A DNA stretch of 64,000 nt from Candidatus Heimdallarchaeota archaeon (GTDB taxonomy: Archaea; Asgardarchaeota; Heimdallarchaeia; Heimdallarchaeales; Heimdallarchaeaceae), in the NCBI GenBank assembly GCA_021399345.1, contig JAAFKI010000112.1, positions 109,753 through 173,752 on the forward strand, written 5' to 3'. The position numbers and the translations under genes are program-made. This document shows, one piece after another, positions 1 through 64,000 of the stretch. Position 1 is the first letter of the stretch. Each line of letters starts with the position of its first letter. The notes under the pieces were generated by a model. It had not been told where the DNA came from. It was given only the letters and a program-made list of their open reading frames with translations, and made no database searches.

Positions 1-167
1 TTTATTTCACCTCTTTTGTGATCAGCTTCTTTGTACTCCACCAGAAGAGGATGGGTACTTTCCTGACCGTGCACAACTGTTTGTGGTGAAGTTGACTAAT
101 CTTGCCATGCGTCCTCTACCTAGTTATGGGGAGATGTAGGAAAGAGAAGCATGGGTGTTTTTTTTTC
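1..167. other. Left-edge non-coding stretch with T-run
   Basis: I see no open reading frame here. Read on the minus strand, positions 7-13 give GAGGTGA, a good ribosome binding site for a gene that would start beyond the left edge. Read on the plus strand there are short helices: AGAGGA 46-51 with TCCTCT 112-117, and CACAA 72-76 with TTGTG 81-85. The stretch ends in nine T residues at 158-166, which would suit an archaeal terminator of an RNA entering from the left. The two readings are alternatives. Confidence 0.3.
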
Positions 168-173
168 TTCGGG

Positions 174-181
174 TTTATATA
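174..181 (+). promoter_or_regulatory. TATA box for the structured RNA
   Basis: TTTATATA lies about 25-30 bp before the first helices of the structured RNA, the usual archaeal TATA-to-start distance, so transcription would begin near 200-206. The same bases read on the minus strand also look like a TATA box and could serve the gene beyond the left edge. Confidence 0.45.
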
Positions 182-203
182 TGAAAGTACACATAGAAAG
201 CTA

Positions 204-585
204 GATAGTGTGCGCTTCAGCACCTGCCTGTTTCGCAACTACACAAGTGGTTGTCTCTCAGTGAACTTACAATGAAACGGGGAGCCTAGCTAGCTCTATG
301 CTGAAGGTCCACTTACTATTCCAGAACAAAGTCTGGATGACTTCCCCTCAACGCACGTGAGGGGACCCACTTAAACGACGGTTAGAAAGCCTCTGGCAAG
401 TTTAACCAAGTTTCATAACGTGCGTGATACAGGTATCAGGGGAGCAAGATGAAAAACTTGCAGCACACGAACATTCATCTTAGCTCAGATCCTGATCCTT
501 AGCAGACGAAGTGTCTGCGGTAGTGAGTGTTTCAGCAAGAAACAATCAGCGCGATAGAGATCAACCAGATAGAAGGTTGATCAAG
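204..585 (+). ncRNA. Candidate structured RNA with pseudoknot
   Basis: No ORF fits this GC-richer stretch, but it folds densely. A long helix 215-222/299-306 (CTTCAGCA/TGCTGAAG) encloses hairpins 236-242/247-253 and 282-285/293-296. Further hairpins are 320-325/332-337, 344-350/358-364 (CCCCTCA/TGAGGGG), 371-376/400-405, 502-507/513-518, 529-533/539-543 and 559-566/575-582. An extended hairpin pairs 435-440 with 491-496 and 442-453 with 474-486 around one bulged A. The whole 7-nt loop ACGCACG (351-357) is complementary to CGTGCGT at 419-425, giving a pseudoknot. A G-U pair in helix 236-253 would become a C-A mismatch on the other strand, which favours + transcription, as does the TATA box upstream. 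I cannot match it to RNase P, SRP RNA or another known class; ends are estimates. Confidence 0.55.
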
Positions 586-600
586 ATATAATCATAAATG

Positions 601-638
601 CAAGAAGAATAAGAAGAGGAAAAGTGGTTAAATCACTT
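601..638 (-). terminator. Hairpin plus T-rich terminator
   Basis: Just past the stop of the 47-residue microprotein gene, the minus strand folds AAGTG/CACTT (622-626 with 634-638) and then runs into a pyrimidine tract TTCCTCTTCTT. This would end the leftward microprotein transcripts and also mark where the structured RNA converges on them. Confidence 0.4.
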
Positions 639-647
639 CTCTAAATC

Positions 648-791
648 TTATAGATATCTTACTGCTACTAGAGCTCCTCCAAAAACTACACCAAGAGCAT
701 ATAGAAATACTGGCAGAGCGATTCGGAGAATTCTCCAGAGATGTACAACTGGTCTTTCAATTTTATAGATCCATTGTGGTCTGTTTATCAT
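648..791 (-). CDS. 47-residue membrane microprotein
   Basis: This small gene encodes 47 residues. The start ATG is preceded by GGAGGTGAAAAAGA, a leader identical to that of the 138-residue membrane protein gene at 2037-2453. The protein has a basic, tryptophan-containing amphipathic N-terminus (MINRPQWIYKIERP) followed by one hydrophobic segment of about 20 residues (roughly 24-44, rich in L, V, F and G). It is probably a single-pass membrane peptide with the N-terminus in the cytoplasm. It is the last gene of the leftward set and lies downstream of the basic microprotein gene at 838-984, so it may share its promoter. I do not recognise a family. The strong ribosome site and the terminator behind it are the main reasons to believe it. 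Confidence 0.6.
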   Translation of the reverse strand: MINRPQWIYKIERPVVHLWRILRIALPVFLYALGVVFGGALVAVRYL

Positions 792-837
792 TCTTTTTCA
801 CCTCCAAGTCGATTATAGAAAAAGGGAAAGCTTCAGC

Positions 838-984
838 TTACCCTGCAAGAGGGTATTGCTGAAAAGCTAAACTTAAACGAGCTTTAGATCTGAGGGCGCG
901 ACGAGCTTTCTTGAGCTGCTTTAACTCCTTTTGGAGTCCCCTAACCTTTTGATCCAACAAGTTTGAAACTTCATCATGGTTCAT
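838..984 (-). CDS. Basic coiled microprotein S1 (48 aa)
   Basis: This 48-residue reading frame starts at an ATG behind AAGGTGA. It is strongly basic and helical: a heptad-like N-terminal part (VSNLLDQKVRGLQKELKQL) leads into an Arg/Lys-rich stretch (KKARRALRSKAR). It aligns without gaps to the 48-residue protein at 2892-3038 (22 of 48 identical by eye), and its first 24 residues also match the protein at 3050-3238. Such family conservation supports a real gene. The basic tail suggests nucleic-acid or membrane-surface binding, but this is inference. Its promoter carries a TATA box at about 1034-1041 with a palindrome (1012-1032) placed over the expected transcription start and another at 1084-1104, so it is probably repressed, most simply by the zinc-ribbon protein at 1266-1706. 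Confidence 0.65.
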   Translation of the reverse strand: MNHDEVSNLLDQKVRGLQKELKQLKKARRALRSKARLSLAFQQYPLAG

Positions 985-1011
985 TTTTTTTCACCTTGTG
1001 AATTCTTTCAC

Positions 1012-1041
1012 ATGTAGGACTTGTTGCGACATCATATATAA
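1012..1041 (-). promoter_or_regulatory. TATA box and 21-bp operator of S1
   Basis: On the minus strand the TATA box (about 1034-1041) is followed directly by a 21-bp imperfect palindrome at 1012-1032 (plus strand ATGTAGGAC...GCGACAT). A second, shorter dyad TGTGAA-AGAA-TTCACA (997-1012) abuts it. A protein bound here would cover the transcription start, the expected design of a repressor site. Its first 11 bases recur in the operator at 1717-1737. Confidence 0.6.
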
Positions 1042-1083
1042 GGGGCTTTGAGTAGGAAAATGTTGTCACAAAGAAAAAGGCTA

Positions 1084-1104
1084 ATGTCGGACTATGTGCG
1101 ACAT
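1084..1104. promoter_or_regulatory. Upstream 21-bp operator copy
   Basis: ATGTCGGAC...GTGCGACAT is the best copy of the palindrome, fitting ATGTCGnAC-N3-GTnCGACAT on both strands. It starts exactly 72 bp from the copy at 1012. A half site ATGTCGC also occurs at 1219-1225. Paired sites at this spacing would allow cooperative binding or looping. Confidence 0.6.
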
Positions 1105-1265
1105 CTTAAACATATGTGTAAAGGCTTGCACACACGCAATTCACCTATTTAGAAACGTTAAACAACAGTTAAAGGGCTTTTCAGATTTGCGGTAAAAATT
1201 ACCTATAATATTAATAAGATGTCGCCTTTAAGACAACTTGAAAGAACAAAAAAAAGATTATAAAA

Positions 1266-1706
1266 CTACCCTATTCGATCAGTGGAATCAGCTTTAGATT
1301 TTGCCTTAGATGAGGAAGAGGCTACAATCTCTGAAACCTCAGGATAAGTGGTAACTGTAACTGCTTCAACTTCTTGATCTGTCTCTACTCCAATCTTATG
1401 AAGTGCCTTAACACGTTTATCTGTTAAGAAGAAGTCAGCCATTTTAATCCAACTAGTAGTCACCAAAACAGGGAAACTATTAAAATCTAATGCACAATTA
1501 TGGGTATCTTCAGTTAAATCTTGTATTGTATCAATAGCTCCACATTTCAAACATATTCTTAAGCGAGAAGATTTTTTGTATAAATCATTCATTGTTTCCT
1601 GATACAAATGTAAGCCTTGATTAAGCGGAGCATCCCATAAGTCAATAGCAAAGTGTTTTGCTCGGGATCGAATTACTTTCTTTTTTGCATTAGACATATC
1701 TGCCAT
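1266..1706 (-). CDS. Zinc-ribbon protein R1, putative regulator
   Basis: I place the start at the ATG at 1706 (146 aa) rather than the in-frame ATG at 1718. GAGG lies six bases before it, and the 110 N-terminal residues then align with the paralogue at 3548-3946 with no gap, about 50% identical. Both have C52-x2-C55 and H69-x-C71, a small zinc-binding knuckle inside the conserved block SSRLRICLKCGAID, plus a conserved FFLTD...KAL.K.GVE segment. The C-terminal 35 residues are Ser/Lys-rich and unlike the paralogue. I know no named family. Its own upstream region carries the 21-bp palindrome also found twice at the S1 promoter, which suggests an autoregulated DNA-binding protein. A role in RNA or protein binding cannot be excluded. 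Confidence 0.75.
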   Translation of the reverse strand: MADMSNAKKKVIRSRAKHFAIDLWDAPLNQGLHLYQETMNDLYKKSSRLRICLKCGAIDTIQDLTEDTHNCALDFNSFPVLVTTSWIKMADFFLTDKRVKALHKIGVETDQEVEAVTVTTYPEVSEIVASSSSKAKSKADSTDRIG

Positions 1707-1716
1707 TTGTATCCTC

Positions 1717-1737
1717 ATGTATTATTAAGTCCTACAT
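1717..1737. promoter_or_regulatory. Operator copy in front of R1
   Basis: The minus strand reads ATGTAGGACTT...TACAT over 21 bp. Its first 11 bases are identical to the site at 1012-1032 and its spacing is the same. It lies between a TATA-like CTTTAAA (about 1738-1745) and the ribosome binding site of R1, so it would overlap the transcription start. This supports autoregulation of R1. Confidence 0.55.
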
Positions 1738-1810
1738 CATTTAAAGTTTGTCCCTTTGGCACAAATTTCCTATTCTTGGTTAAAGTATTAAATTTATAAA
1801 AAAAGAGAGC

Positions 1811-1960
1811 TTAAGATAAGTTTGCTAGAGATAAAAATGCTACTACAAACAAAGCAACTGAAAACACTATGAGTATTGTATACCCCAGGAGTGTTCCTAC
1901 GTTTGTTCTTGTTTTTTCTATCCACATTTTTCTTCTAGTGTTATTTACGTTTTTAGCCAT
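1811..1960 (-). CDS. 49-residue membrane microprotein
   Basis: The gene has an ATG start behind GAGGTGG and encodes 49 residues. A polar, basic N-terminus (MAKNVNNTRRKMWIEKTRTN) precedes one hydrophobic helix (about residues 24-45, rich in L, I, V, F and A), giving a single-pass membrane peptide. It lies between R1 and the 138-residue membrane protein, all on the minus strand, but with gaps of about 75-100 bp, so it may have its own promoter. It resembles the 47-residue microprotein at 648-791 in size, topology and basic N-terminus but not in recognisable sequence. The family is unknown to me. Confidence 0.55.
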   Translation of the reverse strand: MAKNVNNTRRKMWIEKTRTNVGTLLGYTILIVFSVALFVVAFLSLANLS

Positions 1961-2036
1961 TTATACCACCTCGGTTTTGTTTCTAAAAAAATTCGAAAGA
2001 AGAAAATGATTTTGATCACTTTCTTCCTCGTTACAA

Positions 2037-2453
2037 TTATCTAACTACATATATGTCAGCATTTGTTTTAGTAGACCTAACTAAAACACATTCTACACCA
2101 TCAACTATAGATATTCTAGTTAATTCCTCAGTCACATCATCAACTGCATCTAATCTAACTAAATCAACAACAGCTGTGTTACCTAAAGCTGCTCTAACCA
2201 CATATATATCAGCATAATTAATCTCATTAGTTCTGAGTACTTCAATTGCAGCATTATCTACTGAAGCAATTATCACATATTCAGAGTAATTTTCATTTGC
2301 AGCTACAACATTATTATAGGATAAGTTTATACTGGCTAGAGATACAATCAAAGCTACGATCAATGGTAGAGATACTAATAATATTCTAGTTAGGTTAATT
2401 TCAGGTCTAGTAAAATTTAGTCGAGCTAATAATTCTTTAACAGATCTTTTCAT
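2037..2453 (-). CDS. Single-pass protein with beta-type repeats
   Basis: The gene encodes 138 residues behind GGAGGTGAAAAAGA-ATG. A basic cytoplasmic N-terminus (about 20 residues) precedes a strong transmembrane helix (about 22-46). The external part is mostly alternating hydrophobic residues, as in beta strands, and looks like three related units; the phrase ADIYVVR occurs at the end of the first and at the C-terminus. No Cys pair or catalytic motif is visible. It may be a small surface or virion-like structural protein, but this is a guess from architecture. Neighbours are microproteins of unknown function. The shared leader with the gene at 648-791 suggests co-expression at the level of translation. 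Confidence 0.65.
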   Translation of the reverse strand: MKRSVKELLARLNFTRPEINLTRILLVSLPLIVALIVSLASINLSYNNVVAANENYSEYVIIASVDNAAIEVLRTNEINYADIYVVRAALGNTAVVDLVRLDAVDDVTEELTRISIVDGVECVLVRSTKTNADIYVVR

Positions 2454-2593
2454 TCTTTTTCACCTCCTAGAATTTTTCTTTTTTCTCCTGAATCTTTTTC
2501 AAGTAATTGTAAAAAATTAATGAACCCTTCATGGGCTCGGATTTGATCGTTCAGAGAGAGAGTTGTTTTAAACAGTGTATTCACCTTCACCAA

Positions 2594-2854
2594 TTAATAG
2601 TAAAGCGACCCAAACAGGAGCAATTTTTGAGCAAGTGCTTTGTCCTTAGCCTTTCTCACTTTGTTCTCTATGCTTTCCCTGGAAATCTCTTTATCAGGTC
2701 GGGACTTTTTGTTATCGCGATCAGATAATCCTTCCATAAGTTGCTTGATGAAAGAATAATAGAGATCCTCATCAATAAATTCAAAATCATACAAAACTTT
2801 CATATTGTCAATTACTATTTGGCGCACTGTTTCTACTTGAACTTTGGATGCCAT
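2594..2854 (-). CDS. Hypothetical helical protein (86 aa)
   Basis: The start ATG follows GAGGTGAAATGA. The product is soluble, charged and probably all-helical, with an acidic, aromatic N-terminal half (YDFEFIDEDLYYSFIKQL) and a Lys/Arg/Glu-rich C-terminal half. I recognise no domain. It lies within the leftward array, 140 bp upstream of the 138-residue membrane protein and 38 bp downstream of the basic microprotein at 2892-3038, so a shared transcript with the latter is likely. A reading frame of similar length on the opposite strand at 2531-2728 lacks a ribosome site and I treat it as a shadow. Confidence 0.6.
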   Translation of the reverse strand: MASKVQVETVRQIVIDNMKVLYDFEFIDEDLYYSFIKQLMEGLSDRDNKKSRPDKEISRESIENKVRKAKDKALAQKLLLFGSLYY

Positions 2855-2891
2855 TCATTTCACCTCTATTTGAAAATGGTAAGACTCTAGC

Positions 2892-3038
2892 TTACCCGTA
2901 AATCAGGTATTTCCTGATTGGAAATCTAGAACGAGCTTTTGCTCTTCTAGTGCGACGAGCTCTTTTGAGCTTATTCAACTCCTTGCGGAGTGCCTTAATC
3001 TTTCGGTCCAAAATTATACTTACTTCTTGTTTATACAT
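2892..3038 (-). CDS. Basic coiled microprotein S3 (48 aa)
   Basis: Exactly 48 residues, ATG start preceded by GAGGTGTAAAGAA. It aligns end to end with S1 at 838-984: Glu-Val-Ser at 5-7, Leu-Asp at 10-11, Lys-Glu-Leu at 19-21, Ala-Arg-Arg at 27-29, Lys-Ala-Arg at 34-36, a Tyr at 44 and a final Gly are shared. The middle is extremely basic (KRARRTRRAKARSR). S1 and S3 therefore form a true family of tiny helical, Arg-rich proteins. It starts 12 bp after the stop of the 62-residue relative at 3050-3238 and is probably translated from the same message, under the TTACnGCA-type operators at 3265-3332. Confidence 0.65.
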   Translation of the reverse strand: MYKQEVSIILDRKIKALRKELNKLKRARRTRRAKARSRFPIRKYLIYG

Positions 3039-3049
3039 TTCTTTACACC

Positions 3050-3238
3050 TCAAATGTTTGCAAATCTCCTCAGGTTCAGGTTAGAGTAGAAGCTAATGGT
3101 TGCAGTCAGGTATTGCTCATAGATATCCAAGTTCTTGTCTGAATATCGGTTGGATAGAGTTTTCATGAGTTTATTGAGATCCTCGTAAAGTCTTCGAACC
3201 TCGGGATCCAGCAGTTTTTTTATTTCGTTTTTGTTCAT
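3050..3238 (-). CDS. Microprotein S2, S1/S3-related (62 aa)
   Basis: The gene has an ATG start after AAGGTGTAAAAAA. The first 24 residues (ending RLYEDLNKL) share the pattern M..xE[VI]xxLLDx.[VI]R.Lx.[ED]L of S1 and S3, with 11 of 24 identical to S1. The rest differs: it is Tyr/Asn-rich and helical rather than Arg-rich. It thus looks like a family member with an exchanged C-terminal half. It is first in a leftward transcript with S3. The promoter has a TATA-like CTTAAATA (about 3287-3296 region) followed at once by a 19-bp palindrome. No function is known. Confidence 0.6.
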   Translation of the reverse strand: MNKNEIKKLLDPEVRRLYEDLNKLMKTLSNRYSDKNLDIYEQYLTATISFYSNLNLRRFANI

Positions 3239-3264
3239 TTTTTTACACCTTAGGATTGGTTCTA

Positions 3265-3332
3265 TTACAGCATTGTGCAGTAACCTATTTAAGCATCGTT
3301 GTGCAGTAATAAATTACCGCATTTTGCAGTAA
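3265..3332. promoter_or_regulatory. Two TTACnGCA-N3-TGCnGTAA operators
   Basis: Two 19-bp palindromes fit TTACnGCA-N3-TGCnGTAA exactly, at 3265-3283 and 3314-3332. A lone half site TGCAGTAA sits between them at 3302-3309. The first palindrome lies directly downstream of the TATA-like element of the leftward S2/S3 transcript and would block its start. The same half site recurs at 3458-3465 and, inverted, at 3512-3519 near the promoter of the R2 gene, so one protein probably controls both divergent transcripts. Confidence 0.65.
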
Positions 3333-3455
3333 TAAAAGAAATATTATTAAAAACGACAAAATGACCATATAGGCGATATTTATGCTTATGAACTCGTATA
3401 ACCCCTTCAATAAATGCCATAAATAGGGGCAAATATTTCCGCTTAAGTGATTTTA

Positions 3456-3540
3456 TTTGCAGTAATAATATGACTTTGGGAAATTATTACCTTGAGATAT
3501 ACATATATATATTACTGCAAACAATAATATAGATAGGAGG
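3456..3540 (+). promoter_or_regulatory. Promoter, half operators and RBS of R2
   Basis: A TATA-like ATATATATATT run (about 3501-3513) is followed by an operator half site TTACTGCA (3512-3519) near the expected transcription start; another half site TGCAGTAA lies upstream at 3458-3465. GGAGG at 3536-3540 is a strong ribosome binding site and fixes the TTG start at 3548. The arrangement suggests that R2 represses itself. Confidence 0.55.
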
Positions 3541-3547
3541 TAAAATC

Positions 3548-3946
3548 TTGCCTGTAATTAAAAATGTTGAAAAAACACAAATCAAATCCAGAGCCCGTAG
3601 ATATGTGCAAGATTTAGCTGATGCTCCCTTAAGTACCGGTTTAGAATTATATAGTGAAACTATCTCAAAGCTCCATGATCGTTCTTCCCGATTGCGAATT
3701 TGTTTGAAGTGTGGAGCTATTGATAAAAAAGAGAGTCTTACTAACAGCAACCATCATTGTGCATCTGGCATTGATAAACTCCCTGTTATCATTCTTACAA
3801 ACTGGGTCATTTTGAAAAATTTCTTTCTCACTGACGAATACACTAAAGCGTTGCAAAAGCTTGGCGTTGAACCAATTCTGAAGGAGTCTAGTCCAAGCAA
3901 AAATACAAAACAAAAGGAAGAATCACTTGTTGAAAAAACAAAGTAA
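3548..3946 (+). CDS. Zinc-ribbon protein R2, putative regulator
   Basis: The gene encodes 132 residues from a TTG start fixed by GGAGG eight bases upstream. It is a gapless paralogue of R1 over 110 residues, about 55 identities by eye, with the same C52-x2-C55...H69-x-C71 zinc knuckle and the same FFLTD segment; the Lys/Ser/Glu-rich tail is unrelated. It is transcribed away from the S2/S3 genes across a region with four to five copies of the TGCnGTAA half site. By position it is the natural binder of that site, as R1 is of the ATGT...ACAT site. I infer paired autoregulators that diverged in DNA specificity. No named family is recognised. Confidence 0.75.
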   Translation: MPVIKNVEKTQIKSRARRYVQDLADAPLSTGLELYSETISKLHDRSSRLRICLKCGAIDKKESLTNSNHHCASGIDKLPVIILTNWVILKNFFLTDEYTKALQKLGVEPILKESSPSKNTKQKEESLVEKTK

Positions 3947-3962
3947 AGAAAACAATTTCTTC

Positions 3963-4204
3963 TTATTCTTTCAGTTTCTTCTTTAATTCTTTATTTGTAG
4001 GTTCTATAAGAATCGACCCATCTTCAAATACTATTGTTGGAACTCTTCCCCGCCTTTGTTTAATTCTTCTATCTTCTTTGCCCCTTCTGCACTTGAATCG
4101 GTATCTATCCAAGCATAAGGGATACCTCTTTCATCAAGATATTTTTTTGTTCTTGTACAATCACCACACCATTCAGATCCATATATTACTTTAATTTTGG
4201 TCAT
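3963..4204 (-). pseudogene. Frameshifted glutaredoxin-like protein
   Basis: The minus strand encodes a typical 80-residue archaeal glutaredoxin-like protein: beta strand KIKVIYGS, active site WCGDC, then DERGIPYAWID. Near 4050-4058 the frame breaks: read straight on, it stops after three dozen more bases. With one base restored in the AAA/GGCGGGG tract, the frame continues through the expected cis-proline motif VPTIVFEDGS and ends at the stop at 3963-3965. The total length (242 bp) is one base short of 81 codons. This is either a recent inactivating deletion or a sequencing error in homopolymers; the intact remainder favours something recent. Its end lies 17 bp from the convergent R2 gene. 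Confidence 0.75.
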
Positions 4205-4277
4205 CTTGACAAATCATCTAAAAAACACTCATTTAAAGATATTGCATTTATATTAATTAAGTGTACAAGTAATTACT

Positions 4278-4330
4278 TTTTTATACGCTTATTGTCCATG
4301 CACGATTAAGTGTAAAAATGTATTAGGAGG
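4278..4330 (+). promoter_or_regulatory. Promoter and RBS of the lct/etf operon
   Basis: A TATA-like TTTTTATAC (4278-4286) stands about 25 bp before the expected start of transcription, and AGGAGG (4325-4330) lies eight bases before the TTG start at 4339. The three following genes overlap or nearly touch, so this is probably the operon promoter. Confidence 0.45.
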
Positions 4331-4338
4331 AGCACGTA

Positions 4339-5976
4339 TTGCCTAACAATGTTATTGTGGCTCAACAAATTGAAGATGTACCATTTGAAAATATTCGTTC
4401 AGTCAAAGGTGAGATGATTATTTCAGAAGACTTTCCAAGTTATCTAGTAGATGAATCCAAGATAAGTGGAGGGCATGCTGAATATTTATTTTTCCCAAAT
4501 ACCGAGGAGGAAATAGTCGCGCTCATTAAAAAGATGAAAGAAGAGGAGCTTATGATCACGATATCAGCTGCACGAACCGGAATTGTCGGTAGTGCAGTTC
4601 CTTTTGGTGGGGCCGTTCTTTCTCTAGAGAGGATGGATAGTATCATTGGCCTTGGTTATGATGAAGAGGCTAAGAAATGGTTTCTTAGAGTACAACCAGC
4701 TATTTCTTTGCATGAAATAAACCACATAGTAAAATTGAAAAAACTTGAACTTGATCAAAGTATTCCTCAAGAAGGGAATTGGGTCCAGAAATTTGAAGAA
4801 GAAAATACTCATTATTATCCTGTAGATCCCACTGAAATGACCGCATCTATTGGTGGTACTATTGGAGCAAATGCTAGTGGAGCACGTTCTTTCAAATATG
4901 GTGCCACAAGAGAGTGGATAAGAAGAATTCGTGTAATTATAGGTACAGGAGAAGTATTGGTTATCCCTAGAGGAAAATACAAGGCGATAGATGGAAAATT
5001 CATTGTAAAGACCTCTAAAGGAGACTATGAATTAAAATTACCAACTTATAAAATGCCAGGAGCAAAGAATGCTGCTGGACTATATACCAAACCAGATATG
5101 GATCTTATTGATCTTTTTATTGGTTCAGAAGGGGTATTTGGTGCGATTACTGAAGCTGATGTTTGGCTGAAAGAACACACACCACAGATGTCCAATGTAG
5201 TATTTTTCAAAAATGAAAACGATGCTCTAGATTTCGTAATTAAACTTAGAACAAGTGAAAAAATAAAACCAGAATTTATTGAATTTTTTGAAGACCATGC
5301 CCTCACCTTATTGAGAAATAAACAAAAAGAAGATCCTAAGTTTGTTGATATGCCAATAATAGCTGAAGACATAACAACAGCAATTTCTTTTGATCTACCT
5401 TACTCTGAGGAAACCCTAAGCGAATATTTTAGTGAAATTTCCAACATGCTAGTAGAAAGTAATTCCTCATTGAGCAACACTTGGAGTGCATACGAAGACA
5501 GGGAAATAGCACGGATTAAACACTTTAGACATGCAGTTCCCGAAATTGTAAACAATATTATTGCTGAACGTAAAAAAGAATATCCAGAGATTCATAAGCT
5601 AGGAACAGACATGTCCGTTGAAGACAAGTACTTGAAAGAGATAATGAAATTCTACTATGATACTCTCAAAGAAGTAGGATTAGAGTATGTAATGTGGGGC
5701 CATATTGGTGATAATCATGTTCATGTTAATATTCTCCCACGAGACATTAATGATTTAGAATTAGGAAAGAAAATCTATAAAAAATTTGCAAAGAAAGCTG
5801 TTCAGTTTGGTGGTTCAGTTTCTGCAGAGCATGGAATTGGAAAAATCAAACACGAATACCTTCAAATCATGTATGGGGAAGAAGGAGTTCTTCAAATGAG
5901 AGAAATTAAGTTCTCATTAGATCCAAATTGTGTTTTTAATTGTGGTAATATTTTTGGTAGAGGTGCTAAAAGTTGA
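4339..5976 (+). CDS. FAD-linked lactate/glycolate dehydrogenase
   Basis: The product is a 545-residue member of the GlcD/LctD flavoprotein family (PCMH-type FAD domain plus FAD-oxidase C domain). The FAD domain spans about residues 45-275 (ARTGIVGSAVPFGG; PTEMTASIGGTIGANASGA). The C-terminal catalytic part carries the conserved GHIGDNHVHVN and SAEHGIG signatures. It oxidises a 2-hydroxyacid, most likely D-lactate or glycolate. The stop overlaps the etfB start by 4 bp and etfA follows, so electrons should pass to the Etf. The same gene set forms the electron-confurcating lactate dehydrogenase (LctD with LctB/LctC) of Acetobacterium woodii. The start is TTG, set by AGGAGG. Substrate is inference; glycolate, 2-hydroxyglutarate or another hydroxyacid is possible. 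Confidence 0.85.
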   Translation: MPNNVIVAQQIEDVPFENIRSVKGEMIISEDFPSYLVDESKISGGHAEYLFFPNTEEEIVALIKKMKEEELMITISAARTGIVGSAVPFGGAVLSLERMDSIIGLGYDEEAKKWFLRVQPAISLHEINHIVKLKKLELDQSIPQEGNWVQKFEEENTHYYPVDPTEMTASIGGTIGANASGARSFKYGATREWIRRIRVIIGTGEVLVIPRGKYKAIDGKFIVKTSKGDYELKLPTYKMPGAKNAAGLYTKPDMDLIDLFIGSEGVFGAITEADVWLKEHTPQMSNVVFFKNENDALDFVIKLRTSEKIKPEFIEFFEDHALTLLRNKQKEDPKFVDMPIIAEDITTAISFDLPYSEETLSEYFSEISNMLVESNSSLSNTWSAYEDREIARIKHFRHAVPEIVNNIIAERKKEYPEIHKLGTDMSVEDKYLKEIMKFYYDTLKEVGLEYVMWGHIGDNHVHVNILPRDINDLELGKKIYKKFAKKAVQFGGSVSAEHGIGKIKHEYLQIMYGEEGVLQMREIKFSLDPNCVFNCGNIFGRGAKS

Positions 5977-6776
5977 AAATAGTAATACTAGTTAAACAAG
6001 TTCCAGAAGCTGATAAGGTCGCTGTTGATCCTGAAACAGGCACACTCATTCGAGAAGGCGTTGCTTCCATCTTAAATCCATATTGTGAGTATGCTCTGGA
6101 TCAAGCTGCTAAATTAAAGAAAGACAATCCTGAGTTAAACATCGAGGTTACAGCAATAAGTATGGGACCACCTCAAGCAAAAATAGCTTTGCTACGATGT
6201 TTGGAATTAGGTGCTGATAAAGCTTATCTATTATCTGATAGAAAATTTGCAGGTTCAGATGTTTGGGCTACATCTACTGCTATTAAGGAAGGTATTGTGG
6301 GTTTAGAGCCCAATTTTGATTTGATTCTTGCTGGAAAGCAAGCAATTGATGGAGATACAGCTCAAGTACCAGCTGAAACAGCTGAACAACTTGGAGTACC
6401 TCAGATTACTTATGGTGTTGATGTGGTAATCAACGACAAGCGAGTTGAAGTAAAACGAGAGACAGAAACAGGATATCAGATTCTTTCAACAAAAATGCCA
6501 GCTCTAGTAACCATGAGCAAAGGTTCTAACATCAGAAGAATCCCCTCAATGCAAGATGTTTTAGAGGCAAGAAAAAAACCTCTGAAAGTAGTCTCAGCTG
6601 ATGATTTGAGTATCGAAGAGAGCAAAGTAGGATTGAGTGCATCACCCACTCAAGTAGACAAGATCTTTGCACCCCCATCCAAATCAGGGGGACAAACCAT
6701 AGATGGTAGTGATCCGAAAGCAGCAGCAAGGAAATTATTTGATTATCTAAAGGAGAACAAGTTTCTGAGAGTGTGA
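5973..6776 (+). CDS. etfB: Electron transfer flavoprotein beta subunit
   Basis: The 267-residue protein is the Etf beta chain (LctB type). It opens with the family pattern KIVILVKQVPEAD, followed by NPYCEYALDQA and the nucleotide-binding stretch AGKQAIDGDTAQVPAETAEQLG typical of the beta subunit. It binds AMP or, in bifurcating Etfs, a FAD/NAD site, and forms a dimer with the alpha chain. Translation starts at a TTG overlapping the dehydrogenase stop codon (TTGA), so coupling is likely. The family match is secure; the bifurcating type is inferred from the ferredoxin domain on its partner and from the neighbouring dehydrogenase. Confidence 0.92.
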   Translation: MKIVILVKQVPEADKVAVDPETGTLIREGVASILNPYCEYALDQAAKLKKDNPELNIEVTAISMGPPQAKIALLRCLELGADKAYLLSDRKFAGSDVWATSTAIKEGIVGLEPNFDLILAGKQAIDGDTAQVPAETAEQLGVPQITYGVDVVINDKRVEVKRETETGYQILSTKMPALVTMSKGSNIRRIPSMQDVLEARKKPLKVVSADDLSIEESKVGLSASPTQVDKIFAPPSKSGGQTIDGSDPKAAARKLFDYLKENKFLRV

Positions 6777-6781
6777 TATGA

Positions 6782-7996
6782 ATGTTGAACGTAGATATTG
6801 AAACATGTATTGGCTGTAAAATATGTGAAAGAGTATGTCCATTTGCAGCAATAATTGTGGAACCAGAAACAAAAAAAGCTAAAGTACTTGAAGGATGCAC
6901 ACTTTGTGGAACATGTGTGGGAGCTTGTCCCGTAAATGCATTGAGTATTGAGCGAAAAGCTGTATCAGAAGAAGAAATCGCATTATACAAAAACGTCTTT
7001 ATCTGGGGAGAGTGGGAGAAAAAAGAAGGTAAAAAAGTCATTAAAAATGTGGCTTTTGAACTACTTGGAAAAGGTAAGGAACTAACAGAAAAACTTGGTG
7101 AGTCCTTAGCTGTTGTTCTTCCTGGAAATGATGTTGGACATTTAGTACCAGAACTTTTTCATCATGGGGCAGATAAAGTATATCTCTGTGAACATGAACT
7201 ACTAGAAGATTATTCAACTGATGGATACACAAGCGTAATTGCAAGTGTTATCGCTTCTGAAAAGCCATCTATTGTTCTTTATGGAGCAACACCTAACGGT
7301 AGAGATTTAGCACCTAGAATCGCAGGAAGATTAGCTTTAGGCTTAACTGCTGATTGTACAGGTTTAGATATAAATGAATCAAGACAGTTAGTTCAAACCC
7401 GTCCAGCTTTTGGTGGAAATATTATGGCATCAATACTATCACCTTATACCAGACCTCAAATGTCATCAGTTAGACCTAATGTGTTTCCTAAACCAGAGGC
7501 GGATGTATCCAAAACAGGAGTTCTTGAAGAAGTTGAGGTAACTCTTAAACCAGTGAGTATAAGAACTAAAATCATAGAAGAAATCGTTTATCATGAAGAA
7601 AGCATCAATATAGAAGAAGCAAATATTTTGGTTTCTGCAGGTAGAGGCATAGGTTCAAAGGATAATTTACAATATATAGAAGAACTAGCTGAAGCTGTAA
7701 ATGGAACAGTATCTGGTTCAAGGCCACTAGTTGATTTAGGCTGGTTACCGCATCCCCAACAAGTAGGACAATCTGGAAAAACTGTTGCCCCCACCTTATA
7801 CATAGCGTTAGGAATTTCAGGTGCAGTACAACATCTTGTAGGCATGACTTCTTCAGATACAATTGTTGCAATAAATAAAGATAAAGAAGCTCCAATCTTT
7901 GAGGTTGCAGATTTTGGAATTATTGGTGATATGTTTGAGATTATCCCAGAATTTGTGAAAATCATTAAAGAAGAACAAGCTAAAAAAGCAAACTAA
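6782..7996 (+). CDS. etfA: Etf alpha subunit with ferredoxin domain
   Basis: The product has 404 residues. Residues 1-60 form a two-cluster ferredoxin domain: C-I-G-C-K-I-C-x3-CP and C-T-L-C-G-T-C-x3-CP, two [4Fe-4S] ligand sets. The remainder is a complete EtfA, ending with the FAD-binding signatures SGSRPLVDLGW and QVGQSGKTV followed by ALGISGAVQH. N-terminal ferredoxin fusions are typical of Etfs working with LctD-type dehydrogenases, where the clusters accept electrons from or pass them to ferredoxin. It starts 5 bp after etfB at an ATG and ends at a hairpin terminator. A physical complex with the dehydrogenase and EtfB is expected. Confidence 0.92.
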   Translation: MLNVDIETCIGCKICERVCPFAAIIVEPETKKAKVLEGCTLCGTCVGACPVNALSIERKAVSEEEIALYKNVFIWGEWEKKEGKKVIKNVAFELLGKGKELTEKLGESLAVVLPGNDVGHLVPELFHHGADKVYLCEHELLEDYSTDGYTSVIASVIASEKPSIVLYGATPNGRDLAPRIAGRLALGLTADCTGLDINESRQLVQTRPAFGGNIMASILSPYTRPQMSSVRPNVFPKPEADVSKTGVLEEVEVTLKPVSIRTKIIEEIVYHEESINIEEANILVSAGRGIGSKDNLQYIEELAEAVNGTVSGSRPLVDLGWLPHPQQVGQSGKTVAPTLYIALGISGAVQHLVGMTSSDTIVAINKDKEAPIFEVADFGIIGDMFEIIPEFVKIIKEEQAKKAN

Positions 7997-8012
7997 TGGT
8001 GGGTTGTTTTAT

Positions 8013-8041
8013 TCCTAGAATCTAAATTCTAGGATTTTTTT
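8013..8041 (+). terminator. Terminator of the lct/etf operon
   Basis: A perfect 9-bp stem (TCCTAGAAT 8013-8021 with ATTCTAGGA 8026-8034, loop CTAA) is followed by seven T residues (8035-8041). It ends the rightward operon. The hairpin includes the last codons and the stop codon (8022-8024) of the convergent sulfotransferase gene, so the two genes share these bases. Confidence 0.75.
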
Positions 8042-9101
8042 CATATCCCCACTTATCAATTGTTTTGTGCCAGATTGAGTAAATTTCTTGCTTATCTGTG
8101 ATAGACATCTCATATTTGCTAGGTTGATATCCAGCAACTGATTCAAGATATGGTTTAATTCTTTCTTTCAGAAGTTCATACCCTTCTAACCCTAAACCTG
8201 TATAGATTTTTTCTAATTCAGAATAAGGATTTTTGCTAAGTTGTTCAAATTTCACTTCTACTAGATTACCTTTGGGGATTAACTTGATATACTCATAGTA
8301 TTTTTCATACATCTCTACATGGGTCTCAAATATCAGCTGGCGTGCATCATAATCTTGTTTTTGCATAGCATATATTCCAGCATTATGTTTGTGCAGCTTC
8401 AATGTAGAAAAGAAAAGATCATAGGGATCACGATAAATATGAATAAACTTTGCATTAGGGAAGAGTTCTAGAAGAAGATTTATGCGACTAGTATCTGGTG
8501 GATTCTTCAGTATGAGCTGTTTGCCCTTTTCTTTTAATGTGAGTTTCTTAATCAAGTAAATAAACCAACTCTTCCATTCTTTCATATGCTTCTGTGGAAC
8601 ATTTTCTAGAGTAACATACTTTCTATAATAATTAATATTTTCAGGAAATGCAAACATTATAATTGGAGAATGCATGGAAAGAAATAGTAAAGCAAATTCA
8701 TGCTCGTGAGGCATTTCAGGAAACATACCAACTTTATCAGTTGGTCTTTCTTTTGGAATTAAGGGTTTCATAATTGCATGGATTAGTTTAGAATTACTTA
8801 AAAACAAATGAGGAAGACTTGTTTCTGTTAGAGTAATATAACCAAACTGCTCATCAAATGCTAACATTCTGTGTAAATGAGTAGTACCACTTCTCCAGTG
8901 ACCTACAATAAAAATTGGATCTTTTGTTATTTCTGTATTCAGTATTTTTTTTCTATATTTGACACGTTCATAAATAATGAAAGGACTAAGGACAATATTA
9001 ATTACAGTTATACCGAAAATCTTTGGTAAAAATTTTAGTTTTACGTTAAACTTATTGTCATATAATAACTTCAACCATTCCTTTAAACTAATCCCGATCA
9101 T
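8022..9101 (-). CDS. Sulfotransferase family protein
   Basis: The 359-residue protein belongs to the PAPS-dependent sulfotransferase superfamily (Sulfotransfer_3 type). The 5'-phosphosulfate loop is GHWRSGTTHLHRML (about residues 47-60), and the 3'-phosphate motif is KFIHIYRDPYDLFFS (about residues 218-232). An N-terminal hydrophobic stretch (about 20-45) suggests membrane association. It would transfer sulfate from PAPS to a glycan, lipid or other acceptor; bacterial and eukaryotic relatives act on carbohydrates. The next gene upstream is a GT22 mannosyltransferase in the same direction, 75 bp away, so a sulfated surface glycan or glycolipid is a reasonable inference. A GAGGG ribosome site supports the ATG start. 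Confidence 0.85.
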   Translation of the reverse strand: MIGISLKEWLKLLYDNKFNVKLKFLPKIFGITVINIVLSPFIIYERVKYRKKILNTEITKDPIFIVGHWRSGTTHLHRMLAFDEQFGYITLTETSLPHLFLSNSKLIHAIMKPLIPKERPTDKVGMFPEMPHEHEFALLFLSMHSPIIMFAFPENINYYRKYVTLENVPQKHMKEWKSWFIYLIKKLTLKEKGKQLILKNPPDTSRINLLLELFPNAKFIHIYRDPYDLFFSTLKLHKHNAGIYAMQKQDYDARQLIFETHVEMYEKYYEYIKLIPKGNLVEVKFEQLSKNPYSELEKIYTGLGLEGYELLKERIKPYLESVAGYQPSKYEMSITDKQEIYSIWHKTIDKWGYEKNPRI

Positions 9102-9176
9102 CAGAACCCTCTTGATACATTTTAATTTAATAGTATTTAATAAGAGTTTTATTGCAACACTAATTTAATAGGTGGT

Positions 9177-10919
9177 CTATGCAGTTTGATTAAATTTGTA
9201 GACAAACGCTATTTCATTTATTGAATGGTTAAGAACATAATTATATTCAATAAGAGCATCAACGATATAGGGAGTTGCAGCTATTTGGTAGATGGAAAAG
9301 ATGACATAGTTAAACGTTTCATTTTCTTTCGCGTAATCTCTTATAATTATCCTAATTCGAAATGATTCCCAAAAATTAACAAGTTCATCTAGTGGAATGT
9401 CTTTGTGGAGGTAAAAATAAGAATTCATTAATGATCCTTGAGTAAACAATAGAACACCATTAGAATCGTCAATTTGCCCCACATACCATAGACTTCTCGC
9501 TAATGAATCATAAGCTTTCCAATCATACATCTGTGATCCCTGATACGAGGATATTGCTCCACCTGACACAATTAACAGCAAAACAAGTGTTAAAAATGTA
9601 ATATTAAATATTCTACTGATTTTTGCTGATTCTGTTTTTCTGGTTATTTTTGTAAAGAGTTTTGTGCTATAAGCACATATCTTGGGAGAAAATACTTGAA
9701 AAAATAATGAAAGGGAAATTACTAAACTTACATGTAAGTAAATGAAACCTAGATAAACGAAACGGAATTCCTTATGGCTAGGGATTGAAAAAAGAGCTAT
9801 GATAATCATTGAAGCAGCAGGAAAACCACATATATTTCGGAGTAAAATCCAATTCTTCTCTTTGTATTTGATATACTTGCAAGCTGCATAAACTAGTGTA
9901 CACAACACTACTAAAGCGCAAAAGACTAGAAAGATTATCAATGGGATATAACTAAATAAACTATCTAGATAGAAGGTTACTGGTTGAACGCCATGTGTTG
10001 CACTCAAACCCTCTAATACATTATATCTGAACCATTGAATAGGTGAAATGAGAAAATCTCCATAAGTTATAAAATCAACCAATCCACCAAAAAGTGCAGC
10101 TAAACCCAAACCAAGAAAATTACATGCTATTACTTTTATTTTCTTATAAGGAAACTTGAAAACAAGTGTAGCTATCAAACCAATGATAAAATCAATTCGA
10201 ATGTAGATTATTAAACCAATAAAGAATGAAAGTACAATGATTTTCAGATAAGATCTAAAGGATCTACTCATTTTGAGTTTTCTTTGACTTTCGTCTCCAT
10301 TCTCCTTCTGAAGGTTTTCCAATGTTTTCCAGAATGAGTTTATTATAAAGAAAAACCAAGGTAAAAAGAAAATGTTTGACACAGATCTAAAGGAAGTAAA
10401 CATAAGAAGGGGAGAAAAAGTAATAATAAGCGCAGATGCACCAGCGAAAGCTTTCTTTCCTTTAGTGTATCTTTTTACAAGTACATAAGTGGACGGTGCA
10501 AGTAAAGAACCGTTGATTCCAAGTAGAATCCGGATAAGCGGTATCGTAAAACGCCAATAATTCCACCCGAACAGCTTACCCAAGTACATAGGAATAGTGA
10601 AAATTATAGGAAACAGAAACGATCGAGACTTTGCATAACTCGGAATATCTGGGTTTGATTCCTGAAATTCAGGGGGAATTGTTCCGTAACCATATACAAT
10701 ATCATGTGCTATTTCTAAACTCTGGAAAATTTCGTCTGGGTGAATTGTCCCCCAAGTACTGAGAGAAAAAGAAATCTGCATTGCAGCTGAAATAATAGTC
10801 AAAAGAAGTACAAAACTCAATTCCCTTCTGCTTAAAAAAAATCTGAAAACTCTTTTTTCTAATCCATGAAGAGATACAAAAGCCTGCTTGAACAGCTTTT
10901 TTCTCTTTTCTTGACCCAT
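9177..10919 (-). CDS. GT22 mannosyltransferase, ALG9/PIG-B type
   Basis: A 580-residue multipass membrane protein with about ten to twelve hydrophobic segments. The first loop contains HPDEIFQSLEIAHDIVYGYG, matching the HPDE(x)FQ-(x)E.aH...G.G signature of GT22 (GPI mannosyltransferase PIG-B/Smp3 and ALG9/ALG12). The later phrase HKEFRFVYLGFIYLHV matches the family's (H)KE.RF.(Y/I)...P element. Such enzymes use dolichyl- or polyprenyl-phosphate mannose on the outer membrane face. Here it probably builds an N-glycan or a surface glycolipid. The ATG start follows GAGGTGAAAGA. The family is well known in eukaryotes, and its presence in an archaeal window is noteworthy. The precise acceptor cannot be told. 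Confidence 0.8.
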   Translation of the reverse strand: MGQEKRKKLFKQAFVSLHGLEKRVFRFFLSRRELSFVLLLTIISAAMQISFSLSTWGTIHPDEIFQSLEIAHDIVYGYGTIPPEFQESNPDIPSYAKSRSFLFPIIFTIPMYLGKLFGWNYWRFTIPLIRILLGINGSLLAPSTYVLVKRYTKGKKAFAGASALIITFSPLLMFTSFRSVSNIFFLPWFFFIINSFWKTLENLQKENGDESQRKLKMSRSFRSYLKIIVLSFFIGLIIYIRIDFIIGLIATLVFKFPYKKIKVIACNFLGLGLAALFGGLVDFITYGDFLISPIQWFRYNVLEGLSATHGVQPVTFYLDSLFSYIPLIIFLVFCALVVLCTLVYAACKYIKYKEKNWILLRNICGFPAASMIIIALFSIPSHKEFRFVYLGFIYLHVSLVISLSLFFQVFSPKICAYSTKLFTKITRKTESAKISRIFNITFLTLVLLLIVSGGAISSYQGSQMYDWKAYDSLARSLWYVGQIDDSNGVLLFTQGSLMNSYFYLHKDIPLDELVNFWESFRIRIIIRDYAKENETFNYVIFSIYQIAATPYIVDALIEYNYVLNHSINEIAFVYKFNQTA

Positions 10920-11033
10920 TCTTTCACCTCAAAAGTTGTTTATCTATAATAGGATGGAAATTGCTTTTCTTTTATTTAGTTTATTTGTAATTTAATAAGG
11001 ATTCGGGAAAATCGTGTGATAAATCTCCAAAAG

Positions 11034-11101
11034 TTTATATCTCGGAAAAAGCTTCTTTAGAATTAAATAAATCGAGTTTTCGGTTATTTGGTGAAAAGAA
11101 T
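11034..11101 (+). promoter_or_regulatory. Promoter and RBS of the 302-aa surface protein
   Basis: In the divergent gap, GTTTATAT (about 11033-11040) serves as a TATA box, giving a start near 11063. GGTGA at about 11091 is the ribosome binding site of the following ATG. Confidence 0.4.
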
Positions 11102-12010
11102 ATGAAAAAAATAAAATTTAAACTAACCATTGTGATGGTTTTAGGAATATTAGTTTTAACTAGTGTTTCTAAAACAAATACAGTTAAAGGACAAGAGTAT
11201 GCCTATCCTTCAGAGCTGACTATTGGAGCTTCTTATGAATGGGAAGTTACAGAACTAATTCAGTTGGGAACAGTAAGCACACTTTTTCTTACTTACGGAG
11301 ATGATACGCTAGAACAAGGAGACAAATTCTCTGTAATACTATTAGACAATATTAATAATGTTACAAACGGAACCCCATCAGAGTTACTAAATCCGGCTAA
11401 TATTTGGGGAGAATTTTATCTTAATGATGAATTTAAAACCAATATAACAAGCGAGATTGGATTGCTGGATCTTAATTGGATAGGACTGATGACTATAGGT
11501 ATGGATGAGTTCTTCTTACAACCAACAACATATGAAAATGTAACTGGAGTTTACAATTATTTTGAAATTCTAAATGAAAATTTCCCACATGCAGTTGCAA
11601 CAGCAGAAGAAGAAATAGAATACCACGGATTTTATGGATACAATAATATAAAAGTTACTCAATCATCCAAGCTAAGTTCAAAAACATGGACTATAAAACT
11701 TCAAATCGAAGAATTAGAAATCGTGGACGACTTACTCGATTCTGTGAATTGGGAAAAAACTATTGAGACAACTTCAAGAAATGTTGAAATAAGATTCAAT
11801 ATTGGAACAGGCTTACTAACCTACTTAGATTATGATTATGCTTGGCATCGTGAAAGAACTGTTGAAGGATCGGTAGATATTGATGATAACTCAATTAATC
11901 TTCTCATCGAAAGTACAACCCTTCCTACAGGTGCACCTTTTGATTGGGCATATTCTGTTATTGGTTTGGCTCTTGTAAGTGTGATTATTTATAAACGAAA
12001 AAGAAGATAA
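11102..12010 (+). CDS. Anchored extracellular protein, unknown
   Basis: 302 residues. An N-terminal signal peptide (about 1-30: a basic MKKIKFK followed by a hydrophobic core) precedes an extracellular domain rich in beta strands, Asn and Thr. A C-terminal hydrophobic helix (about 278-297) then ends in KRKRR. This is the usual design of archaeal surface proteins tethered by a C-terminal anchor. No enzymatic motif is visible. It runs divergently from the GT22 gene and is followed after 48 bp by the HTH_10 regulator, with which it may be co-transcribed. I recognise no named domain with confidence. Confidence 0.7.
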   Translation: MKKIKFKLTIVMVLGILVLTSVSKTNTVKGQEYAYPSELTIGASYEWEVTELIQLGTVSTLFLTYGDDTLEQGDKFSVILLDNINNVTNGTPSELLNPANIWGEFYLNDEFKTNITSEIGLLDLNWIGLMTIGMDEFFLQPTTYENVTGVYNYFEILNENFPHAVATAEEEIEYHGFYGYNNIKVTQSSKLSSKTWTIKLQIEELEIVDDLLDSVNWEKTIETTSRNVEIRFNIGTGLLTYLDYDYAWHRERTVEGSVDIDDNSINLLIESTTLPTGAPFDWAYSVIGLALVSVIIYKRKRR

Positions 12011-12058
12011 TTTCTTCTTTTTAACTACTTTTTTAAATTCTGAATTCTTCTAGTAAAT

Positions 12059-12697
12059 GTGATAAAAAGTAAAATTACAATTAGTTCAGAAGATTATTAC
12101 TCTTGTGAATTAACAAAGAAAATTCCTGTTAGAGTGTCGATTCTCGCAATCAATGGTGAAGAGGGATTAGGCTTTTATGAGGCTGTGGATAATAAAACTG
12201 ATTCTTTAGACAGATATGTTGAACAAATGAGAAAATCAACACAGGTTGTTAATTTAAAAATTACTCATAAGTCCCCATCTAGATATTGGACTAGAGTGAC
12301 TCATAAACTAGATTTTCCTTCCATTCATGAAACCATTTTGGAAAGTGGAAGTATGACAATTCTTCCAATCGTTATTGAAAATGGAGTACAGTATCATAAT
12401 ATTCTTTCTCCTACACCTGATGCCTTTAGAAAACTATTGAAACAGCTCAAAGAGAGATTTTCCACAATCAATCTGAGGGCGCTTTCGTCAAAACCTACCG
12501 ATACACTACAAGAGCTGTTAACAGATAAGCAATATGAAGCGATTGCACTTGCTTTTCAAAAGGGGTACTATGAAATCCCAAGGAAATGTACTTTGGAGGA
12601 ACTAGCTCCTATACTAGGCATAAAACGGGTGGCTTTACAAGAGAGAATAAGAAGAGCTGAACAAAGGATTGTGGAAAATCAGCTTGTTTACTCTTGA
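12059..12697 (+). CDS. HTH_10 (bacterio-opsin activator-like) regulator
   Basis: The product has 212 residues from a GTG start. The C-terminal part (about 150-210: LTDKQYEAIALAFQKGYYEI, then LEELAPILGIKR and an LQERIRRAEQRI helix) is the HTH_10 DNA-binding domain found in archaeal Bat-type regulators. The N-terminal 140 residues form the alpha/beta sensor-like domain that usually accompanies it, here without a recognised ligand motif. It probably controls nearby genes in response to an unknown signal. Its last codons overlap by 10 bp the 3' end of the convergent EamA transporter gene. The family assignment rests on the helix-turn-helix pattern; targets are unknown. Confidence 0.8.
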   Translation: MIKSKITISSEDYYSCELTKKIPVRVSILAINGEEGLGFYEAVDNKTDSLDRYVEQMRKSTQVVNLKITHKSPSRYWTRVTHKLDFPSIHETILESGSMTILPIVIENGVQYHNILSPTPDAFRKLLKQLKERFSTINLRALSSKPTDTLQELLTDKQYEAIALAFQKGYYEIPRKCTLEELAPILGIKRVALQERIRRAEQRIVENQLVYS

Positions 12698-13695
12698 ACA
12701 ACAATAATCGTTTCGTCCTTTTTCGTTTTAAATAAAGGTAAAATTAATCCAGAAATAGCTACTATAACTAATCCAATCCACTGGATTCCTGAAGGTCTCT
12801 CGGCGAGAAAAATCACTGCCAGTATTGTTATTTGAAACAACATAGTATTATTGATAATTGAGATTTCAACAGCTCTCAGTTTCTGCATAGCATGGTTCCA
12901 AAGAGTAAAAGCTAAAGCAGTATTTACAATGCTTAACCAGAGTATATATCCTACGGAGACAGGGGATAGTTTAGGTATTCCTTCTACAATAAGACCAGAA
13001 ATTAGTAAAATCACAGATCCTATAAACATGCTAACTGAAGTGATAACAACTGAACTTACTTCTTTAGATTGGTTTATTGATCTTCCAATAATTGCTGAAA
13101 ACGCATTTGCTAAAACCCCCACAATGACAATTATAAGTCCTAAAATACGCAAATTAAGTGGAATTGAACCAGAAGAGGATATGAAAAGTTGCATATATCC
13201 TGAGACTATGTTAAATTGAGTACTGATTAATTCAGGACTTAGAAGAAAGTAAAGTAAAGCTCCTCCCAAAGCAACAATAACTAATAGAAATTGTACCGCG
13301 TTTGACTTCTCCTTTAGTAGTGTGTTCGCAAAAAAGAGGACAATAATGGGAGTAAAACTAAGTAAGAGACTTACAGTGATTGCAGGAAGATACTGTAAAC
13401 CAAGAAATTGTGCACCTTGAGTTATAGAATAAAAAATAACCCCATAAAATACTAGTTTTGACCACCATCTCACTGATAGATTCTTAATTTCATGTCTATA
13501 TTTTGAAAAAGAAAATACATAGATAAGAAGGATAGCTGAAGCAACAAAATATCTCATCCCCGCAAAAATTAGTGGGGGAATCTCCTCAAGACCGAATTTT
13601 ATTATTGGCCAAGATGATGACCACAGGATTGTAACAAAAAACGCTTGAAAAACGGTAAATCCCCGCTTATTTGTCAATCTAGATATTCGATGCAT
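12688..13695 (-). CDS. EamA/DMT-family transporter
   Basis: I start at the ATG at 13695 (335 aa) because AGGTG stands nine bases upstream; an earlier in-frame ATG at 13722 has no such site. Ten hydrophobic segments in two similar halves mark the drug/metabolite transporter (EamA) superfamily. The first helix contains the usual WSSSWPIIKFGL phrase and the fourth/fifth region the ...ITQGAQFLGLQYLPA pattern. It would export or import a small metabolite (amino acids, nucleotides or amphiphiles in relatives). It overlaps the convergent HTH_10 gene by 10 bp. The substrate cannot be predicted. Confidence 0.85.
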   Translation of the reverse strand: MHRISRLTNKRGFTVFQAFFVTILWSSSWPIIKFGLEEIPPLIFAGMRYFVASAILLIYVFSFSKYRHEIKNLSVRWWSKLVFYGVIFYSITQGAQFLGLQYLPAITVSLLLSFTPIIVLFFANTLLKEKSNAVQFLLVIVALGGALLYFLLSPELISTQFNIVSGYMQLFISSSGSIPLNLRILGLIIVIVGVLANAFSAIIGRSINQSKEVSSVVITSVSMFIGSVILLISGLIVEGIPKLSPVSVGYILWLSIVNTALAFTLWNHAMQKLRAVEISIINNTMLFQITILAVIFLAERPSGIQWIGLVIVAISGLILPLFKTKKDETIIVVQE

Positions 13696-13750
13696 ACTTG
13701 TTTCACACCTATCCACAAACAATTAAGAGATTACAACTAAATTAAATTTT

Positions 13751-13768
13751 TCCCGTCATAAGACGGGA
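13751..13768. repeat. Inverted repeat TCCCGTC-ATAA-GACGGGA
   Basis: A perfect 7-bp stem with a four-base loop in the gap between the ribbon-helix-helix gene and the EamA gene. In the leftward direction it follows the RHH stop and precedes A/T-rich sequence, not a T-run, so it is a weak terminator candidate. Alternatively it is an operator just upstream of the likely EamA TATA box. Confidence 0.5.
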
Positions 13769-13838
13769 GTACAAAAAGAATGAAAAAGGAAAAGGATAAG
13801 AAAAAAAGAAAAACAAAGACCCCAGATCTAAAGGAAGA

Positions 13839-14267
13839 TTAGGGAATGTATCTGAGAGTTTCAAGAAAATCTATAACTCCAGGAGCGCCTTTTTTGATTC
13901 CAAATACTCTAAAGGATTCGACAGTTTCCTTAACAAGGTCTACATCAATATCCCGTGCAAATCTACAAGCACCAATAGCAAAAATCTTCATTTTTGTTCC
14001 AGCTTGAAGATGCTTTTCAAGAGTAGGTCTAGTAATATTTGCAGCTCCAATTACAAAAAAAGAACCAGATACGCTGGATGTTTCTTTTGTTACTGTTTCA
14101 AATGTAAAGGAATTCTTTTCAATCTCCTGTTTGATTGCTGTTCGGATGAACTCAGTTCGAGTGTTGTAAAAACCTTGATCTACTAGGTAATCAATCTTTC
14201 CCAAATCTACAGCGGGAAGGTTTATAGTTATCTTTTCATAGTTTTTTTCTGCTTTTTTGTCAGACAT
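13839..14267 (-). CDS. Ribbon-helix-helix (CopG-type) regulator
   Basis: 142 residues from the ATG at 14267, which follows GGTGG at five bases; an upstream TTG (14279) is less likely. Residues about 12-55 are a ribbon-helix-helix domain: strand EKITINLPAVDLGKIDYLV, then the DNA-contact helices with YNTRTEFIRTAIKQEI. The C-terminal 80 residues form an uncharacterised domain common in archaeal RHH proteins, with a Cys in IGACRFA. Such proteins bind DNA as dimers. A palindrome array between its TATA box and start codon suggests autorepression. The C-terminal domain may sense a ligand; none is evident. Confidence 0.82.
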   Translation of the reverse strand: MSDKKAEKNYEKITINLPAVDLGKIDYLVDQGFYNTRTEFIRTAIKQEIEKNSFTFETVTKETSSVSGSFFVIGAANITRPTLEKHLQAGTKMKIFAIGACRFARDIDVDLVKETVESFRVFGIKKGAPGVIDFLETLRYIP

Positions 14268-14280
14268 AAATACCACCAAA

Positions 14281-14320
14281 GGATGTTCGATACCATCCGT
14301 GTGGATGGTTATTTATAAGT
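14281..14320 (-). promoter_or_regulatory. RHH promoter with ATCC/GGAT operator
   Basis: On the minus strand the TATA-like ACTTATAAATA (14311-14320) is followed by ACCATCC-ACAC-GGATGGT (14292-14309), a perfect 7-bp palindrome, and then by a further half site CATCC (14281-14285). The sites span the expected transcription start of the RHH gene, as for an autorepressor binding short half sites in tandem. Confidence 0.6.
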
Positions 14321-14524
14321 ATTTTGATGTACGATTTCGGAAAAAGGGAGCAGATTTTTCAAAAACGAAGCGTGTAATATGGTTAAATTCTTTGTTACTT
14401 TACTTCCGTATGGTTTTGTTTTTTATCAGAGATTATTTCTTCTTCAAAGTAGCAATAATCTATTTAGTTCGAATATTATAGAAGATAAGCCTTTTATTTA
14501 AGCTTAACCTTCACAGTATCACGA

Positions 14525-15460
14525 ATGCAAGAAGACATAGAAGCGGTTCTGGAAAGGCAAACAGTCTTAGGTAAATTTCTCGATAGGTTAAACTATCGAA
14601 CACTCCGCTACATATATACATTGATGAATAGAATGTTATCCTCTATTGATCGTTTTCTAAGTTCAAATGAAGATAGCATTTATACATTAAGAACAACCCT
14701 TTTGTCTTCAATGTCCATGCTTGCACGAACATTTTATCAAAGCTCATTAGTTGATTATCTTCGTTCAGGAGGTAGAACAGCTACAGAATTTGAAGAAGAG
14801 GTAGAACGAGCTTATTTGAAAGGCATGAATGAACGTGAGATGATAGTTCAAAAAATTGAAAATACGCTAGTTAGAGGCGGGGAACTACTAGAATTAAAAG
14901 AGATTGTCAACAAAACTTGGCAGGATATTTATTACAGGACTTCACCAGAATCCTCAGCGGAGGAAAATCTTCGAAATAACCTATCCTTAGTAATGGAGAA
15001 ACAAGATGAATATATAACACTGCATAAATCAAATGTAACAAGAATAGAAAGTCAAGAAGTACAAAAAGATTTGATAAAACAAATAACAGATTTATCATAC
15101 CAGGCAATTGACCTTGGGGACAAAGCACAAATGACTTTACATGAATTGCTTGATATCTGTATATTACCGCTAGTATCAATCTATGATGATGAATCCTTGA
15201 GCGCAGAAAAAATCTTATCTCAAATTCAGATGCTTGAAACAAAATCCAAGGATGTTCTAAGTGAGGATGAAATAGGAAAGTTGTGTGATGTTCTTTCTTG
15301 GGGATTAGATGATATCAGCAGTTTTGATGATCTAATCAATCTGGGGAAAGAATTAAGAAATGAATATGCGGCTTTGCTTTCGGAATTTCTGGTATATTTG
15401 GTTGATATTGATCTGGGCATTCAAGAGCTTGAATCTTTTATTTTAGAGAGTGCTGAATAG
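14525..15460 (+). CDS. Hypothetical helical protein (311 aa)
   Basis: 311 residues, soluble, strongly helical and acidic, without signal peptide or Cys motifs. Long amphipathic segments rich in Leu, Glu, Ile and Arg suggest helical bundles or coiled coils. I recognise no domain. A TATA-like CTTTTATTTAAG (about 14491-14502) lies some 25 bp before the ATG and no ribosome site is seen, so the message is probably leaderless. The pterin gene follows 50 bp later with its own promoter. The length and the steady codon pattern support a real gene. Confidence 0.7.
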   Translation: MQEDIEAVLERQTVLGKFLDRLNYRTLRYIYTLMNRMLSSIDRFLSSNEDSIYTLRTTLLSSMSMLARTFYQSSLVDYLRSGGRTATEFEEEVERAYLKGMNEREMIVQKIENTLVRGGELLELKEIVNKTWQDIYYRTSPESSAEENLRNNLSLVMEKQDEYITLHKSNVTRIESQEVQKDLIKQITDLSYQAIDLGDKAQMTLHELLDICILPLVSIYDDESLSAEKILSQIQMLETKSKDVLSEDEIGKLCDVLSWGLDDISSFDDLINLGKELRNEYAALLSEFLVYLVDIDLGIQELESFILESAE

Positions 15461-15509
15461 CAGATGAAAGAAAGAAGGATTTTTATTAAAATCGAAGAAC
15501 CATAAACTA

Positions 15510-16004
15510 ATGACTTATAATTTATTTCTAAATAGGGATTACTTAACTTTCTCTTGTGCACATTTTGTAATTGGAGAAAACTTCTATGAACCGCTTCATG
15601 GACATAATTATAAGATTTTAATCAATGTTTATGGAACACAAGGAAAAGATAACATGGTCATTGATTTCCATGACATTAAAAAAATCTTGAAACCTTTTGT
15701 TGATTCTCTGGATCACTATGTTCTTGTACCATCTAATAACAAGTTTCTAGAAATTACAGAAAAAGATGAACAAGTGATAATCAAAATCCCTCACCTCGAT
15801 AAAGAATATGAACTTCCTAAATCAGATGTTGTTTTACTCCCTATTGAAAACACAACTGTAGAAGAGATGAGCCATTATTTTGTTAAACTCCTAGCACAAA
15901 GTGAGGAAATTAAAAGAGAAAACATAAGCCAAGTTACAGTTACTGTTTATGAGTATGAAGGGCAAGGAGTAACAACTGAATTATTCCCAGTTCATGAGGA
16001 TTAA
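15510..16004 (+). CDS. PTPS-III-type 6-pyruvoyltetrahydropterin synthase homologue
   Basis: 164 residues of the COG0720 (PTPS/QueD) family. Zinc ligands H18, H30 and H32 are in place (SCAHF; PLHGHNY). The catalytic Cys of QueD and PTPS, normally four residues before the HGH motif, is absent; instead Glu27 gives ExxHGH. That is the mark of PTPS-III, which makes 6-hydroxymethyl-7,8-dihydropterin directly from 7,8-dihydroneopterin triphosphate. The neighbouring convergent gene is MptE, which uses exactly this product, so I assign it to pterin cofactor synthesis rather than queuosine. TTTTATTAAA at 15481-15490 lies 20-29 bp before the ATG: probably leaderless. The C-terminal Glu pair of the family is also present. 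Confidence 0.8.
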   Translation: MTYNLFLNRDYLTFSCAHFVIGENFYEPLHGHNYKILINVYGTQGKDNMVIDFHDIKKILKPFVDSLDHYVLVPSNNKFLEITEKDEQVIIKIPHLDKEYELPKSDVVLLPIENTTVEEMSHYFVKLLAQSEEIKRENISQVTVTVYEYEGQGVTTELFPVHED

Positions 16005-16005
16005 T

Positions 16006-16767
16006 CTATTTTTTAACTAAAAAAATATCTTGACCAGTGTTAGAACACCAATTGATAATTGACTTAGCAATAGTAAATTTTTTCAGTTTTCGTTCTTTGG
16101 CTTCTTTGTTCAATTCCGACATTTTAGAATACTTACCTATTTTTGTCCCAAAATCAAACCCAATTAAGCCAATTTTTGATGCCGACATAAGAGTAGATAA
16201 ACAAATTATTCTGTCCCCATCAGTAAATCCAAAGAAGTTGAATGAACCAGGTAAAGGAGTTGTCTGTGTGGAAATTATGAAAGACCCTTTAGAAATTTGA
16301 GTAATATTGGCTTTAACGGTGTCTAAGTTATCTCCATGTACATGAACAATAGGTATAGATCCTTTAAGTTGAGCAGTTAGTTGATCACCAATTGCCCCAT
16401 CTAAATCAGTAACTATGAAATTTGGGATAATTCCTTGGGAAATAAGAAAGGAAGTAGCCCCATCAGCTGATATTAAGATATCTGAAGCCTTAGCATGGTT
16501 TTCGAGATATTCCGAAAAGTCTTCTTCTAAATGGATACCAGGAGCAATTGCATAAACCAATTTTTCTTCAAGCATGTTTCGCAATTTAATTTCAGAATAA
16601 TTACTTGGATGGAATCGTATAATTTGTTGAAGGGATTTTAGGTCTTCATTATCATCAATATCTAGAAATTCGCAAATCTTTGGATACCAATGTTCATTCC
16701 ATATTTGTAAAGAAAATTTAAGTTTCTCCAGTTCATTGAAAGAAGATTTAACTGTGTCAAAAATCAT
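16006..16767 (-). CDS. mptE: 6-hydroxymethylpterin diphosphokinase MptE
   Basis: 253 residues of the MptE-like (DUF115) family. The core has ILISADGATSFLISQGIIP, then IVTDLDGAI and PIVHVHGDN, the conserved Asp-rich and HGDN segments that bind ATP and metal. It pyrophosphorylates 6-hydroxymethyl-7,8-dihydropterin on the way to methanopterin- or folate-like C1 carriers. The end lies 2 bp from the convergent PTPS-III gene. The ATG start follows GGGGAT and overlaps by 11 bp the end of the CBS gene upstream, so the two are probably one transcript. Confident family match; the final cofactor is not known from this window. Confidence 0.85.
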   Translation of the reverse strand: MIFDTVKSSFNELEKLKFSLQIWNEHWYPKICEFLDIDDNEDLKSLQQIIRFHPSNYSEIKLRNMLEEKLVYAIAPGIHLEEDFSEYLENHAKASDILISADGATSFLISQGIIPNFIVTDLDGAIGDQLTAQLKGSIPIVHVHGDNLDTVKANITQISKGSFIISTQTTPLPGSFNFFGFTDGDRIICLSTLMSASKIGLIGFDFGTKIGKYSKMSELNKEAKERKLKKFTIAKSIINWCSNTGQDIFLVKK

Positions 16768-17065
16768 TTAAATCCCCTTCATCACTTTCTAATTCTTCTA
16801 TAGTAAATGACCTTCTACTGTGTATACGAGTAAGCTCTGATTCATAGCGTGCTTCAATATCTCTAAATGTTAGGAAACCAACAATTGTCTTTTGATCCGT
16901 TCTATCAACAACTGGAAGACATTCTATTCTATGAGTAGTTAATCGATCAAAAACTACCGTAAGTGTTTCATCAGGATATGCTACAATGACTTCAGATGTC
17001 ATACATTCACCAACAGTACTCTTACCTTTTGAGAAACCTTTCTCTGTTTTTTCCTTCTCTGTCAC
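16757..17065 (-). CDS. Single CBS-domain protein
   Basis: 102 residues from a GTG start. One CBS motif is clear (VGECMTSEVIVAYPDETLTV, then HRIECLPVVD and IVGFLTFRDI); a second is missing, so the protein must dimerise to form the usual Bateman pair. CBS domains bind adenosine nucleotides or SAM and regulate partners. The acidic C-terminus (ELESDEGDLNDF) overlaps the mptE start by 11 bp, so translational coupling is likely. A regulatory link to pterin synthesis is inference only. Confidence 0.75.
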   Translation of the reverse strand: MTEKEKTEKGFSKGKSTVGECMTSEVIVAYPDETLTVVFDRLTTHRIECLPVVDRTDQKTIVGFLTFRDIEARYESELTRIHSRRSFTIEELESDEGDLNDF

Positions 17066-17269
17066 AAAGTAATAATAGATTTTAGTGATTTAACTTTATT
17101 TGTCATTTTATGTCTTCCATAGATGAATTTGAGTGTTAAGTTCAAACAACCAAAGAAGAAGAATAATAAAGGTTTGAACTTGTCCATGACAAAGATTGAT
17201 TAATTTCTAAGTATTGTATATATTAGGAACCCTCATCTTGAATTAGCTGTAAAGAAGTAGTGTGGTATC

Positions 17270-19438
17270 ATGCATAAAAAACATCAGAGATTTTTTTCAA
17301 TGTTTTTCGTTATTTTATTCTTTTTTGTAATATTTAATGGATTGAATGTTGGAACTGGGGAAGTGCAGATTTACAACAAAACCCTTTCTTCTGAAAACTC
17401 TGATGTGAGATTCATTTATATTGATGATCAAGACAGATTGATAGTTCTTCCACAGGAGGATTCTTACGGAGTTCAACCCTTCGTGCTTGATATTGACGAT
17501 GATTCTCTTCTTGAAACAGTTATAGTTGCTGATATGGGCGAAACACAGGGTAAAATAGTATATTTGATTAAAGATGAAAGTGTTGCAAGTGGTTGGCCAT
17601 TAAAGCTTTACTGGGATATGAATGATGTTGAAATCCTAGGCAGAATGGACTTAAACAATGGTAATGATCCTAGGATAATCATACGTTACACTAAAGACAT
17701 TCTTGATAATATCACAACTTCATTCATTGCAATAGATGTTGAAGGGAATATTGATGTATCTTGGGGATTCGAACTTCCCGGTTCCTTTATTTCTCACACA
17801 ATAGTTTCTGATTTAAATAAAGATGGTAACAAGGAATTTGTTCTCATTGATAAAAATGAAACAGTATATTATTTGGATAACTTGGGGAACAACATGATGA
17901 ATTGGCCAATGAAAGTAAATGATTCTACAAATTTCATTCCACCAGTAGCGGAGGATATCACAAATGATGGAGAAAAGGAGATAATTGTCACCACTGATAA
18001 AGGATTCATCTATGCATGGTTCTTAAATGGTTCAATTATAGAGGGGTTTCCACTTAAAATTAATGTCACATATCCAGTCTTTGAGGAATTTAGGGAGATG
18101 CCAATGATAAGTGATTTTAATCTTGATGGTGATGTAGATTTATTCATAGCGTCCACTGATGCGTATATGTATGGAATAACACTTGATTCTGAGAATAACA
18201 AAACATGGGTAGAAGCAATTCCTAATTCAGTGTATACAACTCAAGGCATATCGTATGATATTGATAATGATGGACACCAGGAGATTCTTCAATTACTCTA
18301 CTATGGGCTAGCTGTATATAATGTAACAGAATCTATCAATCTAGAATTCTACTTTGATGCTGGAAGTAATTATATAGGATCACCAGCAATTGCTGACATA
18401 GATGGGGATAATGAAGTAGAAATCATAATCATGAACACCATTTATGCATATATTCTTGAACATGATGGAGAAGTTCTTGAACAAATACCAAATTGGATCA
18501 CAACCGCTAACAAAGTATCACCGATAGTATATGATATTGATAGGGATAATGAAATTGAGATCGTACATTTATCATTAGGGGGAGTGATTTTGATTAAGGA
18601 AACTAATGATTTTGGAATAGCCCCTTGGGTTTATCCTTTAGGCTCGCCAACTCACACATCAAATACCGATTTAGATGAAGATGGATTATTAGATTTTGAA
18701 GAAGAGATAATAGGTACAGATGTGAATAACAGTGACACAGATGGTGATACAGTGCTAGATGGTCTAGAGGTTAATCAATATGTGCTGAATCCACAAGTTC
18801 CGGATACAGACTGGGACAGTGACAGTGATGGGTTGACAAATATTGATGAAATTGATGTATACCTAACAAACCCGTTGAACCCAGATTCAGATTTTGATAC
18901 TTTAAACGATGGGGATGAGATTTATGTTTATTTTACCAGCCCATTTTCTTCAGATTCCGACGAAGATGGAATGCCAGATAACTATGAAATCCTATATGAA
19001 AGTCACGACCCGAATGATCCTTCTGATGCACAAGAAGACCCAGATAATGACAATCTGATAAATCTAGATGAGAGAGCTATGGGGACTCATCCTGAAGATC
19101 CTGACACAGATGGTGATTCTTTACTCGATGGGGATGAGATAAATCGGTATTATACTAATCCTCTCCAACCCGATGCTAATTTCGATATGGATGGCGATGG
19201 TTTAACCAATGTTGAGGAAGTTGACATCTACGGTACTAATCCTGGTGATCCAGACAGTGATCAAGATGGTTATACTGACAAAGAAGAGATTAACGCCAAA
19301 TCTGATCCTCTTGATCCCAACAGCATTCCTAAAGAAAGATCCAACAATTGGATGTATAGTTTCATTGCCATTGTACCTATTGTTATTCTTACTCCCATTT
19401 ATGTTCGCAGATTATATTCAAGAAGGCTATTGAAATGA
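17270..19438 (+). CDS. Calcium-repeat beta-propeller surface protein
   Basis: 722 residues. An N-terminal hydrophobic segment (about 8-30) acts as signal or anchor. Residues about 60-450 hold FG-GAP/VCBS-like blades with recurring D-x-D-x-D motifs (DIDDDSLLET, DLNKDGNKEF, DFNLDGDVDLF, DIDGDNEVEI). Residues about 465-690 contain eight or nine thrombospondin type 3-like repeats (DTDGDTVLDGLE, DSDEDGMPDNYE, DMDGDGLTNVEE, DSDQDGYTDKEE), each binding calcium. A C-terminal helix (about 697-715) ends in basic residues, so the protein is displayed outside. The stop overlaps the next gene by 4 bp. Adhesion or cell-cell contact is a likely role, known from relatives rather than seen here. Confidence 0.82.
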   Translation: MHKKHQRFFSMFFVILFFFVIFNGLNVGTGEVQIYNKTLSSENSDVRFIYIDDQDRLIVLPQEDSYGVQPFVLDIDDDSLLETVIVADMGETQGKIVYLIKDESVASGWPLKLYWDMNDVEILGRMDLNNGNDPRIIIRYTKDILDNITTSFIAIDVEGNIDVSWGFELPGSFISHTIVSDLNKDGNKEFVLIDKNETVYYLDNLGNNMMNWPMKVNDSTNFIPPVAEDITNDGEKEIIVTTDKGFIYAWFLNGSIIEGFPLKINVTYPVFEEFREMPMISDFNLDGDVDLFIASTDAYMYGITLDSENNKTWVEAIPNSVYTTQGISYDIDNDGHQEILQLLYYGLAVYNVTESINLEFYFDAGSNYIGSPAIADIDGDNEVEIIIMNTIYAYILEHDGEVLEQIPNWITTANKVSPIVYDIDRDNEIEIVHLSLGGVILIKETNDFGIAPWVYPLGSPTHTSNTDLDEDGLLDFEEEIIGTDVNNSDTDGDTVLDGLEVNQYVLNPQVPDTDWDSDSDGLTNIDEIDVYLTNPLNPDSDFDTLNDGDEIYVYFTSPFSSDSDEDGMPDNYEILYESHDPNDPSDAQEDPDNDNLINLDERAMGTHPEDPDTDGDSLLDGDEINRYYTNPLQPDANFDMDGDGLTNVEEVDIYGTNPGDPDSDQDGYTDKEEINAKSDPLDPNSIPKERSNNWMYSFIAIVPIVILTPIYVRRLYSRRLLK

Positions 19439-19869
19439 GATGTCCTTATTGCGGTTATACCAAAACTGTAAACAAAGAAGGTAAAATACGTGTTTTTACT
19501 TGTCCTCGATGTGATTATTTATTTGAAGAACCCCTTAGTAAAGTACTTCTAGAAAAAGTTCTTTCTGTGCCTTTCTCCAGTTTGATTTATACGCCTCTTT
19601 TACTAGTAATAAATTATTACTTTACTCAATTAATCTACAGTGAAAGCAGTCCTTTATCTTCTGGAGCATTACTGATGTTTCTTATCTTATTAACCGCCAT
19701 AGTATTGCTTCTTGTGTTCTATATCACAGCGGGAGGAAGCTCTAGGATTTTCATTGTTAAACCAACAGAGAATAGAAACTTGATCAAGCAACTAATGGAT
19801 ATTAATTCACTTGTTAAGATTTCAGTTTTTCTGATTATATCCTCCATTTTTGCTGGAATTTACTTTTGA
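19435..19869 (+). CDS. Zinc-ribbon membrane protein (144 aa)
   Basis: The gene starts with an ATGA overlap at the end of the propeller gene. Residues 3-6 and 24-27 are CPYC and CPRC, a zinc ribbon at the cytoplasmic N-terminus. Three hydrophobic helices follow (about 52-68, 78-100 and 125-143). It is probably an inner membrane accessory of the upstream surface protein, for example in its insertion or assembly, judged by coupling alone. The combination of a short zinc ribbon and a few membrane helices recurs in the gene at 63338-63988. No family name is recognised. Confidence 0.7.
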   Translation: MRCPYCGYTKTVNKEGKIRVFTCPRCDYLFEEPLSKVLLEKVLSVPFSSLIYTPLLLVINYYFTQLIYSESSPLSSGALLMFLILLTAIVLLLVFYITAGGSSRIFIVKPTENRNLIKQLMDINSLVKISVFLIISSIFAGIYF

Positions 19870-20032
19870 TATAGAATGAATTATATACCAACCCATTTGT
19901 TCTTTTCAACTTTATAGAGTATAGCTTTATTGGATATAGAACAACATACTACACCAACTTAGTTAACTGACAAATAATTTTGTTTTTCGAGTTAGTTAAA
20001 AAGAAAAAGAAAAAGAAAAAGGGAATTAAAAC

Positions 20033-21964
20033 TTATTTCCTTTTGCGGAAGAATGCAATAAATGCGGCAGCACCTATAGCAGCAATTATTCCAAAGACTG
20101 GGAACGGAGTTCTCTCAGGTATTGGATATCCAGCAGCTTCTAACCATTCGAATGAAGCGTCAATGTCATAATTGTACTTGACGATATCATTGAAGTAGAA
20201 GTATGCTTGAGAGGGATATACTACGCTATGAGCGACTTGATATTCACCGTCATGAATGACAGCGTTAATCTCATCTCTGTTAATAGCATAATTTATTGCT
20301 TTTCTAACGGCTACACCTACAGTATATTCTTCTTTACCAGATTCAGACAAGTAATCAAAGTTATCAACACCACCGATAAATGGTCTACGAAGATTGTAGA
20401 ACATAAAAGTCAATGATGAACCGACATAAGTTTGTACTTGGAACTTAGCGTCTGCTTGCATTTGCTTTCTTTCAGCTGGGAATTCACCTAGACCAACAAC
20501 GTCTAGTTTTCCTGCTTTGAATTCAGCAAGTGCAGCAGAACTATCTGGAATTACACGCACGTTAATGTTTTTAACGAATGGAGTCATACCAGTTGTTCCG
20601 TCGATTGCACCTTTGCCATACCAGCCATCCCATCTTTCCATTACAGTTACAGAGCTTTTGATGGAGTAGTCTAAACTATATTTACCACAACCAAAAGCTG
20701 AGGTACTGAAAGCTACCCATTGATCTGTTAAGATCATATTGGCGTATAAACCGGTTGTTTCAACACCACCTTCTGTGTAAGTAACGGTTGGGTCTGTGGA
20801 GTTTAAGAAGAACTCAGGTAAGACATACCATGGGAGCATAGCCCACATGTCAGCAAATGGTTCGATTTCTACAGAATCTGGGTCACCATCTATATGGACG
20901 TGGAAGGATAACTCATCAAGTGGGTCTACATATATGTCAGATATCCACTCATGATAGCTTGTACTTTCACTTATTACTTTATTAGCCCAAGCGACATATG
21001 TGAAAACTGCATCTTTTGCAGTAACCTGTTGGTTAGTTCCATCACTGTATTCTCCATTCTTCAAACCGACCATTAATTCACCAGTTGGAATGTCTGCTAA
21101 TGGATCAGAATTTGCATCTCTATCTGTAGAGTTGTAAGATGGGTTCCAATAGATATCGTCCATCATCCAGAATTGGTAATGGGTTTCATCAATTTGATCC
21201 CAATCATATACGAGTCCTGTCTTCAATGGAGCATAGTCTGGGTTCATTTGAACAATTGGTTCCATCATCAAACCATAAATGAATGAACTGGAGGCATCAT
21301 CTGAGAATAATGGATTTAGCTCTTTCCAATTTGCATCTGCATCGTTGTATTCGTCAAGACTGTCTTGACCATCATGATAACCAGCATAGCTCATGTATGG
21401 TAGGGAATCAGATAATCCCCAACGGGAATCATAACCTAGTGTATTAGCCCATAGACCAACATATGATCTGGAAGAGTATAATGGTAGAATTGGAATAATT
21501 TTGTCCATCATTAACTGTTGCCAATCATAAAGTAATGCTTGTCTTTCTACTGGGTCTACTAAGGTTACACTTAGATCCTGCATAATTTCAGATTGGTTAC
21601 CATATGGTAAATCTGGACCTAACCCGAATATGTTCAATGAACCGTCTTCCATCCAAACATCTCTTGCGCCTGGAGTAGCACCACCACCAGTTAATGTGAC
21701 GACACCTAGATCGTAGTTGTGTGTTAGAAATAGTGTTCCTAGGAATACTACCCATTCTTCTACTTTGACTTCAACCTCAATACCTATATCTCGCAAGTAT
21801 TGTGCAATGTACAATCCATAATCAGGCCTTACTCCACCGCCGTTTGTTTTAAATGTTAAATTTGCGATGGGTTCTTGGGCTTGAAGAGTATTTGCATTAA
21901 ATGCACTCATCACGATCAAGCTAGAGAGAATAAAAATTGCGAAAATTATTGGTTTTTTCTTCAT
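20033..21964 (-). CDS. Solute-binding protein, apparently permuted SBP_bac_5
   Basis: 643 residues with a signal peptide (1-30) and a C-terminal anchor helix (about 620-640) ending RKRK. It belongs to the peptide/nickel-type extracellular binding proteins, but the order of segments is unusual. Residues 34-178 (IAQYLRDIGIEVEV; YDLGVVTLTGGG; GNQSEIMQDLS; DPVERQALLYDWQQLM; IPILPLY) match what is normally the C-terminal end. Residues from 212 (WKELNPLFSDDASS; MMEPIVQMNPDY) match the normal N-terminus, and the protein closes with the normal middle (VRKAINYAINRDEI; DIDASFEWLEAAGY). This is a circular permutation. No permease or ATPase gene is near. It is the second gene of a pair with the 419-residue protein, 17 bp apart; RBS AAGGTGA. 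Confidence 0.8.
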   Translation of the reverse strand: MKKKPIIFAIFILSSLIVMSAFNANTLQAQEPIANLTFKTNGGGVRPDYGLYIAQYLRDIGIEVEVKVEEWVVFLGTLFLTHNYDLGVVTLTGGGATPGARDVWMEDGSLNIFGLGPDLPYGNQSEIMQDLSVTLVDPVERQALLYDWQQLMMDKIIPILPLYSSRSYVGLWANTLGYDSRWGLSDSLPYMSYAGYHDGQDSLDEYNDADANWKELNPLFSDDASSSFIYGLMMEPIVQMNPDYAPLKTGLVYDWDQIDETHYQFWMMDDIYWNPSYNSTDRDANSDPLADIPTGELMVGLKNGEYSDGTNQQVTAKDAVFTYVAWANKVISESTSYHEWISDIYVDPLDELSFHVHIDGDPDSVEIEPFADMWAMLPWYVLPEFFLNSTDPTVTYTEGGVETTGLYANMILTDQWVAFSTSAFGCGKYSLDYSIKSSVTVMERWDGWYGKGAIDGTTGMTPFVKNINVRVIPDSSAALAEFKAGKLDVVGLGEFPAERKQMQADAKFQVQTYVGSSLTFMFYNLRRPFIGGVDNFDYLSESGKEEYTVGVAVRKAINYAINRDEINAVIHDGEYQVAHSVVYPSQAYFYFNDIVKYNYDIDASFEWLEAAGYPIPERTPFPVFGIIAAIGAAAFIAFFRKRK

Positions 21965-21981
21965 TTTAAGCTCACCTTATT

Positions 21982-23241
21982 TTATTTTCTACGACGCACA
22001 AAATATAGCATCGATGCTAGCCCGAGTATTGAGACACTTATAAGTATGCCGAATCCCAAACCAGTTGATTCTGGTAGTTCGCCAATCCATATGTGGAATA
22101 TTGCTAAGTCTACTTGTAATCTTGGTGCGGCGTGTCCGTAATCTAGTGCGATATCATCTGCTGCGAATCCGTATACGAGGAAGTATACATAGTTCTGTCC
22201 TACGTTCAATCCAGGTAGTGTATTAGTATGAGATATCAATCCTTTATCGTTCTCGTAACTGTCTCTGGTAGCATTGTAAAATACATTGTCCATAGCTATG
22301 TTTGCACTTCCATTCCATATTACTCCAGGATTGTTATTTACTACCCACATAGTTGTCATTGGCCCCATTTCATAGATACTGTCAATAACAACACCATATA
22401 TATTGGGTACAAGATTCAGATTTGTATCTGAAGCGTTGAAGTTAGCTTCTATGCTAGCAGTTACATTTGTTCCTTCTATACCTTCGTCTACCTCTGAGTA
22501 TTGTGTTGCAAATACTGCTTCGGCAACTGGTCTTGGAGCGTCTAACCAATTTGTAATATTGTATCCTTGAGAAGGCAAATCTTCGGAAGCGACTGCGTTA
22601 GCTGTAACATTTACATTATTGAAGTATGCTGTTTCTACTAACGTTGGAATTATATCTTTGTTTTCTCCGACATAGAATCTCTTCGAATCATGAGAATATT
22701 CCCAATGCCAACTTGTGTGATTTGCATCAGATACCAATTCCGCTGCGGTTATTGTTAGATAGTGCCAACCTATATCCATTTGTAATGGAATATCTTGATA
22801 GGTTCCTCTATCTGCTCCAACGTCAAAGTTGCTCATACCCATATCATATCCATCGAGTAAAACATCCATTGTTCCTGTAAATCGAGTTGAATTGTAAAGA
22901 TCGGTTCCTGTGTAACCGGCTGTCCAGTTATTTTGGTCTTCAAAGAACCATGCATCAGTTTGGAGACCACCACCTAGGGCAACGGCTCCGAACCAAGCTT
23001 CAATTGCAACATCGTAGGAAAATGAAAAACTTATGACATCGTTTTGACCGAAGACGGAATTGTCATCTAAGAATCTCTCGTCAAATTCAACCCAACAATA
23101 GCCCATATCTATATAAGCTGATGGTACGTAGTTGATTGTGACGTCTACTTTGTTGTCGTCAGTTGCTGCATTTGATAAAGCAACAAATCCGACAGTAGAT
23201 ACTACAAAAAGGAAAATTAAAATTAGTCCTTTCTTATTCAT
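21982..23241 (-). CDS. Anchored extracellular protein (419 aa)
   Basis: The signal peptide (1-25) follows an ATG behind AAGGTGA. A large beta-rich extracellular part with many Asn, Asp, Trp and Tyr and several potential N-glycosylation sequons (NxT/S) leads to a C-terminal helix (STGLGFGILISVSILGLASM) and RRRK. The tail resembles PGF-CTERM-like archaeal anchors in layout. It precedes the solute-binding protein by 17 bp and shares its type of leader, so they are probably one message and may form a cell-surface binding unit. No catalytic motif or known domain is seen. Confidence 0.68.
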   Translation of the reverse strand: MNKKGLILIFLFVVSTVGFVALSNAATDDNKVDVTINYVPSAYIDMGYCWVEFDERFLDDNSVFGQNDVISFSFSYDVAIEAWFGAVALGGGLQTDAWFFEDQNNWTAGYTGTDLYNSTRFTGTMDVLLDGYDMGMSNFDVGADRGTYQDIPLQMDIGWHYLTITAAELVSDANHTSWHWEYSHDSKRFYVGENKDIIPTLVETAYFNNVNVTANAVASEDLPSQGYNITNWLDAPRPVAEAVFATQYSEVDEGIEGTNVTASIEANFNASDTNLNLVPNIYGVVIDSIYEMGPMTTMWVVNNNPGVIWNGSANIAMDNVFYNATRDSYENDKGLISHTNTLPGLNVGQNYVYFLVYGFAADDIALDYGHAAPRLQVDLAIFHIWIGELPESTGLGFGILISVSILGLASMLYFVRRRK

Positions 23242-23436
23242 TTTTTATTTCACCTTTGCTTACATCGTTGTAAGCAAATAATTCAACCAATATATAATAT
23301 AAAAGTATTATGCAATAATATACACTATTAACATATGGTGAGTTGAATTTTGAATCTCAAAAAACAAATAATTGCTCAAGAAGGTATTCACAGAACGTTA
23401 TGCTTCAATCTATGTAAGTAAGCTCTTTTACTTGAC

Positions 23437-24174
23437 TTATTTCAAGTTGTTAATTATTTTTTTCACTTCATTCAAATCATTGTGAAGGTTGAACATTTTG
23501 TTTTCCAGTTCTTCTAGCATTTGTACAATCTTCCCTATTGACTCATCAGTTTTGGTTGATTCAGTTTTAGTTTTTTGTTCAATTTCAGGAGTTTTCTCGA
23601 TTTCCTGTACTTCCATCTGCTCCTCCTTTTTATCATCACCGATAATTAGTCTTCTACTCATATTTTCAAAAAGCTCAATAATATTTTCTCCAGTTAATGC
23701 AGATGTTTCATATAATTCTACTGGGAAATTCAGCGATTCCCTGAACTGCTCAGCTATAGTTTCTATGTCTTCAGGTTGTACTAATCTATCATCTTCGAGG
23801 TCTATTTTATTTCCAATAAGATAGATGTTTTTGAGAGAGTTCTTTGAATAATTTGATGCCTCTTGTGCCCATTTGTAGCAATTTTCTAAAGATTTAGGAT
23901 TAGTTACATCAAACACTACAAGTGCACATTTACATCCATGGTAGAAGGATGATCTCATTCCATGAAAGATTGATTGTCCTGCAAGATCCCATATTGTTAG
24001 AAGTACAGATTCTCCTTCAACAACCACTTTCTGAGCTGCGAAATCAGCACCAAGAGTCTTGAGATAATCAGCTCGGAATGACTTTCCCATATATTTTCTG
24101 CGAATTGATGTCTTGCCAACCTCTGGATCGCCAATCAAAACAATTTTGTATGCTCTTTTGGGTTCAAGTGACAT
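23437..24174 (-). CDS. Ras/Rab-type small GTPase with coiled-coil tail
   Basis: 245 residues. All G-boxes are present: G1 GDPEVGKTS (15-23), G2 Thr in KTLGADF, G3 WDLAGQ, G4 GNKIDLED, G5 ETSALTG. The pattern FRADYLKTLGADF before G3 is Rab-like. The C-terminal 70 residues are charged and end in heptads (LEELENKMFNLHNDLNEVKK), a coiled coil; there is no prenylation Cys. Eukaryote-like GTPases of this kind are abundant in Asgard archaea, where roles in trafficking or signalling are suspected. It is monocistronic, with gaps on both sides. The gln in G3 is intact, so hydrolysis should be possible. Confidence 0.9.
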   Translation of the reverse strand: MSLEPKRAYKIVLIGDPEVGKTSIRRKYMGKSFRADYLKTLGADFAAQKVVVEGESVLLTIWDLAGQSIFHGMRSSFYHGCKCALVVFDVTNPKSLENCYKWAQEASNYSKNSLKNIYLIGNKIDLEDDRLVQPEDIETIAEQFRESLNFPVELYETSALTGENIIELFENMSRRLIIGDDKKEEQMEVQEIEKTPEIEQKTKTESTKTDESIGKIVQMLEELENKMFNLHNDLNEVKKIINNLK

Positions 24175-24268
24175 ACTATCCCTGCCTTATTTCTTGTTAC
24201 TTTATTTTAATTCTTTTGTAAATATTATTTGCAAATATATAAGTTAAGCTGAATCAATTTGCTTTATC

Positions 24269-25591
24269 TCAGCTTTTATTAATCAATTGAGAATACAACC
24301 TAAAATAAAATTCTCTTACAACCTCTAAGCTGGATAGTTCTACATATTCGTTTGCTCCATGCACATTTCCTCCAAGCGGGCCAAATTCTATTGAAGGAAC
24401 CCCTTTAGCACTAAACCATCTAGAATCTGTTGCTCCTCCCATTTCAATCGGATAATCAGATAGTCCCATTTCTTTAGCTACTGCAATGCTTTTTTTAACA
24501 AGTGTTGAATCCTTTTTGGTATAAACTGGACCTATGCTCCCTTTTGTTTCAATTTCAGCATCTATAGTTGAAGAGCTAGCGAATTCCTCAAAATAAGTTC
24601 TTACATCATCTATTGTTTTGCTCATGATTCTCAGATCCATCTGACAGAGATGATAATCCTCTTCTTCGCGATAGTAGTTGAATGTCAAATTTATACCATA
24701 GTCACTAGGTGCTGAAGGTATATCAACCTCCTTAAACTTCGTAACCTTGAGTAAGAACTTAGTTAAATTTTGGTCGTATTCATATTCTTGTTCACTATTC
24801 TCGTCTGGGATGATATATTCAATGCTAATCTCGGAGGGTAGAACATTATTTTTGACAAAATTGCCTTTTAAAGTTTGAACTACATATGAATTCTCTCTCA
24901 AGAAATCAGAAGCTTTATCCATACAATGAACGTCTATTTCTCTCATGAAATATGCAGCATGCATTGTTCTTTTTCCTGCTATATCTGTAACAAAAGTTTT
25001 GCTCGCCTTTCTTCCTTGAATTTTATATGATGTTTTTCTTAGCTTAAGATTTGCTACATACGAATTTCTTCGTCTATTGACTACTTGAAGTCCATTTGCA
25101 TCACCATTTATTACATAATCAGGAATAAGGTTGTTGCTCTCGAGATACTTACTTGCTTCTTCTGCACCATTTTTCCCCCCCGATTCCTCATCTAGATTAA
25201 TGAGATAAATTACAGACCCTTTTTCAGTATTCACAAAATCTTTAGCTAGACTAATCATGATTGAAACAGCACTTTTCATATCTGCTGTTCCTCTTCCATA
25301 GGCTTTATCTTCCTTAATTGTCATCTCAAATGGATCTGTGTTCCAACCTGGTCCCTCAGGAACAACATCACAATGTCCCAAGAATAAAATTTTAGGAGAA
25401 CCCCTATCCAAATAAGAAATTAGAGAGGAGTATCCATTTTTTTCATAAAACAAATTCCTATACCCAAGAGGTTCCAAAAGATCGTCCCCTATAAAATGAA
25501 GGATTTCCTTTGAAGGAATTTTGTTTTCGATAGGATTGTTAACAGTAGGAAATGAAACTAATTTCTTTAAAATCTCAATATAAGATAACAA
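24269..25591 (-). CDS. M20-family metallopeptidase/deacylase
   Basis: About 440 residues of the ArgE/DapE/ACY1 (M20) family. Metal and catalytic residues are visible: GHCDVVP with the WNTDPF motif, YGRGTADMKS, and DEESGGKNGAEE; the C-terminal His appears in EFGPLGGNVHGANEYV. It removes an N-acyl group or cleaves a dipeptide. I prefer the TTG at 25591, which has GAGG eight bases upstream; an earlier TTG at 25621 would add ten residues. The dimerisation domain between about 190 and 330 is longer than in ArgE and carries an insertion. The substrate is unknown. Neighbours are unrelated. Confidence 0.82.
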   Translation of the reverse strand: MLSYIEILKKLVSFPTVNNPIENKIPSKEILHFIGDDLLEPLGYRNLFYEKNGYSSLISYLDRGSPKILFLGHCDVVPEGPGWNTDPFEMTIKEDKAYGRGTADMKSAVSIMISLAKDFVNTEKGSVIYLINLDEESGGKNGAEEASKYLESNNLIPDYVINGDANGLQVVNRRRNSYVANLKLRKTSYKIQGRKASKTFVTDIAGKRTMHAAYFMREIDVHCMDKASDFLRENSYVVQTLKGNFVKNNVLPSEISIEYIIPDENSEQEYEYDQNLTKFLLKVTKFKEVDIPSAPSDYGINLTFNYYREEEDYHLCQMDLRIMSKTIDDVRTYFEEFASSSTIDAEIETKGSIGPVYTKKDSTLVKKSIAVAKEMGLSDYPIEMGGATDSRWFSAKGVPSIEFGPLGGNVHGANEYVELSSLEVVREFYFRLYSQLINKS

Positions 25592-25686
25592 GCAAATTTC
25601 CTCGTTTCTTGATGATTTCAACTATTTTTAAGATATTTGAAATTTCCCTATGAAATTATAAACAAAAGAAAAGGATTTCTTCTCAA

Positions 25687-26265
25687 CTAAGGAGCGATAA
25701 TTAAAGGATTTTGATAAAAGGTGGATATTTTTCTTAGTTTTCCTCCTAATTCTGACATGTAAGAATAATCAATAACTATATGGAAAGAAGTACCACTACT
25801 AATTTCTCCTTCATTCAAGTTCAAGTTTTCTACTTGGATTGTAAAAGATGCATTAATGAAACCATATTGTAGTGTAAAACCAAAATACTCGTCATTCCAT
25901 GGCTGTGATGTTCCAGTTATTAACCACGGGTTCAAATCATCCAAAACCTGCCCTGTTGGAAGAAGCATATCAAAGTCCTGAATGTAAATAGAGGGTGATT
26001 CTGCATCTAATGACAGATAGAAACTCATTGTATCGGACAAAGTATCTATATCTGTGTCATTTATTATTAGGATGTTTAGAGAGATAGCAACGTCTTTTTC
26101 TTGAGGAGTATCTAGATAGCCGAATAAATCTACTACATCTACATTTAACAGAATGGATCCAACTAAAGCACTTGCCCCCACAACGAGAGAGATAATAATT
26201 ACACTGGCAAGAACCTCAGAAACACCTCTAGACGACTTACGTAATCTGTGAAACATCTGATACAC
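25687..26265 (-). CDS. Type IV pilin-like protein, class III signal
   Basis: 192 residues from a GTG start. A short basic leader (RLRKSSRG) is followed by VSEVLASVIIISLVVGASAL, the archaeal pilin/archaellin N-terminal helix. Prepilin peptidase would cut after the Gly before VSEV. The rest is a beta-rich head domain with acidic residues. It should be assembled into a pilus or archaellum-like filament. The helix is the basis of the call; no pilin-assembly ATPase is nearby, so the machinery must be encoded elsewhere. An ATG three codons later is an alternative start. Confidence 0.82.
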   Translation of the reverse strand: MYQMFHRLRKSSRGVSEVLASVIIISLVVGASALVGSILLNVDVVDLFGYLDTPQEKDVAISLNILIINDTDIDTLSDTMSFYLSLDAESPSIYIQDFDMLLPTGQVLDDLNPWLITGTSQPWNDEYFGFTLQYGFINASFTIQVENLNLNEGEISSGTSFHIVIDYSYMSELGGKLRKISTFYQNPLIIAP

Positions 26266-26382
26266 TCGATTCTACTTTGAATAGTATATGGCAAACGTAG
26301 TTTATAACTTTTGAGGATTCGGGCAACTGAAATTGTAGTTGTTTCAACAGAAATGAACTAAAAAGACTTAATCGGTTCTGTT

Positions 26383-28038
26383 TTATTTGTTGAATAATTT
26401 TTTAATTCCTATAATTCCTTGTTTCAACTTATTGTAAAAACGAATCAGTACATTAATGAAGGACGATTTAGCTCTTTTGAGCCCAAATTTTGTTTGGGTA
26501 TAAATATAAATTACATCAGTTTTTATCATTTTATAATTTCTTTCGTCAAATATGCTGAGATAAATAAAAGGAGGAAGTAATAGGCTTATAACCACAAATA
26601 GAATAAGTAAAAACAGTGGATGCAAATATCTGGATTTGGCAATAATTATACAGTTAAAGTAATAGAATAAGGCACTCACAAGTATAAATGCGGTGCTTGT
26701 GATACCAAATAAAATTCTATTATTATCTGTCAGCGTATAATTTTCTTTATCGGTAGAGAGTTCCATTTTTACATCTGACAGATGCTTGAATTTCTTGGGC
26801 TTAATTCTTTTAATCAGATTAGAACTTTTTTCTTCAATGAAAGTTAATAAACTGAGTACAACAAATGGAGTAATAAATGCATTATAATATTTGTAAATCC
26901 CTCTTGAGATGAATAGATGAGTATTTATTATAATCCATGTAGCGAATATAATTTGATAACTTTCATTTCCGCCTATTTTCTTTCCATTAAAGTAAGCAAA
27001 AACAGCTGTAAAACCATAAAAGAAGAGGAAGGGAATCATATATTTGTTAAGTACAAAATAGAACTTTGTTAGACTTAGGTTTCCAAGAAATAAGAAACTA
27101 TTTGCCAAAGTAACAGTATAACCTAAATGTTCTAAATCAACAAATCCTAAAGGTTTTCCTGGTCCAAAAACTCTCCAAGTATATTCAACAGGTGTCATGA
27201 CTAACCAAGGAAGAGAAAGAATTAAGGTTGAAAGTAGAAATGGGAAAAGAAAATCTCTAAATGCAGCTCGTAAGTCTATTTTCTTCCAAATTATTAGGAA
27301 CCATGGTATCAGCAGAAATAAAGGCATTTGTTTTGATAACCATGCAACTGAAAGAAAGAACCCTGTTAGTTTATACTTGTCTTTAATGAATAGTAACAAG
27401 CTAATCAGTGTAAAAAAAGTCATTTGTGGCGTATTCAAGAAAACTGAATCAACATATAGAAGATTAATAGGCATCATAGAAAAAATTGCAGCCGCCAAGA
27501 TTCCCAAAGCATGTTTTGTTGAAGTCTTCTCTTTAAATGTTTTAAGTGTAATCACAATCAAATAGACCATAACAACCGATAACGCATCAAAGACAATGTG
27601 TGTCCATTTTACTGATTCTACAATCATTTCAGGCTTATCAAGTTGAGGAAAAAATGAACTTACAAAAAGGGAGACAAAATATAATCCATAAATGAACATA
27701 GGACCATAAGCATATCCATTGAGTGGTCCTTCACCACCAGCATAAGGATTCCAATTCTCATAGCGAAAAGATTCTAAATAAGGTTCATAATAATACGAGG
27801 CATCTGAATATGCCTCTAAATACCAAACTCTTACTACCTCTGTCCCTTCATAGTGTAACCAGTTAAATCCGGCACCATGAACCTTCCAATACCATTCTGA
27901 AATTAGATTCTTAACATAGAGGGAAAGTGCAAAAAGGAGAATTGAAATTGAAATAATAGTGAGTATTTCATATAATTTCTTTTTGCTGATTCTCCTTTGA
28001 CTGAATCTTTTGGTTTTGAAGTTTCTCAAAGTAGCCAT
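26383..28038 (-). CDS. GT-C membrane glycosyltransferase
   Basis: About 551 residues, start at the ATG at 28038 behind GGTGA (an ATG twelve bases earlier is possible). A basic N-terminus leads into roughly ten transmembrane helices. A long first external loop (about 40-105) is rich in Tyr, Trp, Glu and Asp and ends YGPMFIYGLYFV. The later phrase SVAWLSKQMPLFLLIPW resembles the KQ motif of ALG6/ALG8 and of archaeal relatives using lipid-phosphate sugars. It probably transfers a sugar to a lipid-linked glycan or a protein at the outer membrane face. With the GT22 and sulfotransferase genes in this window it fits a glycosylated envelope. The exact family is uncertain. Confidence 0.75.
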   Translation of the reverse strand: MATLRNFKTKRFSQRRISKKKLYEILTIISISILLFALSLYVKNLISEWYWKVHGAGFNWLHYEGTEVVRVWYLEAYSDASYYYEPYLESFRYENWNPYAGGEGPLNGYAYGPMFIYGLYFVSLFVSSFFPQLDKPEMIVESVKWTHIVFDALSVVMVYLIVITLKTFKEKTSTKHALGILAAAIFSMMPINLLYVDSVFLNTPQMTFFTLISLLLFIKDKYKLTGFFLSVAWLSKQMPLFLLIPWFLIIWKKIDLRAAFRDFLFPFLLSTLILSLPWLVMTPVEYTWRVFGPGKPLGFVDLEHLGYTVTLANSFLFLGNLSLTKFYFVLNKYMIPFLFFYGFTAVFAYFNGKKIGGNESYQIIFATWIIINTHLFISRGIYKYYNAFITPFVVLSLLTFIEEKSSNLIKRIKPKKFKHLSDVKMELSTDKENYTLTDNNRILFGITSTAFILVSALFYYFNCIIIAKSRYLHPLFLLILFVVISLLLPPFIYLSIFDERNYKMIKTDVIYIYTQTKFGLKRAKSSFINVLIRFYNKLKQGIIGIKKLFNK

Positions 28039-28131
28039 TCTATTCACCATTAAGTCGCGGTATAGGTTCTTGAATGTATAATTATTTAAAACATTTAATA
28101 TTTTCCTCTATGGAATCTTATCATATTATAA

Positions 28132-29046
28132 TCAAACAACAGGATTATCATCAGAATATTCTTCCTTAATTATCTGATACCACTGACGGATTATTTTTGC
28201 AAAATTTTTAAAGGTATTCTGAACATTAGTACCTTCAGTTAAAGATACCATCTCACTTACCACTATAGTCCCATAATTGCCCTCTAACTGTTCTCTAAAG
28301 AGTTCAACGACAGATTCAAATTCCTTCAACTCACTTTTCTCAAGTAAATCAATTTTGGTTCCGAGGAGCAAGATAGGTGGGCACAGATCATAAGAATATA
28401 CTTCAAGAAAAGTATCTAACCAATATTGTAATTTCTCAAATGTCTGAAGTTCAGTTACATCATATACTAGAACAACTCCAAAACTTGCTTTTGCATAAAT
28501 CCACAGAGGAGAATCAGAAGGAATATCTAAAATAATGCATTCAAAATCAATATTAAAGTCATCAACAGATTGATTGATTTTTCCGAAATAAACGCCAGGA
28601 GCTGGCCTATTAAGTGATTCGCCAGTTAAAGCATAAACAAAAGATTGTTTTCCTGTTTTATCCTCACCAAGAATTACAATTCTAGCAGAGAATGTTTTCA
28701 CTAAAACACTTTCAATTGTTTTTGGCTGTGGGATAACTTTAATTCTTGAAGTATCTGCAACTGCTGATCCTTCCTCCCATGCAAGATCACTATAACTAGG
28801 CACGTTTTTCAAGTACCAATTCCAAAATGATTCATGTAAATCATCGATATTGTCCCTAATCAATTCGTGGGCAAAAAACAAGGAGCTTCCCTCTTTTATG
28901 AAACCCCAGTTTTCAGGTCGGGAAAAAAAATAATCTTTGATTTCTTTTAAACTGATTTGGATTTTATCACTTAATTTCTCAGCATCAAAGTAGGAATTAC
29001 TAAAAAGATAGTTATCTAATATCTCGCTAAGCTCTTCCTTTTGCAC
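28132..29046 (-). CDS. Degenerate small GTPase-like protein
   Basis: 304 residues from a GTG start behind GGGGG. The first 110 residues are helical and unknown. A Ras-like domain follows at about 120-290 but with altered boxes. G1 is GEDKTGKQS (127-135), where the Mg-binding Ser/Thr after the Lys is Gln. G3 is DIPSDS (174-179) in place of DxxGQ, lacking the invariant Gly and the catalytic Gln. G4 is intact (GTKIDLLE, 229-236). Nucleotide may still bind through G4, but hydrolysis is doubtful. It could be a scaffold or pseudo-GTPase partner of an active one, such as the protein at 23437-24174. The helical N-terminal fusion is unusual. Confidence 0.8.
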   Translation of the reverse strand: MQKEELSEILDNYLFSNSYFDAEKLSDKIQISLKEIKDYFFSRPENWGFIKEGSSLFFAHELIRDNIDDLHESFWNWYLKNVPSYSDLAWEEGSAVADTSRIKVIPQPKTIESVLVKTFSARIVILGEDKTGKQSFVYALTGESLNRPAPGVYFGKINQSVDDFNIDFECIILDIPSDSPLWIYAKASFGVVLVYDVTELQTFEKLQYWLDTFLEVYSYDLCPPILLLGTKIDLLEKSELKEFESVVELFREQLEGNYGTIVVSEMVSLTEGTNVQNTFKNFAKIIRQWYQIIKEEYSDDNPVV

Positions 29047-29148
29047 GTAGTAACCCCCAAGTTATATCGAATCTTAAACTAATCTCAAGATATGCGAACT
29101 AAATTTAATATAGGTGCAATGTATTAAAACTTGCTTGTAATTTCTAAA

Positions 29149-29592
29149 TCAAAGAGGCTTCTGAGGGCAAGGGATGGATTTCATCATTGCGTAAGTTTTT
29201 TCAGCAGTTTGTAATGACATTCTTAAAAGTTTAATCTCTTCGTTGTTCAAACCTGCATCTCTAAGTTCAGAAGTAAATGTTTTAGGTGAAATCATGAACC
29301 TTCTCCAATTGTCATTTACCTTTAGAAGCTTCTCCATCTTTTTTCTGGTATTATAGAGATAAGGTCGATTCTTGAAATGTATGAGTGCTTTTCGTATTTC
29401 ACCCCGTACTATTTCTGCATTTTTTGGTTCAACCTTGCTTTCATTTTCTTCCAGAAAATGAGTTATTTCCTTAAGAATAGAAGGTTCTATTTCTTCAGTT
29501 GAGGGGAAGATACAATTTAAAGCTATATCAATAAACTCCTCAGTATCCATTTCAAATGTCATTGTTATGTTTAAAGAACTGAAAAATATCAT
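29149..29592 (-). CDS. Hypothetical helical protein (about 147 aa)
   Basis: A small soluble protein with alternating charged and hydrophobic helices; one late Cys (CPQKPL at the end). The first ATG at 29592 has no ribosome site; the ATG in front of TFEMD or that in front of DTEEF, ten to fifteen codons later, may be the real start. No domain is recognised. It lies between the degenerate GTPase and the helicase, both in the same direction, with gaps of about 100 bp on each side, so an independent transcript is likely. Confidence 0.6.
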   Translation of the reverse strand: MIFFSSLNITMTFEMDTEEFIDIALNCIFPSTEEIEPSILKEITHFLEENESKVEPKNAEIVRGEIRKALIHFKNRPYLYNTRKKMEKLLKVNDNWRRFMISPKTFTSELRDAGLNNEEIKLLRMSLQTAEKTYAMMKSIPCPQKPL

Positions 29593-29685
29593 AAAAGCAC
29601 ATGAGATAGAGATATGATTGTAGACATATTCCCAGTATTACACTTCAGATTTTTGAGAAACAATCCTGTTAATTAAAATGTATTT

Positions 29686-32232
29686 TCACACATATGCATC
29701 ATATTCTGCATAGTTATCTATAATCTTCAATTTAGATTGATTTAGAAGTTTTATTGATTCAATTGCACCAGTCTTGCTCAAAGGTTGATTGTTGTTACCA
29801 CATTGGTAAGAATAAGTGCATCTTGGACAACCATCAGAGGTTTTACAAGTGCAGTTTTCCAGAATTTTCAGTGAACGGTTGAGACCTTCTTCTAGCTTAT
29901 CATATAGAAGTTTGGATAATCCACTTCCACCTTTTGAGCCATCATATACAAAAATTGCTCCAGATTTACCCATAGATATTCCTCCAATCTCAGAACTTCC
30001 GCCTCCAGTTAACATTGAACTAGATTCAATCACAACATGTTCAACTGCGTGAAAGGTTCCATTTAGCAAAAGATCTTCGGGTATGTTTGCAAAAGTGTTT
30101 AGAAGATTTATTGGTTTTGGCATTGTGAACATGAATCCTTTTGTTCGAAAAGAGTAAATTATGGGGTCATCAAATTTTTTCGTTTCAAGAAGTTTGTTTG
30201 TAAAAATATCATTGACATTATAACCAGTAACTTGTTCAGTTATTTTCAAATCACAGTAGATAACCTCAGTTCCAAGAACCTTTTTTCTTTCATTCACGGC
30301 CAATATAGATGGAATTGCATATCGATTAGCCGTTGTTTTTTGATTTATAGGGGGTATAGGCTGCAAGAGTATTTCTCCACCACCAAATCGATTATCATAC
30401 TTGAAAGTTGAAGACCTGTAATGTTTACCTCCATGGAGATATATAGCCCCAGGATGTAATTCTCTAGCAGCCATGGGCATTGATCTTTCCCCTAATCTTT
30501 TACCAGTTTTATCTTTTAGCAATAAAGTATCCCCAATCCCCCTTATTGAATAAGCTCGTAATAGTCGCAATATATCAGTTCTAGATTTAGCTTTATATCC
30601 CCCATCTGCTGTTTTCAGCAGTTTTTCTTCTCCCTCTAATTGTGTTAACATGGTTTTGTGTTCAGTGAATTCTTCTTGTTCTATTGGTTTTTCCAAGACA
30701 GCAGCTAAAAGCTGATAATAGGAAACAATTTCATTTTTAGGTTCAACATATCCTTGTCTGATGTCAGCAAAGTATGTTTCTGGATAAACTGAATAGAATG
30801 TGCTAATGGGGTCATCGTTTCTTAGAATCAGAGAACCAATTGATTCTTGTCCTTTTCTTCCAGCTCTTCCCAATCTTTGTATAAAACTTGTAATATTGAC
30901 AATAGAGGAGACTACGCCATCAACATCACCAATATCAATCCCTAATTCTAGTGTTGGTGTTGACACTAACGCGTCCAAATCGCCTTCCCTAAATTTCTGT
31001 TCTACTTTGTTTCTATACTGTCTTGTTAGACCAGCTCTGTGAACAGCTGATCTTATTCTTGCAGAACGTAAAAGCAAATTTATTATCTCAGCGTTTTTAT
31101 GACTGTTCTGAAAACAGAGTGTCTTATGACCGGAAGTTACCAGTTGTCTTGTTATCTCTGAGGTTATGGTATATTGACTGACATTCCAAGGGATTGTAAT
31201 CAACAAATGGGTTGGTGCTTTTCTAGCTTCTTCAACTATAATTGCTGTTACTTCTCTATCAAAAAGCTGAGAAGAAAAGTCAAGTGCATTGCCAATTGTT
31301 GCAGAAGATCCAATGAATTGGATTTTATTAGATACAAGTCTTTGAAGTCGTTTTAAAATAAAATAGAGATTAGATCCGAAAGCACCTATAGCTACATGAA
31401 TTTCATCAATAATTATGAATTTGAGATTTCTTATTATTGAAACAAAAGGTAAATTTCTCATATGATAATGTAGCATGTCAGGATTAGTGATAAGAATATC
31501 AGGAGGAGATTCAAGAATCTTTTCTCTCTTTGTTTTAGGAGTATCACCGTCATATACTTCACAAGTGATTCCCAAAGGATTCCCATATTTCTTGATTTTC
31601 TTCTCTTGATCTTTGGCTAGGGCTTTTGTTGGATATATGATAAGCGCAGATAAACCCCTTCTCTGGAGTGGATGGGAAGCTTTATTCCAAATCTGTGTTA
31701 AAACGGGCAATGTAAAAGCTTCAGTTTTTCCTGTCCCTGTGGGGGCTACAATAACAATATCTTCTCCTTTATCAATTAAATCAAAAGCTTCTTGTTGAAA
31801 TTCATATAGAGAGACCAAATTATTTTTACTTAGAAAGGAACTCAATTTTTCTGGAAATTCCATCTTTTTTGAGCTATGTTTGGGGAATTTTTGCTCCAGA
31901 AATCCATAGTAGATTAACTCAATATCAGGATTGTTAATTATGTTCTTAATTGCGGAAGGAATTTTTTGTGGATCATATCCTCCGTTTTGTATTAGTTTTC
32001 TCTTCTCCTCCTTTGTTTTCCTTGGAACAGGGAAGAGATTTTCCTCTTTTTTCTTTTTTAATTGCTTTGCTAAATCCCTTCGAGATTGCTTAGAATCTAC
32101 TAATTGAGTGTATGCTTCAGTTTTATCAGTAACAAAAATTGTTTCTTTAAGACCGCAAAAATTACATTGAAACAGAAAGGAATTTGATTGTCTTGTTACA
32201 TTCAAATCTTTTTTGCAGTCTGGACATTTCAT
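29686..32232 (-). CDS. MrfA/Hrq1-type DEAD/DEAH helicase
   Basis: 848 residues. An N-terminal zinc ribbon (CPDC at 3-6, CNFC at 23-26) precedes the superfamily 2 motor: Walker A APTGTGKTEAF (163-173), DEIH box in IIDEIHVAIGAFG, motif III SSATIGN, and motif VI QRLGRAGRKG. The C-terminal part has the MZB/DUF1998 four-Cys cluster (CTCKTSDGCPRCTYSYQC). This architecture is that of bacterial MrfA and fungal Hrq1, 3'-5' helicases in DNA repair, including crosslink repair. The extra N-terminal zinc ribbon is not part of the usual layout. The ATG start follows GAGAGGT. It is transcribed divergently from the small Cys protein. Confidence 0.87.
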   Translation of the reverse strand: MKCPDCKKDLNVTRQSNSFLFQCNFCGLKETIFVTDKTEAYTQLVDSKQSRRDLAKQLKKKKEENLFPVPRKTKEEKRKLIQNGGYDPQKIPSAIKNIINNPDIELIYYGFLEQKFPKHSSKKMEFPEKLSSFLSKNNLVSLYEFQQEAFDLIDKGEDIVIVAPTGTGKTEAFTLPVLTQIWNKASHPLQRRGLSALIIYPTKALAKDQEKKIKKYGNPLGITCEVYDGDTPKTKREKILESPPDILITNPDMLHYHMRNLPFVSIIRNLKFIIIDEIHVAIGAFGSNLYFILKRLQRLVSNKIQFIGSSATIGNALDFSSQLFDREVTAIIVEEARKAPTHLLITIPWNVSQYTITSEITRQLVTSGHKTLCFQNSHKNAEIINLLLRSARIRSAVHRAGLTRQYRNKVEQKFREGDLDALVSTPTLELGIDIGDVDGVVSSIVNITSFIQRLGRAGRKGQESIGSLILRNDDPISTFYSVYPETYFADIRQGYVEPKNEIVSYYQLLAAVLEKPIEQEEFTEHKTMLTQLEGEEKLLKTADGGYKAKSRTDILRLLRAYSIRGIGDTLLLKDKTGKRLGERSMPMAARELHPGAIYLHGGKHYRSSTFKYDNRFGGGEILLQPIPPINQKTTANRYAIPSILAVNERKKVLGTEVIYCDLKITEQVTGYNVNDIFTNKLLETKKFDDPIIYSFRTKGFMFTMPKPINLLNTFANIPEDLLLNGTFHAVEHVVIESSSMLTGGGSSEIGGISMGKSGAIFVYDGSKGGSGLSKLLYDKLEEGLNRSLKILENCTCKTSDGCPRCTYSYQCGNNNQPLSKTGAIESIKLLNQSKLKIIDNYAEYDAYV

Positions 32233-32357
32233 TGAAATACCTCTCTATGTATTATCAGTATTATAATTAATAAAGTTGCAGAGTGCAACATCTTAAAGGA
32301 TATTTAATGGATAGGTTTAAAATAAGTTATTTGTGTATCGGCACAAGGTAAGAAAAA

Positions 32358-32615
32358 ATGGCTTCTCAAAGAGTATGTAAATGGAAGCAAGGGATGACTG
32401 GAAGAAGTCCTGAAGGAAAGACGCAACAAGTAAAATTTCCCTGCAGATATCCCACAGAAGAACTTACAACCGATTTATGTACATTGTGTCTTCTAGGCGA
32501 TTTATTTGCAATGTTTTATGCACAGTCAATGAGTTTCAAGAAAAGTTCAGACATGCAGGAAGAAATTATGGCTTTTCTAAAAGGTTTCACTTCAGAAGAT
32601 TTTGATATGAGATGA
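32358..32615 (+). CDS. Small Cys-containing protein (85 aa)
   Basis: 85 residues, ATG behind AAGGT. Four Cys (C7, C29, C41, C44, the last two as CTLC) could bind one zinc ion. The N-terminal half is basic and polar, the C-terminal half helical (FAMFYAQSM; EEIMAFLKGF). It lies alone on the plus strand between two leftward genes. I recognise no family. The good ribosome site and Cys spacing support a real gene, perhaps a small nucleic-acid-binding or adaptor protein. Confidence 0.6.
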   Translation: MASQRVCKWKQGMTGRSPEGKTQQVKFPCRYPTEELTTDLCTLCLLGDLFAMFYAQSMSFKKSSDMQEEIMAFLKGFTSEDFDMR

Positions 32616-32655
32616 TTACATATCTAATTTTATCATCAATGAATCCAAATTAATG

Positions 32656-35600
32656 TTATTTTCTAAAGCGTGAGATAAAGATCACAATCACTAAAACACC
32701 AGCTAATGCTCCAGTACTTATGAGAGTGTAAAGCCAAGGGAGTGATGAGAAAGTAATTTCACTATATTTCTCTGAAAATGGTAAATTGATTTTAATAACT
32801 GGTGAGAATGAAATCCATAGAAACTTATTTTGATCACTTTCACTCACATTTGCAGGAGAAGTCTTAATTGAGAGGTTCATTATATCTTGTGTACTGCTAT
32901 CAGATTGGATTTCAGTTGATTGAAAATCTGTTGGACGTATTTCGTAAATTGAATCATAATTAATTATTATTGGAGGGATAATGAAATCTTCAGCTAAATC
33001 AGAAAGCTGAATTCTAATAACTATTCTATCCCCTGGATAAAGGGTTGTATTTGTATAACTAATCAGAATGAAATCAGCTCTTGATGTAATCACTGGAGAA
33101 AGTATTTGTTCGTCATCATTTTCTAAAATTATTGTGCAGTTTATTTCATCAATTTCAGCTGTCTCCTTACCAAACATTTGAGATATTCTCACTTCAGTTG
33201 GAGAAAGACCAGTATTTTCAATTTCATATTCAATATACATTGACCGATCATTTTCATGTAAAGTATAGTCTGATGCTACAACAATCTCTGGAACGGGAAA
33301 ACTTGGTCTTAATACATTTTCGAGCGAAATTGGTGGAAATAGTATTCCAAACGTTAATGTGGAAGTTAGCAAATTTACAGTTTCACCACCGTAAATCCAA
33401 GGAACTGTAGCATCAATCCAAGGAACATAAATTTGCTCTGCTGGTTGATTCAAATCAGAAATGAAGCTAATTACTGCTACATATGTATTCAAACCAATAT
33501 AGCTGTTTGCATTAATTGAGAACTCTTGATTTATAGTCTCTCCAACTTCAATTGCATCGATATCAAAGGATTTCACTACACTCATATCAGTTGGTAACCA
33601 TAGGTAATTCAGCCTGAGATTTACAATATCAACATGAATATTATAAGCTCCAGTTGTCCCTAAATTATTGATTTCAAGGGTGAAAGGAACGATCTCTCCC
33701 ACTCTGTAAGTTGTCCCGTTTATATTTAATATGCTTTCAAGAACAGCTTCATCATCACCTAATTGAAAATTCAAACCATTGGTTAGCCCATAATAATCTC
33801 TACCAGAAGAATCAAAATACTGATAACGACTCCCTAATGAAACAAAGGAATCAGTTATTGAATCATAGATACTCAAGAATCTACCTGCGCTGTTTAAACT
33901 GGTGAATAAAGCCAGCATTAATGTTTTATAATCGCATTCAACTGTTTGAAAAACAGTATAATCTTCTAGAATAGTAGAAGCTGGAAAAACTGAAAAGAAT
34001 CCGAACCTGTCTGCAGAAGTAGGAATATCTGTAATTGACCAGAAAACTTCATAACTCTCATTAACATCAAGATCTGGAATTTTACATTCTAAGTATCCTC
34101 CAAACATAGTGGAATTTTTGTAACTGAAATCTGTAGAACTGAATTGGAAGAGTGTTTTGTTCTTGTAGAATTCATTGAATACAATGTTGTAAGCATCATT
34201 TACTGCAAGTTGCAGTTGTTCATTTATTAGTGGTTCATAATAGGACCAATTTGCTGCTATTTTTAATATCCCAATATCCAATATTGGAGAAATTCTTGCC
34301 AATACAGCATTATACAAATCCTCCGATAAACCGTTTGTAGAATCAATAGTCACATATTCATTAATCTCTAAAGTTGTGTTATCCAACCATCTTTCAAGAG
34401 AAAGAGTAGTAGTGTTTTCATACCAACCTCTTATATCAAGAATGAATATTTGAAAATTATGCATACTATACTGAATATCTAATGTTACCCCTGAGTTGAA
34501 AGACTCGTTAATTTGTAAATCATCATGTAGAACTGGAACCTCAAGTCCTTCTTGAATAAATAATTCCAAATCCCCAGGGATTGGGAAAATAATAGTTGTG
34601 TCATTAGCTGTATCGGTTCCAGTATTCTCGATCTCATAAGTCATATTTAAAATCCCATCATTCTCAAGTAAGAAATCGGAATATGAATTTGATACTGCAA
34701 TCCTTGGAAAGACAAATTCATCATAAGAGAAGGGATAATAGATTATTTCAGGATTAAAGGAATCATGAACAATTGTACTGAAAAATTTGAGCACCCATTC
34801 AAAAGAACCAGTTGTTGAGCCACCTACATTATCAGGTGGGGGGGATACACTAGTTACATTTGCCAAAAACGGCATGCTAAATGAAAATTTTGATACAAAC
34901 GCATTAGTCTTAGGGATTAAAGAAGAGTGTAAAGATAAGCTTAAATCAAAAATTCTCTGATTACCAATGGTTTGAATTTTATTTTCTTGTGCAACAACTG
35001 CAGTCCTGATGATTCGTGTAATGATTCCAAGTCTTTTTACCAGAGAAAAACCAAATGCATAAACTGTAGGGGACTCAATTAACATATCCTCGATTATACC
35101 TACAGAGTTGCCATTCTCTTCTTGATAGTCAGATTTGAAAATGGCATCAAATAAAATTAATGCTTGTGAGTATGAAATTGGAGCCACTAGATATAAAACC
35201 GTATCAACGAGAGAGGGATTTTGAATATTGAAAACGCCCAAACTTATATTATAAAATTGTTGAACAACACTATTCACAAATTGATATATTGCCTTAATAC
35301 GTTCGTAGTTTTGTGTTCTCAGTGTAAGTTTGATCACTAAACCATCGGGATACTTCCAGAGAGGATTAGTCCAAATTTTTGAAAATGAGGATTGGTTTGC
35401 TACAATGAAATCAATTTGATTGACATATGTGAGTTCGGATCTAGAAAGGTCAAGAGGTGTTTGAAGTAAACCCCCATCTAGCTCTAGAGAAGCTATAATA
35501 GAGTCGGCTTTTCCAACAATAATATCAAATTTTTCTTGAAAAAGAAGTAATTGTTCTTCAGCCATTACAAAGGATGGGGTTGTATTAGAACTAGCAGAAT

Positions 35601-35724
35601 AAGCACCCCCAATAAGAATAGGTGTTGATACTATAGAAGAGAGGAATAAAATGAGTACCACAAGAATTTTATGAAATGGTGGGGCTATTCTATTCTTTAA
35701 ATGTTGGAGTTTTTTGGTACTCAT
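32656..35724 (-). CDS. Large anchored extracellular protein (1022 aa)
   Basis: 1022 residues. A hydrophobic signal segment (about 18-42) and a C-terminal transmembrane helix (about 995-1016) followed by RFRK bracket an extracellular chain of beta-type domains. Repeated phrases such as YEIENTGTDTAND, LEINNLGTTGAYN and YEIENTGLSPTEV, about 200-350 residues apart, are CARDB/NEW3-like beginnings (intrinsically conserved in proteins that expose repeated Ig folds). An N-terminal domain of about 300 residues is unlike them. Function is probably structural or adhesive. The next gene upstream, a membrane-bound HTH protein, is 98 bp away in the same direction. Confidence 0.75.
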   Translation of the reverse strand: MSTKKLQHLKNRIAPPFHKILVVLILFLSSIVSTPILIGGAYSASSNTTPSFVMAEEQLLLFQEKFDIIVGKADSIIASLELDGGLLQTPLDLSRSELTYVNQIDFIVANQSSFSKIWTNPLWKYPDGLVIKLTLRTQNYERIKAIYQFVNSVVQQFYNISLGVFNIQNPSLVDTVLYLVAPISYSQALILFDAIFKSDYQEENGNSVGIIEDMLIESPTVYAFGFSLVKRLGIITRIIRTAVVAQENKIQTIGNQRIFDLSLSLHSSLIPKTNAFVSKFSFSMPFLANVTSVSPPPDNVGGSTTGSFEWVLKFFSTIVHDSFNPEIIYYPFSYDEFVFPRIAVSNSYSDFLLENDGILNMTYEIENTGTDTANDTTIIFPIPGDLELFIQEGLEVPVLHDDLQINESFNSGVTLDIQYSMHNFQIFILDIRGWYENTTTLSLERWLDNTTLEINEYVTIDSTNGLSEDLYNAVLARISPILDIGILKIAANWSYYEPLINEQLQLAVNDAYNIVFNEFYKNKTLFQFSSTDFSYKNSTMFGGYLECKIPDLDVNESYEVFWSITDIPTSADRFGFFSVFPASTILEDYTVFQTVECDYKTLMLALFTSLNSAGRFLSIYDSITDSFVSLGSRYQYFDSSGRDYYGLTNGLNFQLGDDEAVLESILNINGTTYRVGEIVPFTLEINNLGTTGAYNIHVDIVNLRLNYLWLPTDMSVVKSFDIDAIEVGETINQEFSINANSYIGLNTYVAVISFISDLNQPAEQIYVPWIDATVPWIYGGETVNLLTSTLTFGILFPPISLENVLRPSFPVPEIVVASDYTLHENDRSMYIEYEIENTGLSPTEVRISQMFGKETAEIDEINCTIILENDDEQILSPVITSRADFILISYTNTTLYPGDRIVIRIQLSDLAEDFIIPPIIINYDSIYEIRPTDFQSTEIQSDSSTQDIMNLSIKTSPANVSESDQNKFLWISFSPVIKINLPFSEKYSEITFSSLPWLYTLISTGALAGVLVIVIFISRFRK

Positions 35725-35821
35725 CTAACATTCCCCTCAATATTTCTTATGTTTACGTTTATTGATAAACATTTATTTCTATAAATTTTAAAGTATTCAG
35801 TTCTAATTTTCTCGAACTTCG

Positions 35822-36667
35822 TCATATTGAGACCTCCAATAGGTTCATTATTATGAACGATAAGGCATTAATCATAAAAACCACAAATAGAGCAGTCAGT
35901 CCTGCCTTTTCAAATCTTATTTCTTTAATAACTACTATGGCTTCTAAAAGAAAACCTACAAAAAATAATTGAAAAATAAAAATCAAAATGATAAACCAGA
36001 CATCAAGCTCAAAAAGTGAAGTAGGGTCCGTAAAATCAAAAACAAATGATAGAATCACAGTTAGTAAAATCATTGGAATTTGCACTACAATAACGCTTTG
36101 TAGCAGAGCTAGTTTTCCTGAAGTTTTACGAAATAGTAGAGAAAGTAAAGCCTCACAAATCAAATAAGTAACAACTGTGGTAATCATGAAGATGAAAGGA
36201 GCAACGAAATCAGGTGTTATGAATGAAGGGAATAAAAATATAGGAACAGCTGATATGAAATATGTTGAAACGAGCAATCCTAAGAACAGAAGGAGAGTAA
36301 AACCAAGTGATCTAATTGGATCATTTTTTATAAATTTAAAAACTGGACGAAGGAAAATATAGTGTAAAAAGGCAAACTTTCCATAAGCTACTTGGCTTGG
36401 TGCTGAAACGTCCAATTCATCCTCAATCAATGCATAAGAGCGTTTTCCTTGTTCTGTTAAGAAATATCGTTTTGTAGAATCCTGTGAAATCAGAAATCCT
36501 AGAGTATCAAGATGGTGATAAAGTGTACCTACTTTCATATGAAAGCGATCTTGAATCTCTGTGAAGGAAACAATCTTCCCTTCTCCAATAAAGCATAATA
36601 AATCTCTTCTAATTTGATTAGAGAGAGCTTTCCAAATTTCAGGAGAAGATTGTTTCTTAGAATTCAT
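35822..36667 (-). CDS. Membrane-tethered winged-helix regulator
   Basis: About 281 residues from the ATG at 36667, which lies about ten bases after the start expected from a TATA-like TTTAAAT; an in-frame TTG at 36691 is possible. Residues about 10-80 form an ArsR-like winged helix (ALSNQIRRDLLCFIGEG, FTEIQDRFHMKVGTLYHHLD, then a wing with YFLTEQG). Five to six membrane helices follow. Such membrane wHTH proteins could pass an envelope signal directly to DNA. It may control the large surface protein downstream. The TM part resembles Yip1-type bundles only in layout. Confidence 0.75.
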   Translation of the reverse strand: MNSKKQSSPEIWKALSNQIRRDLLCFIGEGKIVSFTEIQDRFHMKVGTLYHHLDTLGFLISQDSTKRYFLTEQGKRSYALIEDELDVSAPSQVAYGKFAFLHYIFLRPVFKFIKNDPIRSLGFTLLLFLGLLVSTYFISAVPIFLFPSFITPDFVAPFIFMITTVVTYLICEALLSLLFRKTSGKLALLQSVIVVQIPMILLTVILSFVFDFTDPTSLFELDVWFIILIFIFQLFFVGFLLEAIVVIKEIRFEKAGLTALFVVFMINALSFIIMNLLEVSI

Positions 36668-36714
36668 ATTACTAATAAGTAAAATGGACAATCTGTAATT
36701 TAAAACTTGGCTTA

Positions 36715-37842
36715 TTATTGATGTCTCTTGATTATGTTGTATAGAGTATTTCGCTGCACAGGAATCCTGTTTGCATCACGTATAAGTTCCACAAATTCTT
36801 CAATACTTTTTTCTTCTCCAAAAGTACCTCCTGCACTTTTAGTGATTTCTTCTGTAAAAATGGTTCCACCTAAATCATTCACTCCAGAACCTAATATTAC
36901 TTGGGAAAATTTTGGGCCCAACTTTACCCATGAAACTTGAAGATTGGGGATTACCTCTCCTAAATACAGTCTTGCAGTACTGAATAATGCCAAGTCGTGC
37001 ATCCCCGTACTACTTGGACGAGCTCCAAAGTATTTGTAGAGAACAGTATTTGTATGTACAAACGGAAGAGGAACAAATTCAGTAAAACCATTTGAGATTG
37101 ATTGTATGTGTTTTATTATTGCTAAATGTTCTGCTTCATCAGTAAGAGATTCTATGTGGCCATACATCATTGTAGAAGTTGATTTTAAACCACTTAAATG
37201 GCCAGTTATTACAATATTTGCCCATTGTTCTGTCGATATTTTATCGGGACAGATAATCTTTCTAACATCATCTACAAGAATTTCTGCAGCTGTTCCTGGA
37301 AAGGAATCAAGTCCATGATTAGCTAAATCTTTGAATACATCCTCAACATTTTCTTCAGATATTTGAGACAAATAAGCTATTTCTGAAGGGGAAAAACCAT
37401 GGATGTGAATATCATAGGATACAGATTTAATTGTTTTTAGAAGTCCAACATAATAATCATAATTCAGCTTAGGATCTAGTCCACCCTGTATGCAAATTTC
37501 TGTACACCCGCGAGCTACTGCTTTTTCGGCTTCTAGTTTGATATCATCAAGAGACAGTCTAGAGTTAGCAACATCCTCTGTTTCACCTCTTAAAATATAA
37601 GAGCAGAATCTACAAGTCCCCAAACAATGACGAGAAAAATTGATATTTTGATTAACCACAAATGAAACATTATCTCCAACTTGTTGAAACCGCAAATCAT
37701 CAGCTAAAGAGGTTTGAATCCAAAGTTCTTTTCCTCTTTTTTTCAACATTTTTGTAAGATCATTAATTTCTTCTTGGTGTGATTCTTTGAATGTAGCTAA
37801 ATCACATACAAAATCAATTTTCGGAGGTGCTAAATTTTTCAT
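36715..37842 (-). CDS. cofH: FO synthase subunit 2
   Basis: 375 residues of the CofH radical-SAM family. The [4Fe-4S] ligands are in CLGTCRFCSY (CxxxCxxC), with the family phrases ISRHCLG-like NFSRHCLG and GCTEICIQGG. CofH joins 5-amino-6-ribitylaminouracil to a tyrosine-derived radical, giving the precursor that CofG closes into FO, the deazaflavin of coenzyme F420. The start overlaps the end of cofG by 29 bp and follows AAGGT. It is the last gene of a four-gene overlapping operon that also supplies the uracil precursor through ArfC. Confidence 0.92.
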   Translation of the reverse strand: MKNLAPPKIDFVCDLATFKESHQEEINDLTKMLKKRGKELWIQTSLADDLRFQQVGDNVSFVVNQNINFSRHCLGTCRFCSYILRGETEDVANSRLSLDDIKLEAEKAVARGCTEICIQGGLDPKLNYDYYVGLLKTIKSVSYDIHIHGFSPSEIAYLSQISEENVEDVFKDLANHGLDSFPGTAAEILVDDVRKIICPDKISTEQWANIVITGHLSGLKSTSTMMYGHIESLTDEAEHLAIIKHIQSISNGFTEFVPLPFVHTNTVLYKYFGARPSSTGMHDLALFSTARLYLGEVIPNLQVSWVKLGPKFSQVILGSGVNDLGGTIFTEEITKSAGGTFGEEKSIEEFVELIRDANRIPVQRNTLYNIIKRHQ

Positions 37843-38914
37843 CTACCTTGAATTCCTCTATTATTCCGCGCATTCTAGTGTTTAAATACTTTTCATATTG
37901 AGGATAAACTGGCAGTCTCTCTTTTAGCGAAAATCCTGCTAAATTAAGTTCTTTAATCAAGTATTGTTCTTCTTGCCATATCATGTTTGGATTAATATAA
38001 TCAATAGTGATTGGAGAGATTCCCCCCACATCGTTTGCTCCATGATTGATAGCAGTAATAATTCTCTCTCGATTAAGATTGGGTGGGACTTGAATACTCA
38101 CTCCAGCTGGAAGAATTTTACGTGCCAAAGCAATGGTTAGAAGAACATCTTCTTCCTTAGGTGCAGGATGGTCTGACATAGGAGTATTTTCTTGAGGATT
38201 GAAATTTTGAACAATTACTTCTTGAATATGATTATATTTCCTACTTATATCTGCAATTAGTTGGAGAGATTCTATTCTCTCTTGCCATGTTTCTCCAATT
38301 CCGACAAGAATTCCCGTTGTAAATGGAATCTTTAATTTTCCAGCATTTTCTATTGTATTAATTCGTAAGGTTGGGTTCTTACCTGGGGAATTTTGGTGAG
38401 GTTTCCCCTCATCCATCAATCTTAAGCTGTGTGTTTCCAGCATCAAACCCATGCTCGCGTTTGTTTGCTTTAATAAGTTTAAATCTGAAGAAGACAATAC
38501 CCCCAAATTGGAGTGAGGTAAAAGATGTTGTTCCAAAGCTACTCCACACAAATAATTAACATACTCCACGGTAGTTTGAAAATTTAATGCTTTAAGAAAT
38601 TTCAATGCTGATTGATATTTTTCCTCTGGTTTTTCACCTAGTGTGATTAAAACTTCTTTGCAATCCTCAGCTTTAGCTTTCATTATTATTTCATTGTATT
38701 CTTTAGGAAGAATCCAAGTATTGGGATCATCTGAAACAAAACTACAATAATCACAACGATTACGACATTGATGAGTTACAGGGACAAAGACATTTCGGGA
38801 AAATGTAATATGTTTGCCATATTTTCTTTCTCTCTTGGTTTCAGCTTTACATATTAATTCATCTTGATCATTTTTGAGCAAATGTAAAAATTCGTCAAAG
38901 CTCATCTTACTCAT
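37814..38914 (-). CDS. cofG: FO synthase subunit 1
   Basis: 366 residues of the CofG radical-SAM family. The cluster motif is CRNRCDYCSF; other family signatures include ITLGEKPEE and GILVGIGET followed by EVIVQNFNP. CofG completes the 8-hydroxy-5-deazaflavin ring of FO. It overlaps arfC by 8 bp upstream and cofH by 29 bp downstream, so all are translated from one message. Separate CofG and CofH proteins are the archaeal state; a fused FbiC is the actinobacterial one. The presence of both shows that the organism makes F420. Confidence 0.92.
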   Translation of the reverse strand: MSKMSFDEFLHLLKNDQDELICKAETKRERKYGKHITFSRNVFVPVTHQCRNRCDYCSFVSDDPNTWILPKEYNEIIMKAKAEDCKEVLITLGEKPEEKYQSALKFLKALNFQTTVEYVNYLCGVALEQHLLPHSNLGVLSSSDLNLLKQTNASMGLMLETHSLRLMDEGKPHQNSPGKNPTLRINTIENAGKLKIPFTTGILVGIGETWQERIESLQLIADISRKYNHIQEVIVQNFNPQENTPMSDHPAPKEEDVLLTIALARKILPAGVSIQVPPNLNRERIITAINHGANDVGGISPITIDYINPNMIWQEEQYLIKELNLAGFSLKERLPVYPQYEKYLNTRMRGIIEEFKVDEKFSTSEN

Positions 38915-39587
38915 CTTTCTTCAGTTTTAGAGTAACTAGATAGCCCTCATGTAATTTATTCACAGTCTGTATTTCACAGTTAATTGCGTCTCCAATATTG
39001 TGAATAGCTTCTTGTTCGAACAAGAGTTTTGCATTCTTTCCTCCAACAAAAACTGGGGCATAAAAAATGTGCATGATGTCCACCAATCTATTGGTTAAGA
39101 ACTGTGTAATCACAGTTGAACCTCCTTCTACCAACAATTTATTAATTCCAAATTGAGTTTTCAAGATTTTCAATACATCAGCCAAATTCAGATATCTTTT
39201 ATTTTTTTCGAATTCTACTGAAACTACTTTTGCTCCAAGTTTTCTAATCTCATCTTGTTTACTTGCTGAAGATTCCTTGGATGTAACAATAATTGATGGT
39301 AATCTTTCTTGGTCCTGAAGAACTTTTGCTGTCAACGGAATTCTGCAGCTAGTATCCAAAATTGTCCTTAATGGAGCAGGTTCTCTAGGTTTGATTTGTC
39401 TAACAGATAACAATGGGTCATCCTTGAGAATTGTATTTACACCAACAAGTATTGCATCAACTGAGTTTCTTAATTCATGCACTCTTACCCAATCTTCAGT
39501 GGTTGATAAAATCAGAGCCCCTTCACTAGAAGCGATAGCACCATCTAAAGAACTAGCAACATTTACAATTACTTCTGGTCTTTCCAC
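38907..39587 (-). CDS. arfC: Diaminohydroxypyrimidine ribosyl reductase (RibD-C)
   Basis: 226 residues of the RibD C-terminal domain family, without a deaminase domain, as in archaeal ArfC and fungal Rib7. Motifs are NVASSLDGAIA, VDAILVGVNTILKDDPLL, and LLVEGGSTVITQFL, which form the NADPH site. It reduces the ribosyl side chain of the 2,5-diaminopyrimidinone phosphate to ribityl. This leads to 5-amino-6-ribitylaminouracil, precursor of both riboflavin and FO. The GTG start has AAGGTGA upstream. It overlaps the amidohydrolase by 19 bp and cofG by 8 bp. Confidence 0.88.
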   Translation of the reverse strand: MERPEVIVNVASSLDGAIASSEGALILSTTEDWVRVHELRNSVDAILVGVNTILKDDPLLSVRQIKPREPAPLRTILDTSCRIPLTAKVLQDQERLPSIIVTSKESSASKQDEIRKLGAKVVSVEFEKNKRYLNLADVLKILKTQFGINKLLVEGGSTVITQFLTNRLVDIMHIFYAPVFVGGKNAKLLFEQEAIHNIGDAINCEIQTVNKLHEGYLVTLKLKKDE

Positions 39588-40726
39588 TTTATCACCTTTC
39601 CTTTATACATTTGAAGACGTATATCTGTTTGATCTGCTCGCATAGTAATTGCAGAATAAACATCTTTAGAGAAGTTTAGATTGTTACTTTCTAAATCTAT
39701 TGCAAGAAGGTCTCCACTATAATCAACTTCAAGTTGACCAATTTTCTTTTTAACTATTAAACCAGGATTAACCGTTACCGATTTTAGAACTTCCTTTGGT
39801 GAAAGATTTTGGTTATTACTTCGGGCATTGTAAAGTGTGAAAGCCATAAGTCTAAATGGATCAGGATTACAGAAAAGAACATTATCAGTTCCAAGACCAA
39901 GTAGAATTTTATTTTTTGATATAAGTTCCAAAGGGGGAAACTTCAATCCGTTATACAAGCTCGAAATAGGACAACAAATAATGTTGATTTTGTTTTTACT
40001 TAGAAGCTTGAGTTCTTCTTCTTTTGAATAAGTTGCATGAACAATATAATCAAATGATTTGTAGTTTCCAATAATTTCTATATCGCGTTTTCCATATTTT
40101 GAGATTGATTCTGCGGTAACTTCTTCTGATTCAGAAGCATGTATTGCAACAAGTTTAGATGAATTATTCTCTTTTAATTTTGAAATGAGTTTCAAATCAT
40201 CTTGAGTAATAGAAAAAATATCTCTGATGCCTAAACCATCACTCACCTTAATAATTTCCTCTAATGTGTCGTTCTTTGTCTGACGACCTAAAATTATTCC
40301 GCGAATTGAGTATCTTTCTAGTTCATCTTTTAGTAATTCAATTCCCTCTATTCCTTCTTCTCTGAAATCTATGAAAGAAGTATAACCATTTTGTACAAGC
40401 ATTTCTAGAGAATTCTTTATACTTTTAATTTTCTCCTCCTTGGAGCTAGTTCTGAATTTAGTATGTTTAACACCTTTTGGACCTACAGCATCTTCTAGAT
40501 TTAATCCATAGGTTTGATCCTTGAGGAAAGAATCTCCAACATGTGTATGACCATTGATAAATCCTGGAATTATAACATAAGAAGGAGGTAAAACATATTC
40601 AGTAGGTTTCCGTTCCTTGGAAATATTTACTATTATTCCTTCACTATCAATATGGATACTGACATTTTGAACAAATGTCAAATCAGAGCCTATTAGCGCA
40701 TTTCCACGTACTGAAACCATTTTCAA
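39569..40726 (-). CDS. Amidohydrolase, candidate pyrimidine deaminase
   Basis: 385 residues of the metal-dependent amidohydrolase superfamily (COG0402-like). Metal ligands are seen as HTH in PGFINGHTHVGDS (about 56-62), His in VAIHASES, His in YIVHATY, and Asp in GLGTDNVLF. That set is typical of deaminases acting on purines, pyrimidines or similar rings. It is the first gene of the operon with arfC, cofG and cofH. The archaeal riboflavin/FO pathway needs a deaminase right after ArfC, a step without a generally assigned archaeal enzyme to my knowledge, so this gene is a candidate. An alternative is a DadD-like 5'-deoxyadenosine deaminase clearing the radical-SAM by-product. Start TTG 40726 or ATG 40720; no clear RBS. 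Confidence 0.78.
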   Translation of the reverse strand: MKMVSVRGNALIGSDLTFVQNVSIHIDSEGIIVNISKERKPTEYVLPPSYVIIPGFINGHTHVGDSFLKDQTYGLNLEDAVGPKGVKHTKFRTSSKEEKIKSIKNSLEMLVQNGYTSFIDFREEGIEGIELLKDELERYSIRGIILGRQTKNDTLEEIIKVSDGLGIRDIFSITQDDLKLISKLKENNSSKLVAIHASESEEVTAESISKYGKRDIEIIGNYKSFDYIVHATYSKEEELKLLSKNKINIICCPISSLYNGLKFPPLELISKNKILLGLGTDNVLFCNPDPFRLMAFTLYNARSNNQNLSPKEVLKSVTVNPGLIVKKKIGQLEVDYSGDLLAIDLESNNLNFSKDVYSAITMRADQTDIRLQMYKGKVIKWKDQK

Positions 40727-40843
40727 GGGAGCGAGAGTATTTCAAGCTAATAAAGTCTTTGTAGAAATTAAAAAACATAAGAATCACTAAACTTATAATT
40801 CAACCTTTTGAAATTAGCCTCAAGGCACAATTATGTGATAAAA

Positions 40844-43075
40844 ATGGTTCGAGTTAAGAATCCAGACGAAATTAGAGACATGATCAAGAATCACCCCATG
40901 GAATTAAGAAGAGTCTTTACCATAGCAGCTCATATTGATCATGGAAAAACTACAACAAGTGATTATCTTCTTCGAAAAGCAGGTTTGATGTCAGATGCAG
41001 ATGCTGGTAAAAAGGTAATGATGGACAGCGATGAAGAGGAACAAGAAAGAGGTATTACTATCTTCACATCTGTTGTTTTGTTGAACTATGAATATGAGAA
41101 TAAAGATGGAGATTCAAATTCCTATCTCTTTGAAATTAACGATACACCTGGTCACATTAGTTTTACAGGCGAGGTAAGTAGAGCTCTTCGTGGTTCAGAT
41201 GGTGTTATTCTGTTAGTGGACGCTCTTGAAGGCGTAATGACACAAACTGAAACAAATATCAGATTAAGTTTAAACGAAAAGTGTAAACCTGTTCTTTTCA
41301 TCAATAAAGTTGACAGGTTAATATCAGAGTTGAGATTAGCACCAGGAGATGTATTCCAGAAAATTGATAACATCCTCAATGGTGTTAATAAATTGATCAG
41401 AGATAATGCTCCTGAAGGGTTAGGAAAGGCTTGGCAAGTATCCTTTAAAGATGGTTCTGTTTCAGTAGGAAGTGCAAAAGATGGTTGGGCATTCAACATG
41501 TCTACCCTACAAAGATTGCAGATAAAACCCCAAGATGTTTTTGCAAAATACGATGTAGATGATAAAGATTGGTTAAAAGAAAATCTTCCATTAGAAGAAC
41601 CTTTACTTGAAATGGTAATAGAACATCTTCCAAATCCAATTGAAGGACAAAAAATGAAAATACCGGCGATTTGGGGTGGAGATTTAACCAGTCCAGAAGG
41701 CCAAGCACTAATGAATTGTGACCGAGATGGTCCATTAATGGGAATGATCACAAAAATCTTCATTGAACCAAAGTCTAAAAGACCAACACTAATTGGAAGA
41801 GTTTTCTCTGGCACTTTAAGAAGTTCAGATAGTCTATATCTTGTTGGTAAAAAAACATCAGCTAGAATTAAACGTCTAGGTGTGATGGAAATTACGGACA
41901 TTTTAGATGTTGATGAAGTTCCAGCAGGAAATCTATTCGCTATTTACGGTTTTATAACACCAGCTGGTGAAACTTTTATCCGTGAGGAAGACAAAGGTAA
42001 ATTTGTTCCATTCGAAGAAATCTCTTATGTAGCTGAACCTGTTGTTAGTAGAACCATAAAACCAAAAGATCCACAAGATATTGCTAAACTAGGTGAAGTT
42101 GTTTCCAAATGGATTATGGCTGATCCGACAGCAGCATTCAGACACGATCAAGAATCTAAAACATATGTTCTATCAGGAATAGATCCTCTTCAGATTGAAA
42201 TTTTAGTAACCAGAATTCGAGATCAAGTAGCTATTGAAGTAAGTGATCCTATCATCGTCTATAGAGAAGTACCAACTAAAGCAGGAGTTACTGTCCATGC
42301 TAAATCACCAAACGGACATAATAGGCTAATGCTTCACATTCAACCTTTGAACCAAGCTACTATTGATCTAATCAAATCAGGAAAAGTAAATAACGATCAA
42401 GATAGAAGAGATAGGGCAATGATTCTTCAACAGGATGGTGGTTGGGAAGCTAAAAGAGCTAGAAGGATTTGGTACATTAAAGATTCAAACATGATTATTG
42501 ATGCAACCACTGGTGTTCAAAGGCTTGACAATATTAAAGCCTACATTATTCAGGTTTTCGAAGATTTCTGTGAAGGAGCTACTTTGGCCAAAGAACCATT
42601 AATGGGTTCATTGTTTACTATTACAGATGCAACTGTTCACGTTGATCCAGCTCATACAGGTTTTACTGAAATATTCCAAATGTGTTTAGCAGCGTATCAT
42701 ACAACATTTCTAACCAGTGATCCTCAAATACTTGAACCAATGCTCATAATTGATATTAAAGTTCCTTCAGATTATGTAGGAAACATGTCTAAAGTAATAA
42801 CACAACATAGAGGGATTATTCTAGATATGATACAAGAAGGAGACAACACTAGAATACGAGGAAAAGTTCCAACAGCAGAAACTATTGATCTTGCAGATGA
42901 AATACGTGGAAGCAGTTCAGGTCGAGCTTTCTTTGGTTATGAATTTACAGGATTCGAACGTGTTCCAGTAAATCTTGAAACAGAGATTATTGAATCAATT
43001 CGTACTCGTAAAGAATTATCTCCTCAAACTCCAGATGTTTCAAATTGGGAACGTTTCATGTATAAACGAACCTAA
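40844..43075 (+). CDS. fusA: Elongation factor 2 homologue, altered diphthamide loop
   Basis: I start at the ATG at 40844 (743 aa), near the family's usual 730; a TTG twelve codons earlier is less likely. The GTPase domain has AAHIDHGKTTTSD, RGITI, NDTPGH and NKVD, and the later domains are complete (SPNGHNRL; GYEFTGFERVP). In domain IV the loop that normally reads AIHRGP/GGQ around the diphthamide His reads DPAHTGFTEIF: His604 is kept but the following conserved residues are lost. Many positions around G1 and G2 also differ from canonical archaeal EF-2 (for example RRVFTIAAHID instead of IRNIGIIAHVD). It may be an EF-2 paralogue of the kind reported from Asgard and Korarchaeota without diphthamide. 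No clear RBS. Confidence 0.88.
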   Translation: MVRVKNPDEIRDMIKNHPMELRRVFTIAAHIDHGKTTTSDYLLRKAGLMSDADAGKKVMMDSDEEEQERGITIFTSVVLLNYEYENKDGDSNSYLFEINDTPGHISFTGEVSRALRGSDGVILLVDALEGVMTQTETNIRLSLNEKCKPVLFINKVDRLISELRLAPGDVFQKIDNILNGVNKLIRDNAPEGLGKAWQVSFKDGSVSVGSAKDGWAFNMSTLQRLQIKPQDVFAKYDVDDKDWLKENLPLEEPLLEMVIEHLPNPIEGQKMKIPAIWGGDLTSPEGQALMNCDRDGPLMGMITKIFIEPKSKRPTLIGRVFSGTLRSSDSLYLVGKKTSARIKRLGVMEITDILDVDEVPAGNLFAIYGFITPAGETFIREEDKGKFVPFEEISYVAEPVVSRTIKPKDPQDIAKLGEVVSKWIMADPTAAFRHDQESKTYVLSGIDPLQIEILVTRIRDQVAIEVSDPIIVYREVPTKAGVTVHAKSPNGHNRLMLHIQPLNQATIDLIKSGKVNNDQDRRDRAMILQQDGGWEAKRARRIWYIKDSNMIIDATTGVQRLDNIKAYIIQVFEDFCEGATLAKEPLMGSLFTITDATVHVDPAHTGFTEIFQMCLAAYHTTFLTSDPQILEPMLIIDIKVPSDYVGNMSKVITQHRGIILDMIQEGDNTRIRGKVPTAETIDLADEIRGSSSGRAFFGYEFTGFERVPVNLETEIIESIRTRKELSPQTPDVSNWERFMYKRT

Positions 43076-43135
43076 ATTCCTTTTTCTAATTTTTCTTTCT
43101 TTTTATTTACTTTAAAAAGTGCTTTTTCATATTAA
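43076..43135 (+). terminator. Poly-T terminator after EF-2
   Basis: After the EF-2 stop come repeated T clusters (CTTTTTCTAATTTTTC, then CTTTCTTTTTATTTAC). Archaeal RNA polymerase stops at such T tracts without a hairpin. The sequence also lies between convergent genes, as expected for a termination zone. Confidence 0.5.
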
Positions 43136-43180
43136 AAAAAGAAATTGAAAAGAGTAAAAGGAAGAATTGAGTGAAGATTT

Positions 43181-44692
43181 TTATTCTTCTTCCCCTTCTC
43201 CAAATTCTGTAGTTAATTGTTCATAGAAAGTATCTTCTTCAGATATTGGCTCAAGTTCACCTTCTGTTATAACTCCTGGTAGCTCTTCTTCCATAAACTC
43301 TTGATCTTCAAGCATTGGATCAATTGCATCCTCAAACCTTGATGAGAATCTTTCCTGAATATATCCAATTAAAGAGGTCAAAAGTAATACGATGACAACT
43401 ATCGGAATTAGTAATAAAACTACACCTTCTGGTTGAAGCATTTCTAGAGAATTGTATATTGAAGGCGGATATCGGAGAATGAACAATAGTATATCTGGAT
43501 TTAAAATGACATACAATCCACCTAACATAATTAGCACTCTAAAAAGCACTGATGTAAGAACATAGACTATAGTCATTAAAGGTTTAATAGTAACTGCAGC
43601 ACCAACTAATTTTTCGTCAACTCTTGGATCACTATGAACAAGTCCATCATGATATCTTTGCAGTCGAGATGTAAGTTTATCTTGTTGACCGCCTGGTCTT
43701 GCAAACAGAGAATCCGAAGCTTTCTCCAAGAAGTAAGTCATACCGGAAACACCAAATTTTCTTGCGATCGAACTACCTGTTGCTCCTATGGATTGACCAG
43801 CTTTTTTCTCTTCTTCATCTTCTTCAGTTTCTGCAGCAAGTATTGGACTTGGAGTCGGAGCTCCTGTAATACCTAATCTGAACTCGCTCAACCTATCAAG
43901 TGCTCTTAGTACTCTTTGCTGCCTGCTCTGCGCTGGGTTCAATATATGAGAAATATATGAGATTTGTAACGATATTTCTAAGAATAAATACGACGATAAA
44001 GCGATTAATACTACATCATTCGTGAAAAGCTCTCCTATATTCTTTGTAGGTGAAAATCTGAAATTGCTCTTGAATAGATGTTTTGCACTTCCGTAAAAGA
44101 CAATAAATTGTATACTTACAAAAGCTGTAGCAGCTGAACGCATATCAGCTTTGAATAAAAATGCTACCAATGCAATTCCTAATAGGATAACAAAGAACAT
44201 CAGAATTGATGCTCTGAATATAGCTTTAAGTGGATAGATAGCATTCATTTCAAAGAGCTCCCCAAATGGAGAGAATAAATCTGTAGGATCTACCCCAAAG
44301 AGTACATCACTATCGATTTCACCTGGAGGTTGAACATTATTAAATAAATCACCTGTTAGAAAAGCTCGCGCACCATATAATATTGCCCCCGCATCACTAG
44401 ATGAAAAAGCTAAAAATATCATTAAAGGTGCAGTGAAAATAATCAGAGCTATGAGTTCGAGGATTATAAACAGGAATGATAGAGCATCTAACAAATGCCC
44501 ATCTGGAAATAATGCAGGATTAGCAAAATCAATTAGAGTAAACAGTTCTACACCGACCCAAACTATAGCACCGATGGCGATTAATCTGCCAATTAGATGA
44601 GTTAAAAGGGTCTGAGTTCTTGCTCCTCTTATTCTACTTTGTACTCCTCTTATTCCCAAGTCAATTATTCTTGTATCTGATAAAGATTCCAT
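43181..44692 (-). CDS. Multipass membrane protein of MoxR/DUF58 locus A
   Basis: About 503 residues from the ATG at 44692 behind GGGTGACAAAAGT; a start inside the DUF58 gene (44755) is possible but has no RBS. Six to eight hydrophobic segments are spread over the chain: several between about 45 and 270 and two near 385-470. A charged cytoplasmic stretch (about 285-375; ETEEDEEEKK) lies between. The C-terminus is very acidic. It ends the leftward operon, the position held in locus B by the 268-residue membrane protein. A role as membrane platform of the MoxR system is inference. Confidence 0.75.
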   Translation of the reverse strand: MESLSDTRIIDLGIRGVQSRIRGARTQTLLTHLIGRLIAIGAIVWVGVELFTLIDFANPALFPDGHLLDALSFLFIILELIALIIFTAPLMIFLAFSSSDAGAILYGARAFLTGDLFNNVQPPGEIDSDVLFGVDPTDLFSPFGELFEMNAIYPLKAIFRASILMFFVILLGIALVAFLFKADMRSAATAFVSIQFIVFYGSAKHLFKSNFRFSPTKNIGELFTNDVVLIALSSYLFLEISLQISYISHILNPAQSRQQRVLRALDRLSEFRLGITGAPTPSPILAAETEEDEEEKKAGQSIGATGSSIARKFGVSGMTYFLEKASDSLFARPGGQQDKLTSRLQRYHDGLVHSDPRVDEKLVGAAVTIKPLMTIVYVLTSVLFRVLIMLGGLYVILNPDILLFILRYPPSIYNSLEMLQPEGVVLLLIPIVVIVLLLTSLIGYIQERFSSRFEDAIDPMLEDQEFMEEELPGVITEGELEPISEEDTFYEQLTTEFGEGEEE

Positions 44693-44699
44693 ACTTTTG

Positions 44700-46148
44700 T
44701 CACCCTTGTCTTTGCATCCTGTTAAACTGAGCCATAATTGTTGGTAGAAAATCATCTGGTCCTACTGAAATAGAAACAGAATCGTACCTTCTCAGTAATT
44801 TAAACATGTTCTGTCTTTCTCCTAACTGCTTTTCGACCATTGCATGACCAATCATCTGTTCCACTGGAGATAATTGTTGAGAAACAATCTCAAACCAAGG
44901 ACCAAATGGCGAAATAACGGTTATATTGTGTTTCTGTGCTCTAGCACGTCTAACAGCTTTCACCAAACGATCGGGATGTGATTCAAGATCAGTTAGAATC
45001 ACTATATAGGAGGATCTTTTTACTCTTTGAAGTAGGTAGTTTATAGCAACTTCAAGATCTGCTTCTCCTTCAGGTTTAGCATAAGCCAAAGCTTCTAGAA
45101 ATTGGAATAATCTAGTTCGTGTTGAAGTTACATCGATCCAATTCCGAACTTTATCGTTATATATACACATCCCAACTAAGTCTTTCTTCTCGAAAGCAAG
45201 ATGTATTAGTAAAACTGCACTGCGGATTGCATATTCTAGTTTTGTGTTCCGTGGTAAACCAGCACCCATACTAGCGGAGGAATCTATCAAAACCAGCAAA
45301 CGGATATTTTCTTCAGATTCAAACTCACGAACCATCATCTTACCAGAACGTGAAAAAGCTTTCCAGTCGATGAATTTGAAAGGATCACCAGTTTGATACT
45401 TGCGAATACCCCAGAAATCAGATCCCATTCCTTTGAGTTTGGTTCTATGGAACCCAAATAGCAATCCAAGTTGCCTCTTCTTACCTACCATATCTAGTTT
45501 CTTAATATCCTCATAACTTGGATAAACTAGAATTTCTGTTTTAGATTTAATTTCACCTTCTGTTGCATAGAAACCCATTCTATCTCTAATTATTACTTTT
45601 GTAGGACCGATTTCGAAAAGTCCTCTAATGGGAATTCGAACTACATATCCATATGAGATGGTTTGTCTTGGATTAAGTTGCGTTACGATGAAATTTTCTC
45701 CAAGAATCAAATCGAAAACTTCTGGTATGGCATCATAGATTTCAATAGCTGGCAGTTGATTAACTGATTTGTTTCTGGCAGTTACTTCGATATAGACATA
45801 ATCACCAGCAAAAGCTTTTGGTTTGGACACTCGTCTCTTAATTTCTATTGATTTAGGATTAGAGCCCAACCTGTAGAAAGGCAAACCCAATAGAACTGAA
45901 AAGATAAGCATCACTCCACCGATAATGAAGAACCAGATGAGAGTTCCTTGACTATCTACATAAAAATGAAGGAAATCCATAACTCCAAAACCCTCAGGAT
46001 CTGGGATGAAATCTGGATCATCTATTTGTGGGTTAAAACCAAACGAGTCAAGCATCACATTGAGTGATAAATATCCCGCTAGTGCAAAGCCTGCGCTAAT
46101 CATGATGATTCCAGCAAAGATTAGCCAGCCACCTCGGCGAGTAAACAA
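44700..46148 (-). CDS. DUF58 protein with von Willebrand A domain (locus A)
   Basis: 482 residues, TTG start with GGTGG six bases upstream. Two N-terminal membrane helices (about 8-32 and 70-95) are followed by a beta-rich domain and then the DUF58 signature (GMGSDFWGIRKYQTGDPFKF, IDWKAFSRSGKMMVREFE). A vWA fold follows with an intact metal site: DSSAS in VLIDSSASMG and TDLESHP. DUF58 proteins pair with MoxR ATPases, which are thought to load or remodel vWA-domain partners with metals or cofactors. It directly follows the MoxR gene (23 bp). Confidence 0.88.
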   Translation of the reverse strand: MFTRRGGWLIFAGIIMISAGFALAGYLSLNVMLDSFGFNPQIDDPDFIPDPEGFGVMDFLHFYVDSQGTLIWFFIIGGVMLIFSVLLGLPFYRLGSNPKSIEIKRRVSKPKAFAGDYVYIEVTARNKSVNQLPAIEIYDAIPEVFDLILGENFIVTQLNPRQTISYGYVVRIPIRGLFEIGPTKVIIRDRMGFYATEGEIKSKTEILVYPSYEDIKKLDMVGKKRQLGLLFGFHRTKLKGMGSDFWGIRKYQTGDPFKFIDWKAFSRSGKMMVREFESEENIRLLVLIDSSASMGAGLPRNTKLEYAIRSAVLLIHLAFEKKDLVGMCIYNDKVRNWIDVTSTRTRLFQFLEALAYAKPEGEADLEVAINYLLQRVKRSSYIVILTDLESHPDRLVKAVRRARAQKHNITVISPFGPWFEIVSQQLSPVEQMIGHAMVEKQLGERQNMFKLLRRYDSVSISVGPDDFLPTIMAQFNRMQRQG

Positions 46149-46171
46149 TATTTTCCACCTAGTTTTTGATT

Positions 46172-47182
46172 CTATACGGGTACTGGTAGATTTCTCAATA
46201 TTTCATTGACAACCATTGTACCAGTTGTTCCTTCTAATTCTGCTTCTGGTTTCATCATTAACCTGTGTGCGGAAGCTACTCTTGCAATACGTTTGATATC
46301 GTCAGGAATAACATAATCTCGACCACGCATTGCAGCAACGGATTTAGCAGCATTTAACAAAGCAATACTACAACGAGGACTACCTCCAAGAGAAAGTCTG
46401 GGATCGGTTCGGGTTGAGACGGTCAGGTCTTTGATGTACTCCATAAGATCCTCATGGATGTAAATTCTAGACTCAACGGTTTCTTTCATCTTGACAATAG
46501 TCATGGGAGTGGTAACTCGTCTGACGGTTTCTCGAACCTGACTGTGTTTCAACTTAATGATATCCATCTCTTCTTCAGGGGAAGGCAAGTCAACTAGCAG
46601 TTTGAACATAAAACGATCAACTTGAGCCTCAGGTAAAGGATACGTCCCTTCTTGCTCGATGGGATTCTGAGTTGCTATAACCAAAAATGGATCGTCCAGT
46701 TTGAATGTTGTTCCTTCTACTGTCACTTGTTTTTCTGCCATTGCTTCCAATAGAGCTGCTTGTGTCTTTGGCGGACTTCTATTTATTTCGTCTGCTAGAA
46801 GTATGTTTGTGAATATTGGTCCTTTTCTCATCTTGAAAGTCCCTGCTTTTGGATCATATATTGTTGTTCCAACCACATCTGATGGTAGTAAATCTGGAGT
46901 GAATTGCACTCTTTTAAACTCACACCCTAGTGTTTGAGCAAACGATTTCGCCATCACTGTTTTAGCTATTCCTGGAACACCTTCTAACAAAGCGTGTCCT
47001 CCTCCAAGTAGCGAGATGAACATATCTTCTAGCACATCCAGTTTTCCAATGATCACTCTAGCTAGTTCGTTGTATATTTCATCCCATACTCTCTTTACGT
47101 CTTTTGGAGTTACAACTGCTTCAGTAGCTGCTTTCGCTTTTCCTTTTACTTCTTCATTTTTTTCTTCACTCATTTTTTTCAC
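46172..47182 (-). CDS. MoxR-family AAA+ ATPase (locus A)
   Basis: 336 residues, GTG start (an ATG three codons later is an alternative). Walker A is EGVPGIAKTV, Walker B LLADEINRSPPK, sensor 1 VIATQNP, and sensor 2 region SLGGSPRCSIALL. These are the MoxR signatures; ALLEAMAEKQVTVEG is the typical loop. MoxR ATPases act as chaperones for neighbouring vWA proteins. The extra 30 charged residues at the N-terminus (EEKNEEVKGKAKAATEA) are not in the locus B copy (59356-60300). It lies 13 bp after the DUF4350-like gene and 23 bp before DUF58. Confidence 0.92.
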   Translation of the reverse strand: MKKMSEEKNEEVKGKAKAATEAVVTPKDVKRVWDEIYNELARVIIGKLDVLEDMFISLLGGGHALLEGVPGIAKTVMAKSFAQTLGCEFKRVQFTPDLLPSDVVGTTIYDPKAGTFKMRKGPIFTNILLADEINRSPPKTQAALLEAMAEKQVTVEGTTFKLDDPFLVIATQNPIEQEGTYPLPEAQVDRFMFKLLVDLPSPEEEMDIIKLKHSQVRETVRRVTTPMTIVKMKETVESRIYIHEDLMEYIKDLTVSTRTDPRLSLGGSPRCSIALLNAAKSVAAMRGRDYVIPDDIKRIARVASAHRLMMKPEAELEGTTGTMVVNEILRNLPVPV

Positions 47183-47195
47183 TTTTCCTTTTTAA

Positions 47196-48860
47196 TTAAC
47201 CGGGCAATCTATCGATTAAACCCTTTATGAATGTCATATATTTCATAAACATGTGTTCTGGTATAATACGTGGTTTTGCCAAATAGGCCTCAATTCTAAT
47301 TAATGTGTCAAGCAGATCTTTTTGACTTAGTGATGGATCTCTTATACTGAAGTACTCTGCTATTTCTTGAGGTGAGGACATTGATTGTTTTGTCACCTTT
47401 CTCAATCCTCTCAACATTGTTCTGTGAAGTAGACCCACTGCCTCACTATATGCCCCCGTGTCAACTATCCTCCGTATCTCTCTTTCAAACCTTGACCTTC
47501 CTTTTTCTCCTCTATACTTTGTCCAAAGTATTGGAGTCAGACGGGTTTTCTTTGGTATCAAACGATATCCCAATATAGCAAAAATAATAGGTATAAATGG
47601 TGCATATAGAGGAAACATGGACATTTCTGTAATAAATCTCATTAAAACCATGGAGTATACTGTAGCACTATAGAACTTCTGATGTGCGTGCCCTTCATCA
47701 AAAATTATGGGTACGGATTTTGGATCAGTTGTATTCATATCTGCTGTAAGATAATTGAATAAATTGATCGAGAATTGTGCATTATCATTCTCTGTTGGTT
47801 GGTCAATCCATTTATTGATAAATATGTCTGGATCTCCAATCATAACTATTTTTCCTCGGCCTATTGGTAGAGTCATAATAGGCGCAAACATGGCATTACC
47901 CCATTCATCAGCATCAGGTGTTGCTGTTCCTTCCTTTGCAGATTGGAAATCTGATTCTAACCAAGATGATTCGGTTGTGTAAAAAGGTAGGAATGGCAAG
48001 AAGAAATAACCTGCATCAATACCTAGATGTTCAAGCAAGTTAATAGCTTGCAGCGGCATCCAATCTGTTCTGTAAGCTTTGACTGTTTCAGCCTCATCTA
48101 GAAAGAATGAATGATTTATAGCAACGCTTAATGCTGTTCCAAATTCCATCTGAAGTCTATCAACACCAGATGTTAACGGTGTTGAAACAGCTGGGGTTAG
48201 AATTGGCTGGGCAGGATTAACTGTATAACTTTCAGCATCCATCAATACAGAACCATTAAAAGCAATACCTTTCATCATACCTAGCAGTTCGAAGAAAATG
48301 GTTTCTTCTGTTACTCCACCACCCTCTTCACCAAATCCGAACATTTCAGCTAAGGAAGGTATACCACCCTGCATCATAGCGATTTGATCCCAAGTATTAA
48401 TTATATTAAATAATGGTTCGAATATTTCAGCCCCTGTTCCATAATCGTCAGCAACTAGTAAACTTCCTCCTCTCGCTAGGAAAGTTATTAGTGAGATTGT
48501 GTCAGTTGTGCTATACTGTGTAGCTGGTCCGATTATCGCAAAAACACCGGGTTCATATACTCTATTCAACAAAGATAAAGAAGACATACCATTGGTAATA
48601 CCAGTAAAACCATCATTTTCAAGCACTTGACGTACACTAGATAAACCATCCCAACTATCACTATAAATACTGAATTTTGTCCCATATCCACCTAGACCTA
48701 CAAGACCTAGAAAGATAGGTACTACTACGATCATGAACAGAATAGACATCACAATTGTGTATTTTGTGAAACTAAATTTAGGTAATTTAAATCTAGTTCT
48801 TGCTCTTGATTGTCTTTCTTGTTCTGCCTTTGCTCTTGGTTGGTTTCCTTGTTGGCTCAA
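47196..48860 (-). CDS. DUF4350-like membrane protein (locus A)
   Basis: 554 residues from a TTG within the end of the preceding gene (68-bp overlap). A basic N-terminus and a helix (about 33-58) lead to an extracellular GATase-like domain of DUF4350 type: YSDSWDGLSSVRQVLENDG, then ARGGSLLVADDYGTG. Near residue 395 stands FDEGHAHQKF, the family's (E)(E/G)H motif. A second helix (about 418-440) and a cytoplasmic helical tail close it. The locus B protein at 60297-61583 has the same plan with CFEESHKRW. DUF4350 genes regularly accompany MoxR/DUF58. Activity is unknown. Confidence 0.8.
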   Translation of the reverse strand: MSQQGNQPRAKAEQERQSRARTRFKLPKFSFTKYTIVMSILFMIVVVPIFLGLVGLGGYGTKFSIYSDSWDGLSSVRQVLENDGFTGITNGMSSLSLLNRVYEPGVFAIIGPATQYSTTDTISLITFLARGGSLLVADDYGTGAEIFEPLFNIINTWDQIAMMQGGIPSLAEMFGFGEEGGGVTEETIFFELLGMMKGIAFNGSVLMDAESYTVNPAQPILTPAVSTPLTSGVDRLQMEFGTALSVAINHSFFLDEAETVKAYRTDWMPLQAINLLEHLGIDAGYFFLPFLPFYTTESSWLESDFQSAKEGTATPDADEWGNAMFAPIMTLPIGRGKIVMIGDPDIFINKWIDQPTENDNAQFSINLFNYLTADMNTTDPKSVPIIFDEGHAHQKFYSATVYSMVLMRFITEMSMFPLYAPFIPIIFAILGYRLIPKKTRLTPILWTKYRGEKGRSRFEREIRRIVDTGAYSEAVGLLHRTMLRGLRKVTKQSMSSPQEIAEYFSIRDPSLSQKDLLDTLIRIEAYLAKPRIIPEHMFMKYMTFIKGLIDRLPG

Positions 48861-49248
48861 CTACTTCTACACCCTGTTCTCTTATTCCTCTGAAACAGAT
48901 ATCTAGTCTCTGAATTGCTTCTTGATAATCGTCATAAGATATATCGGCATCAGTATAACGTGCTATCTCAAATGATGTTAAGTATTCATCCATAACTTCA
49001 TGTGAAATATTAGCTGTGTTTGCTACATTAATACCAAATTCTCGTCCTGTTTCATAAGGAGCACGAGCCATGCTAAGAAGACCATCAGCGATGTTTGTTA
49101 AACCTCCAAAAGAGGCTATTACAGCACCTCTATAGTCTTGTCGTTGCTCGAAAATTCTAACATCTGCCATTACAGATGTAAACATTTGGTTTAAAGCCTT
49201 AACTTGTTTTCTTCTTTTAAAGAATCCAGAGGATTTACTACGACTCAA
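48793..49248 (-). CDS. Small DUF4129-like cytoplasmic protein
   Basis: 151 residues, TTG start with AGGTGA upstream, overlapping the giant surface gene by 11 bp. It is soluble and helical, with very basic ends. The region YRGAVIASFGGLTNIADGLL and FEIARYTDADISYDDYQEAI follows the outline of the DUF4129 C-terminal helices also seen at the end of the upstream 1214-residue protein (EKARYGFEEI) and in locus B (FYVARYRISQMTYDDLEQF). I infer a freestanding copy of this module. Function is unknown; its overlaps on both sides imply tight co-expression with the locus. Confidence 0.7.
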   Translation of the reverse strand: MSRSKSSGFFKRRKQVKALNQMFTSVMADVRIFEQRQDYRGAVIASFGGLTNIADGLLSMARAPYETGREFGINVANTANISHEVMDEYLTSFEIARYTDADISYDDYQEAIQRLDICFRGIREQGVEVVEPTRKPTKSKGRTRKTIKSKN

Positions 49249-52200
49249 TTTTCATTTCACCTACTTCAATTTTATCTACTATTTTTAATAATGCACGCAC
49301 TCCAGCATTGAAATCTTTTTCAGTGATTTCCTCAAAACCATATCGTGCTTTTTCGAAATACTCTAAAAGAGTACCAATGAGCTCGCGCTCAATTTTACTT
49401 TTGTAAGCTAATAATCTTGCAAATTCTGTAGGAGTCTGACTCCTATATCTTGGGAGATCATAGAATTCTCTACCAATACCCTCCACAACACTCCATGTCT
49501 TTAACAAACCCTGTTTATATCTTCCCTCTAGCCCATCTTTCTTAATATCATCAATTATCTCTCGCAGATAATCTCTCAATCTTCTTCTGAATGTTTGTTT
49601 CTGGGCATATGTTTTGATTGTATGTCTATTGAACCAGAGGAATAAACCTGCTAGAATAAGAACAACTGCACCAGCTGCTCCACCTATAATTGCTCCTAAA
49701 TTACCTATTCCTAATCCACTGCTTTCATAGACTACTGATAAGCTTCTTAATACAGAACCCGTATTTTCAACTGCATCAGTTGCTGCTATCGTATAAAGGA
49801 GAGCATATGTTCCTGAAGTTCTGAATCTAAATTGTGACAAATCTACTGTTGCTGTGAAAATATCACTAGTACCTATTCTAGTCATTTCTACAGAATAATC
49901 TTCAACAACAATTGTAGTTCCAAGTGAAATTGTAATATTAATAGTAACAGTAGAAACATTGGTTAATATGTCTATTACTGATGCATTGAATGTTAAAACA
50001 GAATCAGGATCAGCTGTACCATTAATTGCATTTACAGTAATTGCGAAAATGTTAGGACTATCAGAATCATCTGTAATGAAAAACATTGAAGGAAATAATC
50101 CTAGATTAGGCTGAGGTAATGCATTATCATAAGCTCCATAATACCAAGTATAGTTGTAATTATAATCTAAATCTATATGGTAAGTCCATTCATTTGTAAA
50201 TGGAACATTTATCATAAGATCTTGAAAGTTTACATCTACAACATTTGTTAGAAGATTTCTACCTGTAACATTAATTGCAACAAACCACATACCGCTATAA
50301 ACTTTTGAATCATTAACGAACACAGAAATATCAATAAATGGATTAGGAATATTACCTGAATAAGTTACCACAGGAACTGCAACTGCCTCTGGAGGATGAA
50401 AATCTCCCACTCTATATAATCCATCTTCAGTATCCGTATAACCAAAATTAGCATCATACCACTGCGCTGGAAGAATTTGTCTACTTCCAAATTCATCTAA
50501 ACCATGTCCTGCATAATCTTTTACTTCCACTGAATATTCAACATACCATTGACTTTGAGAAGCATTCATGGTTATGTTATCTTCATATGTGTCAGGTGCA
50601 ATGTTGGTTAAAGTGACACTGCTTGTTGAATCGTAAACACCTAATTCATCATATAAATCATAGTAGATTATAACGGATCTAACCCCTGAATCTGCGTCTG
50701 TTGCAACTACTGTGAAAGTAATATTGAAATAAGGATCATGACTTGCAGTGCTGTTTGGATCAGGTGATAAATTAACACTTACTAAAACAGGTGCTTCAGT
50801 ATCAGGACCATAAATATTAATCGTTTGTGTGATAGTTGTTGCTGGAGCATAATCTCCACCTATTGCTATCAAATCTCCTGTAAAAGCAAGATTGTGATCC
50901 CATCCTGCTCCTAAATGTGTCTTATCATATCTCACATAATTTTGTCCTGCAGTTACAAAGAAGAATGCTTCTTCACCAGCAAAAGTTATTGATATCCTTG
51001 CACCTACAGGATTTCCTCCCCATTGATCCTGTGCTTGAAGTTCATAATACTCATCATTTATATCAAAGTCATTCCAAAAAGTTCTATTCCACACATCTCT
51101 TGAAGTACCATCTAAAGCTGCCCCTCCATCATTATCAGTTAGAGTTAATGAAAGAGCATAATACATATTAAAGTTGTCAGCAGCAGTTGGAGAACTTGGA
51201 GCATAATATTTGTAAGTTCCTCCATCATAATCTAATCCTGTAACAGTTATAGGTTCTGTTTGAGCTTGAACTGCATAACTGGGAACTAGAGATATTATAT
51301 CTCTATCTCCACTAGCTGTAGTAAAGTAGAAATCAGGTGGCTCACCTGTGAAATCTATTTGAAATTGTGAGATAGGACATAAATTCCCATTAATGTCTTC
51401 AATTTCTACAGTGAAGTCAATCGGTAATCCTACTGTATAGGAACTTATTATATCAGCGATTGTTATACGAACCGTCGTTATGTTTACAGTTAATACTGAA
51501 TCTAAGGAATCTCCAATCATTCTTGCTCCAGGAAATTCTGCAGCTACAGGTTGAAGGTAAACAATAAAACCTTGTGTTATATCAGAAACATTAACTAATG
51601 GGTTCAAGTATGTGCTAAATTTAATTCCACCTGTAGAATTAGTTGTGTATATATCACTTGGAGAGGTATGATTAGATCCATCATAATAATAATATACATT
51701 TATCGTTTTTGCGGATTCTAAACCTGAGCTAGAAGATAAGTTTGCTTGTATTTCAAAGGTATCTCCTATTTCAATTTCCATTGGTATTTTGCTTAATGCA
51801 CTTCCTATGTTATAATAAGCATCGACTAGTGCTGATTCTTCCGTATTTCCAAATGCAGATCCAAGTAAGTGTAGAGCAGGATTAAAAGTACCTATTCTCA
51901 CAAAGAAGCTGAAAGGTAATTGAGTTATATCATAATCTACATCATATGTTACACTGTCAGTTCCAGCTGCAGGTGCTATTCCACTATATATATGCTGATT
52001 GGATGCAAAAACTGCAGTTCCACTATCATCAAACGCATCATAAGTTGCCCAATCAACAACATAATCAAAACTGGTTCCTGTTGGATCTAAAACAGTTCCA
52101 TTATCAAAAAGAATCTGTGTTGTAAAAGAATAAGGAAAATTAGGATTACCAACTACTGGATTAATACTAAATTCAAGCTCACCATAAATTTCAACTATTA

Positions 52201-52882
52201 CATCTCCAGGACTTCCTTCTAACCTATTTGGATCAGTTAAACTACCTCTGAACCAAGTCAATAATGTGATTTCACCAACTTTGGAAAACGGATCTATTGA
52301 TAGGTCTGAAGTAACTAAATCTATACTAAAAACACCAAGGCTATTAGTTATTGCAGAACCCACTTCATATTGAGGGTTTCCCTCATAGAATAGTTTGTTC
52401 CCTTCAAATGTTGCCTTAGTAATATTATAGTAAAGATATACAGTTTCACCATCCCAAAAATCCCCAGGCAAACCTGAAGTAAGAACACCAGTTACAGTAA
52501 TAGTAACTCCTCTGATATATTGACTACTTGGTGTTGGAAGAGTAATTGTTTGAGAATCTCCCAAATCGGGGTCTAATAGGTCTGAATTCTTCAACCTAAC
52601 TTCTAAAATCTGTGCTTCTGGTTTTCTAGCACCACTAAGATTTTCAACAAGATTCGATTCATAACCGGGATAACTTTGTCTGTAAGGGAGATTAAATTGA
52701 AATTCATTTTTGGTAAGTTCAATTGGGAATTCTTTCCGTAATTCTGAAGAACCAGTTGATACTGATGAAAGATCTTGAATTTGTTTATTGATTATTGCTT
52801 CACTATAAACAGGAATTATCAAACTGCTAGTTAGTCCTACTAGAAAAACAATTGTCAATATTTGAAAGGTCCTTCTGTTCAT
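49238..52882 (-). CDS. Giant Ig-like surface protein with DUF4129 tail
   Basis: 1214 residues. A signal peptide (about 1-28) is followed by some 1,050 extracellular residues of beta-sandwich type, with phrases such as GGIKFSTYLNP and DYAGHGLDEFG typical of bacterial/archaeal Ig-like repeats. One transmembrane helix (about 1080-1105, IGGAAGAVVLILAGLFLWF) leads to a cytoplasmic helical domain of DUF4129 type (LLKTWSVVEGIGREFYDLPR, then QTPTEFARLL and EKARYGFEEI). It thus links the outside to the cytoplasmic MoxR/DUF58 machinery. It follows the transglutaminase-like gene by 1 bp. Confidence 0.8.
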   Translation of the reverse strand: MNRRTFQILTIVFLVGLTSSLIIPVYSEAIINKQIQDLSSVSTGSSELRKEFPIELTKNEFQFNLPYRQSYPGYESNLVENLSGARKPEAQILEVRLKNSDLLDPDLGDSQTITLPTPSSQYIRGVTITVTGVLTSGLPGDFWDGETVYLYYNITKATFEGNKLFYEGNPQYEVGSAITNSLGVFSIDLVTSDLSIDPFSKVGEITLLTWFRGSLTDPNRLEGSPGDVIVEIYGELEFSINPVVGNPNFPYSFTTQILFDNGTVLDPTGTSFDYVVDWATYDAFDDSGTAVFASNQHIYSGIAPAAGTDSVTYDVDYDITQLPFSFFVRIGTFNPALHLLGSAFGNTEESALVDAYYNIGSALSKIPMEIEIGDTFEIQANLSSSSGLESAKTINVYYYYDGSNHTSPSDIYTTNSTGGIKFSTYLNPLVNVSDITQGFIVYLQPVAAEFPGARMIGDSLDSVLTVNITTVRITIADIISSYTVGLPIDFTVEIEDINGNLCPISQFQIDFTGEPPDFYFTTASGDRDIISLVPSYAVQAQTEPITVTGLDYDGGTYKYYAPSSPTAADNFNMYYALSLTLTDNDGGAALDGTSRDVWNRTFWNDFDINDEYYELQAQDQWGGNPVGARISITFAGEEAFFFVTAGQNYVRYDKTHLGAGWDHNLAFTGDLIAIGGDYAPATTITQTINIYGPDTEAPVLVSVNLSPDPNSTASHDPYFNITFTVVATDADSGVRSVIIYYDLYDELGVYDSTSSVTLTNIAPDTYEDNITMNASQSQWYVEYSVEVKDYAGHGLDEFGSRQILPAQWYDANFGYTDTEDGLYRVGDFHPPEAVAVPVVTYSGNIPNPFIDISVFVNDSKVYSGMWFVAINVTGRNLLTNVVDVNFQDLMINVPFTNEWTYHIDLDYNYNYTWYYGAYDNALPQPNLGLFPSMFFITDDSDSPNIFAITVNAINGTADPDSVLTFNASVIDILTNVSTVTINITISLGTTIVVEDYSVEMTRIGTSDIFTATVDLSQFRFRTSGTYALLYTIAATDAVENTGSVLRSLSVVYESSGLGIGNLGAIIGGAAGAVVLILAGLFLWFNRHTIKTYAQKQTFRRRLRDYLREIIDDIKKDGLEGRYKQGLLKTWSVVEGIGREFYDLPRYRSQTPTEFARLLAYKSKIERELIGTLLEYFEKARYGFEEITEKDFNAGVRALLKIVDKIEVGEMKIES

Positions 52883-52883
52883 T

Positions 52884-55800
52884 TCAGTATTTCACATCCT
52901 TATTAATCAGAATGGTAATGCACTCAATTTCCGATAGAAATTCTGCACAATTGTAATTCGCTAATTCAAGTATTCCGATGTTGGTAATTCCATATGGTGT
53001 CATAATCTGCGAGGATGCAGTAGATTCTGCACCTATGACCTTGTAGCTCATATGAGATGGTGGAAATGCAATAGTTATTTGCGCAGATATATTCCACGTA
53101 TCTAGATAAAATACTACCAATCGGTAGAAATTCGGTCCGTATTCTGTAACATCTACATTAAGAGTTGTATTAAAGAAGCCATTAATATCTGAGTAACCAC
53201 TGCCCACATCATTTGCATCATACTGTTCAATAAGCAGATTTGTACTATCTCTGTCAAGAACAAATTCATCGAGTAATGTTGTAGCATCGGTTTTATCTGC
53301 TGCATCATATGTTGCTTGATTAACTAACCATATTTCTACATTTTCACCAGTTATAGGGCTTGGTGACCCACCAGGGGGTTCTTGATAAACATAAATATCA
53401 ACATCAGGAGTGAAGATATCTCCATCAACTCCCTGATCATGGTAATAATCACTTGAATCTACAGTTGAATACTTCCCATCGAAATAAAGCATAATTGTGT
53501 AAGTATAATTCTGTCCAAACAAGGCTGCAATATAGTACGCAGCACCAACTGTAACAGGAGGAGTTAAGGTTGATAAAACATTAGTTGTCCCTAGCATGGT
53601 ATAAACACTCGAATTACCATTTGGATCCGTATATGCAGATCCTATTATTCTTAATGTAGCAGGATCCAATGTTCCAAGAAGTAAATCATTTTTCTCATTT
53701 TCATCTAAAATGTAGTAAGTAACTAAGCGACCTTCTAAAGGTATTGTCAGGTTAGCGAGTTCAAATAGTTCAGTTGAAATTTGATATTGAACTCCTTTTT
53801 GCATTAAGAATAAATCAAACACTCCTACTGGAGGTGGACTTGGATTTGGAAGTGTATCTTTTGTAGCGTTTATACTTATACCCGTTAGATATCCAGTAGG
53901 TATAATTACAAATCCCGTATAATTAGTTGAAAGTAACGTCACGTAAGCTAATAACACATAAGCCGTTCCTCCGGGATTACTCGGATTGTAAACAGTATAT
54001 TGTACAGGATTCCATTCCGTATAAAGTTCAGCTACTCCTCCAGCTACAGAAACAGCTGTACCTAGATTGTTTGCTACAGACAATAATCCTGCAGGATTTG
54101 TTGAATATGCCTGTAATTGAGCTACTGTTACTGTTGCAAAATTAACCGTAGATCCCTCTACAAAGCCTGTTTCATCACTGACTGTTGCTCTAAGAGTATA
54201 AGTTTTGGCGTAATCTGTAAGATAAACATCTTCGCCATCTATGTTTTGCTTGGTAACTGGTAAATACAAAGCTGGTTCTCCAAACATTTCTATGCTTACA
54301 TTGAATGAAGAGTATAGAGTGTTTTCACAATAATACATTGAACTTGTATCTATATCAACATAAGGTCCCATTTGGAACTGACCCCATTTGAAGGTAGGTC
54401 CTCCAACACCATCATCAACTGGAATAAGAGCTTCTACCCAAGCATAAATATTTTCAGATAATGAAAGGGTTCTAACTGTAGCAGTTCCATCTCCAATTGC
54501 AAAACCAATAACGGGACGACATGGAATATTATTTAATCTTAAAGTCATAATGGCCAAAGCTATATAAGCGGATGCTGAGGTATCTGAACCTTCCAGAAGA
54601 AGTTCTGCTCTATCTCGACCATTGTTATCGTCATTATCAGCTGTAGGCATCCCAAAATCGGATAGTATCTTTTCTAGAATGTATGATGTTTGCTGGTACA
54701 TTGTATGACCATTTGTTATTCCATGTTCAGTAGCATTTGCCGCATAAGCAGCTACCAAAGGAGAGATGGTTTCATAATTCAACGGCTTCTGAAGGAAACG
54801 AGCGAATGTTGAATTATACCAACTCGTATGAAGATAAGTATAATCATCATAATTTGTTGAATCTGAAATAATGGAGGAGAGGTTGTCATCACTGATAAAA
54901 TAAGGTTGATAATTGAAATCTCCAAAGAATCCTATTTGATTAGTTGTAGCTTTCAAAGACAACATGTCATTTAGATTATATTTGACATTAGCTGTTCCTT
55001 CTACAGCACACACAGTACCATTTTCATCAACTAAGTTATCTGTCCAGTTTAAATCATTTGTCAAGAATGGTTCATTATAATTATTACTCCAAGTGGATAT
55101 TAATTGTGTAAGCAGAGCTGTTTGAACACTATAAACCAATTGAGTTACATCTAATTGTTGATAGCTACTTGGAGGGTCTGAATGTACAGCTGGGTCATTA
55201 TTTTCAGCTGTTAAATCAAATCTAGTTTCGCCACTCGTCTCAATAAAATCCCACGAGCTCGCTTGATAATTATCCCTAACATCCCACCGATAGAGATAGT
55301 TCCCTAATGTACCAGAAAGAGCTTCTACTTGTGCTATTTCATCTATATCGAGATCTGGGTCTATATCCATGTTATCTAGAAGATCTAGTATACCATCTAT
55401 GTAAAACGGTGCATCTCCTGTAAAAAGCGAATCAAACCATGAAGGATTGGTGTCCATTGGTGTGATATCACCAGGAGGTAAATCACGATATTTTCCAATC
55501 AAATTAAAATAAGGAGTAAAGAAAGAAACTAATAATGAACCTATGATAAAACCTACAACCATTATCCTTTTCACATTATGTCTTGTGCGTATTTTTGGGA
55601 AAGAAAATGATTTTGCTTCAAAAGCCAACAGGACTAAAAATACCTCTAGTATTAAAACAACGGGTACAATGTACTTCAGAAATAGATCGGGCAATGGAAT
55701 AGGAATAAATTCAATAAAATAACTGTTAATAATTGTTACAATTAAAAGCCCAAGAAATAAAATAGAAAAAGCTATGTTCCAAGCAGTTATACCCCTTGGC

Positions 55801-55937
55801 ATCATTGTAGCGACGGGTAATTTGGTACTTCCTTTTTTCATCTTTTTATATTTAGGAACTACTGCAGGTTTTGTCTTTAGCTTAGCTCCCTCTTTAAACC
55901 GCTTAGTGTTTTTAGCCGAATCTTCGCTTTCTGACAT
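52884..55937 (-). CDS. Transglutaminase-fold membrane protein, likely inactive
   Basis: 1017 residues, ATG after GAGGA. A basic Lys-rich N-terminus (1-48) precedes about three helices (about 52-75, 82-105, 125-147). The extracellular chain then contains a transglutaminase-like core (about 400-560). There the sequence LEGSDTSASAYIALAIMTLR replaces the usual GxCxxFA...R, so the catalytic Cys is missing. NIYAWVEALIP replaces HAWxE, so the catalytic His is Tyr. The following INIPCRPVIGFAIGDG-type strand is otherwise typical. The remaining 450 residues are beta-rich. It is the first gene of locus A. Transglutaminase-like proteins are regular partners of MoxR/DUF58; this one probably binds rather than cuts or cross-links. 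Confidence 0.8.
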   Translation of the reverse strand: MSESEDSAKNTKRFKEGAKLKTKPAVVPKYKKMKKGSTKLPVATMMPRGITAWNIAFSILFLGLLIVTIINSYFIEFIPIPLPDLFLKYIVPVVLILEVFLVLLAFEAKSFSFPKIRTRHNVKRIMVVGFIIGSLLVSFFTPYFNLIGKYRDLPPGDITPMDTNPSWFDSLFTGDAPFYIDGILDLLDNMDIDPDLDIDEIAQVEALSGTLGNYLYRWDVRDNYQASSWDFIETSGETRFDLTAENNDPAVHSDPPSSYQQLDVTQLVYSVQTALLTQLISTWSNNYNEPFLTNDLNWTDNLVDENGTVCAVEGTANVKYNLNDMLSLKATTNQIGFFGDFNYQPYFISDDNLSSIISDSTNYDDYTYLHTSWYNSTFARFLQKPLNYETISPLVAAYAANATEHGITNGHTMYQQTSYILEKILSDFGMPTADNDDNNGRDRAELLLEGSDTSASAYIALAIMTLRLNNIPCRPVIGFAIGDGTATVRTLSLSENIYAWVEALIPVDDGVGGPTFKWGQFQMGPYVDIDTSSMYYCENTLYSSFNVSIEMFGEPALYLPVTKQNIDGEDVYLTDYAKTYTLRATVSDETGFVEGSTVNFATVTVAQLQAYSTNPAGLLSVANNLGTAVSVAGGVAELYTEWNPVQYTVYNPSNPGGTAYVLLAYVTLLSTNYTGFVIIPTGYLTGISINATKDTLPNPSPPPVGVFDLFLMQKGVQYQISTELFELANLTIPLEGRLVTYYILDENEKNDLLLGTLDPATLRIIGSAYTDPNGNSSVYTMLGTTNVLSTLTPPVTVGAAYYIAALFGQNYTYTIMLYFDGKYSTVDSSDYYHDQGVDGDIFTPDVDIYVYQEPPGGSPSPITGENVEIWLVNQATYDAADKTDATTLLDEFVLDRDSTNLLIEQYDANDVGSGYSDINGFFNTTLNVDVTEYGPNFYRLVVFYLDTWNISAQITIAFPPSHMSYKVIGAESTASSQIMTPYGITNIGILELANYNCAEFLSEIECITILINKDVKY

Positions 55938-56384
55938 CTTCTTTCCTCGTGATTATAAAGTATCAAGAGTACCGATGGTTACCCTAATGACTCTATACTC
56001 CTACATTATTCAAAAACTTTTTGCGATATAAATACTTGCAAATTGGCCATCAGCCTCGAGAAAAATAGAAGTGCTAAAATTCCTACTTTTAGACTTTGGG
56101 AAAGAAATTTACACACTTAGTTTAAATATAAACAAGTCTAAAACAGGTTTTTTGTGTTAATATATGATTTTGCATATAATATTACTGAAGTAAGGTATTA
56201 CTAAAAGTTTGAAACAAATCTGAAAATAAACAATCTTGTGTTAATAAATAAGCTACAAATTCAATCAATGAAGATGATGTAAAATCAACAAAACAAATTG
56301 TGAAGGAATGTCATACATTCATTAAAATATAACTCACATTTATCGATAAATGGTGAACATTTCTCATATTGAGAACATCGCTAT
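55938..56384. other. Divergent intergenic region, locus A / thyX
   Basis: About 450 bp of very AT-rich sequence without a credible reading frame. It must hold the leftward promoter of locus A, for which AATACT and TATAAATACTT-like elements near 56025-56035 are candidates, and the rightward promoter of thyX. I see no strong palindrome or repeat. Confidence 0.5.
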
Positions 56385-57080
56385 TTGGAAGTGATATCCA
56401 TTCAAGTAAAGCTGATCTCCTACCCAAAAGAAACTGATTTAATTGCTAAAATGGCTGCAGCAATCTGTTATTCAGGTGGTCATGATTACGAAGAAATAAG
56501 AAAAGATGCTGAGAGTAAACCTGCAGAATATCTTAGTATAATAGTTAAGAATGGTCATTTATCTATTCTCGAACATAATATCTATGTTTTCTATATTTCT
56601 GGTTTAAGTAGAGTAGCAAGTCATCAACTAGTCAGAAAGCGTATTGCTAGTTATTCCCAACAATCACAAAGATATGTTAATGCAAAAAATTTCAGAGCTG
56701 TTATTCCTGATACAATTGAAAAATCACAATTCCTAGAACAGTACAACAAGAAACTTGAGGATTGCAGCAATTTGTATCAACAAATGGTAGATGGGGGTAT
56801 TCCGAAAGAAGACGCAAGATTCATCTTACCAGGTGCAACAACAACACAGCTGATGGTTTCCATGAACGCACACGCTTTAATCGACTTTTTTGTCCAGAGA
56901 TTATGTGTGCGTAGTCAGTGGGAGATCAGACAACTAGCTGTGGCAATGTTGGAAGAAGCTCAGAAAGTTTCTCCTTTAATATTCAAGGATTTAGGTGCAT
57001 ATTGTGATTTTTACGGCTATTGTCCAGAAAATGACAAATCATGTGGAAGAATTAAAACTTTGAAAGAACTAATAAAATAA
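56385..57080 (+). CDS. thyX: Flavin-dependent thymidylate synthase
   Basis: 231 residues from a TTG (a GTG two codons later is an alternative). The ThyX family is clear: SILEHNIYVFYISGLSRVAS, then HQLVRKRIASYSQQSQRYV, and FILPGATTTQLMVSMNA with WEIRQLA. ThyX makes dTMP from dUMP using FAD, NADPH and methylene-tetrahydropterin or -folate. The signature RHRx7S reads RKRx7S here, a conservative change in the dUMP/FAD site. It stands alone between the two MoxR/DUF58 loci and is transcribed in the opposite direction. The C1 donor probably comes from the pterin pathway represented by the genes at 15510-16767. Confidence 0.92.
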   Translation: MEVISIQVKLISYPKETDLIAKMAAAICYSGGHDYEEIRKDAESKPAEYLSIIVKNGHLSILEHNIYVFYISGLSRVASHQLVRKRIASYSQQSQRYVNAKNFRAVIPDTIEKSQFLEQYNKKLEDCSNLYQQMVDGGIPKEDARFILPGATTTQLMVSMNAHALIDFFVQRLCVRSQWEIRQLAVAMLEEAQKVSPLIFKDLGAYCDFYGYCPENDKSCGRIKTLKELIK

Positions 57081-57148
57081 GGATAAGTAAGCATTCGAAT
57101 TTTACTTCTTTAGTTTATAGCTATATAGTATACAATAATAGAAAGCAG

Positions 57149-57955
57149 TTATTCACTAAACTCAGATATCTCATCATCGTTGTCTATTGGTACTATAGTT
57201 TCATCTTTAATTTTCGGTAAAATTGCATTCATTCTTGTAAGGATAATTGTATAGAGGATTGCTACAACAATAAGTGAAGGACGAATTATGAATTCAGCTA
57301 TAGTATTTGGGGGGATTATGAAATAAATTATCGTTGAATATAAAACTGCAAATAAAATTAGAATCAGTATTGAAATTAAGGGCCAAAACATCTTTTTGAT
57401 AAGTATCCACCACTTCTGAAGCACATCAAGCTCTTTAACTGGTTCGCTTTCAAAATCAGTTAAGGTTAAATTATCTTCGTAGTGTTTCACTTGTTCCTTT
57501 GCGTAATCTCCAGTTGGTAAAATGTAAAATCTTTCTTGAGAATAGAATTCCAGAAAGAACATAGATAGGAGTAATCTCAAGGCTATACAAATCCCTGCAG
57601 ATACTTGGTAAAGTATGATGTCAATTCTGCCAAGTGTATCTGGGAAAAACATGGAATTTACATTTGCAAGTAATAGAGAAAATGCTGTACCCAAAATAAA
57701 GAAAATTCCGAAACTCAATTCATTTTTGAGATTCAAATCTCCGCCCCTAAATAAATCAATCATCAGATTGATAATACCTATTATTAGCCAGATTGTAAAA
57801 ACATAAACATTCAAACTTATAGCTGACTGTAAAATTATTATTGCGATCGCTATCACCCCAAATAGATGATGACAAAATATCATAATCTGAGAGCCAGGAG
57901 CTGTTTTCTTGGTTTTTTTCCAATCATCCTCAAAGACTTTATCTCTTATTCTCAT
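57149..57955 (-). CDS. Multipass membrane protein of MoxR/DUF58 locus B
   Basis: 268 residues with five to six hydrophobic helices (about 25-65, 75-95, 110-130, 190-240). A short charged loop (about 150-180) and a very acidic C-terminus (DNDDEISEFSE) are like the acidic end of its locus A counterpart at 43181-44692. It begins 1 bp after the DUF58 gene and is the last gene of locus B. No domain is recognised. Position and layout suggest the same role as the 503-residue protein of locus A, in shorter form. Confidence 0.72.
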   Translation of the reverse strand: MRIRDKVFEDDWKKTKKTAPGSQIMIFCHHLFGVIAIAIIILQSAISLNVYVFTIWLIIGIINLMIDLFRGGDLNLKNELSFGIFFILGTAFSLLLANVNSMFFPDTLGRIDIILYQVSAGICIALRLLLSMFFLEFYSQERFYILPTGDYAKEQVKHYEDNLTLTDFESEPVKELDVLQKWWILIKKMFWPLISILILILFAVLYSTIIYFIIPPNTIAEFIIRPSLIVVAILYTIILTRMNAILPKIKDETIVPIDNDDEISEFSE

Positions 57956-57956
57956 T

Positions 57957-59333
57957 TTATCGCCCTAATGCTTCTTGTACTAATCTATGTGATGGGGAAT
58001 ATTTATTCATCAACCTGTAAAGTGACAAAATTATGTTATCTTCATACCCATTAATCTCCACATAATCACCACCAACTGAATATAGAATTCGTCTAATTTC
58101 AGCTTCTCTCTTCAGATATTCATCTCTCACTAAACTAGGAAAGACATTATCTATGATATCTCTATATTCAATATTCTGAGCTTCATTAGCTATCCATTCA
58201 GATGAGGCAAGAATATTGAAATCCATAGTAGAAAAATTAACGAATATTACTCGGCTCCCCATAGAATGAAGCAAATGTAACCCTTGAAGTTTCTTTTTTA
58301 AATCACCTTCCAAATCAGAAAATATTATAGCTATTGAATGATTCAATTGATTGTTTTTAGTAAATTTCACAGCATTGATGAAGTTACTTTCAACCCCAAG
58401 GGGCTCAATATCAAATAAATTTAACATTAATCTCAATTCATTTCTCCCAACTTGGGGAACAATGAATCTACTAACATTGTCCCCATATGCAATCACTGCC
58501 AAATCATGGCTTGTCCCTCTGATGAGTGAGGAAACTTCAACAGCAGAAGATAAAGAGTGTTCAAATTTAGGACCAAACATAGTACTTCCTAAATCAAGGT
58601 ATATTAGGAAGTGAAGATTTCTTTCATCTTCATATTCTCTGGTAATCAATTTGTCATGTCTTGCAGTAGCAAACCAGTCTATGTGTTTTACTTCATCACC
58701 TGGGAGGTAATCACGAAGTGCAAAGAATTCATCGCCGCGACCCTTAACCCTTTGAGCAAATTCATGGACCATTTTAAGAAGAAGTTCTTTCTTTGTTTTC
58801 CATGGTATATTGATACGTGGTCTTTGGGGAAGCACCTTTATTGCTGTAATTTCTCTCAGAATTCTTAGATTTTTAAACAGCTGTTGATGAGGTCCTACAG
58901 CTATTTCTATTGGTCCAATTTCTGCATTTCCTCTTCGAACTGCTAATAATATCCATACAACTTTCTGTGTTTGATCTGGTTCTAATCTTAGATATAATTG
59001 ATCTGGTATGTTGATACTTTGGAAGTGATATGAAAATCGCAATGTGGTTTTAATCATAATTGTTTTTTTCGAACAATTGGTCAGATTTACTGCAACAGCG
59101 AGTAAACCTCTACTCCTTAGATACTCTTTTGATATTCTCACATCAACATCAAAAGAAACATCTTGTGTTGTTAGGTAGTGAACAAATGCAGAAGCTATTA
59201 CTAACCAGAAAAGAAGACCTGGAATAATTAAGAGATAGTTATCAATAGATAAACCTAGAACTATAGACAAACTTCCCAAAAGGATGAATATCCTTCCATT
59301 CTTTGTTAATTCAAAGACTTTTTCCTCTTCCAT
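57957..59333 (-). CDS. DUF58 protein (locus B), altered vWA metal site
   Basis: About 458 residues from the ATG at 59333 behind GAGGA (an earlier ATG at 59348 is possible). Two N-terminal helices precede a beta domain and the DUF58 signature (VKGRGDEFFALRDYLPGDEV, IDWFATARHDKLITREYE). In the vWA part the first metal motif is DLGST (in YLDLGSTMFG) instead of DxSxS, although the later Asp (FSDLEGD) remains. Metal binding may be weakened. It follows the locus B MoxR gene closely, the same order as in locus A. Confidence 0.85.
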   Translation of the reverse strand: MEEEKVFELTKNGRIFILLGSLSIVLGLSIDNYLLIIPGLLFWLVIASAFVHYLTTQDVSFDVDVRISKEYLRSRGLLAVAVNLTNCSKKTIMIKTTLRFSYHFQSINIPDQLYLRLEPDQTQKVVWILLAVRRGNAEIGPIEIAVGPHQQLFKNLRILREITAIKVLPQRPRINIPWKTKKELLLKMVHEFAQRVKGRGDEFFALRDYLPGDEVKHIDWFATARHDKLITREYEDERNLHFLIYLDLGSTMFGPKFEHSLSSAVEVSSLIRGTSHDLAVIAYGDNVSRFIVPQVGRNELRLMLNLFDIEPLGVESNFINAVKFTKNNQLNHSIAIIFSDLEGDLKKKLQGLHLLHSMGSRVIFVNFSTMDFNILASSEWIANEAQNIEYRDIIDNVFPSLVRDEYLKREAEIRRILYSVGGDYVEINGYEDNIILSLYRLMNKYSPSHRLVQEALGR

Positions 59334-59355
59334 AGTTAACTTCCTCATGCTTAGG

Positions 59356-60300
59356 TTAAATTACAACTTCAACTTCTGACAGAATATTTTGGATAATTTC
59401 TGAAACCCTAATTTGTTCAATTTCAGCTTCAGGAGACAAGATCAATCTATGATTCATGACTGGAAAGAAAATAGATTTGATATCATCTGGTTCTACAAAA
59501 TCTCTTCCTCTTATTGCAGCAATTGATCTACTTAATGTTAACAAAGCTATAGAACCTCTAGGGCTTGCGCCCAATGCTAGAGATGGTACCGATCTTGTAG
59601 CAACAACAAGTTTTGCTATATATTCGATTATCTGATTGCTCAAAATTACGCCACCTTCTATCTCATTTGATAATTTTTGTAAAGTATCCTTTTTTGTAAC
59701 AGCGTTTACATCAGCAAACATTTGTTCTTTCTTTTTCAGCAGCATAGATATTTCTCCTTGCAAAGAGGGAGGATAAACAGGTATTTTTACAAGGAATCGG
59801 TCAATCTGAGCTTCTGGGAGAGGATAGACTCCGGTACTTTCAATGGGATTTTGAGTCGCAATTACCATGAAAGGTTCTGGAAGTTTGTATGTTTTTTTTC
59901 CTGAAGAAACTTGTTTCTCTTGCATTGCTTCTAAAAGAGCTGATTGTGTCTTTGGAGGACTTCTGTTTATTTCATCAGTTAGAAGAATATTGGTGAAAAC
60001 TGGTCCTTCAATGAAATTGAACGAGCTTGTTTCTCTTTCATATATATTTCCACCAGTAATATCTGCAGGCATCAAATCGCTTGTAAATTGAATTCGTTTA
60101 AATCCTACTTTCATTACTTCTGCTAGAGTGCTTGCCATCAAAGTTTTGGCTATTCCTGGTACACCTTCTAGAAGAACATTTCCTCCACTTAGTAGTGAAG
60201 CAAACATAAGTTCAATGACATTTTCATTTCCAACAATCCTTTTCTTCATTTCGTCCATAATTTTACTGAATATTTCTTTCGTTTCTTGTATTTGTGTCAT
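59356..60300 (-). CDS. MoxR-family AAA+ ATPase (locus B)
   Basis: 314 residues. Walker A is EGVPGIAKTL, Walker B LLTDEINRSPPK, followed by ALLEAMQEKQVSSG, VIATQNPIES and LALGASPRGSIALL. It is a clear paralogue of the locus A MoxR (46172-47182) but lacks that protein's charged N-terminal extension. The start overlaps the end of the DUF4350-like gene by 4 bp (ATGA type). It is expected to act on the DUF58 protein encoded next to it. Confidence 0.92.
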   Translation of the reverse strand: MTQIQETKEIFSKIMDEMKKRIVGNENVIELMFASLLSGGNVLLEGVPGIAKTLMASTLAEVMKVGFKRIQFTSDLMPADITGGNIYERETSSFNFIEGPVFTNILLTDEINRSPPKTQSALLEAMQEKQVSSGKKTYKLPEPFMVIATQNPIESTGVYPLPEAQIDRFLVKIPVYPPSLQGEISMLLKKKEQMFADVNAVTKKDTLQKLSNEIEGGVILSNQIIEYIAKLVVATRSVPSLALGASPRGSIALLTLSRSIAAIRGRDFVEPDDIKSIFFPVMNHRLILSPEAEIEQIRVSEIIQNILSEVEVVI

Positions 60301-61583
60301 TTATATCGCCTTCTTTTTTGTATGATTTCCAACTTCTTAAACAGAAATAGGAATGTATCGTGATCTAATTTCTTTGTTAGTGCGAGCTCATAAAGCTCTC
60401 TCTCTTCCTCTTCGAATAGATGAGAAGGAACAAATTTCATCTTCTCTAGAATAAAATAATTATAACCCTTACTTGGATAAAGTTCATGTTGAAAATATAA
60501 ATAGGAAAGAACTTTTTCCTCAACTGTTGGATTAATGGGGGATCCAAATGTATCAAATAGCTCTCTCCGTCTACTCCAGATTTTTTTTGATATAAATTTC
60601 TTATAGGATTCCTTTGTTTTATATACGTCTTTAATTCTTGGAGTTAAATAATAAAAAATCAACAATAAAAGAACTGCCACGAAGATGAAATATCGAGTTT
60701 TTGACAACAAAATCACAGCTCCATATGTTTGGTTAACTATACCTTCTGTAGAAGCGAAGGGCCACCTTTTGTGGCTTTCTTCAAAACAAACTAAAGATTC
60801 TGAACCCCCAGAGTATGCTCCAATAAGATTTATTGCAAGATTAATATTATCAAATCCCGCAGTGTACAAATCATTAGAAAGAAAACTTACTGCAGAAATT
60901 GCTACTATTACTCCAGAACCTCTACTTATTGCTACAGCTACCTTGTAGCTTCTAGTACTTTCTGAGACTTGATTCCACATCTTGTCTCCATTTTTGTCGA
61001 TAAAAGTTGTTGGCTCAGTTGCAATTGATTGAACTTCAGTTTGTTGTGAGCTTGTTGAAACATAGAGAATTGCTTTCGCTTGAGCAAAACACAATGTTCC
61101 ATTAACAGTTGCGGGTGAATGTGCAAAAATAAATTCTGGAGTGGGGTAGTAATTTTCTGTTTCTAAAAGCATAGAAGCAGATATTCCCAAACCTAAATAT
61201 CTTGCAAGATCATAGGAAGAACCTGACCCCACAAGAAGAAGAAGGGTTCCCCCTCGCCCAATAAACGAATCTATAACAATTTTTTCTGCAGATCTATAGT
61301 TTTTAGCCCCTCCTGCAATTACAAGAATTGAGGAATCAGGTAGTGTCTTTACTGGTTCGGTTGACAAGATAGTCCTAGTGGTATTAAATCCTCTTTCCTG
61401 AAGAAGTGAATTAAAGATAGACAGTCCACTTGGTGAAGTGTCATATATTGTATAAGGAGGAGGAGAACTAGTAATATTGATGCTTAAGGGAATTGTAACT
61501 ATAGCAAATATCAGTAGAGTTTGAATAACCATTTTAAAGAATGGTGAATATTTATTGGAAAAGAAAGCCTTTGAAAACTTCAT
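60297..61583 (-). CDS. DUF4350-like membrane protein (locus B)
   Basis: 428 residues, ATG with GAGGT upstream. A helix at about 17-37, then an extracellular domain opening with YDTSPSGLSIFNSLLQERGF, the DUF4350 start pattern, and continuing FIGRGGTLLLLVGSG. CFEESHKRWPF near residue 270 corresponds to the EH motif of the locus A protein. A second helix (about 297-318) precedes a cytoplasmic helical tail. Start and stop overlap both neighbours by 4 bp. It is a paralogue of the product of 47196-48860 by plan and motifs. Confidence 0.78.
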   Translation of the reverse strand: MKFSKAFFSNKYSPFFKMVIQTLLIFAIVTIPLSINITSSPPPYTIYDTSPSGLSIFNSLLQERGFNTTRTILSTEPVKTLPDSSILVIAGGAKNYRSAEKIVIDSFIGRGGTLLLLVGSGSSYDLARYLGLGISASMLLETENYYPTPEFIFAHSPATVNGTLCFAQAKAILYVSTSSQQTEVQSIATEPTTFIDKNGDKMWNQVSESTRSYKVAVAISRGSGVIVAISAVSFLSNDLYTAGFDNINLAINLIGAYSGGSESLVCFEESHKRWPFASTEGIVNQTYGAVILLSKTRYFIFVAVLLLLIFYYLTPRIKDVYKTKESYKKFISKKIWSRRRELFDTFGSPINPTVEEKVLSYLYFQHELYPSKGYNYFILEKMKFVPSHLFEEEERELYELALTKKLDHDTFLFLFKKLEIIQKRRRYK

Positions 61584-62350
61584 TCTACCTCACCTAGTTG
61601 TTTTGTTTGAGATATCTGAATATCGATTTCCTTACCACTCAAATCTTTGATAGTTTTCAATTCCAGTATAAACTGTTCAAGATCATCATAGGTCATTTGA
61701 GAAATTCTATATCGTGCCACATAGAAGATATCTATTATCCATTTGAAATGGGGGAGGATTTCAGGTAAATCTAGAGATAAGGAAAATTCTTTTGGTGTAA
61801 GGTAAGTTTCTCTTTTAATTCCAAGAACCAATTTCATATTCTTATCCAATTGATGATATCCAAAGATTATGCCCTCAGCAAAATTTCCTTTTTTCAAATA
61901 ATCTTCTAAAACATCAACTAAGGTAACAATCCGAGTACTGAATTTTTGTCTTCTTGTAGAAATTGTGGATTTACTTTGTACTGAACTTGCACTTGTTGAA
62001 CTCACTTCTTTCCTTTTTCGAAAGTATAGCATGAAAACTAGTATTAAAATCGCAACTCCTATGCCTATAGGAAGTATTCGGGAAGAAATACTAGGTTTTT
62101 CAGTTTGCGTGATTCCACCATTTGAAGGAGTAGGAGGAGTAGCGGTTGGGTAAGTTGGTCCAGAAGTGGTTGATAAAGGATCTGACGTCGTATTGAAATC
62201 CCCAATATTTGTTGTAGTAAGCGTACTAACCGGAATATCATTAATACTTTCATAACTTTCTTGAGAACTATTTAACAAGATGAAAATGATTAGACAAACT
62301 ACTAGAAGTAGAATTCTAAAATTAAAGTACTTACTAATATTTCTAGACAT
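61580..62350 (-). CDS. DUF4129-type membrane protein (locus B)
   Basis: About 256 residues from the ATG at 62350 behind AAGGTGAAAACA; an upstream TTG (62377) is less likely. One helix near residues 10-30, a Thr/Ser/Pro-rich external linker of about 60 residues, a second helix (about 92-115), then a cytoplasmic DUF4129-like domain (LEDYLKKGNFAEGIIFGYHQ, LTPKEFSLSL, FYVARYRISQMTYDD). The linker is likely O-glycosylated. It plays the part that the giant Ig-like protein and the 151-residue protein share in locus A. It overlaps both neighbours. Confidence 0.75.
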   Translation of the reverse strand: MSRNISKYFNFRILLLVVCLIIFILLNSSQESYESINDIPVSTLTTTNIGDFNTTSDPLSTTSGPTYPTATPPTPSNGGITQTEKPSISSRILPIGIGVAILILVFMLYFRKRKEVSSTSASSVQSKSTISTRRQKFSTRIVTLVDVLEDYLKKGNFAEGIIFGYHQLDKNMKLVLGIKRETYLTPKEFSLSLDLPEILPHFKWIIDIFYVARYRISQMTYDDLEQFILELKTIKDLSGKEIDIQISQTKQLGEVE

Positions 62351-63329
62351 TGTTTTCACCTTCCATGGAATCGTCAATAACTAACTTACTCTCACTTAAG
62401 AATGCATATACCCTACATAATGGCCAGTAATCAGTCAAGCAAATCTGATACTTATGTTCTGCTGTAACATAACCCAAATATGCACATTTGCCTTCAGCAA
62501 AATACTTGCAATATTTCTTCTCTGTGGATTTTAATAGGCTCTCTACTTTTCGATTCATGTAAACCATAGATAATGCGTGGTATTGTCTATCTTCAGATTT
62601 AGGCGGTTTATCCAGATCAAAAACTGTTTTTACTGACAGAGGCATTTTTGGTTGTATTAGGTTAGAATAAGTTATTTTCGCTCCTTTCTTAGGGAGAAAC
62701 ATATTTATGAATAATTTACCAAATCGAACACCTATTACCCCCCCTAGAGAACCAATAATTAAGAAAGATACTGAAAATACAAAAATGAAACCTAGATACC
62801 AAAAACCTGCAAAGACTCCCGAGATACTAGCTGCTAAAGAACTGAATAAAATCACTTGCGAAAGATGTAGTGTAATAAAAAGTAAAAATGTTATTAGTGC
62901 AGAACTAAGAACTAAATCACGCGCTTCTTCTCCCCAAAAAAGTGCACAAATGATCCCAGCTAAAAAGAATGGTAAAAAAATGGTGAGCACATAATTGGTA
63001 ATCAGAGAATCTATGTTTTGTGAAATGAAAGTGGATAGAAATGGGAGATAAAGAATTTCTTCAGGACTCCAAATAAGTCCATAGAATAATGAAAAATCAT
63101 CTAAATAATACAATATCAAGCTGAGAGTAATTGATATGGCATAAGTGATAGCAAGATACGTTGAGGTTCTTCTGATCAAAACTCCTAGATACTCCCGTTT
63201 TCCCCTATTCTTTAAGGAGGGAAAGAATAGCTTATAGAGAAGATATTTGAAATCAAGCTTAAAGGGAGCAGGTCCCTTTTTTCCTGTTTTTGGTGGGGGA
63301 GGGTTGTAAGAAGCATCTCGTCTTTCCAT
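62343..63329 (-). CDS. Membrane protein with Cys-rich cytoplasmic tail
   Basis: 328 residues, ATG after AGGTGATAAT. A Pro/Lys-rich N-terminus (1-40), five to six transmembrane helices (about 50-215), then a soluble C-terminal domain. That domain holds CKYFAEGKC and, 18 and about 26 residues on, two further Cys (QICLTDYWPLCRVY), a likely zinc or Fe-S site. No family is known to me. It overlaps the DUF4129-type gene by 8 bp and lies 8 bp after the zinc-ribbon gene, so it belongs to locus B. Locus A has no equivalent. Confidence 0.72.
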   Translation of the reverse strand: MERRDASYNPPPPKTGKKGPAPFKLDFKYLLYKLFFPSLKNRGKREYLGVLIRRTSTYLAITYAISITLSLILYYLDDFSLFYGLIWSPEEILYLPFLSTFISQNIDSLITNYVLTIFLPFFLAGIICALFWGEEARDLVLSSALITFLLFITLHLSQVILFSSLAASISGVFAGFWYLGFIFVFSVSFLIIGSLGGVIGVRFGKLFINMFLPKKGAKITYSNLIQPKMPLSVKTVFDLDKPPKSEDRQYHALSMVYMNRKVESLLKSTEKKYCKYFAEGKCAYLGYVTAEHKYQICLTDYWPLCRVYAFLSESKLVIDDSMEGENNV

Positions 63330-63337
63330 ATTATCAC

Positions 63338-63988
63338 CTAAATTACTATAAGATTCGTCCCCCTTGCAGCTTTTATGATGAACCTTATGAACAGAACATC
63401 AAGTAATAGTATCAAACTAATACCAATCAGTCCAAAGAAGATTTGATAGATAGATATTATCAAAAAAACAGCAAATATTGACAAGTACAGGGTTGTTATT
63501 AGAAGAGAAAATGCAACAATGGCTGTGATGTTAATAGAAGCTAAAATTGATTTAACTCTGTTTTTTGAAGATCTGTACCAAGCAATGCTAACACCTAGAG
63601 CAATTATAACACTCAGGAGAAATATAGTATTCCCCAAGAAATGCAAGGAATTTTCAATTGTACTAAAAACAAAAGCAAAGATAATAATTATACCAACTCC
63701 TAAAATCCTAGTAAAACCAACAGAAAAATGTATGTAAAGAGGTGGTGATGAAGAGCCCATTTTTTCATGCAATGTTGGAACATCTGAACCACATGCCCAA
63801 CAATTTCTGCTAAAAGCTGGAACAACTTGGTTGCAGTTTTCGCATTGAAGTTTAGGAAAAGACCAACAATTACCACAAAACTGTCCATTGTAAAGAGGAT
63901 ACTGACATTCAGGACATAGCATCATTCTTGTTGATTCGTCAATAAGTCTCTTAACACTCTTCTTCTTCTTAATTTTCTTCTCATACAT
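63338..63988 (-). CDS. Double zinc-ribbon membrane protein
   Basis: 216 residues; the start ATG at 63988 is inside the window, 12 bases from its end. A very basic N-terminus (MYEKKIKKKKSVKR) is followed by three to four CxxC pairs (CPEC, CGNC, CENC, CWAC; about 24-70), two tandem zinc ribbons. Four membrane helices follow (about 90-215). Such DZR-plus-membrane proteins often accompany MoxR/DUF58 genes. It is the first visible gene of locus B; upstream genes may lie beyond the right edge. Confidence 0.75.
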   Translation of the reverse strand: MYEKKIKKKKSVKRLIDESTRMMLCPECQYPLYNGQFCGNCWSFPKLQCENCNQVVPAFSRNCWACGSDVPTLHEKMGSSSPPLYIHFSVGFTRILGVGIIIIFAFVFSTIENSLHFLGNTIFLLSVIIALGVSIAWYRSSKNRVKSILASINITAIVAFSLLITTLYLSIFAVFLIISIYQIFFGLIGISLILLLDVLFIRFIIKAARGTNLIVI

Positions 63989-64000
63989 CGTGTTTTTCCC

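What the first reader, a model, noticed from the sequence alone, without database searches (positions are those of the whole stretch)
204..585. Unassigned structured RNA with loop-downstream pseudoknot
Seen: at least ten perfect or near-perfect helices in 380 nt without an ORF. The complete 7-nt loop at 351-357 is complementary to 419-425, and a 12-bp helix with one bulge lies at 442-486. A TATA box sits about 27 bp upstream. I cannot fit it to RNase P, SRP or tmRNA. Inference: a new or very divergent structural RNA, perhaps belonging to the neighbouring small-gene element.
Basis: partly seen in the sequence, partly recalled or inferred. Interest (0 to 1): 0.75.

Follow-up and report, generated by a model that had tools for sequence, protein, structure and literature searches.

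The report
Stand-alone transposon guide RNA, Heimdallarchaeota
The reported RNA is really two things run together: a small mobile DNA element that carries its own promoter and an RNA built like the guide RNA of a transposon nuclease (TnpB), and a separately structured stretch of archaeal DNA into which that element jumped.

Summary
The structured sequence is real, but 204-585 is a chimera. Window 71-425 is a protein-less insertion: relatives hold the empty site, with window 1-70 joined directly to 426 onwards. Its ends match IS607-type transposons (TnpA serine recombinase plus a 644-aa TnpB) of Heimdallarchaeota. Behind a TATA box lies a ~229-nt RNA. Its 3' part is an 85-nt core that in full elements overlaps the end of tnpB (up to 28 places per genome); its 5' domain was found only in TnpB-less copies. 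The reported pairing 351-357/419-425 joins a hairpin loop to the last seven bases of the element; it covaries and has the layout of the pseudoknot shown elsewhere to be required by an IS607 TnpB. Best reading: a stand-alone omega (right-end) RNA whose guide is the flank from 426 on, served in trans by TnpB; the host has three intact tnpB genes and, in its incomplete assembly, no intact tnpA. It matches no Rfam family and was found in one archaeal family only. The helices at 442-583 belong to a second structured element of the host locus (19-70 + 426-586), split by the insertion. Transcription, TnpB binding and cleavage are inferred, not shown.

The parts
66..70 (+). Target border ACCGT to the left of the element (candidate TAM; GT is also the last dinucleotide of the element, the likely crossover)
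   Evidence: A, C, C/A/T, G, T in 28 left junctions: A 28, C 28, C 25, G 27, T 28 (the search model included these columns, so some bias); present in the empty site of G014
71..425 (+). Non-autonomous IS607-type element (whole)
   Evidence: Empty sites L011/L180, L031, L032; copies with unrelated flanks
71..109 (+). Left end, shared with TnpA/TnpB-bearing elements
   Evidence: Left-end profile matches upstream of tnpA/tnpB
174..181 (+). TATA box (TTTATATA) inside conserved CGGGTTTATATATGAAAGT
   Evidence: Conserved in families A and B and upstream of tnpB in L054
197..341 (+). 5' domain of the RNA; helices 202-210/310-318, 214-223/298-307, 227-234/274-281, 235-242/247-254, 282-285/293-296 (RNA start about 200-206, not mapped)
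   Evidence: Double changes 14 against 6.4 shuffled in family A (whole 229-nt RNA); counterpart helices in family B
342..425 (+). 3' core (omega/right-end RNA scaffold and transposon right end); hairpin 344-350/358-364, helices 373-376/410-413, 380-386/401-407, 389-391/395-397
   Evidence: 82 distinct sequences, 32 double-change cells against 6.6 shuffled, 0/500; in full elements overlaps the end of tnpB
351..357 (+). Pseudoknot, 5' side (entire hairpin loop)
   Evidence: Pairs with 419-425; 93.9% of cells paired, 4 of 7 pairs with double changes
419..425 (+). Pseudoknot, 3' side (last seven bases of the element)
   Evidence: As above
426..445 (+). Predicted guide (host flank next to the right end; length inferred from known TnpB systems)
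   Evidence: Inference by analogy with IS607 right-end RNAs (PMC10711439); in G014 the same bases follow ACCGT directly
19..70 (.). Host structured region, first piece (not part of the element)
   Evidence: Model R3 match 19-92, aligned through ~70
426..586 (.).
   Evidence: Model R3 match 383-586, true from 426 on; contiguous with 19-70 in empty sites; 49 double-change cells against 14.2 shuffled

Best explanation
Window 71-425 is a miniature, protein-less member of an IS607-type transposon group of Heimdallarchaeota. It keeps the left end, a promoter and the right end, which is also the scaffold of an omega (right-end) RNA, and carries a structured 5' domain where tnpB would be. Predicted working: (1) the TATA box at 174-181 starts a scaffold RNA of about 229 nt that reads across the right end into the flank (inferred). 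(2) Loop 351-357 pairs with the last seven bases of the element and sets the next bases as guide (pairing supported by covariation; role by analogy). (3) A TnpB made by another element in the cell binds it in trans (inferred; three intact tnpB genes in this genome). (4) The complex recognises the empty target, ACCGT followed by the flank sequence, on an uninserted chromosome copy; cutting or binding there would favour keeping the element (inferred). Movement would need a TnpA in trans.
For: Precise empty sites in relatives. Same right end on elements with IS607 TnpA and TnpB, tnpB ending inside the core. Shared left end and ACCGT border. Covariation of core and pseudoknot and of the full RNA in two families. 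G-U far commoner than A-C on + (108:18, 56:9, 48:15). Conserved TATA box. Intact tnpB genes in the genome. Published IS607 right-end RNA with required pseudoknot (PMC10711439).
Against: No transcript seen. The TnpB group has His for the third RuvC Asp, so cutting is uncertain. The 5' domain was not found in full elements, so its role in TnpB binding is unknown. Several copies break a pseudoknot pair (outermost pair unpaired in 25 of 80).
Confidence: 0.85

Rival explanations
1. A passive miniature transposon: the ends are conserved only because TnpA needs them as DNA, and the RNA folding is a relic of the parent's omega RNA.
For: Copies are mobile and multi-copy; no expression data.
Against: Conserved promoter and 5' domain lie away from the ends; compensatory changes in the 5' domain of two families; G-U tolerated far more than A-C.
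Confidence: 0.12
2. Same RNA, but the TnpB does not cut: with His at RuvC-III it acts as an RNA-guided DNA binder (regulator or site protector), comparable in outcome to nuclease-dead TnpB-like repressors.
For: His in place of the third Asp in all full-length copies; tnpB intact but tnpA decayed in the host.
Against: First Asp and Glu are kept; rearranged RuvC motifs may still cut (PMC10278001); intact TnpA/TnpB pairs exist in other genomes.
Confidence: 0.25
3. One new structural RNA of about 380 nt, 204-585, as first proposed.
For: Good fold of the whole stretch.
Against: The two halves recur separately and the join at 425/426 is an insertion border.
Confidence: 0.02
4. Single-stranded DNA end structure of an IS200/IS605-type element.
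For: A hairpin whose loop pairs with the element's last bases resembles end recognition in that family (own knowledge).
Against: The partner transposase is an IS607 serine recombinase; wobble bias points to RNA.
Confidence: 0.02

Closest known systems
IS607 TnpB right-end RNA (reRNA) of ISXfa1 (PMC10711439)
   Same: RNA at the right end reaching past it; hairpin loop pseudoknotted to the scaffold's 3' end; matching dinucleotide at both ends; IS607 TnpA
   Different: Here no tnpB in the element, own promoter, an extra 5' domain, GT rather than GG at the ends, unrelated sequence
RAGATH-18-derived RNAs of IS607 TnpBs (PMC11061315)
   Same: Structured RNA with pseudoknots next to IS607 TnpB; 36% of RAGATH-18 RNAs are not next to a TnpB
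   Different: No Rfam match here; TnpB about 644 against about 390 aa; border ACCGT against AGGAG/GAGGG; archaeal
TnpB omega RNA processed from tnpB mRNA (PMC10278001)
   Same: In full elements the core overlaps the 3' end of tnpB, so it could be made in that way
   Different: The window copy has no tnpB and would be made from its own promoter
Non-autonomous insertion sequences (MITEs)
   Same: Short, multi-copy, no coding capacity, ends of a full element
   Different: Carries a conserved promoter and a covarying guide-type RNA

Membership tests
IS607-family element (non-autonomous) | Ends shared with elements that encode IS607 TnpA (MerR HTH + serine recombinase) | tested here: met
IS607-family element (non-autonomous) | Insertion between matching dinucleotides, no longer target duplication | tested here: met
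   GT at 69-70 and 424-425; one GT in the G014 empty site
IS607-family element (non-autonomous) | Encodes its own TnpA | tested here: not met
   No ORF; hence filed as non-autonomous
TnpB omega / right-end RNA | Scaffold ends at the transposon right end, next to a variable flank | tested here: met
   45+ distinct flanks
TnpB omega / right-end RNA | Same scaffold at the 3' end of tnpB in full elements | tested here: met
TnpB omega / right-end RNA | Pseudoknot between a hairpin loop and the scaffold's 3' end | tested here: met
TnpB omega / right-end RNA | Transcribed, bound by TnpB, directs cleavage next to a TAM | not testable with these tools
   No expression or biochemical data
TnpB family (protein of the full elements) | RuvC D-E-D triad and C-terminal Zn ribbon | tested here: inconclusive
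   D and E present, third Asp replaced by His; Zn-ribbon match below Pfam cut-off (24.2 against 26.3 bits); NCBIfam guided_TnpB 19-24 bits against cut-off 100; PDB chain 8hr5 E = 6e-8
RAGATH-18 (Rfam) | Match to the covariance model | tested here: not met
   No match at gathering score or at E <= 10
Fanzor / pro-Fanzor | DPG at RuvC-I and glutamate six residues before the first CxxC | tested here: not met
   DIN at RuvC-I and glutamate about 59 residues before the Cys
RNase P RNA, SRP RNA, tmRNA | Match to the family model | tested here: not met
   RNase P and SRP-like hits elsewhere

The most novel reading that the evidence does not exclude
In Heimdallarchaeota, a few TnpB proteins with a His-substituted RuvC site, in this host no longer tied to a working TnpA, are programmed in trans by many stand-alone guide RNA genes spread by miniature transposons. 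These RNAs have their own promoters and a dedicated 5' domain that full elements lack: a dispersed, insertion-written RNA-guided DNA-targeting or regulatory network.
Probability: 0.25. Interest if true: 0.85.

Novelty: new variant of a known kind. Interest (0 to 1): 0.62.

Why it matters
TnpB guide RNAs are usually described as coming from the tnpB transcript or right beside it. Here two families of tnpB-less elements carry the guide scaffold behind a conserved promoter, with a covarying 5' domain that full elements lack, in many copies per genome of archaea close to eukaryotes. This predicts TnpB working in trans on many guides, and supplies natural guide/target pairs and pseudoknot variants for testing. 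The His-substituted RuvC site raises the question whether this lineage cuts at all.

Tried and rejected
RNase P and SRP: found elsewhere in the genome. tRNA/tmRNA: none in the window. Rfam: nothing. IS200/IS605 single-stranded ends: the partner transposase is a serine recombinase. 5' domain inside TnpB-bearing elements: not found by nhmmer at full sensitivity. Wider distribution: the core and full-RNA models match no genome of the class outside one family (58 genomes; stricter filters may lose weak matches). TnpB structure: AlphaFold mean pLDDT 47, not used. Small zinc-ribbon-like proteins near the insertion as Rpr2/Rpp21 (RNase P protein): no support, no Pfam match above cut-off. Published stand-alone TnpB guide RNAs on miniature elements: no clear precedent in the searches made, but the library lacks many subscription papers.

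Full report
CHECK. The letters are as reported. Loop 351-357 ACGCACG is the exact complement of 419-425 CGTGCGT; 442-486 is a 12-bp helix with one bulge; TTTATATA is at 174-181. The 204-585 stretch folds better than shuffles, z = -5.0 on + and -3.7 on -. There is no long ORF and no Rfam match. RNase P RNA and a near-threshold archaeal SRP match lie elsewhere in the genome.

TWO UNITS. A DNA search of the own genome and 22 relatives broke the stretch at 425/426. The left part recurs up to 425 with unrelated flanks, its last 85 nt in up to 28 places per genome. The right part recurs without it. In G014, G019 and G020, window 1-71 is followed directly by 425 onwards. G014 reads TTTCCTGACCGT|GATACAGGTATCAGGGG, the exact uninterrupted site. 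The element is therefore 71-425, give or take the shared GT.

WHAT THE ELEMENT IS. Larger elements with the same right end carry, on the same strand, TnpA (MerR + resolvase; NCBIfam IS607 transposase, 167-173 bits against a cut-off of 110) and a TnpB of about 644 aa whose frame ends inside the 85-nt core. They share the left-end motif and the ACCGT border. The TnpB relatives found by name are from Candidatus Heimdallarchaeota. The window copy has neither gene. It has a left end, a variable stretch, a conserved TATA box and an RNA-like region. A second, diverged family (B) has the same plan and a recognisable 5' motif, GGTTCGCA-hairpin-GTCCCTCAGTTA...GAACC, with many copies in some genomes.

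STRUCTURE. Core: 82 distinct sequences, 32 double-change cells in 11 pairs against 6.6 in shuffles, none of 500 reaching it. Pseudoknot cells are 93.9% paired, with GC to AU in 11 sequences at one position. That alignment was fitted to a model without the pseudoknot, so the pseudoknot count does not lean on it. Full RNA: family A 14 against 6.4, family B 33 against 12.3, both 0/500. The tool warns that relatedness can inflate the shuffle tests; sliding the partners by 1-3 columns, which keeps relatedness, gives lower values throughout. On + the non-Watson-Crick cells are G-U 108 and A-C 18 (core), 56 and 9 (A), 48 and 15 (B); the structures were derived on +, so this leans somewhat to that side.

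HOW IT LIKELY WORKS. Shown in the literature: the right-end RNA of an IS607 TnpB reaches past the transposon end, and a pseudoknot from an apical loop is required; breaking it lowered activity about 10^4-fold and repairing it restored 100-fold (PMC10711439). Inferred here: the window RNA is transcribed from its own promoter, uses 426 onwards as guide, and is loaded on TnpB made elsewhere. The host genome has three intact tnpB genes but only decayed tnpA pieces; its assembly is 88.6% complete. The TnpB group keeps the RuvC Asp and Glu but has His for the third Asp. PMC10278001 notes that rearranged RuvC motifs may still be active. Whether it cuts is open.

THE OTHER HALF. The host stretch 19-70 + 426-586 is itself structured: joined z = -4.25; with distant copies 49 double-change cells in 25 pairs against 14.2 in shuffles (that alignment was fitted to the structure). 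It is found in 8 genomes of one genus by model and in 9 by the motif CAGCAAGAWACAAWCAGC with one mismatch (one of the 14 places, L219, lies in a coding frame and looks like chance). On the minus strand it lies just upstream of a small membrane-protein frame, so a leader RNA is possible; the strand is not settled.

NOVELTY. A new variant of a known kind. IS607 TnpB and its guide RNA are known. A tnpB-less, promoter-bearing guide RNA with its own 5' domain, in two families in Heimdallarchaeota, was not found in Rfam or in the papers searched. RAGATH-18 RNAs that are not next to a TnpB are a precedent for separation (PMC11061315).

Noticed in passing
window 19-70 + 426-586; L180, L031, L032, L179, L181, L199, L200, L202, L203, L204, L206, L218: A second, unannotated structured RNA or leader, about 200 nt, with the conserved motif TTTCAGCAAGAAACAATCAGC; two copies about 1.6 kb apart in G004 and G008; no Rfam match. 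On the minus strand it precedes small membrane-protein genes, so it may be a regulatory leader.
   Followed up: partly
window 1269-1718 (-), 3548-3943 (+); L182 2118-2591 (-); L220-L224: A paralogous family of small proteins with CxxCG and HxC motifs (A9), three to four copies per locus, beside the host RNA; no Pfam match above cut-off, not Rpr2 by profile comparison.
   Followed up: partly
G000 C89, C88, C4 (L085, L087, L086): All three TnpB genes of the host genome are intact while the tnpA next to each is broken or cut short.
   Followed up: partly
A3/A7, RuvC-III motif NTHxNAA: Conserved Asp to His change at the third RuvC catalytic position in the whole TnpB group.
   Followed up: partly
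L050 4235-4984: An element with an intact TnpA directly followed by the 85-nt core and no TnpB.
   Followed up: no
L017 1651-1746, L034 1638-1734, L066 311-408, L067 1402-1499: Diverged cores carry an extra small hairpin between the first hairpin and the AAAC/GTTT helix.
   Followed up: no

What the first reader, a model, noticed from the sequence alone, without database searches (positions are those of the whole stretch)
838..3946. Duplicated regulator-operator-microprotein modules
Seen: R1 and R2 (about 50% identical over 110 gapless residues) bound the array. Each is linked to a related microprotein (S1; S2 and S3) whose promoter carries a palindrome just past the TATA box. The palindrome differs between the two sides (ATGT...ACAT, 21 bp; TTACnGCA-N3-TGCnGTAA, 19 bp) and recurs near the matching regulator gene. 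Inference: one module was duplicated and its DNA specificity diverged, giving two insulated circuits that control Arg-rich microproteins. I know no described system like it.
Basis: partly seen in the sequence, partly recalled or inferred. Interest (0 to 1): 0.85.

Follow-up and report, generated by a model that had tools for sequence, protein, structure and literature searches.

The report
Duplicated archaeal repressor–operator–microprotein modules
One genus of Heimdall-type Asgard archaea carries side-by-side copies of a gene module in which a small, previously undescribed zinc-type protein appears to repress itself and a set of tiny soluble and membrane proteins through its own DNA palindrome, so the copies form a natural series of repressor–operator pairs with different specificities.

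Summary
R1 and R2 (50% identical) belong to a family with no Pfam, NCBIfam, PHROG or PDB relative. A confident predicted core has no Foldseek match. The family occurs in all 21 genomes of one Heimdall genus plus one sister genus, among 228 phylum genomes. Their palindromes lie directly after the TATA box of R and S genes and are conserved in orthologues. The class-2 palindrome occurs exactly at only two sites in the 3.27-Mb genome, both in the S3 promoter. Three operator classes need only two changes on the R tree; in one subclade the S3 promoter carries the class-1 operator because an R1-like protein sits there. Best reading: paralogous autorepressors, each with its own operator. R2's own promoter shows half-sites only. 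DNA binding by R, the signal and the microproteins' function are untested.

The parts
1266..1718 (-). R1: putative zinc-type (CxxCG...HxC) autorepressor; likely start at ATG 1706 (MADMSN)
3548..3946 (+). R2: paralogue of R1, divergent from the S3 operon
838..984 (-). S1: 48-aa Arg-rich coiled-coil microprotein with conserved C-terminal Gly
2892..3041 (-). S2: Arg-rich microprotein, paralogue of S1
3050..3238 (-). S3: 62-aa microprotein, first gene of the R2-linked operon; weakly related to S1/S2 at the N-terminus
2594..2854 (-). U86: 86-aa soluble protein of the same operon, strongly conserved (pN/pS 0.12)
2037..2453 (-). TA2: 138-aa protein with one N-terminal membrane span and about 13-residue repeats; TA family
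1811..1960 (-). TB2: 49-aa single-span membrane microprotein; TB family
648..791 (-). TA1: 47-aa single-span membrane microprotein of the S1 operon; TA family
3265..3283 (-). class-2 operator TTACTGCACAATGCTGTAA directly after the S3 TATA box
3314..3332 (-). class-2 operator TTACTGCAAAATGCGGTAA, second copy
3302..3309 (-). class-2 half-site TTACTGCA between the two full class-2 sites
3458..3465 (-). class-2 half-site TTACTGCA, conserved
3512..3519 (+). class-2 half-site directly after the R2 TATA box, invariant in 7 orthologues
1012..1032 (-). class-1 operator directly after the S1 TATA box
1084..1104 (-). class-1 operator, second copy upstream of S1
1717..1737 (-). class-1 operator directly after the R1 TATA box
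1191..1203 (-). shared palindrome GGTAATTTTTACC, module 1
3428..3440 (-). shared palindrome GGAAATATTTGCC, module 2
3479..3491 (-). shared palindrome GGTAATAATTTCC, just upstream of the R2 TATA box
1758..1770 (-). degenerate copy of the shared palindrome (GGAAATTTGTGCC) upstream of the R1 TATA box
   Evidence: within-one-mismatch counts
431..550 (-). structured RNA element in the TA1-TB1 gap of module 1 (module-2 copy is lost in this genome)

Best explanation
R1 and R2 are paralogous, probably dimeric, zinc-containing DNA-binding autorepressors of a lineage-specific family. Each binds its own palindrome placed immediately downstream of the TATA box of its own gene and of the adjacent operon, where it would block assembly of the transcription start complex. 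R1 would control itself and S1-TA1-(RNA)-TB1; R2 would control itself and S3-S2-U86-TA2-TB2. Repression is lifted by an unknown signal, and a common activator may act on both modules through the shared GGNAA-N3-TTNCC element. The outputs are small Arg-rich coiled-coil proteins and single-span membrane microproteins, most likely acting at the membrane. The module arose by tandem duplication inside the genus, and operator sequence changed together with R; residues 83-88 of R are the best candidate specificity determinants. Shown: genes, conservation, operator positions, agreement of operator class with R clade, covarying RNA. Inferred: DNA binding, repression, activator, membrane role.
For: R-gene promoters carry ATGT-N12..15-ACAT within 75 bp of the start far more often than other genes of the same contigs: exact 27/82 against 12/330 (P 1e-12), within one mismatch 61/82 against 56/330 (P 8e-23); related sequences are not independent. 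Operators are conserved at a fixed place after TATA in orthologues. Class follows R clade, two changes for three classes. In six genomes where no R2 was found, an R1-like protein sits at the R2 position; in the five whose S3 promoter could be read, it carries class-1 operators in the same slot. Class-2 exact sites exist only here in the genome. Residues before and in the TSW helix differ between classes: T83/S85 in all 15 class-1 proteins, L83/N85/I88 in all 8 class-2 proteins, P or Q83/S85 in 5 class-3 proteins. R1 and R2 models share one fold with a CxxC-HxC site. In Pyrococcus TrmBL1, sites downstream of TATA repress and sites upstream activate (PMC4706686). S paralogues elsewhere lead operons with an MFS efflux pump and a divergent HTH regulator, and have their own palindromes.
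Against: No binding or expression data exist. The predicted R fold has no known DNA-binding relative and no hit to a known DNA-binding family. R2's own promoter has only half-sites. The class-to-clade agreement rests on two independent changes, so it could partly be shared descent, and the specificity residues are confounded with phylogeny. R3 promoters also begin ATGTCGG, so cross-talk with R1 is possible. The short R clade of C41:89796 shows no such site near its start.
Confidence: 0.74

Rival explanations
1. The palindromes are bound by another, unlinked transcription factor of the cell. R proteins do something else, for example as co-regulators or zinc proteins of the same membrane process, and are merely co-regulated with the S operons.
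For: No known DNA-binding domain in R by sequence or fold. The third palindrome GGNAA-N3-TTNCC is shared by both modules and must be read by something common.
Against: Operator class changes with the R clade, and the S3 promoter carries the operator class of whichever R sits next to it. Class-2 exact sites exist nowhere else in the genome. Several R subfamilies have their own dyad at the same place.
Confidence: 0.15
2. The modules are toxin-antitoxin or addiction units: single-span microproteins are toxins, S or R are antitoxin and autorepressor, and paralogous copies diverged to avoid cross-neutralisation.
For: Autorepressor-like gene plus small membrane proteins in one operon, duplicated and diverged. 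Short fast-evolving membrane proteins (pN/pS 0.55-0.60 for TA).
Against: Present in nearly all genomes of the genus with conserved order, i.e. vertical rather than sporadic. Five or more genes per operon. No relatives in viral contigs and no match to Pfam or PHROG families.
Confidence: 0.08
3. The modules are remains of an integrated virus or plasmid control region.
For: Compact array of small unknown genes with duplicated repressors; a mobile-looking repeat sits in the array.
Against: No R relatives in IMG/VR, no PHROG match, conserved synteny across the genus, and ordinary long metabolic-type genes on the right flank.
Confidence: 0.03

Closest known systems
TrmB/TrmBL1-type archaeal regulators with palindromic operators
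   Same: Palindromic operator; repression when the site lies downstream of TATA and activation when upstream (PMC4706686).
   Different: TrmB proteins are winged-helix proteins (PF01978 per PMC9426492 abstract). R has no such domain by Pfam or fold, is genus-restricted and is about 130-150 aa.
ArsR/HTH_20-type autorepressors (as found next to the S paralogue of L129)
   Same: A divergent regulator, a palindrome at the TATA box and an S microprotein as first gene.
   Different: R lacks HTH_5/HTH_20 similarity; R operators are 19-23 bp and differ by paralogue.
Small archaeal zinc-finger and zinc-ribbon proteins
   Same: One CxxC...HxC motif in a small protein.
   Different: Only chance-level hits to Zn_ribbon_RPB9 and zf-FCS models. 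R has two long N-terminal helices and a conserved TSWxKLxxFF helix.
Type II toxin-antitoxin autoregulated operons
   Same: Small operon with an apparent autoregulator, duplicated copies.
   Different: No known toxin or antitoxin family; vertically conserved multi-gene membrane microprotein operon.

Membership tests
TrmB / winged-helix archaeal regulators | TrmB or other HTH/wHTH domain detectable by profile | tested here: not met
   72 members, no HTH family among Pfam hits at E up to 0.1; PDB profile search best E 0.077 to a non-regulator
TrmB / winged-helix archaeal regulators | wHTH fold in the structure | tested here: not met
   AF2 models of R2 and R1 (pLDDT 81 and 79) give no PDB match with E below 3
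Autorepressor with operator downstream of TATA (functional kind) | Palindrome directly after TATA in own promoter | tested here: met
   R1; family-wide enrichment; R2 only half-site
Autorepressor with operator downstream of TATA (functional kind) | Same palindrome at the target promoter | tested here: met
   S1 and S3 promoters
Autorepressor with operator downstream of TATA (functional kind) | The protein binds the palindrome and represses | not testable with these tools
   needs gel shift and in vitro transcription
Zinc-finger / zinc-ribbon family | Match to a curated zinc-finger family | tested here: not met
   best chance-level hits E about 0.03 in 1-2 of 72 members
Zinc-finger / zinc-ribbon family | Metal-ligand pattern C-x2-C ... 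H-x-C conserved | tested here: met
   C52, C55 invariant; H69, C71 at least 90%
Type II toxin-antitoxin | Known toxin or antitoxin family | tested here: not met
   Pfam and PHROGs; PADLOC not run
Type II toxin-antitoxin | Toxicity neutralised by partner | not testable with these tools
   needs expression tests
Viral or plasmid control module | Relatives on viral contigs | tested here: not met
   0 confirmed of 32 candidate stretches in IMG/VR; plasmid collection not searched
Known structured RNA family (Rfam 15) | Match at or near a gathering score | tested here: not met

The most novel reading that the evidence does not exclude
R founds a new fold class of DNA-binding regulator, confined to one Asgard lineage, that has radiated within one genomic neighbourhood into a natural set of mutually distinct repressor-operator pairs tuned by residues 83-88. 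Each duplicated module also carries a new covarying RNA and membrane microproteins, forming a lineage-specific envelope control system.
Probability: 0.45. Interest if true: 0.78.

Novelty: new variant of a known kind. Interest (0 to 1): 0.64.

Why it matters
Autorepressor circuits are a known kind, but this regulator family and its predicted fold have no relative in the libraries searched, and to my knowledge Asgard gene regulation is almost unstudied experimentally. The array gives a series of orthologues and paralogues in which protein residues and operator bases can be seen changing together. That makes the question of how paralogous repressors escape cross-talk directly testable with purified proteins. 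It also names a new RNA element and new membrane microprotein families in the archaea nearest to eukaryotes.

Tried and rejected
Single-promoter palindrome test against dinucleotide shuffles: not significant on its own (median P 0.09 for S promoters, 0.60 for R promoters), so the case was moved to recurrence, position and conservation. Rfam at gathering and relaxed thresholds: nothing. Viral origin: no relatives in IMG/VR. Known families: Pfam, PHROGs, NCBIfam, PDB sequences, and Foldseek on PDB and BFVD all negative for R. Wider regulon: the other operator-like sites on contig C110 lie inside reading frames, so no evidence for distant targets; the C112 site was not examined. MAFFT alignment of RNA copies from both modules misplaced the 3' arm and gave almost no covariation; the module-1 set alone is too similar to test; the covariance-model alignment solved this, with the caveat that it leans towards the model, although slid controls stay low. 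The phylum-wide hit in G153 is a 38-residue stretch inside a 390-residue frame and was discarded.
Full report
SETTING. The window is G000:C41:109753-173752, in a 3.27-Mb draft genome. All named relatives of R are Candidatus Heimdallarchaeota or Asgard-group MAGs.

WHAT IS THERE. R1 and R2 are two of at least eight R paralogues, all on this contig; one of them, at C41:108525-108886, looks broken. Across 71 relatives aligned with R2, R48, C52, C55, G56, T84, W86 and F93 are invariant and H69, C71, P79 and F92 nearly so. AlphaFold2 gives the same secondary structure for R2 and R1: two long helices, a small strand pair around CxxC, a strand, and two short helices of which the first carries TSWxKLxxFF. 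Core pLDDT is mostly above 90. No match was found by Pfam, NCBIfam, PHROGs, PDB sequence or Foldseek. In 228 genomes of the phylum, R occurs in all 21 genomes of this genus and one of two other genera in the family; one short hit elsewhere was discarded.

MODULE ANATOMY. In complete orthologous loci the order is R2 divergent from S3 > S > U86 > TA > TB > R1 > S > TA > TB > R3. All small frames tested show fewer amino-acid than silent changes (pooled pN/pS 0.12-0.60); some pairs have few changes, so the individual ratios are rough. S occurs in 19 of 21 genomes of the genus.

OPERATORS. Class 1: ATGTCGGA-N5-TCCGACAT type, 21 bp. Class 2: TTACTGCA-N3-TGCNGTAA, 19 bp. Class 3: ATGTCAT-N7-ATGACAT type, 21 bp, in R2 orthologues of L102, L118 and L122. 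All lie directly after the TATA box. Exact class-2 sites in the genome: two, both in the S3 promoter. Exact class-1 sites: four, two in the S1 promoter; the R1 site has one mismatch. Over the whole family ATGT-N12..15-ACAT is strongly enriched just upstream of R genes. In six genomes where no R2 was found, the R next to S3 belongs to a clade that is sister to R1 (97/78). The five of these whose S3 promoter could be read carry class-1 operators in the slot where class 2 sits in the window's relatives. Three classes need two changes on the tree.

PROTEIN SIDE. Positions that separate the classes cluster before and in the TSW helix: T83-T-S85-W in class 1, L83-T-N85-W with I88 in class 2, P or Q83-T-S85-W in class 3, plus H43 in class 2. 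This is correlation on few independent events.

SHARED ELEMENT. GGNAA-N3-TTNCC occurs exactly 18 times in 12 of 16 R|S3 regions (shuffle mean 0.07) and 5 times in 5 of 7 R>S regions (shuffle mean 0.03). At R2 it sits just upstream of TATA, and a degenerate copy sits just upstream of the R1 TATA box; sites at such positions activate in the TrmBL1 case (PMC4706686). The modules thus appear to have private repressor sites and a common site.

RNA. The TA-TB gap of module 1 is conserved at 82-99% and its core recurs in module 2 of other genomes. Seven copies fold with z-scores of -2.9 to -5.2. A covariance model made from module-1 copies finds the module-2 copies and the distant L118, L120 and L122 copies; apart from two weak hits (E 0.2 and 0.6), every genome match lies in an R/S module. 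On the model alignment 12 pairs change on both sides, 25 cells, 0/500 shuffles reach this, and slid structures give at most 4 pairs. In the window the module-1 copy is at 431-550 and the module-2 copy is deleted (82-bp gap).

HOW IT MOST LIKELY WORKS. See best explanation. Steps shown by sequence: genes, synteny, operator position, conservation and class-clade agreement. Steps inferred: DNA binding, dimerisation, zinc, repression, a common activator, the signal and the membrane role. A clue to S function is that its paralogues elsewhere are first genes before an MFS efflux pump with a divergent HTH regulator and a TTCTCA-N6-TGAGAA palindrome (L129; L130-L132 similar), or before coiled-coil and ArsR-like proteins (L136; L126, L133-L137 similar). 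S may therefore be a general small partner of regulated membrane systems; this is conjecture.

KNOWN OR NEW. As a circuit this is a familiar kind (autorepressor, operator after TATA). As a protein family, operator series and RNA it matches nothing in the libraries searched. Four literature searches in the open-access library (two on Asgard regulators or microproteins, one on paralogue insulation, one on archaeal repressors) returned no paper that appeared to describe it; subscription papers and preprints were not covered.

Noticed in passing
window 64-425: A roughly 362-bp multi-copy repeat (MITE-like) lies between the RNA element and TB1; the orthologous site in L109 is empty, with CACG at both junctions. 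Its 85-bp end (window 341-425) is found in 20 of 38 related genomes, often in many copies and at contig ends.
   Followed up: partly
L129, L130, L131, L132: S-family microprotein encoded just before an MFS efflux-type transporter (tested in L129), with a divergent HTH (ArsR/HTH_20-like) gene in L129 and TTCTCA-N6-TGAGAA palindromes at the promoter.
   Followed up: partly
L126, L133-L137: A second S-like paralogue (43-62 aa) precedes a coiled-coil protein and a 445-aa protein with an ArsR-like C-terminal domain (tested in L136); its promoter carries TTACA-N6-TGTAA-like dyads.
   Followed up: partly
C41:30747, 91360, 97633 (L010, L013, L014): Other R genes lie next to secreted right-handed beta-helix (NosD-like) surface proteins and TPR proteins, with their own dyads after TATA (TATGTGT-N11-ACACATA; TGTAGACAT-N-ATGTCTACA in L086).
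   Followed up: partly
C41:108525-108886: An R copy appears broken into two frames in this genome but is intact in L104.
   Followed up: no
window 2037-2453: TA2 has an N-terminal membrane span followed by degenerate repeats of about 13 residues that differ strongly between genomes.
   Followed up: no
window 3963-4204: A glutaredoxin-like gene appears split by a frameshift into two overlapping frames (4031-4204 and 3963-4112).
   Followed up: no
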